Part shown: positions 1-64,000 of the stretch, piece after piece
Numbering within the stretch: position 1 is the stretch's first letter
Layout of the letters: each line of letters starts with the position of its first letter
DNA from: Paracyclopina nana
Lineage: Eukaryota > Arthropoda > Copepoda > Cyclopoida > Cyclopettidae
Reading direction: 5' to 3'
Length of the DNA: 64,000 nt
Assembly: GCA_019096065.1 (NCBI GenBank)
Contig: JAGUCH010000003.1
Span: 4,216,001-4,280,000 of the forward strand
The notes under the pieces: model-generated
What the model saw: only the letters and a program-made list of their open reading frames with translations
Databases searched by the model: none
What the model was told of the DNA's origin: nothing
Program-made: the position numbers and the translations under genes

Positions 1-640
1 AGCTACCTATGAATGATTTCCATAGGTACCTACTAGTTTTCCGTAGTAGCACGAGTCCATGAGTCGAGCTCACATTTTGAGCTCGATTTATAGAGACCTA
101 AATCATAACAATAACAATGACATAGAGTCTTCCACGCGATCTTTATGGGCAAAATTGGTGTGCAGCCGGAAAAGAAGTTATCATTACCAGAAAGTTCCAT
201 TCAGAACTTGTTTGTCTATGGCTTGGCTTTTTCTGTCAGAAATTGTATTTTTGCATAAGATACCAAAAAATAACACTTTCCTGAGTCAGAATGAGGTACT
301 ACTGCAAGCGGATCGTCTGGGGTACAATCTTTTTTTAATTTCGATATTTTCGCTAAATCTTTAATATTTAGCTAGGAGTTAACATCAATTAATATGACCA
401 TTCATACCTCTTCTTGTATTTTTTGTTAACTTTGATTTTTCTTAAGAAAAACCAGAATTATGTCTGCTTTTTTAAGGGTTGTGCACCTGAAAAAAATTGC
501 TCCATTTTGTCTACAAAAAAGTTGTCGCATCCCTTTTCAAACCAGTATTTCCCATATTTTCACACTAGATAGCGACAAAATGTTATGATTTGGGTCTCTA
601 TTCTTTATCTGAATATCGGTCAATGACTATTATTTGTTTA
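1..640. other. Intergenic, no supported gene
   Basis: A/T-rich sequence upstream of a hAT-like MITE. A 101-codon open frame at 59-364 on the + strand has no recognisable domain, no flanking splice signals and ordinary intergenic composition. I do not call it a gene. Confidence 0.6.
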
Positions 641-980
641 TAGTGATGGAACAAGCTGGAACTCGGCTCGATAACTCGAAAGCAAAACTTAGCTTGAACT
701 AAACTCTGGCTTGCGCTGCATAAGCTTCCAACTAGCAACTCGAACTCGCTCTCATGAAATTTCAGGCGAACTCCAACAATTTTCTTCAACTCGAAAAAAC
801 TTGAATAGAAAAATTGGCATATTTATTGGGTAAATTGATGAAAAATCGAATGAGCTTGGAAATTTCTAACCAACTCGAACGAGCTCATTCTCAAAATGAG
901 TCAACTCGAACTCGCTCGAAATTTTTTACCAGAACTCGGAACTCGATCGATCCCAAATTTTTCGGCTCGTTCCATCACTA
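641..980. mobile_element. hAT-like MITE, copy 1
   Basis: A 340-bp element bounded by inverted repeats: TAGTGATGGAACAAGC on the left and GCTCGTTCCATCACTA on the right. They match the ends of the element at 57885-58377. The interior is rich in short direct and inverted copies of a motif like AACTCGAAC or CTCGAACTCG, so the whole element can fold. The 8-bp flanks (TTTGTTTA and CTATATAA) do not match, so the target duplication has decayed or one end is imprecise. The hAT assignment comes from the terminal sequence and from the perfect 8-bp duplication at the other copy. There is no coding capacity. Confidence 0.75.
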
Positions 981-1544
981 CTATATAAAATAAGCGCAAC
1001 GTTGGTAAAGCGGAGGAATTGATAAGAGCAATTGCTGAAATGCGTTGATTTGATTATTTTCGTCAATCAAGTATTTGAAGTACTTCTTCTATTGCAAAAA
1101 AAGTTAAACTGAAAGTCCAGCCTTAAAAATGCATGTGTAGGTTAAGATTTCGAAACAATATTTTACCCCAAAATGCGCACTATTTAAAATTCCCACGTTG
1201 ATACGCAAACAAAGGTTGAACCGCAGCGCTATTTTATTTTCCGGGGAAAAGTCGTTACCAGATTTGTACCAGATGTGTGCAAACGAGTAGAGATTCAAAT
1301 TCTGCTTGTTATTTAATAAAAATTGATAATTAGCTCAACGTTTTTAAATTTGAAGAAATAGAATTTTTATTACTTAGAAATATCATTCATGTTTTGCCAC
1401 ATCTGCTATTACAATGAAGGCGTTTTTTGCATGTCATTGGGTGATAAACTTGAACACTATAAATAACTTCCGACGCCATTCACCTCTTTTCTGGCCTTGG
1501 ACGCGTGTGGTTGTTTCGCTTCCATACACGTCCGTTTTCGCGTT
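981..1544. other. Promoter-proximal region of PABPC
   Basis: The stretch between the MITE and the A-rich leader of the poly(A)-binding protein gene. It should contain the promoter and transcription start, but I see no clear TATA box or other core element. Short open frames here show no coding signature. Confidence 0.4.
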
Positions 1545-1590
1545 TAAAAAATATAAAAAAACCAAAAAAATTAAAAAACTAACGAAAAAG
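1545..1590 (+). promoter_or_regulatory. A-rich element in the PABPC 5' UTR
   Basis: Four oligo(A) runs of about 5-7 A are separated by short C/T/G interruptions, ending about 75 nt before the PABPC start codon. In vertebrate PABPC1 an A-rich 5' UTR tract binds the protein itself and represses its translation. The composition and position are seen here; the autoregulatory role is inferred from that precedent. Confidence 0.6.
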
Positions 1591-1649
1591 GGTCACTAAG
1601 CTTTGCCTCCTTCCCATCTATTTATTGTTTGTTGTTGACCAATCTCTGA

Positions 1650-3985
<2,336 letters not shown>

Positions 3986-5162
3986 AAAAGGTAGATTGAT
4001 GAACAACAACAACAAGCTAATACTTGCGAACCAGCGCAATCTTTGCTATGACCCTCCCCCATTTGCTTGCGAAAGCATGAGTATGATCTGTCTATTCAGT
4101 TTGTGAAAAGGTTATGGGTAAAGTTGGAAAAGAGGTGAAAAAATAACAGGAAATAACTCACTTTTTCCCATGCCTATTTTTCAACCTGGAAAGCATATCA
4201 TTCCTCCTCCTTTTTCTTAAAAAAATCATCAACACTTGAAAAAATGCTACAAAAAAATCGAAAAATCAACATTAAAACAAACAAAAAACTTTTGATGTCA
4301 CTGTAAACCCAACAACTACAAACAAAAAGATGAAAAAATCGCCCTCCCCCGAAATGATCATCAAAAAAGAAAAGCTTGCAAAAAAAGCGAAAAAGAAAAC
4401 GAAAACCAATTCTCTTGGAACAGAGAGTATTGAAATTTGTCGTAAGAACAAAGATAGCCACGGCATCAGTGTACAGTACACGGTGTTTGTGAGTTGAAAA
4501 AGCAGACTTGAAATCCACTTATTTCGTAGTAGAAAAGGAGTTTCACCAGTCGAAGAAGAAAAGAAAGAATGCTGCAACTGGAAAATTTCCAAGTGAAATG
4601 GCCCAAATTTTAGCTGCAGTGCAAATAAAAATTCGCAAAAGTAAAGGGCACTCGAGGCGGCCTCGTTTGTCCAGAAAGTTTCAAAACAGTTACAAATGCC
4701 GAAAGGCCAAAAACCACAATGGGAATAAAAAAAGAAACAACAATCTTGAGAACTTTTTTTTCTTTAAAAAGAAGTCACATTTGTCCATCATCAACCACCC
4801 TGAACACCTACTCCCTCAGCTGTATTAAGACTTTGAAAAGCATTTTTTGTAAATCCCATCAAAACCGGCCCCATTTTTTATCATGTTCTCCACTTAATTG
4901 CTACTGTTACAATTTCTCTGTATCAAACCATTTCGGCGTCCTCTGAAATACAAAATTACCTTCCTTTTCTACTCTTCAGTTCTTGAAATAAGTTGAGTCG
5001 GTTTGTGTTACGATTTATGAGCTCGTCGAGGTAAAAAAAAACCAGTAAGCCAAAATGGATAGTATGTTACTTTTTTATTCGAACTCTTGTGAAGTAGGGG
5101 ATTTTGTAAGAGCATAAAAATGAAATGCGTAGTCATTACAAAGAAAAATTGAGTTATTGGTT
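3986..5162. other. PABPC 3' UTR and A-rich intergenic DNA
   Basis: A/T-rich sequence with many A-runs and several candidate AATAAA-type signals, for example near 4624 and 4724. The first part is presumably the PABPC 3' UTR. Open frames on both strands are low-complexity Lys/Phe-rich readings of A/T runs and are not called. Confidence 0.5.
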
Positions 5163-6414
5163 GGGAGCGGGCGCGCGTAGCGCGCCCGCTCCCACAAATC
5201 ATTCTGACACGGTCAAAAGGCAAAAATTGACGGAACCAATCAGATTAGAGAATTAAGGACCAATGAAAATTGATCTTATCAATAGAAGTTACCGGGTGAC
5301 AAGTAGCGTACTGAATGCGAGTTGACCTCTTTGTAGCAAAGTCCAGTTGACAGGTAAAATTGTTAACTGAATTCTAAATATAAAAAGTAGTCTTCTTGGG
5401 GTGCACAGTGGTTCAAAAAGCTATTTTTACGCGCATGAAAAATTCTGCCAAATCGCCAAATTCTCATTTTGCCACCAACTTCCAGCTTCTTTTTTGGGAA
5501 AATTTCCTAGCAATGAAAACTGCTCATTTGGTATAATCTAAGTCTCTGGTATAATTTAGAGACTTACAAGAGGCCGTTTTCACACACAATTTTACAACAA
5601 TTTTCAGACTATTTTAAAAACTACAACTGCCCTTTTCCGACCACCTACCAAAAAATGGCCAATTCTGTGTACTTTTCAAATGGACATCTTAAATTTTTTT
5701 ATTGGAGCCGGGGAGAAGTGATTGCCCCCCATAACTACATAGCAAAGCTATTGACTTTGTAGAGATGAATGGCTCAAATAGTGCTAAACTGGCCTACAGA
5801 TATTTGCTCATTTTGATCTTTGCTTCAATGGCATTGGTACTGAATTAAAGTACGAATATTAGCCTATGGAGCGCTTTAAGCCAATGCACAATGGATCAAA
5901 AAGCCGATTTTACGCGCACGAGAAATTACGTCAAATCGCAGATTTCCGATTTTAGCACCCATTTTCAGCTTCTAATTGTTAGGACTTCAAGGCTACCTAA
6001 AGAGCACAAATTAATGTTTATTGACAGATAAAGGTTCAAATTTGGTGAAGAAAACATAATTTTTGGGCAAAAGTTGATTTTGGCCAATTCAGTAGAACAG
6101 CAACTTTGCACAATTTGAGCAAAAATTGAATCTCCTATAACTTTTGATTCCAAACGACTCCAATTGAGTGACCAAGTCAGGGATGTCCAGCTAATAGCAT
6201 AAATTGATAATCCACCAGAATTGGCTGCTCTTACTTGCTCTCCCGGGTGCCAGAATGGCATATTTTTAGCTTACCGCTAATAAGAAAAAGGTGCTACGTT
6301 GATTTCGCGACTTTTTTCCGTGCGCGTGAAATCGGCAAATAAACCCACTGTGCAATGTAATAACTTTTAAAACGCCCGCTCCCTGCTGTCCACATTGTGG
6401 ACTCATAAATCTAG
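5163..6414 (+). mobile_element. Helitron-like (Helentron-type) non-autonomous element, copy A
   Basis: The left end is GGGAGCGGGCG, the start of a C/G-rich palindrome at 5163-5193. Its inverted partner CGCCCGCTCCC lies at 6373-6383, about 30 bp inside the right end. The right end carries a hairpin, GTCCACATTGTGGAC (6388-6402), then CTAG at 6411-6414 followed by T. Asymmetric inverted repeats plus a 3' hairpin fit Helitron-2/Helentron elements, although the 5' end lacks the TC of classical Helitrons. A homologous copy in the opposite orientation sits at 54406-55235; similarity runs end to end and stops at the same CTAG-T junction. It contains a nested Transib-like insertion. There is no coding capacity. 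Family assignment is inferred; the repeat itself is clear. Confidence 0.75.
5887..6352. mobile_element. Transib-like non-autonomous element nested in copy A
   Basis: The 466-bp element starts CACAATGGATCAAAAAGCC and ends in the inverse of CACAGTGGG. It is flanked by a perfect 5-bp duplication, CAATG, at 5882-5886 and 6353-6357. Both arms also share an inner block (CGATTT.ACGCGCACG). Transib transposons, relatives of the RAG1 recombinase, have CACWATGG-type termini and 5-bp target duplications, and both features are seen. The paralogous element at 54406-55235 lacks the insertion and reads straight through the site, which confirms the boundaries. A related left-end sequence at 5404-5495 suggests an older copy. 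Confidence 0.8.
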
Positions 6415-6464
6415 TTTATAAATAAAGGTTGTTGCATTAGGTGATGGTCTTTGAGGCCACGTCA

Positions 6465-7099
6465 TCACTTTTCTTTGTAGTAATCTCCCAGCCATTTGTG
6501 GTATAAATTGAGCTTTTTGTCCGTGGGCTTAACATACTTCCATTCGTTGACGCAAAAAGTTCTGTAGGAGTCATTTCCATACTTTCCAATCCCATATAAC
6601 TCGATTGGTTGAGTCCATTTCGTCATTTCAAACTCCTCTGTGATCAAAATTGTAAGAATAACTTTCTTAGAAATGGCGTGATGGACAAAACTAGCAACGA
6701 ACTACACATAATTGACCAAGAAGTTGGCAGACTTCCAGCGACCTTTGAATCAACGTACGTACCTGTAAATGATTTGATGACTCTAGCTCTGCGGTTATTT
6801 AGTCCAAGGGGTTGCAAGAAAGCAGCAATGTCATGCTCTGCAGCTCTCAGAATACTTCCAGGGTCTGGAAAAGTGTCTAAAAACTTGTACAACAAAGGAA
6901 TGGCAACATTGCCTTTGGTCTTGTTCAAAAATATTGTTGCAATCAAAAGTTGCCAAGGGTCATGGAAAAGGGATTCTTGAATCAAATTATAGGGAGATTT
7001 GGGCGGAGTCCACAGTTGTTTCCTTCTCAATAATTCTTGATTCTTGTCTTTTTTCAGGTTTACTTTAAAATATCTGCTTTTTTCTTTTGCAGCCTTCAT
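6465..7099 (-). CDS. MBD4-type thymine/uracil DNA glycosylase, catalytic domain only
   Basis: Predicted to excise T or U from G:T and G:U mismatches, the products of (methyl)cytosine deamination. Exons 6763-7099 and 6465-6637 join in frame to 169 residues and match the C-terminal HhH-GPD glycosylase domain of MBD4. Visible matches are [31 protein letters not shown], the hairpin [18 protein letters not shown] with the catalytic Asp in GND, and the terminal YHKWL. The methyl-CpG-binding domain of vertebrate MBD4 is absent: the protein begins 30 residues before WTPP. The stop codon is only 51 bp from the 3' end of a Helitron-like element. The start is the ATG at 7099; no upstream coding exon is evident. 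Confidence 0.9.
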
Positions 7100-7989
7100 A
7101 ACACTGTTTCAACTGATTCCCAATTATTTTTACTATTTTGCCATTTGTTTTGAACTTTTGGCGCAACATTTCGCTTTCACACAAACCTCCCGGATTTCAT
7201 AATTCATAAGATATTTAAAAAATCCGCCAGATGACTCTTTTCACATTATCATGAATAATTTATAAAAAAAAACCTAAATCTACAACTCTGGGCAAAATTA
7301 CGTACGAGACCATAGTATTTTCGCCATTCGACCATCACAAAAGCCAGATAAATCAACATGGCGAAAACGTCCACTTCTGGTACTTTTAAGTACCCACCTA
7401 AAATGACGCAATCCTAAACGATTCAAGCATACTCAGGACTATGCATTTTAGCAGAAGATATTACTTTTTTTCGCAAAATGAGCTCTAAAAAGCATTCTTA
7501 TCATACTTTGATGCTCATGGTTACATTTAAGGTATTTTGTCACTGAAATCTTTAAGCAGTCAATAGTCAAAGAACCCTAGAAAACATTTTGCAACCAATG
7601 AATGCTTTTTACATTTGCACTGAACAAACTTTAAATTAGGAACTTTTTATTGATTGAGGATGCAACATCAATAGGTTTGCTATCACAACTTTCCGCAAAA
7701 AAGAGAAGTAGTATTTCAGTCACTTTTCAGGCAATGCTAAAAATAGTTTCGTTATTGCATCATCGATAAACCATCAACTGATAGTAGAGAAGAGAAATCC
7801 ACCTACAACTCAATGAAGAGGGAGAGAAGAAGAGAGAAAAGCGTTGTTATACCACCATATCAAAGCTTTCGTTACACACAGAGCAAAAAAGGACCATAGT
7901 CACTATAAAGCAAAAGAAAGAGCAGCCAAAAAAAGAAGAAAGGCAACCCCAGAATGAAAAGGCCTTGATCATTTTCAGTTGAGTTCCAA
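7100..7989. other. Intergenic region between divergent genes
   Basis: About 890 bp between the 5' ends of the MBD4-type gene (-) and the GOLD-domain gene (+), A/T-rich. It must contain the promoters of both. I see no repeat or further gene. The sequence ATTTTCAG shortly before 7990 could be a splice acceptor, so the downstream gene may have an upstream exon here. Confidence 0.4.
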
Positions 7990-8784
7990 ATGCAGTCAGC
8001 TCAACAGGAGGCCGAAATGCCAGCCCAAAAGTCATCATCTATCGAAGCTAATTTAGAAGAGGCCAAAATTAACCTCGATTGCATCCCTGATGATTTTGTC
8101 TACTACAGCAAGGACAGTAAGAATTCTTGCCCTATTTTCATGCATGGCATTCATCGATTCTGCGTTTTTCAGTGATGCCTGCAACTTTATGGACCAGGTC
8201 AGAAATCAGCGCATTTAAAGAAAAGGTTTCAATTGACCACACTAAAGTCATCGAGTCATCTATTACAATGGTAAGTTAAACATTTCAATAAATACAAAAA
8301 AAATCGTCAGTTTTGACAGAACATGTTTTTTAATGCAATGGTTTTGTTTGTGTAGCTGCCTGTGGGTAAGAGCCTAAGTATCCAAATTTCGACGAAACCA
8401 GGCAAAACTGCGATTAATTGGGACTTTTGCACTGAGAGCGGTGACGTCAGTTTTGGGCTGTATTTCAACGAGGCTGAGGTAGCACATCCCAATAAAAATG
8501 TCCTCAAGACCATATCGTTCGAAGAAGGCTTCAACCGAGAGCTTATGGGTCACCCTGTGAAAAAAGTGGCGCCCATTCGTAGGCTCGACGCAGGAGATCG
8601 AGTGTTTGGTGGGGAACACTCGTACCCGACCAACGGTGGTACTTACTGCTTCGTGTTTGACAACTCTTTTACAACGTGGGACTCTAAAAAAATATTCTTC
8701 AGGTGACAGACCATCATTTCTTTCATTTAAAAAAGCAGTCAGCCAACTTCTTCTTCTCTTAGGTTTGAACATATAGGTCAATGA
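7990..8784 (+). CDS. GOLD-domain protein (SEC14L/FYCO1-type beta-sandwich)
   Basis: Exons 7990-8116, 8173-8270, 8356-8702 and 8763-8784 join in frame to 197 residues. The last ~120 residues resemble the GOLD beta-sandwich of SEC14-like proteins and FYCO1: LPVGKSLSIQI, then INWDFCTESGDVSFGLYFNE, then GGTYCFVFDNSFTTWDSKK. GOLD domains usually mediate protein or lipid-cargo contacts in trafficking. No CRAL-TRIO, FYVE or transmembrane segment is present. The N-terminal ~60 residues, with IPDDFVYYSKD, resemble the linker before the GOLD domain in SEC14L proteins. The last 8-codon exon is uncertain: without that splice the frame stops at 8706, right after the same beta-strand. An upstream exon cannot be excluded. 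Confidence 0.7.
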
Positions 8785-8945
8785 CGGGTGAAAAACACAG
8801 TGATTTTCCATTTTTGTCAATTTTCGCCATTGATAAATGTCTACGCGTAATAAACCGCTACAATATGGTGCCAAATGACTCGTCTTGATTTTTGATTGAA
8901 AATGTCATCAGTTGCACCGTAGCTTTTCACACCAGTTGATCAAAG

Positions 8946-11281
8946 ATGCTTGCTTGGGCCAGATGCAGCATCTTTTTATTGGCCTTTTTGGCCTTTGCCA
9001 TGGCCCAAACTGAAGAAGCTACAAAGTCTGCAAATACAAGAGATGGAAAACGTTCGACTCAAATACTGTTATAGTTAAATAATTTGCACAATTCAAAGAC
9101 ATTTCATTTCAGTGTTCTCCATATTTTCAATTGTCACCTTCAAAAATGGAGGCTGCACTACTCAAAGCGGAACAACAGGAGCAACAGGGTTTGATTCTTA
9201 AAATTGATTTATTTTGCTATTTTCTGAGTTGCATGTATAATTGCAGAAGGAACAGAAATGGAACTTGCTTCACTCAAAACGAGTGCAGTAATAAAGGAGG
9301 AATGGCCAGTGGGGGATGTGCTGCTGGGTAATTATTTTTGTTAAGGTGACATTACATCGACATTTGTTGCGAATTTCGCTTTTTTGGTCCATTAACTGAA
9401 ACTAGCTGTACGAATAAGCTGCGCTTAAAATTTGTTTTTAATTGCGCCTTCTTCAGCCTTTCCATCATACCCATGTACGATTCATAAAGAGTGTTCTAGT
9501 GTAGATTGAATTTCTGATTTCTTGGAAGGCTTCATTTATTGCGTTTTTTACTCGAAATATAATTCAATGCAACATTGTGTTATGAATGAAGAAACCTTAG
9601 GCTTTCGTTAATAAAATATTAGTGATGGAATGTAAAATTCCATTAATTTGTAAAACTTACTCCATCTGCGTTGACTGAAATATTGAGGACCCATGTCAAA
9701 GCATTGAAATATTTTTTTCCGTCTGTTTTGACATCAATCTTATTCCTTTTGAAAGATTTGGAGTATGTTGCTTATTTGTGGTGTCAACTGGAGGATCAAC
9801 TATTACCCAAAATTGTACCTACATCCAAAATCCTGGTTTTCCTAACGTGTATTCTGGCACAACATCCTTGTCTTACACTGTCTCCAAATGCTCACCAGGT
9901 TTGTACGATCCCGAAATTGCACTCGTTAAACTAATGCAGCATTGAGTACTCATTTCAGATGTTTGCTCTGTAAGGTTGGATTTTGAAACCCTGACAATCA
10001 TGGGCCCAGCAACAACTACAGAAACTGACTCAACCTGTCAAGACTCTTTCACTGTATCCGTAAGAATTTAAATTCATTTAGATATCGTAATCCTCCTCAA
10101 ACTGTGAATCAACAGAAGTAAGCGTAGTAGCTATGTATTTTGATCCTAAAATTAGCTTCACAAAGTACTGATGAAACTGAAAACTACGTATACACTAAGG
10201 AAATTGTTCATGGTAGTAGTATATTCGAAGATGAAATGGAAATTTGATTTTTAGGGGAGCTCTGGAATATCTTCTCCAGTAATATGTGGTGCGAATACAG
10301 GCTACCATGGTAAGTAAAAAAGTTGAAAATCTCCAGCCTTTTTCTAATCCAACCTTCGTAAATAACTGAACAGTGTATATGGATATGGGTACACAGAGTA
10401 GTGGAACAGCCTCAATAAACTTTGCCTTTTCCTCGACTTCCTCTACTTTGAGACAATGGGAAGTGAAAGTGACTCAAATTCCTTGCTATTCCAGATCCAG
10501 GTGATAACATTTTTCAGCCCCTACCAAAAATAAGATAATGCTTTTTGCTTCAAAGGCCAACGGATCCGGGATGTCTTCAGTATTTCACTGGGATTGAAGG
10601 GCGAATTGAATCTTTTAATTTTCAACAGGCAGCAGCGTCATCACAAATGCATCTAGCCAACCAAAAGTATGAAGAATCATAAAAATCATTGTTTAAAATT
10701 AAATGAAATGTTCAATATGATTTTTTTCAGTCAAAATATTTGTATTCGCCAAGAAGCTGGATATTGCTGTATCCGATACAGTCTGTGTCCGGACACAAGG
10801 TCTTATTCCATCGATAATAAAGTGGCTACCTCAAACGAGGTGGGAACGGCCTGTTCAGAGGACTACTTGGAGATTCAAGGTCTTTAATGATTTCAAACTG
10901 TGGCATCCCTCCTTTAAATCACTTTTTTTGTAGGAGTGTCAATGCAATGTAGCCCTGGGGCAACAGTTCAGAACGCGCGGATTTGCGGAGGCGTTTTTGG
11001 TGCGTCCGGATTGGCAATGGCAGGAACAGCATCCTATGTCTGTGGTGCGAATTTGTTGAATAATCTCAAAAAATAGCATGTATCCATACCTTATTTCGCT
11101 TTCTTTAGATTGTAATGCCCCATTCCAAGTCAGAATTGTGACCGATAATGCCAACGATGGAATGGCCCCTGCACTTGGAACCGAAGCCAGAGGTGAAGCT
11201 TATTTCTTGTAATAATCTGAAGATAATTCTACTTTCTCTTTTTCAGGAGTTTGTTTGCAATACAGCCAAGTAGCCTGTTGA
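8946..11281 (+). CDS. Secreted CUB-domain protein, arthropod type
   Basis: Twelve exons: 8946-9051, 9113-9188, 9247-9327, 9756-9898, 9959-10059, 10255-10309, 10374-10500, 10556-10666, 10731-10879, 10934-11044, 11109-11192 and 11247-11281. They join in frame to 392 residues. An N-terminal signal peptide (hydrophobic SIFLLAFLAFAMAQ) is followed by the arthropod cysteine module FSIVTFKNGGC...GTCFTQNECSNKGG...GFGVCC. Next is a CUB domain beginning CTYIQNPGFPNVYSG, and a second cysteine-rich half with NICIRQEAGYCCIRYS, ending RGVCLQYSQVAC. Such proteins are common in crustaceans and insects with no known biochemical role; extracellular binding is likely. The exon 1 donor (AAAC/GTTCGA) is weak but is the only choice found that keeps frame and signal peptide. 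The first three introns after it and most later ones fall in phase 1 or 0, typical of modular secreted genes. Confidence 0.85.
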
Positions 11282-11698
11282 ATGCCATAATTAAGGAAAA
11301 AAATAATGACTGAAGAGAAACTACAATCCTCCTGAAATAAATCGCAATAATTGAAATTGAGAGCTTCTCAACCTCGATTAAGTAATAGTAGTATATTTGC
11401 GGCATTATTTTTGGAATGAGTTTTCATAAAGACTAGTACAAAAGATGAATCCTTCGTTCACATGGTGTTTTTTCCACCAAAAAGAAGAGGAAGAAGAAAT
11501 CTGTGCGTGTAAAATATACACCCTCAAAATTGTCGTTATGTTTCAATGCTTGGTTAGATAGAAATAATTTGATTTTCGTCACACTCTGGTTGCCTGTGAT
11601 GGAAGATGTCGGTGATACGGCAATTTCTGGGGAGTAGAACTTGCACCTGCAGGAGATACATTTAATACATTAATAATATATTAGAAATTCTAAACTGT
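11282..11698. other. 3' UTR region between convergent genes
   Basis: The CUB gene (+) and PH-domain gene (-) converge here. An AATAAA-like signal on the + strand (GAAATAAATCG near 11335) fits CUB-gene polyadenylation. No other feature is seen. Confidence 0.5.
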
Positions 11699-14600
11699 TT
11701 ATTTTTTACTGTTCATGTCCAGTTTCGAAGATGACACTCTATGAGCCTCCGACAATCTTCGTTGCTCTCGATTCGAGGAATCTGTGGAACCACCTAGCGT
11801 AATAAAAAATGTGGGATATAGTGTATCAGTGCAGCCATTGGCTTTTTATTGCTGGCTCTTACCCGATGAAGTATACATGGAGTCGTTTCCAGAGTCCCTA
11901 AAAAATCCATTTGATCCAGCTGAAAGCCTCGAGGACCTTGCCGAGGACGAGGGTGAGGTCACCACAACAACATCGCTGCTGTCGTGCTTTGGAGTCTCGT
12001 AAACATGCTCCACGCCCATATTTGAGGCTATTGCAAGAGAGAAACCACATTAAGTCCAGACACTCGCAACTGAGATTTTTTATTCATAGTGCGCCATGTC
12101 CTTCATAAAAACCTTCATGCGATGGAAACGCAGAATAGCCCATAATAAGCTACTTTTATGAAAAGTACGTTGACCAATCAAAACTGCCATTTTTTAAAGA
12201 TAATACGTAGAAGACCCATGTCAAAAGTGCATGTTCACCAAGATGACATCAAGTAATCTCAATTGAGTTTCCTTAACTTGACATACCAATTAAAAGCACG
12301 AATGTGTCATTGGAAAAAAAATATATTCTTACGGTTAGGATGCTGTGACAGACTTCTCCGGGTTGGCGGTGGCCTTGATGACGACCTCGTCGTGGACTGA
12401 GGCCGTGAACTCGGTGCGGACTTGGGACTCCGACAACGTCGACTGGCCATAATTACATCTTCCTCGCCATCGTCCAGCTCCCAAGTATGCGATGGGGATC
12501 CTGATGAAAAATTGCCGCTATATTGCACTCCTGAAATAAAAGATGACAAGTCTTTTCAATTTTTGAGCTGATTTATGCCATTTGCTGCTAAATCCAGCTT
12601 TTGACAACTTTTCTCGTAAAATGTGTGCCATTGTCTGGAATGCATTTGTCTCTTATTGCAAAAGCTTACTGTCATGTTTTCTCGAAAGGGACCAGTGTGT
12701 GGATGTGAGCGTAAAGCAAATTCTATGTAGGAGGACCAGCGTGCCATAGGACAAAATGTCACTTTAATGCCGCCATCTTTTAGAATACAATACTCCTCCA
12801 CATTTAGAAAATGCATAATGCTACATCACCCTGGGGCAAATGGGAATAAAGGTCAATTTCCCCACAGTGAAAATGCAGCATGTGCCTGTGATGACATGTG
12901 ACCTTTGGCCGCTGACACCTCCAACTTTAGTTTTGGCCAGGCAAGTGACGCAGAAATGATAACAATAAAGCGTCAAAAGTAGCTCGAATTTATCAATCAT
13001 TGGCCAAATTAACCAGCCTTGAACATTAATTCGATTTTCCCAATTTCATGGTTGATCTTTTTTTGTTCTACAACTCCTCCTCCTCCATTTTGAAGAATGT
13101 CAAGGATTTTCTAATTCCACTTTTTGGCACCTCAAAATAATGCTCAGTGTGCTGGCCTAATCAAGTTCAAATGGTACATAAATTAGCGGGCGTTTTTGAA
13201 GAAGGCGCGGCTTTAAAATAATTTTTGACGGACTTCATGTCCTCCAGCCACGGAAGAAGTATTAAGAAGAAGATAGTAGTTTAAGTCGCGAAAACCCTCC
13301 TCCATTTCGCAACATTTGCATACATATTTGCACATCTGATTGAGCCAGATTTATTTTTGAAGGGTGACTCTTGATTTTCGAAATCAGATAGCAATTAGGC
13401 TTTGAAAAAATGCGCCTTCTTAACGTTTGACAACGGGATTTAAAAATAGATCATAATTGGCACTTCCTCTGCTATATTCTGCTTACCGACGCGTTGACGA
13501 GCTGTTAACCATTGTTCAATATTGGTGGAATCAGCCAAGTGTTTCCTCGACCAAAACTCCTCAGTGCTCAGCATGCTCCGACGATCTCTACAGGTCTGAA
13601 TGCTTGCCTGTGATTTAGAAATATGATTAATTAGTACACGAAAACTTTGAAAGCTTCAACAAATAGTGAAATACCTTGAGGGACTGGTACCAATCACGAA
13701 TGCCTTCTGGTCGACGTAGATAGAGTTTGCCATCTTTAGCAGCTAAATTGAGGCAAATGGTCAAATATCCGCGTTTGTCCAAAAGCTGCACATCTGAAAT
13801 CTGAAAACATAAGCATAAATGTAGAGGAAACATTTCATTTGCCTAAAATAAGTATATTTTGCGTAAAACAGGGTTGCGTGATTGTTTACAATATTGCGTA
13901 ACACGTGCGCTGTTCACTTAAAAAAGCCAAAATCGAGCCATGCATGAAATGCGGCTAAAATTATGCATCATACTATCAAAGCCGATTACAGCTAACATGC
14001 AATGTCATGATTATCAGTAATAAAGATCCATTTCACATGTATAGGAAGCCCTTCATTGAGTTTTGTAAATCTGTGAGGAGCTTTGATTAGCATTCAGCCA
14101 TGTTGAGCTGATATGGATCAGTAATCTTGACTTTTAGAGCTAAAACGCTCATGTTTTTGACACGTGTCAATCTTCAGCATAATAAAAGTGTGGCCTTGCA
14201 GGATGGCATTCAAAAGAAAGATTTCACTTACTTCGGCTAATCGGATGCCATAAATAAATCCACCCATTTCAGTGATCCTGGAACTGCCCTTTTTGAAGCA
14301 CTGTAGGTAATCTTGGGTGAGCACAAAAAAACGCTCCTTCCACCTGGAGAAGATTTTATCCCGTTGCTGCCAAAGAATCCCCTTTTTGCCATTGGACATC
14401 ATCTTCATGGGATTCGGTGGCATGCTGGCCACTCTATGGCTCAGAATGCAGTCTTCACTGGTGGCTGCATTATTTTTATTGTTCTCCTCCTGTGACAACA
14501 GCCTCTGGGCCAATTCCTTGCGGCCTCCAGCAAAATTCCCAAGCCCAAGTAGAGGAGTTGAAGTGGCCTGAAAAAAGACAATTGAGAATTTGACATGCTA

Positions 14601-17600
14601 ATTTGACAATATCCTGTTACTAAAATTATCTGTAGCTTGCGGTCTGTAGGAATTCTTCGCTAACTGTTAAAAAAAACTTTAAAACTGCTCAGTTGCCGCT
14701 CAGTAAACCTCATTCATTACCTCAGCATTAACCGGTCACCGCATCTAAAGCTCTACATTTTGATGAGTAGATCGTTCTCTAAGGAATAGAAAAAGGTCAG
14801 CTGTTGTTGAGAGCGAGATACTCTCATCAAAATTCAGTGCTCTAACCGCATCCAGCTCTGTTTCTTTGGCTAATTCAACGCAAGTCTACTAATAACTCAG
14901 AATTTTTGGTTCGACTTTTGTAATCAAGCTCAGCTAACTTACTTTATTTAACTAGCTCATAGAAGCAATCCTAGCTTTGTGGAATACTCTCAATTTTTTG
15001 CAGTTTAACCTAGCTGCAACTGCTTCAAGTGCGTATTCATTTGCTTTCCTTTAACTAAAACTTTTTTCATCTCAATTTACACAAGCTGAGCTAATTAACT
15101 ACAGTGGCTCAGTTTTCCCCTCAGACCGCTTTTCTTTAGCTGGAAATCTATTGTATCAGCAATAATAGTCAAGAGTAGCTTTTCCTTTGAGAAATCATGC
15201 AAAGCTCTCAAAGATAGCAAAAAGTTTCAAGTCATGCTTCAACGAGCGAACTTATCTTAATGTCAAGCCAAATATGCTCTTTTCCAGTAGGGTTGATGAT
15301 TTGGGCTTTCAATTCCCAACTTTCTTTCTGACATCAGGCCACTAAGAATAACTTTTCCAATCTCTCAGGAAGCTATCAAATCATAAATCAGGATTTGCAG
15401 GTCCACCAAACCTCAGGGAAAAAAGGTCACTGAGGCCTTTCTAGCCTTTTTGGTGGTGTTACGCTAATCCATCATCAACAACTTTCTGACCAAGAAAAGT
15501 TTTTTTCAACATTGGCCAGCCAAGTGAGCTTTAAAATATTCCTAATTATTTCCAAACACAATTTTTAAAAAACCCAAATTTTAAGAAGTGTTAGGTTTTA
15601 TCAATAAGTCTTCTTAGATTAAAAAATAAAATTATTCACTTTTAAGGCAATTCACGTTGAGTTTTCCTTATTTAGGCTTATTTTTTTCATGCAAAATCCG
15701 AGCTTTATGACAGGGGGGAAAAAATTTTGATCTTTTCATTGATTTCAGAAAAACTAAGATTTTGGGCCCATCATCTAAAACACAATAATATCATGATGGT
15801 GTGGGAAGAATTTCTCCTCTTGCGCCTTTAAAATGTCAAAGCCTGGATTTGACAGAAAACAATCACATTTTTAAAAACAATGTTTGCTAGTGGTTTGAGT
15901 GTCAAATATAGTGGAAATCACACACAAACGGAAACTCTGAGCAAAAAGTGAAACTTTTGAACTTTGCACTTGAGGAAGAAGCGCACATGAGGCCCCATCA
16001 TTTTTCTAAATTAAAAATTGCTGCCACAATTGTAAAAAAAATTGCAGCGCGCATCATTATAGCGTCATAAAAAGGAGTATATAATTGCAGCAAATAAAAA
16101 ATAAGTCTAGCCTTGAACAGAAACCTCAAAAAAGAAGTTGCTCTTCTGGTTCTGCATTGGTTTGGAAGTTAATTAAGTAATTTTTAAAAGGTCTCCTTTT
16201 CTGGCAGAAATATCCCCTAGTGGATGTGCATGGCCAAAGCCTTTGATTATAAAAATTGTATTGTACCACAATATTTGCGGTTTGTCTTCTGGAAAACCAT
16301 CAAGTCTGTCTTCTTCATGCTTTCTGGGTCCATTTTATGGCTTCAGCCATGATTTCCTCACTTCCGATTGTCAAGAAGATCTTTTTACGCTGCACCGCTG
16401 ACTTCAAATTCACAATAATCTATTAAATTGTCATCACGACATTTCGTCACAAAAATCCTCACAGACATGACAAATGTGTCAATCATTAGCTTGGGTCAAG
16501 CTTTAATTTCGCTCTTTTTGTCCAATTACGTAGTTGGAGCAAAAAACTGTCGCATTTGAGAAAATCACAAAAAGTGACCAAACCATCAATAATTGTGCTA
16601 TGGCAGATTTTGACGCAAAGAAAATGCTCCAAAAACTAGATAAGCTTGGCAAGAATTCAATTCAACTGAAAAGGATTTTTTGGCATTGAAAAATTGGCCA
16701 TTTTTAAAAATAATCATTATGGGTCGAGTAATGAATGAAAACAGAAAGATTGGCAGGTTTTTCCCAAAGTAGTTCACATTCTGCAAACCATGAATGGGTG
16801 TGAGAACACAGGGTGTAATTGATGTTGTTACGAATAAAAGTTTCTCTGCCATTTATCGTGAGAGACAATCAAGCTTCCTCTCATCATCTCACTTGCTCTT
16901 GTGGTTTTCTGCCTCAACACGAGTATTTTCAGCAACAATCCGCACACTGTGGGAAAACTGGCTGAAAACATGGATAATCTAATGAACATGCGCGTGTGAA
17001 CAACCAGAAAAAAAGCACTGGAGTTTTGTGTCAAAATCTCCCAGTATGCATCAAATGCAATGTTTCCCAGTTTCGAGGAGCGTCTTGGACAATTTCCTTG
17101 CAAAAATCCGGCAACGCACATTAAAAAATGAGGTCAATGTATTTGGCCACTTTTTTATGCCATGGTGCAATTTTCTGATGGATGACAAAATCCGAGATGG
17201 TTTTGCCTCAGCACGATGCATATTACACTATTTGCTACTACATTGTCGAAAAGCCATCAAAAATAAGCTTCATGAATGCACACAGTGTGGGTCAGCTGAA
17301 CAAAAATGGTCAGCTACTTTGAATATTTTTTTCGGTTGCGAGTCCACTGTGTCACTCACACACCATAGTTTTTACTAGGTCATCAAAAAAAGGAGAATAT
17401 TTTATGCCTTCTTTCATCAGGATGGCCGCCTTAAAATACGGCTTAATTTTGGACGCCATTTTTCACATCATCTCTTGTGAAGTGAGAAAGAAAGCCTTCG
17501 AGCAAAAGTGTGATAAACTAACTACTTTTATCTCAACAGTTGACATCTTCAAGTTTCTAGCCTATTTATTTTTGCGCGTTGAGAGGAGCGAGACACTTTT

Positions 17601-19083
17601 TGAACTTTGGCGCCCAATTGAGGAACCTTTTCACCACTGCACTGCCACCACCACCCATTAATTATCTGCTACTTGCGCAGCTCCGCCGTGACAGAATTAA
17701 CAGTAAAAAGGGTGTACTAGATTTTCCTCGCTCCATTTAAGCATGATTACTATCTCTGCTGCTCTGCTAATGAGACTTTGTCTCTCTGCCTCACTTCCTT
17801 TATGCGATTTGTGAATAACCAAACCTGGTCAAATCCATCAAAATCCGAGAGGCTGAGAAGCATATAAATTGTTGCTGGCATTTGCGGGTGAAAATCACAC
17901 GACCATGAAACAAAAAAATCTCGAAAAGAGCAATCATCATCCCCCCTGCTCGGTCGCAATGTGTTTATACTCCTAAAATTCACTGAAATGGAACTAAACA
18001 GGCCAAAAAGACTACGCAACAACAATTGACTATTTCCGAGATAAAGTCATGAAAAATTCATGCCTTTTGATTCAAGTGGGGAATCTGAAATTCAAGCCAC
18101 CTGCCAAAATGCATTAGCTCGTATTTGCAATCATTACCAAGAAGTTGAGCGTTTCAATCAACTGAAAAAATGTTCCGAAAATAAACAACCACAACAAACA
18201 AAGACCAGTCAGACCACGTGGTCCCGAAACGTAAACAAAAGGCTCTTACAGTGTCCAGATGCTCTTGCGAATGCCAGCGAGCCTTTTGGGATAAAAGACC
18301 CTCATCATCTTTTTTCCTCCTGGACAATTCCAGTTGAGTGGCTGATCTTCTTCCCAGCCCAGGTTTTCTCAAATTCACTTCACTTTGAGTCTCATTTTTG
18401 TCAGCCTTCCTCTGTCCACTTTGACTCCTACTTCTCCTCTTTTTTTGTGGCTGCTGCTGCGGCTGCGGCTGAGGCTGCTGGCGCTGCCAAATGTCAGTAG
18501 GAGCCGGTTTTAGCACTTCACTGATCATTCTCCTTCTGAGCAATTTTGTATACTCCTCAGAGGTCAAGCCAGCCTCTTCCAACAGCCTCGAGGACGTGGA
18601 GGCTGCTGAGGCCACTGACCTCGCCTCACTCCCCAAGGAGCTGTAATCAGTTGTGTACTGGCTCTTTTGTAAGGCCACAGGTGTGCCATGAGTCGACTTG
18701 GAAGACCTATGGCCTCCGCGGCCCCTAGTGGCCTCATTGTGGATTATGGAGGCCAGCACACGACTCTCAAGCATGCTCACTGGCTGCTGCTGGTAGGACA
18801 AAGGCCTCTGGGACAATTTCGGAGTCACTGGAGGGCTTTTGGCCGAGGGAAACCCCACATATGACCAGTCACCTGATTTCCGCATGACCTCGTGGCCTCG
18901 CAGAGGCTGAGACAGGACTTGACCTCGAGCCGGAGAACCGATCAGAAAGTCTCCACCGCTGTATCGATTTCGCTTTTTGCTGCTGTCAGCCTCAGCCATT
19001 ATGGTTTTTCTTCGCAATTTCACACTGGAGGTCACAGCGAGGACGTCTTGAGGACGGGCGGACTTTTCACTTTGCACCAACAT
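11699..19083 (-). CDS. PH-domain protein with long disordered N terminus
   Basis: Seven exons: 18250-19083, 14232-14567, 13675-13800, 13487-13607, 12333-12530, 11863-12027 and 11699-11793. They join in frame to 624 residues. Residues 1-278 are Ser/Arg/Gln-rich and mostly disordered, with a short helical segment LLEEAGLTSEEYTKLLRRRM. A pleckstrin-homology domain spans roughly residues 325-435: GKKGILWQQRDKIFSRWKER, FFVLTQDYLQCFKKG, KDGKLYLRRPEGIRDWYQSL. The conserved Trp of the PH C-terminal helix is present. The rest (RQRV onward) is Ser/Pro/Arg-rich. PH domains bind phosphoinositides or proteins, suggesting a membrane-associated adaptor. I do not recognise the family. The open frame extends 5' of the chosen ATG, but only from a non-ATG codon. 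Intron 1 is 3.7 kb, the largest in the window. Confidence 0.85.
14568..18249 (-). other. Large first intron of the PH-domain gene
   Basis: A 3.68-kb intron in a genome where most introns are under 450 bp. It contains A/T-rich sequence and short open frames on both strands (for example 16598-17121 and 17028-17378) without domain or splice support. Long first introns often hold enhancers, but I can point to no specific element or repeat. Confidence 0.6.
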
Positions 19084-22000
19084 TTTGCTAAGAAACTTTG
19101 CCGACTCAAATTTCCATGTTGCAGCAATTATGTTGGGGTGCAGCACATCAGCAAATAGCTGGAATTTAAAGGGGTCCAACTTTTATTACAAAAGCAACGC
19201 CGCGCTCGCACACAACAAAACAAATGTGCAGACTGATTCGATGAATGCTACACAAAATGTATTTAGGATTTTGTGCTTTTTGAATTTTCAGCGCTGTGTA
19301 AATCAAGTAAATATTGCAGAAAGGATTTTTCTGTTGTTGCGTCATCTTATTTGTGCAGAAGTCATTGAATCGGAGTGTACAGAAAATGTGGCTATTAATC
19401 ACATGGAAATTTCCAATTTAGGATAACTTTGTCAATGTTCTCACACACAAAAGTCAATTAGCATGCTCCTCTCCCAGAAGAAATCGAAAGTTCGTGATTT
19501 GACCAAATTCTTCATGGGAACGAAAAAATCTCCTCAAAAGCCGTAAAACAAATGCAGCCAAGTACGTGCATGCCAAATAAAATTGATCCTTGAAGCAAAA
19601 AAATCGGCTTGCATGTCAGAACTTTTTGTGTCGGATGTGAAACATGAAGCAATTTTTTATCACTCGCGAGCTTTCCAATCTTTGCAAACCAATAACACGG
19701 GAATGGCAGCTAGCTCAATTTTACTGCCCTGACAGAAGAAGAAAGCCCTTTTTACAATATGCCTCGTCATTAATATTTATAGCCTTATTTCTTCTCACCC
19801 TTTTTTCCACAGCAAAAACAGATTGATCTAGCTTGCTAGTGCTCCCATGTGTAACTGCAGAGCTGCTGAAACTTTGAACGGCGTTGCGCGTTGCTCAAGC
19901 CGCGCGGCGCGCGGTATGTGCTAAAACATCTAACGTTTTGCGCTTTTCATCGATTTATCTACTGCATACTGGCTAACTGCAAGAGTGAACTAATTACGCA
20001 CACAAAGTGCTCCACAATAAGCCAAAGTCAACAAATGTGCTAGAATAGCGACCAACTTTCTCTAATGAGCAAAAACTTGTCGATAAGGAATTTCATGAGC
20101 TGGCCATGCAGAAAAATTGAGCGTGCTTCCATTCCCGCTTTATTGGACACTCAAGAGTTCAAAGCTCTCGGGCGACAAAAAGTTGCTTCATGTCTCGCAT
20201 CCCGTTCAAAAAATGTCATTCATCACTCGAGCTGCTCTCTTTTAAAAAACATCGAAACTTTTCCCATTAGTTATGAACTTTGATCGATTCTGCGCATGAT
20301 TAATCATCTTTCAATTAGCACTCGTTTTGTAGCAGGGTGTGGCTGCAATCTGCTCGAGCAAAAAATACACAGAAGAGTGACAGTCTCGAAGCTCAGACTG
20401 GGCTAGTGTATGCTACAAAAGTCAGTTTGTTTTCTTAGCATGTCCACCCCCATTTTACGTATACACACATCCACACGAGTTTAGACAGCATTTACACTTT
20501 TTAAAGCAGCATCAAGGTGAAACAGGAGGACCCTGGGAAAGTCTGGTGCTCCAGATGGCATGACACTGTTGGGGCTTCTATTATGATAATGGAAGCTACT
20601 TTGCGGTTCAATAGGGAAACCGATATAATAAAGTCGCGTACGAGGGGGATTTTCATCGATTTTTGTGACATGTACATCACTCTGTCAAAGATTGCACGTG
20701 GGATAAGATTAATTGAATAATGACGATCTGTAGTGCATTTCACAATGAGACTCCTCTCATTGATTTGTCGAGAGGGGGGTTTCTCCTCGGGTTTTCCCGG
20801 TGTTCTCAAATGATCCCCTTCCACATTCTACCTTCTCATCAAGAGATGGATGGACAATGTCAAGAAAGCAGGGAAATCAGGGGAAGTAGTAAAAGAGGCG
20901 AAAAATGCGGAAATTCCATGAAAAGCTCACAAAAATACGAAGGAGAAAGGCAATAATAGTATGATATAATGCCGTAGTAGCCTTAATCAAGTATTTTCAG
21001 CAACTTTTCCCCCGCATAACAGTTCAGTGAACTTCAAAAATGGCAGTTTGTGATTTGAGAAAGCAGCTTTTTTGTAACAGCCATGGATGTGAAAAAGGGG
21101 GATGCTCTTTTTTGAACAAGTACCTGTTTTCCTCTACTTCTACGTACGTCGAGCGCAGCCATATGCACAACCGGAAATGCTTCAAAAGAATAATATTAGT
21201 AGGGGCAGTAGTAAAAAAAGCTTTCACCGACTAAAACTGAAAGAAGCCATTCATATTTGTCCAATAACGTAGTAGTAGAGTATTTTTCTGGGTTACCAGT
21301 CTTCTGGGAAAATGGAGCTTGCATTCAAGCGTATTTTGCTTTCTTCTTCAGATAGAAAATATGTCCAAGTACTAGACTACAACAATTGGCTTATATTTCA
21401 TGACGAGGTTCGTTGATTCGGTGCGTTGCAAAAAACCCTTCCAATTTCAGATTGGAGCACTGGAGTCGTGCAATCGTAACAGGGGAAAGTAAACATACAC
21501 ACATAAAAAGTCAGGTAAACATGGGATTTTGCCGCATTTCCAAACTGTAGCACAGATTCTACACAGTAAACTGCTCCTAACTCAAGTAATTTTTTTCGTG
21601 ACTTGTGGGATTTTCTAATTTTTTGAAAAGAAAGCAAAAAAATCGCAAAAGTTGGGATATAGTAGAAGAAATAACGATGAATAAAATGGACCTTTCATGG
21701 AAGTACTCTTAAAAGTTTTTCTTCCAAAAACTAATTAGCAGCCTTTTAAATAGTTTCTCATAGGATAAATGAACTTGAAATAGAGGGACGTGTCATGGTC
21801 ACAGGAACTTTGTACGACAAAGTCATCTTGGGAAGATGCAACTTTTTTATTTTTGCATGAGATTCTCAGGCACTACACAATATGCTCACAGAGGGGTAAT
21901 TAGCAGTTTTTCACGAAGATTGCAAGTCAATTTCTGACCTTGGTTCAATGCTAATTGCAAAATTATTGACTTGAAGAAAAATGAATTGCTATTGTTAAAT

Positions 22001-22620
22001 AAGCAAAATCACTTTTCATAGCGCTAATTGGTACTCAGGATTAAGTGACTAATTTGTGTTTTGTCCCTAGGCATCAATTTGTGGTCATTTAATCTTTGGA
22101 ATGCATACAAGCCAATTTAGACACAGAGACATGCAGGAAAGAGGGAACAAGAAGGACTCAGAATGACAAATCTTAATCTAAGTAAAAATGCTTAAACCTA
22201 CATAATAAAAGCTGAACTGTGGAGCATTTTCACTAAGTTTGGTACATAAAAACTGGGACTGATAGTGGATAAGTCAGAGCTCAAAAGCAAGACTCATTAT
22301 TTTTCAGCATCAGACTTCTCACTAATTGAATGGAGCATTTTAATCTTTTTTCTGCAATCTTTTTCTGCACGCAAGCTAAAACAAATTAGAAATGAGGAGA
22401 AACATAGAGTCTTATTTGCTAAATGTGAGTTAAAAGGGGTTTTCAATATGGAAGCTATTATTCTCCCATCACATGAGATTGTCCAAGAAGAGTTCAGTCA
22501 TGCACAAATTCTCGGCGAGTGTAATTGCTCTCTTACTGGACATATTTTTTGAATTTTCAAACATGCACAAAGCTCGTTCCCAAATCCTAGTAGTACGATT
22601 ACCAACCAAGGTTGCTCATG
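19084..22620. other. Gene-poor intergenic region
   Basis: About 3.5 kb upstream of the PH-domain gene, holding its promoter and possibly a non-coding first exon. Open frames at 20501-20824 (-), 20720-20956 (+) and 22265-22552 (+) lack recognisable domains and good splice contexts. I see no clear transposon termini here. Confidence 0.5.
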
Positions 22621-22919
22621 TTATAACACTGGAACCGAGCTTTGAGATTGGTTACACACACCTGCTTTAACGCTATGACGAAAAATGAATGTATAGCGCT
22701 TGCTGCTCACGAGCCAAAACAAAACAACAAATCATTACACTTACCCCATTGACTAGAATAAAGCAGAGAGCCAAGACTAAGTGGACCGAAACCTGGAACA
22801 AAGTAACCACAATCAAACTTGGATTTCAGAGCTGTAAATGAATAAAAGGTACTCAATGGAATCTCAAGTAAAAGGAGTCTTACCAAAAATAACCAGAGGG
22901 CATTGTTTTCGATAACAAC
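22621..22919 (-). CDS. Possible small Cys-containing protein, 5' end missing
   Basis: Three short exons, 22884-22919, 22745-22831 and 22621-22661, have good GT-AG borders. All introns fall in phase 1 and are compatible with one open frame of about 54 residues containing CYRKQCPLVIF, FDCGYFVPGFGPL and GGVCNQ, then a stop. Uniform phase-1 introns are typical of secreted modules. There is no ATG in the 300 bp upstream before the neighbouring gene, so the 5' end is missing, distant, or this is a relic. No family recognised. Confidence 0.3.
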
Positions 22920-23243
22920 CTGAAAGCCCTTTACAATGTAAAAATTATCTTTTGCTCTTAAGCAAAGTGTACTGACGTAAAAATTGCCTAAGTTTGTATT
23001 TAGCTGGCCAAAATCTAGTTGACAAATTGTAAACAAATTGAAAACTGAGTCTCTTCGTTCACGCCGGCTAGCCCAGTAGATTTTGATAACGCCGGCTAGC
23101 GCACAGCGCCCCACAAGAACAATAACAAACTTTCCCGGATTTTTTAAATTGTCTGATTGCCGATTGGCCGATTGTTTGATTCGCGTAGACAAGTGCGTGA
23201 GGAAGCTTCGTTTTGAGTGTATTTTATTTCAGCAAAATCCTTA

Positions 23244-23971
23244 TTAAAAGTAGAGCGCCAATTTGGCTTTGATCATGTCAGTCATGCCTTTATAGTTGAG
23301 TGCCAGAACAGTGGGGAAAAAGATGAAGAGAATGGGGCAAATGACGAGATCAGCGATGCATTTGCCAGAATCGCTGTCTTGGGTCAACAAAGGCAGAAAC
23401 AGAAAGGAGAGCGTCAAAATGACGAGACCAACGCTGAATCTTGAAAACTTGCTCAATTGCTCGCCCAACTGGTAGCTGTCATACTCCAATTTGCACTGGA
23501 AGGTGACCATGTAGATGAAATCAATGAAGATGAGACCCTTCTGAACGAGTGAGTACTGATTAAATTCTGATTTTTCAATGCCAATGAGGAAAACCTGGTA
23601 ATTGGTGAGCTTTTCATAGTCTGTGAAAATTGAAAACTCGGCTAACAAGGAGAAGCTCAAAACTATGCAAGAGTACACTTGAAATTTCAGCAGGACTTTC
23701 GACTCATCGAAAATAGCATTGGAAAAGGTGACTGAATAGATGCTCAAGGTCTTGATAATGAGGCAAAAGAGGAAGGCTACGAGCTGTAAATCAAATAGAA
23801 AATCATATGCCAAGAAAGTAAAATGGGCAAAAGTTGGGCTGACATTGAACATGAAAGTGGCCACAACTGAGAAGTGCAGGAGAATGGCTGATAGTGAGAA
23901 ATAGACAAGAGACAAAATGATGGTTTTGTCAGGGGGGTCTCGTAAGTGAGTTCTTGACGCAAGTTTTGCAT
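23244..23971 (-). CDS. Multi-pass membrane protein with an apparent 1-nt frameshift
   Basis: The main frame encodes about 225 residues with six or seven hydrophobic segments, for example SLVYFSLSAILLHFSVVATF, LQLVAFLFCLIIKTL and ICPILFIFFPTVLAL. It ends IKAKLALYF. The ATG at 23971 starts MQNLRQELTYETP in a different frame. The two frames meet at a run of six G on the + strand (23932-23937). One more base in that run would read ...ETPPDKTIILSL straight into the membrane domain, so either the gene is shifted or the assembly is wrong there. The product could be a receptor- or tetraspan-like protein. I do not recognise the family. A second multi-pass gene of unknown family lies at 36680-37754. 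Confidence 0.6.
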
Positions 23972-25410
23972 GCTAAAATCACCAAATCTGTTTGTCTTAG
24001 CCTAGGTGGCGCTAGTAGTTCTTACTACATAGCGCGTGAGCTTAAGTGATGTGTCAGTCATGGAAGCAAGCGGGCTAATCTCACGCGTCTTCAAAAGAGC
24101 TCCTAGATAAGTTCTGTATTTTTTAAAAAAGTATGCAATTTGGGCACTTTTTGATAATTTAAGGCAGGTTATGGAAATTTTTGGAAGTGAAATCCACAGA
24201 ATTATATTTAAATTTTGTCTTGAAGCCTACCACAGCTCAGTCAGACTGTGTGCTATAGTACAGCAGCGACAAGAACTCACCTTATTACTATAGATCATCT
24301 TGGGTTTTGTCATAAAACGTTTGATAGCCATAGGACTTGTTTCTTAAATAGTGAATTAAGAGTGAGCAAATGATGGGGGAATAAAGTGCGCAAATTAGGT
24401 GATTGATGATCAGAGCTCCAATTTGCAAGGGAGTCATGATTCAACTGCTGACATGTAAATCCTCTCTTTCTCTCTCTCTCTCTCTCCTCTCTTTTAATTT
24501 GGAAAAAGGGAGGAAATTAGACGCAATGAGGTTTTGCCACTTGGCACTCAGCACCCAAAACTCCAATTTTCCTTGATTTATAACACGAGGAGCAATTTCA
24601 AGCATGAAATGGCACAACATAATGGATTTTCCTCCCTTCATTGGTTCTGTGACTCTTATTTCATAGTTTTACTCAGATATGTTGCGTGACGTAAGACAGT
24701 AATACATTTTCAGCGTAATTGTAATTTGTCAACGCGTACAAAAGAAGCATGAAAATGAAAATCTGTGCTATTTGAGCAGTACTGCAAGATGCAACTTTAT
24801 TTCTTCATATTTTTGATAAGGCTTTTTTTAACCAGCTGGGCCATCTTTATGAAATCTCTCTGGTTTTCCCCTGGATGAACTATAAAACTACCTTGAATTT
24901 CATTATCTTTTGTTCATTTTTATGGCACTGACGCAAATCAACTAGTGAAATATCATTTGCTGCAATGTTTTATTTCATTGACTTTCTTTGTAATATGTAT
25001 ACATATATTTTTGCTTACTTTTAAGGTGAACACAAAGGTTTATTTTGGCTGGCTCAAAAAATAAAAATCACCAAAACCTGTTTCTTACAGAAATGGGCGG
25101 GCATGGGCTATTTTTTTGGATTCACCATTTGAAAAAATTGAATTTTTAGATTTTAGAGCTCTTTGTTCGTGATATTCAAATCAAAAATGGACCAGAACAT
25201 TTAGAAGATTTCTTTCGCATAGCTCCTTACGGCTAAATATTTTGCTGCTGTAATTTTCGTATTTTCTCTGATCATAGCAATAAACAGACTTTTGCCAACA
25301 TGCGAATTTATATTGAGCAACATCTGCTGCAGTGTTTCAAAGTCTGTCAGTGATTTTTCCCTGTTACCATGACCTCATTTAAGATTCATGTCCCAAAATT
25401 CCTTTTCTCT
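23972..25410. other. Intergenic, no supported gene
   Basis: A/T-rich DNA upstream of the multi-pass gene at 23244-23971, containing its promoter and a (CT)n microsatellite. No domain-bearing frame is visible on either strand. Confidence 0.5.
24461..24495. repeat. (CT)n microsatellite
   Basis: A tract of about 35 bp of CT dinucleotides with two interruptions, in non-coding DNA. Confidence 0.9.
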
Positions 25411-25622
25411 TTTATATACTGTAATACGATTTCCTCGTGTTATAATTCAGTTTACCGATCCGACTCAGCTCTTTTATATCACAGTTCTTTCTAAGCAATT
25501 TGGGGGATATTAAATACTTAACGTCCCTGGAATCAAATTTGAGGGATTTTAAGTAGTTTAATGCCCCTCATATTCCATGAAACTAATCAACATTCCAAAG
25601 AAGTTAGAAAAAGAGAGAATCA

Positions 25623-25690
25623 TCCAAGATTTGAACCTCCTCCAGTTGGATCAGCATTCCAATACTCTTGCCACTGAGCTATGGTGACAC
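25623..25690 (-). repeat. tRNA-like sequence (tRNA pseudogene or SINE head)
   Basis: On the - strand an A-box-like TAGCTCAGTGGCAAGAG is followed by a 5-bp anticodon stem TTGGA/TCCAA and a B-box-like GGTTCAAATCT. The loop would place GCT at the anticodon. The acceptor ends do not pair and the T stem is imperfect, so it is probably not a working tRNA. It is most simply a tRNA-derived SINE head or tRNA relic. Confidence 0.55.
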
Positions 25691-25760
25691 CATGAAAAAT
25701 GCATGCTATGTATAGGACTAAAACATAATTTAAGTCAGATAAAGAAACCAAAAAAATTGA

Positions 25761-25832
25761 GGAATGACTGGGGTTTGAACCCTAGACTGCGGAATCAAGA
25801 GCCAAGCCCTCTAACCACTATGCCATAGGTGC
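25761..25832 (-). repeat. Second tRNA-like sequence
   Basis: A 72-nt - strand segment with A-box-like TGGCATAGTGGTTAGAGG and a perfect B-box GGTTCAAACCC. It has tRNA length, but the acceptor and anticodon stems do not pair. It probably descends from a tRNA and may act as an internal RNA polymerase III promoter. It lies about 70 bp from a similar relic, inside the same inverted-repeat element. Confidence 0.55.
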
Positions 25833-26010
25833 AATTCACATGAAATGCAATTTAAAAGTCTATTTTATTGCTCTCAAACCACTGGATGCTAGCTGATGAG
25901 AGCCAGTGATACATAGCATAAAAACCGAGCAGCATTTTCTAGGGCACGGGGCAGCCCGGTAACTTCATTAAAACACTCGAAAATCGTATTACAGTATATA
26001 AAATTGTATA

Positions 26011-26193
26011 TTTTGAGCTGGGGCACGTAAAATTGGGTCATTAAATAGCTGACCTCGGATTTTAAAATGGAAAAACACTCGTACAATTACAGCCCTCGCA
26101 GGCTCGGGCTAGTAAAGCTGTACTCGAGTTTTCCCATTTTAAAATCCTCGCTCAGCTATTTAATGACCCTACTTTACGTGCCCCAGCTCAAAA
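26011..26193. repeat. Near-perfect hairpin (foldback element)
   Basis: Two arms of about 84 bp are inverse complements with few mismatches. The left begins TTTTGAGCTGGGGCACGTAA and the right ends TTACGTGCCCCAGCTCAAAA. A short C/G-rich centre (AGCCCTCGCAGGCTCGGGCT) also pairs with itself. It could be a foldback MITE, or a hairpin RNA locus if transcribed. The sequence does not show which. Confidence 0.8.
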
Positions 26194-27288
26194 TAAATAA
26201 CTAAATAATTGCTCTTGCTGATTTTATTTTTCAAAGAGTAAACATATGATATTCATAGCTCTGTACTTTAATAATAATACAAAGGCTTGCCGCAGATGCA
26301 AGACCTGGATCCAATAATAATTTGGATTGCCACGAGTCATATAATTTTTCTAGTAGGAAAAAGAATATTTATTTTTGTTTGCCTTTACAATATATGAGAC
26401 AGTAAGAGTGCTTGAACACATTCCAGTAGAGATAAGGCCTGATTTATTGGCATTTGAGCAAAACAGCTTTCACTTTATTTTGGGGTCGTGGAACTTTCTG
26501 CTATGTCAGCCATAAAGGAAACTTTTCTATTTAGGGCACTAGGCAATTATTTTATAAGTGGGTGCAAACTTCTTTTAACCATGGCTGAAAAGAATGATTT
26601 CATTTTTGGCCTTATGTATGTTGGAATAATGAATGACTAAAACAGCAATTTCCCTTATTTCAGCGAGATGAAAATTTGACTTGCTTCCTTTGTATGGCAA
26701 CATGCAAGAAAAATTTTTGAAGGACCTTTTCCCACAGAAGGTGATCACTGAATAATTACGTTGCGGTCAGGATCTCTCTGACCTTAATGAGAGTAACAAA
26801 GATTCCTGCTAGAGAAAATTAGCACTTCTGGCATTTTTACTTCATCACTTAACTGAATGAAGTAGATGGTTGGATTGCGACTAGAAAAGTCAAGTAGAGA
26901 TTTTCCTATCGTTATTTTTTAAAATTCTTACAAGGCTGAGTGGTTCTGTGACTGGAAAATGCAATGTTCCATTTATCATCGTAAAATATTTACTGCGTAA
27001 ATAAATCATGAAAAAGCTATGGCATTTCTAAACTTTTTGAACACTTTCCTAAGAGACTCATGATTTTCAAAGCTTCCTCCTTGATTTGATTTTTTTCATG
27101 TGCTATGAAGTGAAGAGAAGCGTGTTCAGTGTCCGTAGGTAATTTCCTAAAGAGCTCTTAATTTAGGCAACTCTCAAACAACCACGAAAATACTACATCA
27201 CTTCTTCATGCTGCTGTTAATATTTATTCAAGAATTCAGCCCTTCACCAAACTAATTGCCCATGATTGATTTTTTATCCTTATTCCCA
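26194..27288. other. Intergenic, no supported gene
   Basis: A/T-rich DNA downstream of the metalloprotease gene. It presumably contains that gene's 3' UTR near 27289. No coding frame or clear repeat is seen. Confidence 0.5.
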
Positions 27289-29624
27289 TCATTTGTGCGT
27301 AAGCTCAGGGTAAAAAGGATCCTTGCATTGGCAAACCTGAAGAGTAAAAAAGTTAGGCTATCTGTTGTGAAGGTATGTGAAAGCAATTACATTGCAGAAA
27401 GATGCCCATCCAGAAGTCTTCTTTTCGCAGCAATCTCCTCCATCATACGCACAGGCTTCATTGTTCATGAAGTCATCACAATACCTGTCTCCCCACCAGC
27501 TTTTGATCAAAGAGGGGCAGGATTGCTTACACTGGCAAACCTATTGCATTGAAATTCGAATTAAACCCCCAGCTATGGAAACCAACGCTACATACAGTGC
27601 AGAAGTATTTCCAGGAGCTCTTCTTGCTGAAGCAGCAATCTCCACCATCAAATCCACATTCTGGGGTGTTCATGAAGTCATCACACCAGCCATCGCCCCA
27701 CCAACTTTTGATAAGACCCGGACAAGTGATGGGCGCCTTAGTTGTGGTGGTTGTGGTGGTCGTGGACTCTTTGCATTGACATTGCTATAGAATTAATCCT
27801 ATGCTGAATGCTATGAACGAAGCTTTAAATAAAAACAGTTGATTACGCTGCAGAAAATATTCCAATTCTGGTTGTTGTGTGGTGGGCAGCAATCACCTCC
27901 GTCGAAGCCACATTCAGGGGTATTTTGGAAGTCATCACAATAGTTGTCACCCCACCAACTTTGGACTTTGTTTGGACAGCTTCCAGTTGTTGTTGCATTG
28001 GTGACCGTTGCAGTGGTTGTAGAATTTGCTGCTGTAGTAGTTGTTGTTGTTGTTGTTGTTGTAGTAGTAGTAGTAGTAGTAGTTGTTGTTGTAGTAGTAG
28101 TAGTTGTTGTTGTTGTTGTAGTAGTTGTTGTTGTCGTTGTGGCAACATCTCCACAAACAGTTGGATCGTCTAAAAATTAGAAAAAATCTACTTTTTTGTG
28201 CGTCCTCGAAGTATCTTTAACCAAATATGTACATACTTGTGGCACACCATGAAATGGATGAATAAGTCGCTGCGTACGTCAACACTTGGTTGTAATGTTC
28301 CAAAAAATCACTTGCACTGCATGTTGACCACTTGTCGGGTGGACTACCATAACTCATTATTCCAGTACCATCACAGCCTGTGCCGCTATGCTTAGAATCA
28401 AAATCATGGTACATCCCTAGATTATGGCCAATCTCGTGGGCAGCCACCTTTGATTTGAATAGGATACTGAAGCACATTTGCATTGCGCATAATTTGCTTT
28501 ACTCACGCGCGCAGTCCCAATGACTGTGTTCCTCAACTCATTGATGCTGCAAGAATAGGACTTCCAGATGCAGATCGTGCCAACCCATCCTAGTCCAACT
28601 GTGCCATAGTATTCCGGATCTTTGCAAAGGTACACAAATATGTCAGCATTCGAAGGGCTGGCTGCAGTGACGCTATTGATGTCGCCCACTGAGAGTGAAA
28701 TATTGTCGGCTTTCCAGGTTTTTCCACTATGATAGGTAACATCATCTACCCTCTTACAAGAGCATTAATTTCTGTTAAAAGTTTCAAAGGTAGACGAATT
28801 TTACTTGTAGGCCAATTTTAGTGCCCAAAGACGAGTCACAGTAGAAAGTTTGCATGTGCACCATCATAGCATCAACGTAGGTGGTGATTGAAGCTGAATT
28901 TCCGCTGAATTCAGCATTGAAAGTATCATCATAGCCAAACTGAAGATTGTATTTTTTATGTAGTACATGGACAAAATAAAAATAGGCACGATTACCTTAA
29001 CTTCCATCACTCCTTGTGGAATACTAGTTGCTCTGCTTGCAGGGATTTTTGCAGAAGAACTAGATAAATCAATTGGTACTGTAAGGTAATCCTCCTCCAA
29101 AGTGATCCCTTCAGTTCTTGCCAGTCCACTCTACGGATTGTAGTTTACCTTGCTAGATGTTTCATAACATCATTAACCAAATACCTTGAATTCGTCTTCA
29201 ATCATAAAGACATCTCCGGATGTTGTCAAAACGTATCCACTGGAGCCTTCGCTGTGCTCGCTGTTGATGGTGAAGTACATGTCCTCAGAGCCATAGCATC
29301 CTGAAACTCCCACACAAGCAGAGGGCTCATTTTTGAGATGCCCAAAAAGGTTGCAAGTGATGCCTCTCTCCTGTTTTGCCTTTGCTGTTGGGTAAAAGTA
29401 GTCAAGGACTAGAGAGTCAGCATGTCCATCGGGGAAGACAATGTCAATGTCCGGAATCAAAGACCTACTCGACTCTCTCACAGTGATCTGGAGCTTGCCT
29501 AAAGATGCATTAATTCAGAAAATTATCAGAGATGCTTTTATTTTTGAGAATATAGATGTAGCATACTAGGCTGATTTGGCATGGCCGAGGCCAAGGAAAT
29601 GCAAAGCAGCGCTAGGGCAATCAT
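27289..29624 (-). CDS. Secreted zinc metalloprotease with three Lin-12/Notch repeats
   Basis: Ten exons: 29567-29624, 29185-29498, 28996-29130, 28805-28939, 28507-28752, 28237-28447, 27847-28169, 27596-27784, 27391-27540 and 27289-27336. They join in frame to 602 residues. A signal peptide (MIALALLCISLASA) is followed by a prodomain-like region and a metzincin catalytic domain: zinc site HEIGHNLGMYHD and downstream Met-turn GIMSYG, as in M12B/ADAM-type enzymes. A poly-Thr mucin-like linker from a trinucleotide repeat follows. Then come three Lin-12/Notch-type modules of the pattern SWWGDxxCDDFxNxxxCxxDGGDCC, joined by short VCQCK-type links; the third has AYDGGDCC. There is no transmembrane segment, so the product is probably an extracellular protease. 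No disintegrin domain is seen. LNR expansion with proteases is known in the copepod Oithona nana. Confidence 0.88.
28030..28140. repeat. Coding (GTT/GTA)n repeat, poly-Thr linker
   Basis: About 110 bp of GTT and GTA triplets on the + strand, read as ACA/ACT/ACC-type Thr codons on the - strand within exon 7 of the metalloprotease gene. It encodes an O-glycosylation-prone linker between the catalytic domain and the first LNR. Length polymorphism is likely. Confidence 0.9.
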
Positions 29625-30305
29625 CTTGGTGATTTAGCTCTGACTGAACCTTGCTCCTGTTGATCAGCCAATTTATATCCAATATTTCGCAAGTGTGAAA
29701 AACACTCTCATCTCTTTTAAAAGCTTTTTTTGCTGACATTAATTTTGTATGAAGGTAGCCTAATGGAGCTTGAAAGCTGCAGAAAATTGATCTCGAGACT
29801 GGTTAATCCCCAACAGATATCATTTTCGGCAGTTCACAAAATCGTGATTCAAATTCTATCACAATGTTTAATGATAATTGCAGAAAACGGCCATCACCAC
29901 CAAACGAATGAAAATTGCCTTCAGGTGTTAGAGAAGAATTTCTGCGATGAAGGTGCTAATTTAGCGAGTGAGTTTAGAAAGCTTTTTTAAATGACATGAT
30001 GCTTTTAGCGACTCTCAAAGGGAGTTTTTTTGCACACTTTCTGTATAACAATTATCCTTCTCTGTCTCTCACCTTTTTCGAAACTTCATATCAAGCTTTA
30101 CATCATCGAACAAATGACAAAAAGAGTTCATGGAACAAAGAATATAAGGAATGCATTTCATTTACTTCCAATGATGCTTTTCTTTCGACTATAGAATAAC
30201 TAAAAAGTAAGCAAGAGTAAACGGCGGAGTGAAGGTTGATGATGACAACTTATTATAAATGATATAGGAGCATATTAATTTGCTTTTCTTCTGCATGAAT
30301 GAGAT
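29625..30305. other. Intergenic: metalloprotease promoter and SNX3 3' UTR
   Basis: About 680 bp. A TATA-like TTTATATCC on the - strand near 29675 lies about 50 bp upstream of the metalloprotease start codon, at a plausible distance. Open frames at 29730-29990 and 29996-30199 (+) show no domain. Confidence 0.45.
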
Positions 30306-31212
30306 TCACGTGTTACGAATCTTTCCAGGGACGTAATTGCGGTCAATGTTGGGCTCTTGCAGAAACATGTGTAGACATTTTTCGTTTTGAGCCAATGGGT
30401 GTCCAGCAATCCTTCAAAGAAAACAATACAGATTAAAAGTGGCTTCTTTTACATAGTTATTGCTGTTACTTGTTGATGAAGCTCTCCAGGCCAGATCGCC
30501 TTTCTTCAATGAAGCCCTCTTCATAAATGCCATCATCTGAGCGAAATGGAAGCTGCCTTTTCAAGGCTTTGCTTGGCAAGGGCGGAACCACAATTTTGCT
30601 GTCTCTCTCTAGCTCATTTCTGAGCCACTCGAAATCGCTGAACCTTCTGCGAACGCTCGACTCTTTCACCCGAAACACTGGCAAATTTGTCTGCAATCAA
30701 AATCAACCATACAATTTTGGAGCCAAGTCGTGCCTTTCAGTTTACAGAACTCATTACAAAGTTCACAAATTACAAGTATTGCAACTAAGATAATCATCGA
30801 AAAGAGCATCAAGCTTGGCAAAACACATCAATATAACCAGACGATGATCTTCCTCTAGTGGTTAACAGGAATTAACGCATAAAAGTCAATATAAATTCAT
30901 GTCGATTAAAAGATTAAACATACGTTAAGTAAGCTTAAAAAGAGATGGGAAATGGAAAGATTGATCTAGCTAACTAAGAAAGAATAATCTCATAAGAGCC
31001 TGAATTGTAATGAGATACCGAATGGTGACAGGTAAACAAAATGAGCTCAGTACCTTCATGCGGACTTCATAGTCTGTGTAGCGCTTATTGCCAATGCCGT
31101 GAGTGATTGGGTTGATCACGTCAATCTCGAGAAAGTTGGCCGGGGCTGCATAAGCGTCGTCCAACGTCTGCTTCTTGCTTATGAGCCGCTTCGTAGCGTC
31201 CTCGCTTGCCAT
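30306..31212 (-). CDS. SNX3: Sorting nexin 3
   Basis: An endosomal PX-domain protein that binds PI3P and works with retromer, for example in Wntless recycling. Exons 31054-31212, 30470-30690 and 30306-30411 join in frame to 161 residues (162 in human). Visible family sequence: NFLEIDVINPITHG, YTDYEVRMKTNLPVF, the PX core RRRFSDFEWLRNELERDSKI, the PPLP motif as VVPPLPSKALKRQLPF, then FIEERRSGLESFINKIAGHP and the C-terminal NYVPGKIRNT. Residues for PI3P binding (RRRFSDF and the Lys/Arg after PPLP) are present. Both introns fall at codon positions that restore the family sequence. Confidence 0.97.
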
Positions 31213-31603
31213 GCTTGACTCAATTATAACCCAACAACCTTCAAAAGTCTAACCAGGCTTGAATATCAGCCTAATGTTAACAAAAATTCTCCCCAGACTC
31301 AAAAAGACTTAAGAGACTTGAGAGGCTTCAGCTGACAGAAAAATTTCCTCTTTTGAAGACGCATCGAAAAGAGTCAAGCCAGAATATATAATGACTCATT
31401 TTCGTAATTTAATTTCAGAAGTCAAATTTTTTCAGTCTTGAGTACTCGTGATGGTTTTTGTCGATATTGCATGCTTAACTTAATTAATGAAAGACTAAAG
31501 ATAATTGAAACACATCTAATTAAAAAGTTCATAGAGCCTTAGAAAAGTTCAAGCAGGTTTTTATAGTAAACACCCATTTACACCGAAAAAAGTTATTTTT
31601 TTA

Positions 31604-31889
31604 CCTGTGCTGTGATGAGGAGATGACTTGATGATAATCGATATTCGACACTTGCAATTAGTTCAACTTTATTATAAGAGAGAGCGGCAATCATGCAACG
31701 CACATTGCTGAGCAGATTGCAAAGGTCGAAACTCTGGTCGAAGTCATAGGTGGCGCAATTTTTAGGAAATCTGTCACTCCACCTCGCCAAGTAAATAAGT
31801 TCGACCTTCGCAAATTTTGGAGGGCTCGCATTGATCTCAGCTACCCAAGATTGCCGCTCTCTCTTATAATACAGTTGAACTACTTGCAA
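31604..31889 (-). CDS. Uncertain coding segment between SNX3 and GABPA
   Basis: An open frame of about 95 codons with fairly ordinary protein composition (RERQSWVAEI, KVELIYLARWSDRF, YDFDQSFDLCNLLSNVR). It ends in a good donor (CAG/GTAAAA at 31603). A possible last exon after ...AACATTAG near 31275 would add about ten residues. Upstream the frame stays open to about 31990 but without an ATG. A different frame has an ATG at 32088. I cannot assemble a consistent gene or recognise a family. Confidence 0.3.
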
Positions 31890-32169
31890 TACTGACCTGA
31901 CAATGCTTGTAATACTCGAGCTTGATGTATAGTGAACATAGAGCCATTGTCTTGGTTTTTGATGAGTTGAGGTTTTGCTGACGTATTTTTAAATGGTTGC
32001 GAGGAAGATTGGGAAAGAGTGTCGAAAAGCGCTTCTTGTACATACTTTTTTCCTTGATTAGCTCGTTAGGAAATAGAATGATTTTCATCTGTTATCAAAT
32101 ATTTAAGCATGTATGAAGAATATTTAACACGGATGTAGCCTAAATTTTTGGTGGGTTTATTGATGGTAG

Positions 32170-33810
32170 TTACATTCCATTATAAATCTGAATGCTTCCA
32201 TACGCCTTTTGCTCAGCTTCTATGACCAACCGGTTCAGTTCACTGGGAGTGTACCCGATGAGCTGCTTGAGGTTACATACAAACTTGTAGACAAACCGCT
32301 TGCCATGGACCTTGCAAATCATGTCTCCATCGTAGTAATACCTGAGTGCTCTGCTCAACTTTTCATAGTTCATATTGGGCTTGTTTTTCCGGGTGCCCCA
32401 AAGTTGCGCAACAGTCTCCGGATTCTCCAGCTTGAACTCACCTTCATCGCCAATCCAATGGATGACATCTCTGTGGTTTTTGTCTGTGAGTAGCTCTAAC
32501 AGAAATTGCCAAAGTTGAACTTGGCCATTGTTGCCAGTCCTGTTGCCAGGGGCTGACTCGGACATGACAGAAAACTTGGCTGATCCCAACACAGTCGGTG
32601 CTTTCTTCAGCGTTTTCCTTTCAGAGATAGAGCTGTTCATTTTCACTGAGGACACTACAACTTGAGGCTGCTTTGCTTCCACCTTTTGCACCACAGCCAC
32701 AAACTTACACTTTTTCAGCAGTTCCAAATGAGTCCAAAGGATGTCACCAGGATCGGTGAAGATTTTCGACTTGAACTCATCGTGCGTCATCGAACAAAGG
32801 TCTTGTCCATCCATCATGTCCCAATTGCTGGCGTTGATCACAGACTCTGGAAAGGCGTTTTGGGCCCAATTTAACCAATGAGCCACATGCAATCGTTCCC
32901 ACTTGAGAGGATCTCGTGGGAAACTCAGTCGATTTTGCTCCTCTCTGTATTCTGTTGAAACCACCCACCTAGTGGCCCCTTTGTCTTCACTTTCGGCTAC
33001 TTTTCTGTGCACTTTAAATGGCGGAGTATCCGCAGCACTTTCAGCTTTCACTTTGGGCGTTTTTTCCTCCTCCTCAATGCTGTCTTCGGGCTTCAGTACG
33101 TCAACTATGTTGATTTTACCCTCCGATATTTCCATCTTGATTTGGACCAAACCTTCGCCTTGGACACACTGGTCCACCAACGTCATTTCATCTGTCAGCT
33201 TTTGGGAATCTTGCAGCCAAAAGCTGAAGTTTTTCACGCTAAAACCCATCTTCTTGTCCAACTTTTTCTTTAGTGAGCCCAAGGGCTCGCGGATGTCAAT
33301 GAGCTCTGATACGACTTTGACATCGAAATCGTTGTCACCATCCACGTCCACTTCGATATCTTCGTCGTCATCATCGTCATCGTCCTCATCGTCAAAGCTG
33401 TCACTGGAGAGGTCCAGGGAACTTCCAGTCAACCTGAACTGGCCTTCATCAACTACAGGAATGACTTCCTCCTGTGAAAAAAAGGTTCTTAAGTTAGGTC
33501 CTTTCCATGTGCTCACTTTTGGTTTTTAGGTACAAAAAAATGTACCACGCAAGACCGTTTTTGCAAGACCGTTTTCATTGTTTATTTACGTTTTTGTTTA
33601 CTTTTTGCGTACAGGATGTTTACTTATTTGTTTACTTCTTTTGCTACTTGCCAAAGACCAATTTTTTTGTACCATCAAAAACCGTTTTTCAGTTTTATTT
33701 TTTGTATAAGCACATGGAAGGGTCCTTAATGTATGCAGTGCGAAGACTATAAAAATGTTGCTTACCTGTCCGAGCAAGTCGCCTAGCATAAAATCAGAAG
33801 GAATCGACAT
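32170..33810 (-). CDS. GABPA: GA-binding protein alpha (ETS transcription factor)
   Basis: DNA-binding subunit of GABP/NRF-2, a nuclear activator of housekeeping and mitochondrial genes through GGAA sites. Exons 33766-33810 and 32170-33471 join in frame to 448 residues (454 in human). Domains in order: an acidic stretch (residues ~40-60); the ubiquitin-like OST domain ([20 protein letters not shown]); a Pointed/SAM domain ([30 protein letters not shown]); and a C-terminal ETS domain ([51 protein letters not shown]). The two DNA-contacting Arg of the recognition helix (SRALRYYY) are present. The single intron carries a Harbinger-like MITE. The gene is divergent from the mitochondrial gene DLAT, 1.17 kb away. 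Confidence 0.97.
33497..33725. mobile_element. PIF/Harbinger-like MITE in the GABPA intron
   Basis: A 229-bp element with inverted ends GGTCCTTTCCATGTGCT and AGCACATGGAAGGGTCC, flanked by TTA at 33494-33496 and 33726-33728. The TTA duplication and GGNCC-type ends fit PIF/Harbinger. Its ends resemble those of the element at 34194-34583. It makes up most of the 294-bp GABPA intron. Confidence 0.75.
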
Positions 33811-34193
33811 GGTTCACTTTGATTATTCCCTACTTTTTCAATTTTGGTCAATTTCTCTCAATCAAAATATTCCTCACATGTGCTTAGAAAACTTGAAAGC
33901 GCGTTTGTTTACAAAACAGATGTAAATTCTGTACCAAAAATGGGTCGAGCCTATGTTCATAACTCTAGCTTTTATATATCGGTGAATGCATCTTTTTGCA
34001 ACTCATAATATACTTGTATAATATACTTGTATTTCGAGGTCCAGAGTGAAATATTCTTAAATGAAAGCACTATGCGGCTATTGATTATGGAGCATATGGT
34101 GATTCAAAAATATTTTCAAGCCCCAAAATTATTATCAGAATTCTAGAAGTTAGATTTCCATTTAGAATTTACAAGAGCACGGTTTGCAACTTA
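33811..34193. other. GABPA promoter-side intergenic DNA
   Basis: Upstream flank of GABPA (-), ending at the TTA that flanks the second Harbinger-like MITE. A/T-rich, no further gene. Confidence 0.5.
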
Positions 34194-34583
34194 GGGGCTT
34201 TCCATGTGGTGCTTTTTTGACACTAAGTTACCAAAACTCGACACTACAATCAGTGCTAAATTTTCCAAGTTACCGAAATTTGTCACATCACAGCACAGCA
34301 CAACACAACACAAGCCAGATGGACAAAAGCATAAAAGTTTGTTTTTCATGAAGAGTTACCAGACTAAGCAGAAAGTCATATAGCTTAAATTGGTGTTTTT
34401 TGTAAGAAAAAGGGGATAAATGAATTGAGGTATGAAATAAAGTGTGTTTTGGTTGCTTGTTACATGTCCATCTGCCAGTCACTCCTTGACACTGTCACTA
34501 TTGTGCATTGCATAGCACACAGTTACCATTTTTTGACACGATCACTCATTTACTATTTGTTGACACACCACATGGAAAGGCCC
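34194..34583. mobile_element. PIF/Harbinger-like MITE between GABPA and DLAT
   Basis: A 390-bp element with inverted ends GGGGCTTTCCATGTGGTG and CACCACATGGAAAGGCCC, flanked by TTA at 34191-34193 and 34584-34586. Inner TGTTGACAC-type motifs also repeat in inverse orientation. It is related to the MITE at 33497-33725 by its CTTTCCATGTG terminal core. It sits within the shared intergenic region of two divergent genes, so it may affect their promoters. Confidence 0.8.
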
Positions 34584-34984
34584 TTACAAGAATTTGAGAA
34601 AGATTGGACTATCACTGCATTAAAGAGGAGTCGTTAAATAATTTCTGAGCAAATATTTCTGCAACCACTTTTCATTTCGCGATATGTTACATTTTTGTTG
34701 TGAATTGTGATTAATAAGATAGACTCTTCAGGGCCGAGCAATAATATCAAAGGCACATTTGCTAAAAACGTATGAGTTTTCCAAGGATGTTTTGCAAATC
34801 ATTTGTCTCACTCTTAAACGCGTCTAGACATAATTTAGAGTATTGATCCATTAAAATGAAGATTATTCATGAAATTGTGCTGGATTTATTCTATCTTCTA
34901 CAATTTTATGTAGTTCCGGCTTAGATTTCGATATTTCTGACTTCCATCTTGCTTTTGAAAGCAGACTAGCTCAAGTCTGTCAAG

Positions 34985-36580
34985 ATGCTTAGCAGGCAAG
35001 TTCAAGGGGCCTCAGCGCTATGTCGAGTGATCAGCCGAGCCCCAATGCTGGGCATGGCTTCTTCCCAAGTGAATTTTGCGGCCAAAAAGTCCGTGTCAAC
35101 CTTGCACACTCAACCGGTAAGCGTCATTGATAATTTATGCCAAGCACCATTCGATAAGTCTATTTCCATTCTAAAGGTCAAGGTAAACTTGAAGAGCCTG
35201 GCTTCTTCTTCGATAAGGTTCATGTCGAGTGGGGATAGTCTGCCAGCTCATGAGCTGGTCAAGCTGCCTGCCTTATCTCCCACAATGGAGCAAGGCACAA
35301 TTGTGACTTGGGAAAAGAAGGTTGGCGATCAGTTGTCTGAGGGAGACTTGCTCTGTGAGATTGAAACCGACAAGGCTACCATGGGTTTTGAGACACCCGA
35401 AGAGGGCTATCTGGCCAAGGTTCTCATTCCCGCTGGAACTAAGGATATTCCAATTGGCAAGCCACTTTGCATCATTGTACAAAACGAGGAGGACATTGCC
35501 AAGTTTGCCAACTATGATCCTGTCAAAGATGGAGCTGTCGAACAGCCCTCCAAGCCGAAAGATGCTCCTCCAAAACCCAAAGTTGAGCAGCCAGCACCTG
35601 CTGTCACGCCCGTCGCCGCAGCACCTATTCCAAAAGCTGCCCCTCAAGTCAAGGCACCTGCCGGTGGAGCAAGAGCTTTTGCTAGTCCCGCGGCAAAGAG
35701 ACTTGCCGCTGAAAAGGGAATCGACTTGAGCCAAGTATCACAAGGCAGTGGCATGGATGGCATGATCACTGCCAAAGACGTGGAAAAGATGAAAGTGGCA
35801 TCTGCGCCTGCATCTCCAGTGACAGCAACAGCCACAAGCGTCGCTCCCCCCGCATCTAAATTTGGTGGAATGCCTTCGCCCATGGGATCAGGACACACTG
35901 ATGCAGAATTGACAAACATGAGGAAGACCATAGCGAAGAGGCTCCAATCCTCAAAAAATACCATTCCTCACTACTATCTTACTGTGGAGTGTGAAGTTGA
36001 TAACTTGCTAAGTTTGAGGGGAGAGCTCAACACCCAATACAAAGATGAGGGTGTCAAGTTAAGTGTCAATGACTTCATCATCAAGGCCACTGCTTTAGCG
36101 TCAAGGCAAGTCCCCGCCTGCAACTCTGCCTGGATGGACACCTTCATTCGCGAGCACCACTCATGCGACGTGTCAGTTGCTGTTGACACTGGGTCCGGTC
36201 TCATAACTCCCATTGTGACATCAGCGGACGCCAAGGGCTTGGCTGAAATCTCCTCCAATGTTCGTGAGTTGGCTGCGAAGGCAAAAGAAGGCAAATTGCA
36301 GCCGCAGGAGTTTATGGGCGGCACCATCACAGTCTCGAACTTGGGAATGTTTGGCATTGCCCACTTCACTGCCATCATCAATCCACCCCAGTCCTGCATC
36401 TTGGCGGTTGGTGGGCCAAGGAAAAAGGTCCTTCCCTCTGGTGAATCCGGCTACAAAACAGTGAACGTGATGAGTGTGACCCTGTCATGTGATCATCGGG
36501 TAGTAGATGGAGCAGTAGGAGCTCAATGGCTCAAGCACTTTAAGCGATACATCGAGAAACCGACATCAATGCTTCTGTAA
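34985..36580 (+). CDS. DLAT: Pyruvate dehydrogenase E2, dihydrolipoyl acetyltransferase
   Basis: Core enzyme of the mitochondrial pyruvate dehydrogenase complex; transfers the acetyl group from lipoamide to CoA. Read as one frame it has 531 residues. There is a basic mitochondrial presequence ([18 protein letters not shown]). One lipoyl domain follows at about residues 90-165 with the lipoylated Lys in [13 protein letters not shown]. Then a Pro/Ala-rich linker, the E1/E3-binding domain ([20 protein letters not shown]) and the catalytic domain ([20 protein letters not shown]) ending with the active-site motif [16 protein letters not shown]. Vertebrate E2 has two lipoyl domains; this has one. 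Bases 35117-35176 look like a 60-bp GT-AG intron without an in-frame stop. Splicing it out gives THTQPVKVNLKS-like sequence and a 511-residue protein. Confidence 0.95.
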
Positions 36581-36679
36581 TTTATCATTCATGCTGTTAA
36601 CAATACACAGATCAGACCTCAACACTATTTTCAAGATTTCATAAATTCCTTAATATAGGGTTGACAACATTGAATCCGT

Positions 36680-37754
36680 TTATGATACCGCTACTCTATT
36701 CGCATTTGCTACATTCAATACCCGAAATTCTTCAATGAATTGCTTGTATATGTCTGGATTCTGGAGGTACACAATCATGGGAAGGGTGATGCAGAGGGCA
36801 ATCATTCCAACATAGACGGAGGCCATTTGAGCAAACAATTCCAAATCGCCTCGCTCGATAAAGAAAAATGGAACCAGCGTCAAACTTCCCACTGCTGCGT
36901 GCATAGCAACGGCTTTGCCGAACAATATTAGCTTGTTCTTAGACAAGTTGTTAAATTGATTAGTTCTTGATGTCGACCACAGTTGCGTTGGGTTTTTCTT
37001 TTGCATCAAGTAGATGTGACTCTCACATAGGACATGTGACAAAATTACGATGACAATGACGGTCTGGTAGAACCTAAATAAAAAATTGTTTTTTCTAAAT
37101 GTTGTATTGCTGCTCAATTTAGATTGCCTACTGAAATTTGATGCCTTGAACAGGCTTTCGCACGCCACTGAGCATGTATTCAAGCTCATTGCCATGAGTG
37201 TCCCCAAGATTTTGGCAAACGCCAAAAAAGACGCCAATGACCAGGTTCAGTCGACCCAGAAATTGACCAAAAAACAGGTCATTGATGGGTGGCAATTGCT
37301 TAGAAATGCAGATGCTAAAGTGTCGAAAGAACGATCGTTGAATAGAAGTGAAGGCAAAGAAAATGCTAAAGCTAGTCTTGCCAACAGTGAATGTTATCCA
37401 AACATAGGTAAAGTTTAAGGGGCCCATGATTGCCCTGAGGAACCATGGGAACCACAAAAAGCAGCTTGATATCATTACACTCTGAGCCAAGAGTGAAAGT
37501 AGCTGGTTGAGCAAGGTTCTCTTCATAGCATCTCCACCGTATTTCTCAAACCAAATTATGGGGGGAAATAAAGTGAAAGCACTGATTTGACAAATCAGTG
37601 CGGTTGTAGACAGGCCTGCATTATTTATGTGTTAGAAATGAGTTAAATAGTGTCATTTCTACATTACCAGCGAGGGTGAGTGGCTTTCCCTTGAAAAAGT
37701 CCTCAATGATGATGATGTCTGTATCATCTTTGAAGCTATCAAGAGTTGAATTGT
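36680..37754 (-). CDS. Multi-pass (7TM-like) membrane protein, 5' end missing
   Basis: Exons 37668-37754, 37132-37615 and 36680-37073 join in frame to about 320 residues. An extracellular-looking acidic stretch (DSFKDDTDIIIIEDFFKG) precedes about seven hydrophobic segments: STTALICQISAFTLFPPIIW, SLLAQSVMISSCFLWF, YVWITFTVGKTSFSIFFAF, NLVIGVFFGVCQNLG, YQTVIVIVILSHVLC, AVAMHAAVGSLTLVPFFF and MASVYVGMIALCITLPMIVY. Their number and spacing suggest a serpentine receptor, perhaps a lineage-specific chemoreceptor. I do not recognise the family. The frame enters at 37754 through a splice acceptor, so a first exon with the start is missing; none is evident before the divergent gene at 38382. Confidence 0.65.
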
Positions 37755-37808
37755 CTAGAATCAAAGTTAGATTATGCATAATTCAGTAGAGGATGTTGGT
37801 CTCTTGAT

Positions 37809-37933
37809 AAACTAGAGCAGACTACAAAAAATAATTTTTTAGGAGTGTGTCGTCTAATTGAACAGAAAGGTTTAAACTAGAGCAGACTACAAAAAATAAT
37901 TTTTTAGGAGTATGTCGTCTTTTGAACAGAAAG
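37809..37933. repeat. Tandem duplication, 65-bp period
   Basis: Two copies of a 60-65-bp unit starting AAACTAGAGCAGACTAC and ending GAACAGAAAG, at 37809-37869 and 37874-37933. They differ at only a few positions, so the duplication is recent. It lies upstream of the 7TM-like gene, in a position where its missing first exon or promoter might be. Confidence 0.9.
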
Positions 37934-38381
37934 ATTAGCAATATGGCTTTTAGGGTAACATAGTAATTAAAATGTCTGTCCTTGCTAAAGTGGCTCTTAA
38001 GGCATGCAACCAAACACTTCAAAGACAGATATGTGAAGTTAATTTTTAAAAACGAATGCTTAACAACCTTAATAACAAAAAACCGCTCAAACATGAAAAA
38101 TGAAATCACAATCATAATGAGCATAATTAGACTACAAAATAATCAGACAAGATTATTTAAAAGAAGCTAGAATAACATTAACATGAGGGCTAAACTTAAA
38201 CTATCATTAAAGAAATTGCGCCCATATTTTGCTGCTAAAATAGTGTTACTACTATGAGCCCGTTTCGAACGTTTTTCTCATTTCACTCAAATGCATGAAA
38301 TAATAATTAGGGCTGAATTTGTATTTGCTCAAGAAAATCTATGCAGTTTTCAGCAGCAAGTAGAATAGCCACTTGCAAGCG

Positions 38382-39891
38382 ATGAAGGAACTATATCTAC
38401 TCTTGATTTTATCAGTCTTCACTATCAGAGGTTGCCCTTCACTAACTATTGGGAATTTTCAAAAGATATTGGTGAAGAATTCTATTTTAGCTCAGCAAAC
38501 ATTTCCCACTGTCATTCGCAATGTCCTGCCAGAATACAAGGGGTAATTTCAGTACTGCCAAAAAATAGCGTAAATATTACATCTAGACATATCTAGGCTT
38601 GATATGTGCTCGCACATGTTCACAAAGTGCAAAAGCACAATTTTTTCAAACTGGATTGGCTTTTTCTTGGATGACAACTACGCCTGCAATATCTTGACAA
38701 AACTGCCCCTGATCGATGACAGCCAGCCATTTAAATGGGGAGTCCCTGTGTACCTAGACATTGAACAAATGGATAAGTACAGGTTATCCAATCCTGTGGC
38801 AAAACTAGAATTTTTAAATGTGGAGACCCCAAACTCGGGTGTCCTTTATTATGAGCTAGTGCTCATTTCTCCTGATGCATACATTGGAGCTCCTATTGAG
38901 AGTCCTCATTTTACGACAACTCCAGTTACAAACCTTGATGGATACCGCGAAGGAGAATTTGGATTTGCCACAATCGTAAATGGGGAAGCTCACTTTTGCT
39001 TTTTCCCGTCCCAAATGTGCTATCACAAACCTCTTGGATCTCATGCAGATCAGTTTCGAGCGCTACCAATTTCAGGCCCAGCTTTAACAGCGGACTGTGC
39101 AACTACTTATATAAAGTGAGTGGTAAATGAAAAAAAAAATCTCTAATTGTGAGTTCTGCAGAAATGGAGAAGTCTGGTTTACTGGAGCGAAAACTGGGCT
39201 TGTGAAATTCAAAAACGGCCAATTCACCGTTTCATCCATTTTGAAGGTTGAAAGAAGCGGTCATGCTGGAATTATGCACGAGAAAAGTGGACAGTTTTAT
39301 TTGGTTGGAGGCCAATATGAGAATGGGTAAAGGCTAATTTTGAAATAACATTTTTTAACATTCGTAAAAACTTTTCAGCAGGGATTTTCCATTGACCACC
39401 GCAATTTTGGACATCAACACATCCAATGTGAGTTTTATAGAAGATACCCTCACAATAGGCATGACAGGTACTGTACCACAAAATGTCAAGCTTATGTTGC
39501 ATGGCATAGTCAAAAGATTTTTATGCTTCAAGATATTGGTGGGGGAGTGTGGACAAATTCTGAAAATGAGGAATTGCTCATCATTTTTGGCGGAACTTGG
39601 GCCAATGGAACGTTCAACAATGATACATATGTTTTCGACGCATCAGTCCAAGAATGGACAATTGAGCCAAGTCTGAGCTACATCAATTTGATTGATAGTA
39701 ATTTTGGACTGTTTCACCCCACAGTACAAATGCTCAGTGGATCAATTTATGTTGTTGCAACTTACAATGCCAACAGCTACATTCTTATGGCTCTTGAAAA
39801 GTTTGCCACGAAATGGGCAAGATTGCAAATCATCAGCAAAATACCCGGAAACAGCACAAAGCCTTTACTGGTTTATCCAAAACAGAATTAG
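38382..39891 (+). CDS. Secreted kelch-like protein with PAN-like Cys region, apparent frameshift
   Basis: Exons 38382-38542, 38597-39115, 39162-39326 and 39379-39891. A signal peptide (MKELYLLLILSVFTIRGC) is followed by a region with Cys spacing like a PAN/apple module (LDMCSHMFTKCKS, DDNYACNIL). Then come beta-propeller-like segments, GEVWFTGAKTGLVKF, GQFYLVGGQYENG and ELLIIFGGTWANGTFNNDTY, the last with kelch-type GG and Tyr spacing. The first three exons join in frame. In exon 4 the frame entering from exon 3 (FPLTTAILDINTSNVSF) is open to about 39676, but the kelch-like frame that carries on to the stop at 39891 is another one, so a one-base shift is needed near 39458-39462. It is a decaying gene, a sequence error, or a missed splice. 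Ligand unknown. Confidence 0.6.
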
Positions 39892-41165
39892 ATGCAAGTG
39901 TGCTAAATTCACTACATAAGCCGTACATGACTTTGCTCTTATTTCCTAATAAAAAAGGTTGCCAAAAAGATGTTCATGCGATCTTTCTTTTCAGCTTAGA
40001 ACGGGAAAAAAATTGCGCTTCATCTTCTGCGCAATAAATGCAAAAGTAGCAAGGAAGTGTAGCCTTTACGCACACAGTTCGTGAGCTAATTTTACGCGTG
40101 CAAATTTTGACATTTTGAACCCATTCAATGCTGTATGCACACTGGGACTTTTTCTAGATAAAAAATCGTGCAAGACTGGAATAACCCGTCATCATTAAAG
40201 AGATTCATTACAACAAAATCAAGCAAAATTGACATTAATTCATGATTACAGATGAAATGCGCCAATCCATAATTGCGATATGCTGCCAAATTGCAGCTCG
40301 TGTCTTTGTGTGCATGTGTAAAAATGCTTATGGAGTCAATGTCAAATTTTTGTGCTTGTAGTGAGGAATTTGAGTAAGGTTAAGTTCAGTTCAATTTTGG
40401 CCTTGAAGCGTGAAGGCTGCTGCTGCTGCTGCTACAGTACATAGCTCGTAAATCAATTTTCGTTCAACTAGGTAAGATATGGGGAGAGTCTTTCAATCTC
40501 AATTGTTTCTTCACATTAGTTGGCAAAATAGCATTTAATAGTATTTTCACACTGAGTGACAAGTAAAGATCAGATGATCGGAAAATGAAATCAAGGAGAA
40601 ACTTGTTTCGTCAGAGCCAAAAAAATACATAGCTCATGAGTCATCCAATCTGTTTACCCTAATAGAAAGCCAATAGTCATCAAATATGTGCACTGGAGCA
40701 TACTTTTTCCCTAATTAACTTGAAAGGCTGAAATAAATGAAGGAATCACTCTAGCATTGGATAGTATGTAAGAATACAAGCATGCTGTGTAGCGCAGAGC
40801 AGCTTTCCTATTTTCGCTGCTGCGAGCTTTGTTCTTTTTCATGAATTGATTTCGGAAGATGCCCAGACTTTTTTCAAGCCTGAATTTGCTGTAGCAGAAC
40901 TACAGAGGGCTCAAAAAATTATGTTAGGAGTTGTAGCTTCGTTGCCTCCTTGAAGAGCTTCCTGATATAATTCTTTTCCAGAAAACTGCATCATTGAAGC
41001 AAGGATATAAGTCAGCGTTTCTGAGCACTCTGTACATTGCCTTCGCCAGCTAGAGTGTCCGTTCAAAGTCCGAGCTTTCAAACGTTGCTTTGAAAGCCTC
41101 GGGGGGAAGCGCAGTGTGTGTGCATGTTCATTTATCTCTCAGCAGTCATCACTTAGTTGTTGATC
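39892..41165. other. Intergenic region upstream of the paxillin-like gene
   Basis: About 1.27 kb, with a short CTG run near 40420 and no supported coding frame. It should contain the paxillin-like gene promoter and 5' UTR. The sequence CATCACTTAG at about 41145-41154 could be an acceptor for a leader intron 11 nt before the start codon. Confidence 0.45.
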
Positions 41166-42362
41166 ATGGCGGCCACGGCCTCCACAGCAATCAACGAGCT
41201 GGATGTGATGCTCAGTGACCTTAGCAAAGGCCAGTACAACGACTACAGTGCCTACAGTGATTTCGGCTCCTTTGACAATGGCCAAGCACCTGCAAGGCCC
41301 CCTCCGCCCAAAAATGTCACCTATAGGAAAACTACCACATCCGAGTCGTCTAATAGTCTCAAGGTACCGAGGAGGCCACCACCTCCTCCAAAGCTCCAAC
41401 ATGTCCTCAAAGAAAAGAATCATGATTTAGTAAAAGCCACTCCAAGGTAGGCCAAAATTGCATTCAATCAATGCTATCATAATTGGTAATTGACTTTTCA
41501 GGGATGAAGACCTCCTGGATGTGCCCGATTTTAGTGACTATGACTATGGGTATGACTACGGGCCGTTAAGCAACTACAGCAGCCTTCCTGCTACCAAGGA
41601 GCCTGAAGTTGAAATCCAGCTCGATTTTGTTGAAATCGATGAGGTGGACACAGGTGAGGCTCCTCGTGGTGACAAGTCCATGGTGATCAAAACGGACTAT
41701 GGAGAGCTCAAGTCAAAGTATCATTACTTGGGATTTGGCTTGTGGGAAAATACCGAGCCCTCGGAGCCACCTCCACCCCCCAAAAAGCCCAGCCCACCTC
41801 CACCTCCTCCCAAGGCGGAACCGATTTGGTATAACTGCACAGTAGCCGTGGAAGTCCACAAGACTAGTAAAGAGTTGGATGATCTTGTCCAAGGACTGGA
41901 TGGATATGCAAGGTAAACTTAATCAAGTTTGCCTTTTCCTCTTGCCATTAATAAAGTTGCTTTAAAAAAACGTGCAGAATGCCGGAAAGAGTAATTGAGG
42001 TGGGCAATGCTGGAGCAGGCATTCCGGGATGCCTAGGAATGCTGGAGGAGCCATTCGAAAAGGAGGACATGTCTGAAATGTTTCGCAGGGCCTTTCTGGA
42101 GAAAATGGCCTTGGGAGAGAGGCCGGATCGGCCAGAGTACAAGTGCTATGTGTGCACCAAAATCATCAAGGGCCGAGTGATCACAGCAATGACCAAGAAA
42201 TTCCACCCCGAATGCTTTGTTTGCACATACTGCCGTAAAGAGTTCAAAGACAGAAGTTTCAAGACAAATCCGGTGGACAATCAGCCCTACTGCAAAAGCT
42301 GCTTTGAGAAGCTTCTTGGCCATTTTGGAACTGCCCATGGGCTCTCAGCCATGGGTCACTAA
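41166..42362 (+). CDS. Paxillin/leupaxin-like protein with a single LIM domain
   Basis: Exons 41166-41446, 41502-41912 and 41978-42362 join in frame to 358 residues. An N-terminal LD-type motif (ELDVMLSDLSKG) and a second one (ELDDLVQGLDGY, about residue 220) match paxillin-family LD motifs that bind FAK, vinculin or GIT. Proline-rich runs (PPPPP) and a Tyr/Asp-rich segment lie between. One LIM zinc finger follows near the C terminus: CYVCTKII...HPECFVCTYCRKEF...YCKSC, with all eight ligand positions visible. Paxillin and leupaxin have four LIM domains, so this is a reduced or divergent relative, possibly at focal adhesions or muscle attachment. The frame ends cleanly after the LIM domain, so it is not an obvious truncation. 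Confidence 0.85.
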
Positions 42363-42457
42363 AACACTAAGCAATGCTAATAATAAAAATACAGTATTAC
42401 ATACTTGGACTTTCAAGTTAAACAGTATATGGGTGCATTTAGGCCATCTGATTTTCA

Positions 42458-45400
42458 TCACAGGTCAGTTGATATGTAAGCAGGGTCTTCGTCAATCACA
42501 GGCTCTTCAATCAAATTGCTCCGGTGCACTTTCAATTTGTCGCCATGAAAGCATCGGATTGCTAACAGTCTATCACTAGCAGGTGCAAACGTTGATTGTA
42601 AGGCCAACGTTGTAAGGTAAAACGACACAGCCAAGTCAAGTTCATTCTAAATGTTGGATGAGTTGTGAAAAAATCCCACAAATAGTATACAAATATTTTT
42701 TTTTACCTTTGCGACGTAGATATTTGCCATGGTGAAGTGTGTCACCACGAACTTGGGTGAGATTTCCAGGGCCATATTTGTGACAATTATGGCATCATTG
42801 TAGAGGCCAGCTCTGTGAAGAATATTGGCGAGCGAGACTAGAGGTATATCTTTCATCGATCTTGGAGCGTAGTAGAGAGCATGTCTGAGGCACTGGACAG
42901 CTTCCGTGGCCTGGCCTTTCACCCTCCAATAAAGAGCCGCAGCTGTGCTCAGCACCCAACTGGTGGAGTTGCGTTCAAGCTCCATGCTGATTCGGCCAGC
43001 CATTTCTTCAACACTTTGTTTCTCACCAGTCAGCCCCTGAAACGCTTCCTTCAGGCCAGCCTCTGGAGCCACATGAAGGTACTTTCTCTGCCTCACTCCC
43101 ACCAGGTGGTCGAAGCTTAGCAATGAGGCGGGGACTTCAGGACAATAGGGCTTAGTCTTCCGAAACTCATTTGGAATAGGCTCAAGATAGTCACCAAGGT
43201 ATTCTCTGATGTCGATATTCTTTGCAGATACAGACAGCCAAGTGGATGAGAAGGTGTCCCAATTGATGTCGGCAGCATTTTCGCAATCTGCTGTTGTGGG
43301 TTGAGGTGTGGCCAGCTTCTCTCTCACTTTGATCATGACATCAGGTACAGGATCATCCACAAGATGGATTGGTCCAATGAAACCAACCTCTTTCTTTTGA
43401 GCATCTTCTTGAACAATAGATAGCAATTCCAGGTCATGAGAATCTTCCTCCTCCTCACTACTTTGATTTTCATCTTCATAATCGACGCTAGTTTCAACTA
43501 TGGTACCAATTTCCACAGCTCCCAAAGGCAGGACTTTTTTCACTTGAGTTTTGTCCAGCAAAACAGTCGATTCTCCTTCTTTAGGAAGGATATTAGCTGG
43601 GATCTCGGTTGTTTTTTTGCTATTCTTCTTCTTGCTCCGCTTCTTTTTGGCACTATCTTTGTCGCTACCTGATGAGCTCTTGACTTCTTCAGGCATCATA
43701 TATTCCAAAGCTAAGTACTCTTCAACTGTAACACGTCTACAGTGGCCAGCCTTGCAATACGTCATTGTATCCCCACTTGTCAGCGATTTGTCATGGCACT
43801 CTTCAACGGATTGACACGACAGGTCCGAGACCTTCTTAAAAGACATAAAGAGTTTGAAAAATACTGCATTTTTTGTCATAGCAGCAAAAGCAGACTTCTT
43901 ACCTTTTCATTGCCTTGAAACTTGGCCTGACAAGACGGAGCAAGCATGTATTGAAGAGCAGGAGTGAAATGAGGACGCATCAGTAATGATTGCCTGTAGT
44001 GATGCAAAGCTCCAGTGATGTTGTTGCCTTTCGCAGAGAGCAAATTGGCCATAAAAAAGTTGGAATCCGGATCCTGGCTATTCAAGGAAATAGATTCCTT
44101 CATCACAGTCAAAGCCTCCTCTAAGGCTCCGGTCTTATACAAAAGACCAGCCAAATTGGTGAGAATTATGTACTCGTATTTCCTGGGCACTGAGGAGAGA
44201 GCCCAACGGTAGCAATGTATTGCATTTTGGGGATGGCCAAAGATTCTCCAATATGTTCCAGCCAACAGATTGACTACCCATTTCGGAGTTACTTGCTGCA
44301 CAAAGAATATACAGTCTGACCGTTCAAAATTGGACGGTACGGGAATCTAAACTTTTTGTCACATATTCAATAAATACAGGACTTTTAAATGGTATCGTTG
44401 GAAAGATTGAGCCTTTTTCCATCTTTTTTGTAAAAGTAGAAAATATCAATTGAAAGAGGAATAAACCCGGAAAATTCAATTTTCCCAAGGCAAACCAGGA
44501 AATTGTGACAAAAAAACTGATGCATCATTTATTTTTGCTGTCACGCGAAATTCTCAATAATATTTTTCATTTTGTCAGAAAACAAAAAGATGTCCAAAGG
44601 TTCAAGCTTTCCAACGATACCCATTAAGCCTCAAAATTCATGAATTCATAACACATACTTTTGATTCCCGCACCGTCCAATTTTGAACGGTCAGACGGTA
44701 TTTTGCTAAATGTTCAACTTGAAGAAAATTAAGCCTACCATATTCATGGCAGTATTCACTCTTGCTCCCCATTCGTGAAAATTCTCCTCTGCTGAATGCT
44801 GGTAGTAAGAAGCTTCTATCTCTCTCTCTGGGGTCCTTGAGGTAATGTGTGTCCATCTCTGCAAGGTAGGCAACTTGTCTTGCTTGGTTTTACCTGGATA
44901 AGCCTTACATGTGGGTGGCATCCAAGGCAGAGGAGCTGGGAACTCCAAAGGAATTTTGATTGAGTCAGACATCAGCTTGGCAACGCTATATAATCCAATG
45001 TTAGCTTCATAAACCTATGTAAAAATACAGCTAGCTTATTTACTTGAATCCTGCATTTTCTGGGGACAAAAACACAGTTGGATAGTCATTCCATTTGGGA
45101 GCCTTGGAGGCTTTGATGGCACAATCCTCAGCTGATGGCCAAGATGAATCTTTCAGTGGGTGATCGTCATTCAGTGCAGGCCATTTGTCATATTTGCCAG
45201 GCAATGAGGGTTCCTTATTAGGCAAGTCAACTTTGGCTGGAGACTCTACTTTCAGTTCTATCTTCTTCAGTAGGTCCTCCACATCAGTTTTCTTTCCCTG
45301 GCCATCAAGGGACCATAGGTCATTATGAATATCCTTGTTTTTGTGCATACTACATGTCATCACTGTTGATCCAGCATGACTAAAAAAAATCATCATTGTG

Positions 45401-47146
45401 AGGCATCCTTTAAAGCAATTTTACACAATTATTATACTTGTGTTGAATACAATTTTGCCCATGGCCATTTTTGCTCAGTTTTATTTTGAACTCTTCATAC
45501 TCCATCCTAGAAGTCATCCTCACTTCTAACGATGCCTGTTCAGCAAGGATTTTGTTCAAGAGGGAGCTCCACTCTTCATGCTGTTTTTTGTAAGCTCTTA
45601 GCTCATCTAAAGTAGCTTCTAATTGCCTATGCTGCTCCTCTAAAGCCTAGAAGAAAGATATGCATCAAGAGCTTAGAACAGCTAAGATTTTCCTTACTTG
45701 TTCTAGTTTAGCATGGCAGAGCACGGCGTGCTTTCTATCCTTTGCTGCATCAAACTGAGGCTGGACTCGCAAAGCATCAGTGTAACTCTTGGCAGACTGG
45801 TTAAACTGCATCAGAGTGGCATGAACATTGCCCATGGTAAAGAGAATGGCAGGATTGTCCGCCGAGTACTTGGATGCTAATTCCAGAGTGGCCAAGGCAT
45901 CTTGGCTGTTGTGGCTCCTAAATTGGAAAGCAAGATTGCATTGAAATCTCTCGTTTTTAGAGCAATGCGCGCTTGAGGTTTACAAGCAAACTACTTGCAA
46001 AAGCTAGTTATAGCCGTAATTTTTCTACTATGAGGCAATTTATATTGATTACCTATGAAAAACATTGGCCAAGCTCAACAGTCCCAGATGCTTGTATTGT
46101 ATGGGAGCAGAATAGACGGCCTTCCTTAAGCACACTATTGCTTCTGAGGCATCTCCGACGATTCTCCAATAATTTGAGGCTAGGAATGGCCCAACCCAAT
46201 TATTCTTTGGAGCACTTTTGAACGATTCAGCCACCAAATGGCCATATTGCTTCAAATGATATCTCCTCTTCTCCAAGACGTTGAAAGTAAGTGCAGTTTC
46301 TGGGGACATTTTCAATACTTTCCTCCTCTCCGTGGACTAAAAGGGAAGAAAATAAGCATTTACTTATAGAGATATTAGCGTTTTTCGAATATTTTACTGA
46401 AAGCTCATCGATGACATCCAATTCAAAGAATTGAGGCTGGACTGAATCACAAAAGGGCTGATCATAGGAATTCAAGTTTTGATATTCATCATGGATGATT
46501 TGAGAGACTTCAGGTACCACAGTGGGGTCAGGATGGATGAGAGTGCTGACAAAAAGGTCGAAAGCGGTAAGAGGTTGTCCAGCCTGCTGGCAGTCTTCGT
46601 CATTGTTATAGAAATTTGTCTCCAGATCTGACAAATGTGGCTGCGACACCGACTCTAATCTGCTTGTGTCAGCAAGAAATTGCTTGAGTATCTCCAACTG
46701 CTCCACTCGTTTTTCTTGTTCCAAAAAGGCCACAAGATCATAGGGTCTTTTCATGTGGAATATCGAGTTCACCTGCAAAGTAATTAAATAACAAATAACT
46801 AGTTATGGTACTTCATTCACAAAAAAACTTTCCATTTAAAACAAGAAGGACATCCAGTCATGAAACCTGTGCAAGTATTTTCCTTTTCAATGATGTGCAA
46901 ATATCATTCAAGGTGAAACCAGAGAAATTTCACCTTGAAATCAATCCCAACTTTGCGAAAAAATGGAACAAATAGCCAAATTGGAAATGAATTCTCAAAA
47001 TGTTTTTTTTAGAACTTGTTAAAATAAAATTGAAATTCAGAAAAAATCACCTGAGACTGAATTTTTCCCTCTGGAGTGACAACCCAGTGGGTGGACCCTA
47101 AGGCCTTCGAGGCCATAAAGGCCAAGCAGAAAAGGGTGAACCACAT
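42458..47146 (-). CDS. TTC17: Tetratricopeptide repeat protein 17
   Basis: Ten exons: 47051-47146, 46398-46772, 46053-46336, 45698-45917, 45438-45646, 45044-45379, 44739-44985, 43903-44295, 42707-43831 and 42458-42646. They join in frame to 1157 residues (about 1141 in human). The N terminus is a signal-like hydrophobic segment, then THWVVTPEGKIQSQ as in the family. TPR blocks are visible: FLASNYWRIVGDASEAIVCL, AILFTMGNVHATL, WVVNLLAGTYWRIFGHPQNA and WVLSTAAALYWRVKGQATEA, with the family motif SVSAKNIDIREYLGDYLEP before the last block. In human cells TTC17 promotes actin polymerisation and ciliogenesis, and it has been linked to secretory-pathway functions. A Tc1/mariner-like MITE lies in the intron between exons 7 and 8. 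Convergent with the paxillin-like gene, 95 bp apart. Confidence 0.93.
44312..44698. mobile_element. Tc1/mariner-like MITE in a TTC17 intron
   Basis: A 387-bp element with 34-bp inverted repeats beginning CAGTCTGACCGTTCAAAATT and continuing GGACGGTGCGGGAATC, with few mismatches between arms. It is flanked by TA at 44310-44311 and 44699-44700. The TA duplication and CAGT start fit Tc1/mariner. It fills most of the 443-bp intron at 44296-44738. No transposase frame. Confidence 0.85.
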
Positions 47147-47668
47147 GTCCTTCAGTGTGTGTGGAGTCGTCATGAACTTTGGTCAGTGTTGATAGTCGTT
47201 GGAGTCGTCAATGGCAATGACGACAAAGACACACACACACACACAAAAATCAGCTGCAACACATTGCTAAAAACTGTAGCTGGCCCAAGGAAGTGCGCGC
47301 TCCTCCTGCTTGCTACTGTTGCGCGCTGTTCATATTTGCTGAAGCAAATCAACAGTATTAATGCTTCATTAAATTATTACTGAATAACTTCACTGGCCTT
47401 TGAGACGGCGCTGCGTTCACAAAATAACGAAAGAGCTCAACTCGGTAATTGAGGCATGGATGTGAATATGGCATTTTTTGCAAATTAATGGGTGGATTCC
47501 TAATAATGAAAATGGCAACACCAATTGCATACAAACGCAGCTAGCCCCAACTGGTTGCATTAGCCCTGTAAACGGCTTCGTACTGCTCAGCTGTCAGCTT
47601 ATTGAGCTAATTTCAGTAATTTGATTAACATTTTGCTATTTAAGGGAAGGAGGGGGACGTTAGGAAAA
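47147..47668. promoter_or_regulatory. Bidirectional promoter region, TTC17 / Schlafen-like gene
   Basis: 522 bp between two divergent start codons. It contains a (CA)n microsatellite of about 19 bp at 47228-47246 and no further gene. It must supply promoters for both genes. No TATA box stands out. Confidence 0.5.
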
Positions 47669-48538
47669 ATGGCTCGTAGCAAAATTGCCTGCTACTTGAG
47701 ACATTCAATCCTTCCAGTTGAAGAGGATCTCACACACGAATTCAAGGCTCACAGAGATCTGAGCAAGTTGGACTACAGCGAAATGAAGGTCACTCCTGCT
47801 AGGAATGGAGGGTTTGTTGAAAAAGTCAAACGTTACCGCCTCCCACTCTCAAATGTGAGTACTTCTAAATGCCCCATAACTAAGAAATGATTTCATTGAT
47901 TGCTATAGACAATTTGTGCCATGCTCAATACTGGACTGGACTGCACACTTTATTTGGGCGTCACTGATCATGGAGCTGTCGAGGGATTCATGATGTCGCT
48001 GTACCAAAAAGACCATTTTGAGCTGTCTTTGAGGGACTTGCTCTCGAAATACTTCCCACCTGTGCCAGATCACTTTGTGTCTGTGGAATTCGTTCCAATT
48101 GTTGATCCAGGAGAGTCAGGAGTTGCACCTGAGCCTCTGGGACTTGACACACCTCGTTGGCAAGAGCACTTTGTGCGAGACTCAAGATATTGCTGGTGTG
48201 ACAATTACACCTTGGCTGCTTGCTCTCACGGCATCCTTTATAGGTTCTACGTGATTGAGGTCTCTTTCCACGCTTGGAAGAAAGATGATCCTAGAAATGT
48301 TGCACTCATGAGAGAGGATGTCGTCAATGGCAGGCCTATTTTCGTCAATGAATGTGGGAAGATTTTCATCAGAAGGAATGGACATAATCTAAAGGCAGAG
48401 AAAAAGGACTTGGAGGTACTCAAGAAAAGTTCCTTGTCCAAGGAACCAGGAGGTGCTTGGCAAACCCTTAGCAAAGACGAATGCAGCAGTGATGATGAGG
48501 ATGAAGAATACTTTTCTTATGATAGTGACCTAGAATGA
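47669..48538 (+). CDS. Schlafen-like AlbA_2-domain protein
   Basis: Exons 47669-47854 and 47909-48538 join in frame to 271 residues. It matches the Schlafen core (AlbA_2, the divergent AAA-4/Schlafen domain): HEFKAHRDL near residue 30, then TICAMLNTGLDCTLYLGVTD, HGAVEGF and the family segment LLSKYFPPVPDHFVSVEFVP. The Schlafen nuclease core uses acidic residues in the E/D pattern of this fold; an HEFK Glu is visible. The C terminus is acidic and Ser-rich (SSDDEDEEYFSYDSD), like SLFNL1-type invertebrate proteins. No helicase part. Possible RNA- or tRNA-processing role by family analogy. Convergent with the SLC22 gene, 60 bp apart. Confidence 0.8.
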
Positions 48539-48598
48539 TAAGATATATGGGTTTATGTCGAGAATACGAAAAAAATATCACAGCAATCAATGAAGTTG

Positions 48599-50309
48599 TC
48601 ACATATCATCGTCATGGGACATCAATGGAAGCTTCTTGTAGTTTACGTCAGGAGATTGAACACTCACAATGTGAACTCTTCTGTTCAGCATATCACGTAT
48701 GGTTTCAGGCAGGGTGACATTCTTCGTGTCTGGCAAGTAAATCACAGATAGCCCAGAGGTTAAAGAGAGCACTCCGAAAATGATGAAATGCAAGTTGGGA
48801 AAAATGCTCCCCATTTTCGACACATAGGGTGATGCTATGCCCCCTACCCTGGCAGCCACTGATACCAAGCCCATGGCAGAATTTCGGATGGAAGTGGGGA
48901 AAATTTCATTACTGTGAATGTAGATCATGGCGAAACTTGAGGAAATGCAGAGCTTCCCAGTCAAAGCCAATGAGGTAGACAAAAATGGCAGAAAGGTGGA
49001 CACCAGGGGGATAAGCAACATCCCCACACCTCCCAAAATCATGTATGCAGATATGTTTGCAACTCTTCCGAATAAGCCCATTGACAAAATGGCAAGTCCA
49101 TATGCTGGCAGTTCAACTGCACCGCTTAGAGCTGTGCCCCAATAGAGATCTTCGCCATTGACATTTCCAGCTGCCAAAGTGAGACCATAATAGGACATGC
49201 CATTCACAAGCCAGGCATAGATTTGGATCAAAGTGAGATTTCGCAGGTACTTGCTTCTGAAGAGATCCAGTAAAGAGTCAGAGGGCTTGTCAAACAAATG
49301 TGGCTGAACTGTGATGTTATCCACGTCATCGTCTTCAGAATCATCATCTTTGCTAGAGCTGACCATGCGTTGATCCCACTTGGCTTTGTTGCCTTTTGCA
49401 ATGGTTTTCAACACTTCCAATGATTCTTTCAGCTTGCCTTTGGACTGCAGCCATCTAGGGCTCTCTGGTAGGATCCAAAGTATCATAAAAAGCAACGGGA
49501 CACCAAGGCCTGTACTGGCCGCTACTAGCTGTCTCCAATGCTGAATAAAGTAGGCCAGAAATGAAAATACGATGATGCCAATTCCAAAAAAGGCTTGGGT
49601 CAAGATACCCACGATGCCTCGTTTGGAAGCCCCAATTAGCTCGTTGAGCAAGACGAAGTTTGATAAGATGCAACCAGAGGTGAAAAATCCACAGGCGAAC
49701 TTGAGAGTCATGTAAAAGCTAAAATCCGACACAGCAGCAGAACAACCATTGGTAATCAACCTGGAACCATATGTAGCATAACGATACTAAGATGACAATA
49801 TTGAAGAAAATCCTTACAGAAAGATGTGGGTGACAAACAGTGTTCGTTTTCTGCCCACGCAATCAGCAATAGCACCACAAGCAAAAGCGCCTATCATGAC
49901 ACCTGTCATGAACAGACTCATGGTCAACGGTGACAGCCATGCTTTGTCACACACCAAGTTCCACTGAGAATTCTAAATAAAAGTAAAGCAAATAACATAA
50001 AGAGGATTGAAAGTACTCAAGTAGGCTTACAATGGAGCTTGTCACAGACGTATCAAAGGTGATGGTTTGACATCTCGATGAACTCCCAGATGGACAGGAA
50101 TTTGCTAAAATGCTTTGATTGCCTGCTTTCAGCCTCTCGATTTCGTCCAGGTGACACGTGAACTTCATGTCATGGCCCACAAAGGTGTATTGAAGCATGA
50201 TTTGAGAGTTGTATAAAGAGAGGACGGATAAAAGGAGGAAATACTTGATTTGCTGGGGGCCCAACTCTCCCACATGGCCAAATACTCGGTCGATGTTAAC
50301 TTTCTTCAT
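48599..50309 (-). CDS. SLC22-family organic ion/solute transporter
   Basis: Exons 50031-50309, 49818-49972 and 48599-49760 join in frame to 531 residues, normal for SLC22. The first TM segment (KYFLLLSVLSLYNSQI) is followed by the large extracellular loop with Cys residues and the family motif SQWNLVCDKAWL. Then the MFS signature appears as GAIADCVGRKRTLF, and the RWL motif as LPESPRWLQSKGKL at the start of the intracellular loop. A second six-TM half ends FPTSIRNSAMGLVSVAAR. The intracellular loop has an acidic Ser/Asp stretch. The substrate cannot be predicted from sequence. The start is the ATG at 50309 (MKKVNIDRVFGHVGE), which fits the family N terminus; an upstream out-of-frame ATG is ignored. 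Confidence 0.92.
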
Positions 50310-50697
50310 TTCGCCTGAGCATTGATCCACTTGTGTTCAAAGCATTCGTGTCAAATGACGTCAATGAAGCACTAACAAGTTGAAGGTCCAACAAGTGAGC
50401 TGAGAACTTCACCGCAAGTTTTTGCTTATTTTCAACCACGAAACCTCTAGGCGAAAAAGCGTTCAAATTGAGCATCTGAAATTCTTTTCGTTGGAAAAGT
50501 TTTATTCATGGTTTGCTCATGGCTTTTGGTTAGAATAAAATTGATTGAAAATAAATAACTTCATCAATTTAATTTCGGATTTCGTTTTAGGTTGTGTGAT
50601 TATTAGCAGATCAATTGCGTTAGCAAAGCGAGTGTCACTCTCAGTTTTTTCAAGTGTAAACAAAACAAAAAATTTCCGCTTAATCGTTGCAGCGAAA
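50310..50697. promoter_or_regulatory. Divergent promoter region, SLC22 / SNIP1
   Basis: 388 bp between two divergent start codons, so promoter elements for both genes lie here. Near the SNIP1 start is CGTTGCAG immediately followed by CGAAAATGG, an acceptor-like AG five bases before ATG. This suggests a 5' UTR intron or a trans-splice site. Confidence 0.5.
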
Positions 50698-51493
50698 ATG
50701 GGCTCAAGATCAGGATCCAGGGAGCGCAGGAGGCATAGATCGAGGTCAAGGTCACCCAGAAGGGATCGAGACAGGAACAGAGACAAGTATCGCGATGATC
50801 AAAGAATCAAAAAGGAACCTACCGACGCAAGCAGACGCCAAGACAGAGAAAGGTCATCGCACCAAAATGATCGGAAACCTCACCACGCAGAAACTCGAGT
50901 GAAAAGGGAAGATGACGGGTCCGATGGCGGCGCTCGTGGATTCGGCCGACCTGATGAAAACCCCACAGAAGAGGTCAAAGAACCAGAAAAGCCATCTTTT
51001 GCTCTCTCTGGGAAGCTCATGGAAGACACCAATGTCTACAATGGAGTCGTGATCAAGTAAACTTGCGAATTAACGTGGAAAAGGTGGTCTTTTTTAGATG
51101 CCGTATTCTATTTTCATTTTCAGATACAGCGAGCCAGAAGAAGCTCGGAAGCCTAAGAAACGGTGGCGCTTCTATGTATTCAAAGGGGATGAAACACTTC
51201 CAGTTATGCATCTACATAGACAATCTGCTTACCTAATCGGTAAAGACCGAAAGATCGCCGACATTCCCGTTGATCACCCCTCATGTAGCAGGCAGCATGC
51301 CGTCCTACAATACAGGTTCGTGAACAATCGCACTGTCCCCTACATCATTGACCTGGGATCCTCCAACGGTACCTACTTGAACAACAACAAAATTGACCCT
51401 CAAAGGTACGTTGAGCTACGTGAAAAAGATGTTCTCAAGTTTGGCTACAGCAGCCGTGAATATGTCCTTCTTCATGAAAACAGCGACGCTTGA
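50698..51493 (+). CDS. SNIP1: Smad nuclear-interacting protein 1 (FHA domain)
   Basis: A nuclear protein of the spliceosome/RES complex and of miRNA biogenesis, with an FHA domain that binds phosphothreonine. Exons 50698-51056 and 51124-51493 join in frame to 242 residues (396 in human, with a longer N terminus). An Arg/Ser-rich N terminus is followed by KPSFALSGKLMEDTNVYNGV, RKPKKRWRFYVFKGDE and the FHA core: YLIGKDRKIADIPVDHPSCS, RQHAVLQYR, IIDLGSSNGTYLNN. Key FHA residues (Gly-Lys/Arg, Ser-Arg-His, Asn-Gly-Thr) are present. Convergent with TRPML. Confidence 0.95.
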
Positions 51494-51803
51494 AATTCTC
51501 CTTTTATATTCATCTCAGCTGAAAATGGGACAATACAAGAATTCAGTTATAAAAGAGATTTACATTATTATCACTTTGGTCTTTATTGAGCCCGAACGTG
51601 GCTGTGGTGGGCTATTCGCATCTGCCATAACGTATCTTCTTGCAAAACAACACTCCTACAGCACAATGAAACGACCAAATCTTTATTGCTAAGCTAGCGT
51701 ACAACTCCTCGAAAATGTGAAACGAGGATAAAAGACATTACGCATCTACTAAAGTCGTTTGAGCCAAGCATTTCGAAATGCTTCCAGCTAGTTAGAAGTT
51801 GAT
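51494..51803. other. 3' UTR region between convergent genes
   Basis: 310 bp shared by the 3' ends of SNIP1 (+) and TRPML (-). A/T-rich, no further gene. Confidence 0.5.
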
Positions 51804-53945
51804 CTAGGTTAGCAATTGAATTTGGTCGTTTTCTGTCTCCTCAGCTGTTGCAGGCACACCGAGATGACCCGTGTCCCTTTCGTAGCCCCTCCAGAGTGGT
51901 CCATAACGCTTGATCATTATGTACGAATACAACTTGTACAGCAAGCTCGGTCGGATTCCCTCGCAAAACACTTTGGAGTAAATGTCATACTCGACTGACT
52001 TGCAAAAGTTATCCACTCTTGATTTGGGAAAGCCCACTTTGTAGTGCTCCTTGACAACCTCGTAAGCATCCATAATGATGGCAATGAAGAGTGACAATAC
52101 GACATATATAAAAATTATGACAAATAAGTAGAGGTAGATCCTCGAGAAGCCCCAAATCATTCCACTTTTGGCTGAGACCATGCTGAATGTGGCAAACATG
52201 TCATCTCCGTTGATTAGTGAGAAGAGGCATTCCGACGTTGAGCTCAGAGTGTAGAATTTGAACTGGTACGGGCCAAGTACAACCCATCCGCAAAATACAA
52301 AGCCCAAGTACATGATGGACACACAGATGCCAAATCTGACAATGTTGGGCATGGCTTGTCTTAGAGTCAACATGATGACGTTGTACTTGTCAAAGAAGCC
52401 CAAGTAGCGGAGCATGCCAAGCCACACGAGGAGGTTGCCAATTCCCAGGAAAGTGCTACAAAAGTCCCACAGGTCGCTGTTGGTTCTTCGGGATTCAATT
52501 AGCTCCTTGAGGACGGTTCCGACAATAATAAGGACATCGTTGACACAAATGACCACGTACCACAAGTTGAGAAATTGCACCATCTCCAGCCGCGTGAGCT
52601 TGATGTGGAATTTCCTCTCGAAAAATTCCGACGTCTCTCTTGCCAATAGTTGGCCTCTGATTAATGCTCTGCAACAGAGCACAAAGGAGGTGACACAGAC
52701 AACTGCCACGACACCGGACAACACTCGGATAGTGTAGGTTTGTGGCGTGTCCTCGACAACTGGCCTCGGGCATGGTATTCTCTTGGGGGTCGAGTACATG
52801 TCGATTGGGATCTGTCCGTCATGGTCGCGGTTGTCGAACACAATGTCAAGGCGGAAGTTGAAACATTCTGGGCCTTTTATCGGCCCAAGTTGACGAGACG
52901 TTACGGTGCTTACAGTAAAGTTGAGGTGCATCTCAACGAGTGTGTCCCATGGGATGTCAAAAGCATGTGTGGCGAGGTATTCGTCGCTCTTAAAATTGGC
53001 CAAATCTTCATCAGGGATGTTTATGCACTTCTTGATTGCCACGTCATGTTTGGCAGCAATTTCTACAAAATAAATTAAGCATAAAAGTGAGGTTTTGAAT
53101 TGCGTGCTCATTTAAATTCTACACTTACGGAGAAAGGCAGCCTCGAAATCAGCATAACGATCTCCACTTCCGATGCCAGCTGGTACAGCGTAAGCCTCAA
53201 TGCAGAAATCCAGAGTTGAATTGCGCAAAGTCGGCACTATTGTTAAGCTATCCAAATTCCCATAAGTGTTGGCAGCATAATCAAAGTAGGAATAAAATGT
53301 GCTCTTCTTGTACAGAGCATATTTTCCCGTGGCTGGAGGGTACGCATTGATTTCGCGAGACGAGTCCCAATCCTTGAGGAACAAGTGCTCAAAGGCGATA
53401 TGGTTATCATTGTAGTAATTCGTGCTGAGAAAAAAAAACAATTAAAATTGCTCATGAAATTATGAATTGCAATGATTCGTACTGGGCGTATCGAAACTCT
53501 CCAAACACAAGAAGCTGTGTTGTTATCAAGATTATTTTTCCAAATTGGAGAATCAGCTTCCATGGCGTTTGCCTCCTAAAGTAGAGCTTACATTACAGAG
53601 GTAAAGCATAAAAAATATTGAGGATGTAGCTTACCTAGCAATGAACTTTTGAATAGGATCCATGAAGAAAAAGGCACATTTTCGACGCAATTTTTCCTCA
53701 GACGGATCAGCTGGGTTGGGCTCCATTAGCGAGTTGGGCGTGGTGTCAAAGTCCGAGTCATTTGGGTCGATTGGCGAGTAGAAACAGTTGATATTTCTAA
53801 CCTCGGAGTCGGCCCTTGAAATGTTGTCTTCCTCCGAGGGAAACACATTCGCCCCAGTTGATCTTGTCATCGCGTCACTTGCTGTGCATTGATGATACCC
53901 GGGTGAGCGGAATTTCGACGACGTCGCGCGCACGGCAGATGTCAT
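51804..53945 (-). CDS. Mucolipin TRP channel (TRPML)
   Basis: Endolysosomal cation (Ca2+) channel gated by PI(3,5)P2. Exons 53635-53945, 53483-53575, 53129-53424 and 51804-53062 join in frame to 652 residues (human TRPML1-3 have 550-580). Visible family features are a cytosolic N terminus, a first TM (WKLILQFGKIILITTQLLVF), and a large lumenal loop with NDNHIAFEHLFLKDWDS. Next come five further TM segments and the pore sequence FSLINGDDMFATFS with the Asp-Asp selectivity filter. ERKFHIKLTRLEMVQFLNLW is typical. The N-terminal ~100 residues are acidic and Ser-rich, without a clear motif. A Helitron-like copy lies about 460 bp upstream of its start. Confidence 0.95.
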
Positions 53946-54405
53946 TGAGTTAATTGGAGCAAGCTTTCGCGCATATCCTCCCCTTTAATCGCACGAATTC
54001 AGCCTTTTCCTTCGATTGCGAACGCACTGACTGACGTGACCTTAACACCAGCAACTTAAAAGCGAGCTTTGTTGTTAGCTCAATCACAAACAGTTCGAAA
54101 GTAAGTCAAACTCATACAAATTCGTTTTCATTAATGTTACAATTTCTTAACTAAGAGATAGTTTCCCTATTGAGCAAAATTCAAAGCATCCTTGATGTTT
54201 TCTATGCTTCATGGGGTAGCTTTCAGCTCAAGTCTTTGGTTGTATATCTTGAGTAACTCAACATGTGCGGATGAAAATTATTGGCTCGATAAGAGCGAAT
54301 TTTTGACAAAGGACATACATTCCATTCTCGCAACCTTTCAGCGCAGCAAACTGTCTTGATGAAACATCGCATAAAGTTGCGATACCAACATAAACGTCCC
54401 TTAAA
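53946..54405. other. TRPML upstream region
   Basis: 460 bp between the TRPML start and the end of the Helitron-like copy B; the promoter must lie here. No further feature. Confidence 0.45.
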
Positions 54406-55235
54406 CTAGATTTAGGCGTCCACAATGTGGAAAGCAGGGAGCGAGCGTTTCAAAAGTCCTTACCTTGCTTGGCTTAAAGCGCTCCATTGTATTGCATTGG
54501 CTAGAATTCGTATTTTAATTCAGTACCAAATTCCCATTGAAGCGAAGATCAAAATGGACAAATATCTATAGGCAGCAAGTACAGCCAGTTAAGCACTATT
54601 TGAGCTATTCATCTCGTTCATCTCTACAAAGTCAATAGCTTTGCTAGGTAGTTATGGTGGGCAAGCACTTCTCCCCGGTCCCAATAAAAAATTTTAAGAT
54701 ATCAATTTGAAAAATTAAGTACACAGCGTTTCCCGCCAGATTTTCATAAGTGACCAATTTAGGCCAAACACTGCACTGCCTAAAAAGACTTTTTACAAGA
54801 AAAAATGACATTTCATTCCTAAATTTGGTAAGTTTTCGCCATTTTTAGAGGTAGGGTAGGTGGTCGAAAAAGGGCAGTTGTGTTTTTAATATGGTCTGAA
54901 AACTTGTGGATCCAAAAGTGATTATTTTGGGCCCAAAGGTGGTAGGAAGTCTAAAATTCTGTTGATAAATATGCTTTTAAGCCACAGTGCACAGTAAGAA
55001 TACTACTTTTTATGTTTAGAATTTAGTTAACAGTTTTACCTGTCAACTGGTCAACTTTGCTACTTAAAGAGGTTAACTCGCAGACAGTATGCAACTTGTC
55101 ACCCGGTAGCTTCTTTTGATAAGATCAATTTTCATTGGGCCTTAATTCTCAAATCTGATTGGTTCCGTCAATTTTTGCCTTTTGCCCGTGTCAGAATGAT
55201 TTGTGGGAGCGACTAGCGAGCGCGCTCCCGCTCCC
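54406..55235 (-). mobile_element. Helitron-like element, copy B (inverted relative to copy A)
   Basis: On the - strand the element runs from the C/G-rich palindrome ending at 55235 to CTAG at 54406-54409, followed by T. A hairpin (GTCCACAATGTGGA) at about 54418-54431 and the inner inverted repeat GGGAGCGAGCG at 54437-54447 match copy A. Similarity to 5163-6414 runs through the whole element. Copy B has no Transib-like insertion, so it shows the pre-insertion state. It is about 830 bp, against about 780 bp for copy A without its insert. No coding capacity. Confidence 0.75.
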
Positions 55236-55977
55236 AATAAAGCTGTCAGTTATTAATATAGATTCCTTTTAATCTCTAATATTAAAGGAACTGAAGCGAA
55301 CAAGACATGATTACATTTTTATGAACTAATACTAACTACGAACTAAGTACGAAGTAAGATAATGATCTGGCTGTTCACAATGTTTTCAACGTTTATTCAC
55401 AGACCCGGTTAAGATTTCAAACAAAGTCTTTTGCAGCAATGATAAAGGTTCATGAAAACTTATTGAAAGAATAACTATTCGCTTTGGCGAAAAATTCTAC
55501 TTATACAGAATTTGGAGCAGCAAAATTAAGATAAATCCAATTATAGCAAGTGACTAGGCAAGGAGCAAATTATGTTCAAAAAAATCTGACTTGGAGCAAA
55601 CAATTTGATTGATTTTTTTGCTTGTTCCTATTTCATCGCTTGAAATCACAACTAAGAGCGTATACAATCTGATTATATCATGTGTGACAGCTTCATTTTG
55701 CGATCCTAGATTTGGTTTAGGAAGACGTTTACAAATTAACTGCAGAAATATAGACTCCATCATTTTGACAAATACCTAAGTATTTCTCGAGGAATGCATC
55801 GATCAACACAATCCTCACGGATTTAGGTAACTGATCAATTCACTAAGTGACTGCTTAGCCCAAGCCCTCATTTTTGGTGACTTCATCTTCTGAGCAACCT
55901 CAAGTTTTCTCACTTAGCGATATGATTAAAAGGCAAATTAGAATTTCAAATCTTCTTGTACAGAAGGTATTAGTTGC
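55236..55977. other. Intergenic, including TMEM130-like 3' UTR
   Basis: 742 bp between the Helitron-like copy and the stop of the TMEM130-like gene. A 69-codon frame at 55554-55763 (-) has no domain. Nothing else is seen. Confidence 0.5.
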
Positions 55978-57771
55978 TCATGATATGCTTCCATAATGTA
56001 TGCTAGTAATGGGATTTTGAATGCTCCTGGATGACACTGAAGACACATGAGAGACATCATCATTTGAGTTGGCGAAAGCATTCATCATAGAGTCTCGCAA
56101 TCGCTCCCAGAAGGATTTGAATTCCAATTGTTCATCTGGACTGTTAAAGTCAAAGTCTGCTGTTTCAACAGCAAGGTTAATTCGAAAGTTGTAAATCATT
56201 ACGGATCCCAGGCCAATCATGATAATGCCAAGCAGAGAACATATCACGGGTACAATTACGATTGACACATGAGGTTGGACAGGCACATCATACACAAAGG
56301 AATCTAGGACAATGACACGCTTAGAGATTCCATTATCCACTATGGTCAATATGTCATGCGTGCCAGGATCTCTAAAGTACCACATTATTGGAAAGCTACA
56401 ATTGTCCACTAGCTGAAATGTGTCCGATCCACAAGACTCGTTACCAGTAGCGTTGTAGGGCTCTGGCAAGACTCGCCAGCATGCTTTCCATGGCCCTGAG
56501 CCGTCACAGTCCATGGTGAGGTCCATGAGTTTTCCTGACTTTACTACGAGATCATTTGCATCAGTGCAGTTGAACTTCGTCATGGGAGTTCTTGACTCAA
56601 CTATAGCTCGGAACACACCAGTTTTCATGTGTGGTGGCGCATTCTTTTGCAGATCTGATGATGACAAGGACCTCAAAGAATCCTGAGAAGACGATGACAT
56701 GACTGTGGGAGCAATATCAGTATTGCCAGCAATTTGGGCCATCACAATAGCTTCAATGGTGTATGTACCAGGGGTTGAAAACAAGAACTTGAAAGAGTTA
56801 TTCTCAGAGGGACCATAGTTAATGTCATTCACAAACCAAAAATACTGAATGGCTGCACTGGTTAAAAAGTGAGAAGGGTCGTGAAAATCGACACTAAGCT
56901 CTGTATCTTCATTGGTGTTAATGAGGTGACCAGTGATGTCTACATTTGCCTGATGCAGCGTAATATTTCCGTTTAGGTTTTTAGTGACCATGAAGGAAAC
57001 TGATGATTCTGCTATTTTATCACGCCCAAAGATCCCTTGGTAATAGACACGAACAGTCATTCTATACTGACGTTCCTCATACTTGAAGCTGGATGGATAT
57101 GACACATTCCAAAATGAGACTCTTGAGCTTGTTTCTTGCTCATTCCAATGTCCAGGGCTGGCATCATCATCTGTAAAAAAATAGCTTATAAAAGTAAAGT
57201 TAAGCAGGTTGCCAAATAATCAATAAAAGTAAGTAGCTTTCTCCTCCTAACAGCAGATAGTATCTAAAGAATGAAGGATATTTTTGTAATTGATAGCTTT
57301 GCAGTCGATACACATGAAATTGGGTAAAAAATTTAGTGACATGATTTTTTCATGGAAAGCATGAGCCATACGTGCGTGTTTGGTAGGAAATTATCCAATA
57401 TATTGCCTTCCTTGTAGCGATTCTAACAACTTTCTTCAACCAAACTGTCAAGTCACGTAACAACAGAGATTAGGAGCCCAATTTAAAGTTCAGCTATTTT
57501 TAGACATCATTACGCTATTTCGAATCAAAAGAGATCACTCCAGCTCAATATGCTAGCCAAATTTCGTAAAAAAATACTTACTCCAAGCGAAGAAAAAGGG
57601 CGGATCGTACGACTCAACATCATGTAGTTCTGCTTTGAATGTAATTGTGGCATCAAGTACAACGGGGCCGTCTGAGGTCAACTTGAGAAATGGGTCATCC
57701 TCAGCCAAGGCCAAACCGAAGGCCCAAACCAGAAAAAAGTGGAAGAAATTGATTATTGACATAGAAGCCAT
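55978..57771 (-). CDS. TMEM130-like single-pass membrane protein with PKD-type domain
   Basis: Exons 57582-57771 and 55978-57170 join in frame to 460 residues. Signal peptide (IINFFHFFLVWAFGLALA), then an extracellular region with PKD-type beta-sandwich sequence: DGPVVLDATITFKAELHD near the N terminus and IQYFWFVNDINYGPSENNSF with PGTYTIEAIV. Several Cys and NxS/T sites follow. A TM segment is visible near residue 375 (IVIVPVICSLLGIIMIGLGS), then a Ser-rich cytoplasmic tail. Order and length fit the TMEM130/PMEL-GPNMB superfamily, best TMEM130 (435 in human). Function unknown. The 411-bp intron is the only one. Confidence 0.75.
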
Positions 57772-57884
57772 GGCTTGTTCAACTCTTCATATTTCACACT
57801 CCAGTTTCACGATATTTTTCTTTTTTCCTCGACAAAATCAATTCCGCAGCATTTTCCAGGTTTCTTAACAACAGACGTAGAGTT

Positions 57885-58377
57885 TAGTGATGGAACGAGT
57901 TTGAGCTTGGCTTGAAAGCTTGAAGCTAAAACCCAGCTTGAGCTACATAAGCAAAAAGCTTGGGATCGCTCGAACCAAATTTTGAAAAGCTTGAAAAAGC
58001 TTGAAACCCAAAAAATGCAAAGCTTGAAAAAGCTTGACACCAAAAAATTTCAAAACTTAATCCATTTTTAACCAAAACAAAAAAGGGCTGATTTTAAAAT
58101 TAACAATTACGTGAGGGAGTGAAGTACTTAAATCTAAGTTTAAGCTATTTCTGTCATTTATTGCGCTTTTGGGGTAATTTTGTCAAATGTGGTGACTAAT
58201 CGCCATTTTTTATGTTAAAATACTAAAAATGTGAAAAGCTTGAAAAAAGCTTGAAATGTGAAATTTTGAGCTTGAAAAAGCTTGATAATAATTTTCAAAA
58301 GCTTGGGATCGCTCGAACACTTTTCAAAAAGCTTGAAGCTTGATCAAGCTGAAAATTTCCGGCTCGTTCCATCACTA
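57885..58377. mobile_element. hAT-like MITE, copy 2
   Basis: A 493-bp element with ends TAGTGATGGAACGAG and CTCGTTCCATCACTA, flanked by a perfect 8-bp duplication GTAGAGTT at 57877-57884 and 58378-58385. TIRs beginning with a TAGTGATGG-type sequence and an 8-bp duplication identify hAT. The interior repeats an AGCTTGAAAA motif in both orientations, unlike copy 1, whose motif is AACTCGAAC, so the two share ends but differ inside. It lies 106 bp upstream of the TMEM130-like start codon. Confidence 0.88.
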
Positions 58378-58385
58378 GTAGAGTT

Positions 58386-58811
58386 CATGTAACTTGAGCG
58401 CTAGGGACTTCAGATCGTCCGTAGTCTCAAGTCTGCGCACTGCGCTGCGTGTAGTCAGTGATTCGCTCGCACGTCGCAACGCTGGCCAGCCTGTCGCTGT
58501 CGCCTGTCAGCCAAAAATCGACTTTTTTAGCTTGCCCGATGCATTATGTAGAAATCGACGCGCGCACTGCTGTGGACTGAATGTAGTAAATTGAGCCTAC
58601 TTTTTTTGGGCAAGTGAAGCAAATCTTTATGGTAATATGTTCATAAGCCAAAATTCGCTGCTCACTTCAAAGTTACTTTGTGTATTTCCATCATGTGTGA
58701 ATAATTTTCATTAATTTTAGAAACCGAGTAAAAACCAGTAATTATTAGTGCTGAGTGAGTGTGAAAAATAAGGACTTGCAGTATTCATAAAAGAAAACGG
58801 TTCCAGTCTCT
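58386..58811. other. Intergenic, CCT4 3' UTR side
   Basis: 425 bp between the hAT MITE and the CCT4 stop. A 66-codon frame at 58394-58594 (+) has no domain support. Nothing else is seen. Confidence 0.5.
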
Positions 58812-60454
58812 TCAGCGAATGGTGTTGACAATGTCATCAATCTTCATAATTGAAACGACAGTTTCGGAGGCCAAGGTGATGGCACTGGTTGATACAAGAA
58901 GAGGCTGGACAACATTCTCGTCCAAAATGTTGGTAATTGTGCCCTTACGCACGTTGATGCCACTGTTTACTTCTCCCTGGGCATGCTTGTTCCTCAGCTC
59001 GGTGACTGTGGCAATAGGATTGAGACCAGCATTTTCAGCCAAGGTGTAGGGAATGACCTCGAGAGCCTCAGCAAAGGCTTTAAAGCAATACGCATCAGCC
59101 CCAACGAGGGTGTTGGCATAGTCAGTAAGCTTGAGGAAGATTTCCGTTTCTGAGGGGAGCAAAATCGTATTAGAGACATTCTTTCATTAAATTGTGATGA
59201 TCAAGTACCTGGGGCTCCTCCGCCTGCAATAATGAAGCGCTTCTTAACCAAGCAACGGATGACGCAGAGAGCATCATGGAGAGATCTGTCGGCTTCTTCC
59301 AACATCAACTTATTAGAGCCTCTCATCAGGATGCTCACAGTGCGGTTGGCCTTAGCAATGCCAGTGATCTTGACCACCTTGGAGCTGCCAGCTGGAATCT
59401 CTTCAACCAGTTGAGCGTCAGAAAGCTTATCAGCGGTGAAGTGATCCAAACTGGCAATGGGTGCACACCCAAGGGACTTGCAGACATGCTCAATGTCCTC
59501 CCTCTCAATGTCCTTAACTACCATGATTTTCATCTTGTCAAAGAAGTGAATGGCCAGATCTGAGAGGGCATCTCTGAGGATGGACTTTTGTACAAGCAGA
59601 ACGTTGCAACCAGCTTTCTTGATCTGCTTGACAATGTTCAGGATGTAGGCGCGCTCCTCCCTGAGGACTCGGTCCATCGCAGCATAATCAGACACGATGA
59701 CTTGATTATCCATGTCAGTTTTGGGGGGAGACACTTGGAACTGGATTAGACCAATTTTGGCCTTCTCCACCTTCTTCACATTTCCTGCAGCCCTCTCTTG
59801 AAACAAGAGGCCCTCAATTAGCTCAGTGTCATCCACGGTGCCTCCCAGCTTCTTGATCACCTTGATATCGTTAAGGTTGACGTTGTCAGCCCTGGTTGGG
59901 TCGATGACTTTGAGGACTGCGTCAACAGCAATGGGCGACAACTCAGAGCTATGCTGAGAGACGACCTTTGAATTTAAGCTAGTGTTAGCCGACTGCAAGA
60001 GCTTGTCTCGGTCAGACAAGTCCACCGGTATGGCCATGGCCGTCAAAATCTCCACAGACTTGGCGGCAGCGCGTTGAAAAGCCTCAGAAATGGTCGTTGG
60101 ATGGATGCCTTTTTTGAGAAGGCGATCAGCGGCCTCAAGGAGGCTGCCACACATCACCACAACGGAGGTCGTGCCATCGCCGGCCTCGACATCCTGAGCC
60201 TTGCTCAACTCGACCAACATTTTGGCAGCTGGGTGAATGACTTTCATCTGGTCCAAAATGGTAGCTCCATCGTTGGTGATAGTCACCTCTCCTTTGGGAT
60301 CTTGAATCATTTTGTCCATACCCTTGGGCCCGAGAGAAGTACGAATGGCATCAGACAAGGCTTTGGCCGCTTGAATGTTGGACTTGCGGATTTCCATAGG
60401 CTTTGACTTCTTTTGGGCCATAAGCCCGGAGCTTTTTCCATTGCTAGGTGCCAT
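58812..60454 (-). CDS. CCT4: T-complex protein 1 subunit delta (CCT4)
   Basis: Subunit of the cytosolic chaperonin TRiC/CCT, which folds actin, tubulin and other proteins. Exons 59209-60454 and 58812-59149 join in frame to 527 residues (539 in human). Motifs visible are [40 protein letters not shown], the ATP-binding [16 protein letters not shown] and, across the exon junction, the [13 protein letters not shown] motif. The apical domain has [20 protein letters not shown]. The last exon has [19 protein letters not shown] and ends [10 protein letters not shown] 59-bp intron splits the Glu codon after GGGAP. Divergent from CCDC134. Confidence 0.97.
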
Positions 60455-61106
60455 GCTTGAATCGATTTACTTTCCAGGCTCTTGGTTGCAGAAAATTATT
60501 TCAGAATGAAGCACGTTGTTAGGAGGTTTCAAAACGATCACGATATTTTATCTCCAAACACTGACGGAAAAAGTCACAAAGTAGCTACTGAGTATGCGTT
60601 AAAAAAGTTGGCGAAAAGTAACTCTGCCGTGGTAAACACCCGGCGACGGGACTAGAACATTCTAACACAAAGGCGTAACGAGTCAAGCAAAATTAAGCTC
60701 CAAGTGGAAACTAACTTCGACATTTTCAATCGGCTACCGAAAATCGTCAACTTTACTGACTATATCACGGATAGAAATATGTCAATAGCTCCTTTATTGA
60801 TTGAACTCTCGCATTTAAGAAGTTATTTTTGTGTGCGTTCCGTTTGGCCATATTTTGTGGTAAAAACTGTTGCGTCATCTTTTGATTCCAGCTTGACACG
60901 TGCTTGCTAAAATTTGTTTACCTAACCAAAGAAAAGCCTCGAACTGTCTCCTATTTTGAATTAGAGATTGTTCTTGAACTTCAATTGTCAACCCAAGCCA
61001 TAACAGGTAAATTTCTTTCGGATTTTCTTTTGATGTCAGCATAGTGACTTCGGACGGTCGTTGCTTACCTGTGTGCAACGTCAGCAGTTTGTGTTTTGGT
61101 AACATC
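60455..61106. promoter_or_regulatory. Divergent promoter region, CCT4 / CCDC134
   Basis: 652 bp between two divergent start codons, containing the promoters of CCT4 and of the CCDC134-NIFK pair. The sequence TTTTCTTTTGATGTCAG near 61020-61040 is an acceptor-like stretch before the CCDC134 leader, suggesting a 5' UTR intron. Confidence 0.45.
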
Positions 61107-61775
61107 ATGCGAGGTTTTCAATTTGGTCTTGTTTGGACTTTTCTCGTCGTTGCCTCTGTGGTCTCCGACGAGTTGTCAGAGGAGAAAAATGATGACTTGA
61201 AGACTTTCAAGAAGCTTTTTCAACAGAAAAGGCTGCATCAATTGTCGGCTGTGAAACAGTTAATGAACAAGAATCCCGACCAGCAAGTAAAGCTTTTGGA
61301 TTCAATGCTCCTAAAGATGACCGAAGTGCTCATTGAGAGTAAAGCTACGTTATCATCGGCAGGCTATGCCTTTATGGACGGCAAATTGCCACCCGAGCAA
61401 AAGGACAAAACAGCCCTAGCTCTAGTGCTCGAAAACACGTGCCTTGCTTGTGACATCCTCCTACGGTTCCCCAATTATATGCACAAAAAGTTGGAGAGTG
61501 AGAGGACTCTTGATTCAGTGTACAAATGGGGCCTTGGTTACATTAACGAGACTGTGTCGTTTGTCATGGACGAGCCCACGCAAAGGCTTTTCTTCTTGGC
61601 TGGCCAAGAGCTCGAGCTTACGTCCAAAGACGAATCATACATGAACCCATATAAAAAGCCACCACCTAGTGAGCCTAAGAAAGTGATGTTTGTAGATCCA
61701 CCAGAGCCTCAGCCGAAAAAGAAGAAAACAAATAAATCCAAGAGGGGGCCCAGAATGTCGAAATCTGAGCTATAG
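61107..61775 (+). CDS. CCDC134: CCDC134-like ER protein
   Basis: A single-exon 222-residue protein (229 in human). Signal peptide (FGLVWTFLVVASVVS), then the family core: KTFKKLFQQKRLHQLSAVKQ, LLDSMLLKMTEVLIES, ALVLENTCLACDILLRFPN, VYKWGLGYINETV and AGQELELTSKDESYMNPYK. A basic C terminus ends KSEL, an ER-retrieval signal (QSEL in human). Human CCDC134 is an ER-resident partner of HSP90B1/GRP94 that aids client folding. The start is ATG 61107; the frame is open upstream but without a better ATG. The stop is only 31 bp before the NIFK start. Confidence 0.9.
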   Translation: MRGFQFGLVWTFLVVASVVSDELSEEKNDDLKTFKKLFQQKRLHQLSAVKQLMNKNPDQQVKLLDSMLLKMTEVLIESKATLSSAGYAFMDGKLPPEQKDKTALALVLENTCLACDILLRFPNYMHKKLESERTLDSVYKWGLGYINETVSFVMDEPTQRLFFLAGQELELTSKDESYMNPYKKPPPSEPKKVMFVDPPEPQPKKKKTNKSKRGPRMSKSEL

Positions 61776-61806
61776 GCTAAAAGTGTTGTTTTTTCTAATT
61801 TCAGAT
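61776..61806 (+). promoter_or_regulatory. 31-bp CCDC134-NIFK spacer with acceptor-like site
   Basis: The spacer holds a pyrimidine-rich TTGTTTTTTCTAATTTCAG followed by AT and the NIFK start codon. It is too short for an ordinary promoter plus terminator, and it looks like a 3' splice acceptor with ATG two bases later. That fits trans-splicing of a downstream gene in an operon, or a cis-spliced 5' UTR intron whose donor lies inside CCDC134 or upstream. Confidence 0.6.
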
Positions 61807-62667
61807 ATGGAAGAGGTGGAGAAAAAGGCCGATGTAAAAAGGAAGCCCTACCGCTCTTCTAAACATGAGCGAGCAATTGTTTACTTCAGCCATGTCCCGC
61901 ATGGCTTCTACGAAAAGGAAATGCGTGAATTTCTGAGCCAATTCGGCACTGTCACAAACCTCAGATTGGGCCGAAGTTCTCGTACTGGCAAAAGCAAGGG
62001 CTACGCATTCGTTGAGTTTCTGTACAAAGATGTTGCCAAAATTGTCGTGGACACCATGAACAACTATCTCATGTTTGAAAAGCTGCTCAAGTGCCAATTG
62101 GTGCCAGTGGAGAAGGCAAGCAGAGCCGTTTTCAAGGGCAAAATCGACCCCAAAAGGCCCCCTTTGATGGTGAGCAGAGCCAAAGCGAAGAAGGAGGTTA
62201 ATGCTGTTCGCACTGACAAGCAAGAGGAAAGACGGAGAAAGAGACAGGTGGCCTCAGTGAAAAAGATGTCCACAAAACTGAAAGATTATGGAATAAGTTT
62301 CAATGTTGACTCGAGCAATGACAAGCCATCAACTCCTGCACATGGGAAATCCTCTCAGAAGTCGATAAAGAACAAGACTCCGATTATGGAGGTGGATGAC
62401 AGTGACGATGACATCTCCATGAAAACTCCACCCCATGTCAAGAAGGTCAAGAGTCGACCCAACAGTGCCGCAGCCACTCCGAAAGGGAGCAGGACAAACA
62501 CTCCTGTTGCCAGCCAGGCCAAACATCTGAACAAGCTCGTGGCGGAAAATCTGATGAAAGCCTCACAGAAAGGCAGCACTCCAAAGCTTTTAAAGAAAAA
62601 GCTCCCAACCACTTCTCCCAAGGTCAGTTCTGCTCCTGGGTCAGCTAAAAAGATGCATAAAAAGTAA
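61807..62667 (+). CDS. NIFK: Nucleolar RRM protein, MKI67 FHA-interacting (NIFK)
   Basis: A nucleolar protein needed for pre-rRNA maturation (ITS1 processing for 60S) that binds the Ki-67 FHA domain in vertebrates. Single exon, 286 residues (293 in human). An RRM spans about residues 20-100: AIVYFSHVPHGFYEKEMREF, FGTVTNLRLGRSSRTGKSKG and YAFVEFLYKDVAKIVVDTMN, with both RNP motifs present. A Lys/Arg-rich basic region follows, then a long Ser/Thr/Pro-rich tail with TP sites that could match the phospho-dependent Ki-67 FHA-binding segment. The ATG at 61807 is chosen because the upstream in-frame codons are non-coding spacer. Convergent with the DIPK2-like gene, 49 bp away. Confidence 0.93.
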   Translation: MEEVEKKADVKRKPYRSSKHERAIVYFSHVPHGFYEKEMREFLSQFGTVTNLRLGRSSRTGKSKGYAFVEFLYKDVAKIVVDTMNNYLMFEKLLKCQLVPVEKASRAVFKGKIDPKRPPLMVSRAKAKKEVNAVRTDKQEERRRKRQVASVKKMSTKLKDYGISFNVDSSNDKPSTPAHGKSSQKSIKNKTPIMEVDDSDDDISMKTPPHVKKVKSRPNSAAATPKGSRTNTPVASQAKHLNKLVAENLMKASQKGSTPKLLKKKLPTTSPKVSSAPGSAKKMHKK

Positions 62668-62716
62668 AATATACGAACTTGTTCAATATTGAAAAATGTG
62701 TTGCTTTAATCACAGC

Positions 62717-63862
62717 TCAAATCTGCTTGAGTATCTCAACTAGTTGATGGGCGGCTTCAAGTCTTCCGCCAGGATGGGATGGCCACGCACACTCACTAAT
62801 TAGCCTTTCTAACATCGGAAAAGTCTTCTTGGTCTCATGGGGAATGTTCCTAAGCAAGTGTTTTAGAACGCCCTGACAAGCTCCATAAATGTTGTGATCA
62901 CTGACAACATGACTGCAGAGGTCTTCTATCGAATAACTGAAGCAATCTTCATCGTGTTTTTCACATAAGAATGCGACGCTGTGATGTTCAATATTCCAAC
63001 CTGGAGCTTTGGTGTTTCTGACTACGGTCTTGTTGACCAGGATGATATTTTCTAAATCAATCAGCTTTACCTCTAAGCTCTGCGAAACTGAAAAGTTGTC
63101 CAAAGACCAATCGGTTAGATAGAGACTGAGTGGCTCGTTAGTGGTCATTTTCAGCGCTAGGTGTAACACTTGCAGCGATAGTCTTGCTCGCTTTGTCCAC
63201 GGTGAAGTCAAGTGGTTAGCTAATGGGAAAGCGACACGCTCGAACACAGAGATACGACCACAGGATCCGTAGTACTTGGGAAATGGCCAGCCTTCTTCAG
63301 AAGGAAAGGTAGAAGCTATCAAAGGCTCAGGATTAACTAGGGCCAAAGTGAGAAAATTTTCTTGACTCGTGTCATGAGCTTTCTGAGCAAGAAAATCAAT
63401 CATGTCTTGATTTCGCACGCACTTGAAGGTCTCAGCTACATTCAGCGCCTTGGTGAAATGGTAGTGCAACGTTTTGCCTTTAGTCCATTTGGATGTCAAT
63501 GAGCCAACACAGTTGGACTGTCGATCTGCCAAGTTGCACAGTGACTTGTCCAAATAAGCCAACTCATGATCGTGAGCCAACTTTTTCACCACCACTTCAT
63601 GATCATCTAATAGCCCAAAGTAGACATTTTTAGCATTAAACATTTTCTGAACAAGAGTAAATCTTGTATAGTTGGTCAGTGTGAGACGCCCACTGTAGAC
63701 TGAAGGACATAAGCTTCGGCCATAACAAGCAGGGCATTTTTGTGTCTCAAGGAAGCTGTCGTCAGCAATTTGCACTAAAATTGGCCATGACAGGTGCCAA
63801 AATGTGATGAGAGCAAGCAGCACAGAAATAGCACCGAAAGTCTTTCTTCGTTTTCGGCGCAT
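62717..63862 (-). CDS. Divergent protein kinase domain 2 (DIPK2/DIA1-like)
   Basis: A secretory-pathway kinase-like protein of the FAM69/DIPK2 group. Single coding exon, 381 residues (430 in human DIPK2A). The N terminus is basic and then hydrophobic (FGAISVLLALITFWHLSWPI), a signal or anchor. The family Cys motif is CPACYGRSLCPSVYSG. Kinase-like landmarks are NVYFGLLDDHEVVVKKL (VAIK-like Lys), FPSEEGWPFPKYYGSCGRIS, LTDWSLDNFSV in place of the HRD-type catalytic loop, and LIDLENIILVN in place of DFG. Late Cys (CFSYSIEDLCSHVVSDHNIY) match DIPK2 disulphides. CATTTGCAG followed by G lies directly before the ATG, an acceptor-like site. Confidence 0.88.
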   Translation of the reverse strand: MRRKRRKTFGAISVLLALITFWHLSWPILVQIADDSFLETQKCPACYGRSLCPSVYSGRLTLTNYTRFTLVQKMFNAKNVYFGLLDDHEVVVKKLAHDHELAYLDKSLCNLADRQSNCVGSLTSKWTKGKTLHYHFTKALNVAETFKCVRNQDMIDFLAQKAHDTSQENFLTLALVNPEPLIASTFPSEEGWPFPKYYGSCGRISVFERVAFPLANHLTSPWTKRARLSLQVLHLALKMTTNEPLSLYLTDWSLDNFSVSQSLEVKLIDLENIILVNKTVVRNTKAPGWNIEHHSVAFLCEKHDEDCFSYSIEDLCSHVVSDHNIYGACQGVLKHLLRNIPHETKKTFPMLERLISECAWPSHPGGRLEAAHQLVEILKQI

Positions 63863-64000
63863 CCTGCAAATGAAAAAATGGAAAATGCATCAATTAGTGT
63901 TTAAATAAAAGCTCATGGTAAAGTGGTTGATGTTGACATTTGGTTCATTTCGGTAAAGATTTGGCACATCGAAATCCCAGGTTGTGAGCTGACGAGTCGG
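63863..64000. other. DIPK2-like upstream region, window end
   Basis: 138 bp ending the window; promoter or leader of the DIPK2-like gene (-). No further feature. Confidence 0.4.

Follow-up and report, generated by a model that had tools for sequence, protein, structure and literature searches.

The window, by which we mean the whole 64,000-nucleotide stretch of DNA that was analysed (G000:C3:4216001-4280000), carries a gene that joins an M12B metalloprotease to three Lin-12/Notch repeat (LNR) modules. Judged from its sequence, the gene is confirmed as a real one, and the same domain order was found in four paralogs in the searched genome (91.95 Mb, 10 contigs). We consider it reasonably probable that the product is a secreted M12B proenzyme whose LNRs, carried on a threonine stalk, would target the enzyme to its substrates. 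The joining of LNRs to a metzincin is best known from PAPP-A; in the present genome at least five genes join them to an M12B enzyme, and natural enzyme sets of this kind, varying in tail, repeat number and stalk length, would allow a direct test of what LNRs do in proteases.

Gene model and protein domains

The LNR protease gene is interrupted by nine GT-AG introns of 52-68 bases each, and its stop codon ends at 27289. The encoded protein consists, in order, of a hydrophobic leader, a pro-region, an M12B catalytic domain with the zinc site HEIGHNLGMYHD, 36 threonines and three LNR modules. An earlier sequence-only reading had placed the gene at 27289..29624, which matched exactly on the minus strand, and its ten exons, domain order and enzyme class were borne out by in-frame splicing and Pfam. 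The features are as follows.

27289..29624, minus strand, whole coding gene of ten exons and 602 aa; in-frame GT-AG splicing, exons recovered by spliced self-alignment
29567..29624, minus strand, exon 1, probable signal peptide (residues 1-16 are hydrophobic, with a mean hydropathy of 2.16; assessed by eye)
28996..29498, minus strand, exons 2-3, pro-region; a stretch conserved by the paralogs, without a Pfam match
28237..28939, minus strand, exons 4-6, M12B catalytic domain (matches to Reprolysin_5 and to M12B structures)
28403..28438, minus strand, zinc site, residues 300-311
28357-28355, minus strand, Met-turn Met, residue 327, in the same catalytic domain
28033..28140, minus strand, 36-threonine run, residues 377-412, within the 58 residues between Cys372 and Cys431
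27773..27978, minus strand, LNR1 (body in exon 7, CxC tail in exon 8), from Pfam and alignment
27529..27724, minus strand, LNR2 (body in exon 8, CxC tail in exon 9), from Pfam and alignment
27325..27519, minus strand, LNR3 (body in exon 9, CxC tail in exon 10), from Pfam and alignment
29643..29677, minus strand, TATA-like (29677-29672) and initiator-like TCAGT (29647-29643) sequences, string match only, no chance control
27223..27228, minus strand, AATAAA, candidate polyadenylation signal 61 bases past the stop, string match only, no chance control

Upstream of the gene, the TATA-like sequence starts 30 bases before the start of the initiator-like TCAGT. Both of the pro-regions scanned gave no Pfam family (0 in 2/2); the CNLFGHL stretch of the pro-region bears, by eye, some resemblance to an M12B propeptide.

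The catalytic assignment was clear. Reprolysin_5 matched residues 170-332 (E 6.6e-16; 59.5 bits against a gathering score of 27), and among the 10 Pfam families found at E up to 1, four further reprolysin models passed their cut-offs and four other families fell below theirs. The closest solved structures for the catalytic part were M12B enzymes, 4j4m (1.1e-10) followed by several named snake-venom enzymes. The HExxHxxGxxHD zinc site and the Met-turn of M12B are both present, and the three His, the Glu and the Asp of the zinc site and the Met-turn Met were invariant in 9/9 M12B sequences of an alignment that contains the window's own; in three of the nine, all of ShK type, another residue stands in place of the second Gly of HExxHxxGxxHD. 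Like ADAM, ADAMTS and snake venom metalloproteinases, the window protein combines an M12B catalytic domain with a C-terminal tail of modules; unlike ADAM and ADAMTS, it is without disintegrin, cysteine-rich and thrombospondin type 1 domains, none of which was among the 10 Pfam families at E up to 1. At the same threshold no M43 catalytic domain matched the window protein. The M43 model was weak in paralog C8a (15.0 bits against a cut-off of 23), and partial matches above the cut-off occurred in two ShK-type genes, the genome's only two when 7/7 candidates were scored exon by exon. The possibility that the gene is a PAPP-A ortholog was ruled out, the catalytic class being M12B and not M43.

The Pfam Notch/LNR model matched three stretches (E 4.5e-6; 27.4 bits against a gathering score of 21.2), and the closest solved structures for the LNRs were GlcNAc-1-phosphotransferase (5.7e-7) and Notch3 (6.5e-4). 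An alignment was made of 17 modules picked from the matches, the first cysteine lying outside several of the matched stretches. Seven of the eight cysteines that the window gene has per module were invariant in this alignment, and so were, in 17/17 of the modules picked, the Asp preceding the second Cys and both Asp residues of DGGDC, which we take to be calcium ligands. Notch receptors likewise have three modules recognised as LNRs by Pfam; the window protein differs from them in having no membrane-spanning stretch by hydropathy (none after residue 30; best 19-residue mean 1.02) and in its cysteine pattern, since each window LNR, set against the Notch consensus, lacks two of the six cysteines and gains four others, the first of them the second Cys of DCC. 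The modules thereby have at least the four cysteines by which LNR and LNR-like domains were defined in Oithona nana. Fewer disulfides than in Notch, putative for the window modules, are also reported for the LNRs of PAPP-A (PMC9579167). According to the same paper, of 2022, PAPP-A, PAPP-A2 and the Notch receptors are the only proteins with LNRs, which contrasts with the GlcNAc-1-phosphotransferase match and with the many LNR proteins described in PMC8301441.

LNR1 was 84% identical to LNR1 of paralog C8b and 67% identical to LNR1 of C9, as against 65% to its own LNR2; LNR3 was 73% and 75% identical to LNR3 of C8b and of C4, respectively, as against 69% to its own LNR2. Because identity across paralogs exceeds that within the protein, these sequences suggest that LNR1 and LNR3 at least were probably distinct before these duplications. 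LNR2 shows no such separation (69% to its own LNR3, 67% to LNR2 of C8b). The LNR2 and LNR3 exons are of phase 0-0, so that modules can be gained or lost with the frame unbroken.

Same-order paralogs, constraint and the threonine stalk

Spliced alignment with the whole protein was carried out at five loci, chosen for best match or a visible LNR. The protease-LNR order was present in 5/5 (the window gene and four paralogs), with LNR counts of 3, 3, 2, 1 and 1. The paralogs, all located by spliced alignment, are as follows.

C8:6084.7-6087.1k, paralog C8b, three LNRs
C4:4991.2-4993.2k, paralog C4, two LNRs
C9:1039.1-1041.4k, paralog C9, one LNR
C8:2278.4-2280.0k, paralog C8a, one LNR

These loci bear on the possibility, foreseen in the sequence-only reading should the order be absent from every relative, that the model is mis-joined and runs a protease gene into a separate LNR gene beside it. 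LNR loci are abundant enough to make a chance neighbour conceivable, and what looks like a distinct LNR array does lie 4 kb downstream of an M12B gene at C7:3553k. Within the genome, however, the order recurs in all four paralogs, and C8a has 235 uninterrupted codons that cover the catalytic domain, a Thr run and the first part of the LNR, which begins inside the catalytic exon. This stretch gave an M12B match (3.6e-13) and alone no Notch match; once completed by the next exons, the LNR matched Notch at 2.9e-5. Nor is there anything out of the ordinary in the exon 6-7 intron of the window gene, which has 67 bases. An LNR lay within 2 kb of 4/34 M12B clusters against 0.15 expected, the four being paralogs and not independent; the intron-split LNR of C8a was missed by the genome searches, and the four become five with spliced alignment. 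The lists behind these figures, of 34 M12B clusters and 167 LNR entries, were compiled by hand; some modules were entered twice, and a few repeating or adjoining entries were omitted, each within 5 kb of a listed one. Chance joining is very unlikely because four paralogs share the order, one of them without a splice between the domains, and we find a mis-joined model hardly credible.

The idea that the C7:3553k protease itself runs into the LNR array 4 kb downstream was rejected, the frame with its Thr run and ShK-like tail ending at 3554198. The M12B gene at C7:373k showed no LNR at the loci examined (L049, L056).

That the window gene is a pseudogene or a non-functional duplicate is very improbable. 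Exon 2 of the closest paralog, C8b (L040, G000:C8:6086648-6086960), is out of frame in the assembly, a sign that the family is not free of decay or of assembly error; the window copy, on the other hand, is open across ten exons. Between it and C8b, the closest pair, pN/pS was 0.144/0.606 for the catalytic domain and 0.147/0.733 for the LNRs, and, as a plain count, pN was below pS in 22/22 of the listed domain comparisons with the window copy. Raw values are quoted given that dS was saturated in 10 of the 22, and only stretches longer than 15 codons were kept.

The threonine run had been described as a microsatellite linker, a term that undersells it as a stalk, Thr runs being kept in 3/4 paralogs with differing codons. 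In the window copy the 36 Thr codons comprise 20 ACA, 15 ACT and 1 ACG, and neighbouring codons differ at 10 places (switches); in C8b the 38 comprise 17 ACT, 14 ACC and 7 ACA, with 29 switches. C9 has runs of 7 and 14 and C8a one of 11, and no Thr run of four or more was found in C4. Slippage of different units may lie behind the lengths of the runs, but mere slippage is disfavoured by the mixed codons and the switches. Conservation of threonine while the codons differ points to selection on the protein as what keeps the stalk threonine.

Alternative tails and the role of the LNR modules

That other M12B genes carry other tails was partly established. Downstream of four of them (C7:3553k, 5367k and 5372k, and C2:2808k), on the same strand, lies a Thr run with a six-cysteine ShK-like stretch, separated from the protease by a short stop-containing gap, presumed to be an intron. 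The ShK Pfam scores were 19.9, 18.4 and 12.3 bits (the last from a trimmed piece) against a cut-off of 20.9, and the fourth stretch had no match. In these four M12B genes (L050-L053) the Thr runs are long in L051 and L052, and the ShK-like stretch is rich in Lys or Arg. It is possible that the ShK-tailed genes are a class sister to that of the LNR proteases. At C1:2267k one open frame holds both the protease and the PAN repeats after it, and at C1:2270k a PAN stretch adjoins an M12B gene in a different frame; both PAN tails scored above the Pfam PAN cut-off, and no Thr run was seen at these two genes.

We built a catalytic tree with 200 bootstrap trees. Its 16 rows were the five LNR genes together with 11 of the 29 M12B clusters outside that set. 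Tail labels were clustered on it (4 changes over five labels against a shuffled mean of 9.4), with ShK as one group and PAN as one group on a poorly supported backbone and C7:373k on a long branch. The LNR genes were not recovered as one clade (1% of the 200 bootstrap trees).

In the explanation that we favour, the M12B zinc protease would be secreted and made as a proenzyme kept latent by its pro-region. The threonine-rich stalk would probably be O-glycosylated and would carry at its end the three LNR-like modules, which may bind calcium; by binding a substrate, matrix or surface partner, the modules would keep the catalytic domain close to what it cleaves, much like the ancillary domains of ADAMTS enzymes. 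The gene belongs to a small family with one to three LNRs, beside M12B kin with apparent ShK-like or PAN tails. Of the two roles suggested for the LNRs from sequence, inhibition and substrate binding, we favour the second.

The inhibitory role would have the LNRs fold back on the catalytic domain as a calcium-held cap that a ligand, force or the loss of calcium would release, as in the Notch regulatory region. The three tandem LNRs of Notch are believed to shield a cleavage site (PMC9579167), and the presumed calcium ligands are conserved in the window modules. Yet 58 mostly-Thr residues lie between Cys372 and LNR1, the paralogs vary in LNR number and stalk length, related enzymes carry other tails, and a separate conserved pro-region exists, all of which make such a cap decidedly improbable. 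A targeting or exosite role is preferred to it because tails, repeat number and stalk length vary; stalks as uneven as these (36 Thr, 38 Thr, no run, two runs of 7 and 14 Thr, and 11 Thr) would be unsuited to a fixed inhibitory fit.

We also weighed the possibility that the LNRs serve mainly in dimerisation or in association with the genome's other LNR proteins. Partners would be plentiful, at least 150 LNR matches (150 of 343 candidates scored) and at least 71 LNR clusters having been found, and a trypsin-LNR protein of O. nana homodimerises in the yeast two-hybrid assay (PMC8301441). That result, however, concerns the trypsin type and not the metalloprotease class, and we rate this role as unlikely.

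Pappalysins offer a comparison for targeting by LNRs. PAPP-A and PAPP-A2 are metzincins with LNRs (three in PAPP-A), and these contact substrate or inhibitor; a C-terminal piece of PAPP-A that includes LNR3 binds IGFBP-4, and binding falls when calcium is absent (PMC9579167). The PAPP-A LNRs are required for IGFBP-4 and dispensable for IGFBP-5 (PMC9489782, PMC9579167). PAPP-A has the M43 and not the M12B catalytic class, with LNR1-2 inserted in the catalytic domain and LNR3 after SCR5 (PMC9579167), whereas all three window LNRs are C-terminal, after the Thr-rich linker. The analogy is partial, because IGFBP-5 needs no LNRs and two of the three PAPP-A LNRs lie inside the catalytic domain. More tentatively, and with somewhat less than even confidence, we propose lineage-specific targeted M12B proteases in which a Thr stalk bears an aiming tail swapped among LNR, ShK-like and PAN, a set that would have arisen independently of PAPP-A and expanded along with the LNR burst.

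The Oithona nana precedent and the window neighbourhood

The protease-LNR kind is already known from O. nana (PMC8301441), which was, among the matches listed, the only source bearing on an M12B-LNR fusion. That copepod was reported in 2021 to have 75 genes that together encode 178 domains of LNR or LNR-like type, including 12 trypsin-associated and eight metallopeptidase-associated proteins, as against at most eight LNR domains in four other copepods (PMC8301441). The LNR burst in the present genome resembles that of O. nana, as far as sequence matches tell: in both, LNRs are joined to a metallopeptidase, LNRs have multiplied genome-wide, and trypsins stand beside LNRs. Here some trypsin matches have LNR modules behind them on the same strand, no more than 0.7 kb away; instances are C4:654.5-656.1k and three successive ones at C2:793-801k. 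The available text of PMC8301441 leaves the metallopeptidase family, stalk and other tails of the O. nana set unnamed, and the two sets of genes are comparable by description. The architecture had been called unusual, which holds against Notch and PAPP-A and less so given five such genes here and eight in O. nana (PMC8301441). The appeal to O. nana as a precedent stood for protease-LNR proteins as such, and the tie to male differentiation did not, in the text available, extend to the metalloprotease class: the male link reported there is for LNR genes at large, the male-upregulated protease-LNR genes that are named are three trypsin types, and LNRs are not mentioned for three male-upregulated metalloproteinases (PMC8301441).

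Several neighbours of the LNR protease gene were noted in the window. Just upstream of it, at 30466-31248 on the minus strand, is a gene that by eye resembles a sorting nexin of the SNX3/SNX12 type. Long frames that look by eye like ordinary conserved genes would encode a poly(A)-binding protein (2086-3985), an ETS factor with a SAM domain (32170-33525), a PDH E2 subunit (34970-36580) and a CCT chaperonin subunit (59201-60466). A fold-back element at 25997-26207 has 89-base arms that are 84% complementary; 40/40 copies scored, the window's own included and being the best 40 of 596 candidates, were 98-100% identical, and the element is probably part of a recent MITE-like burst.
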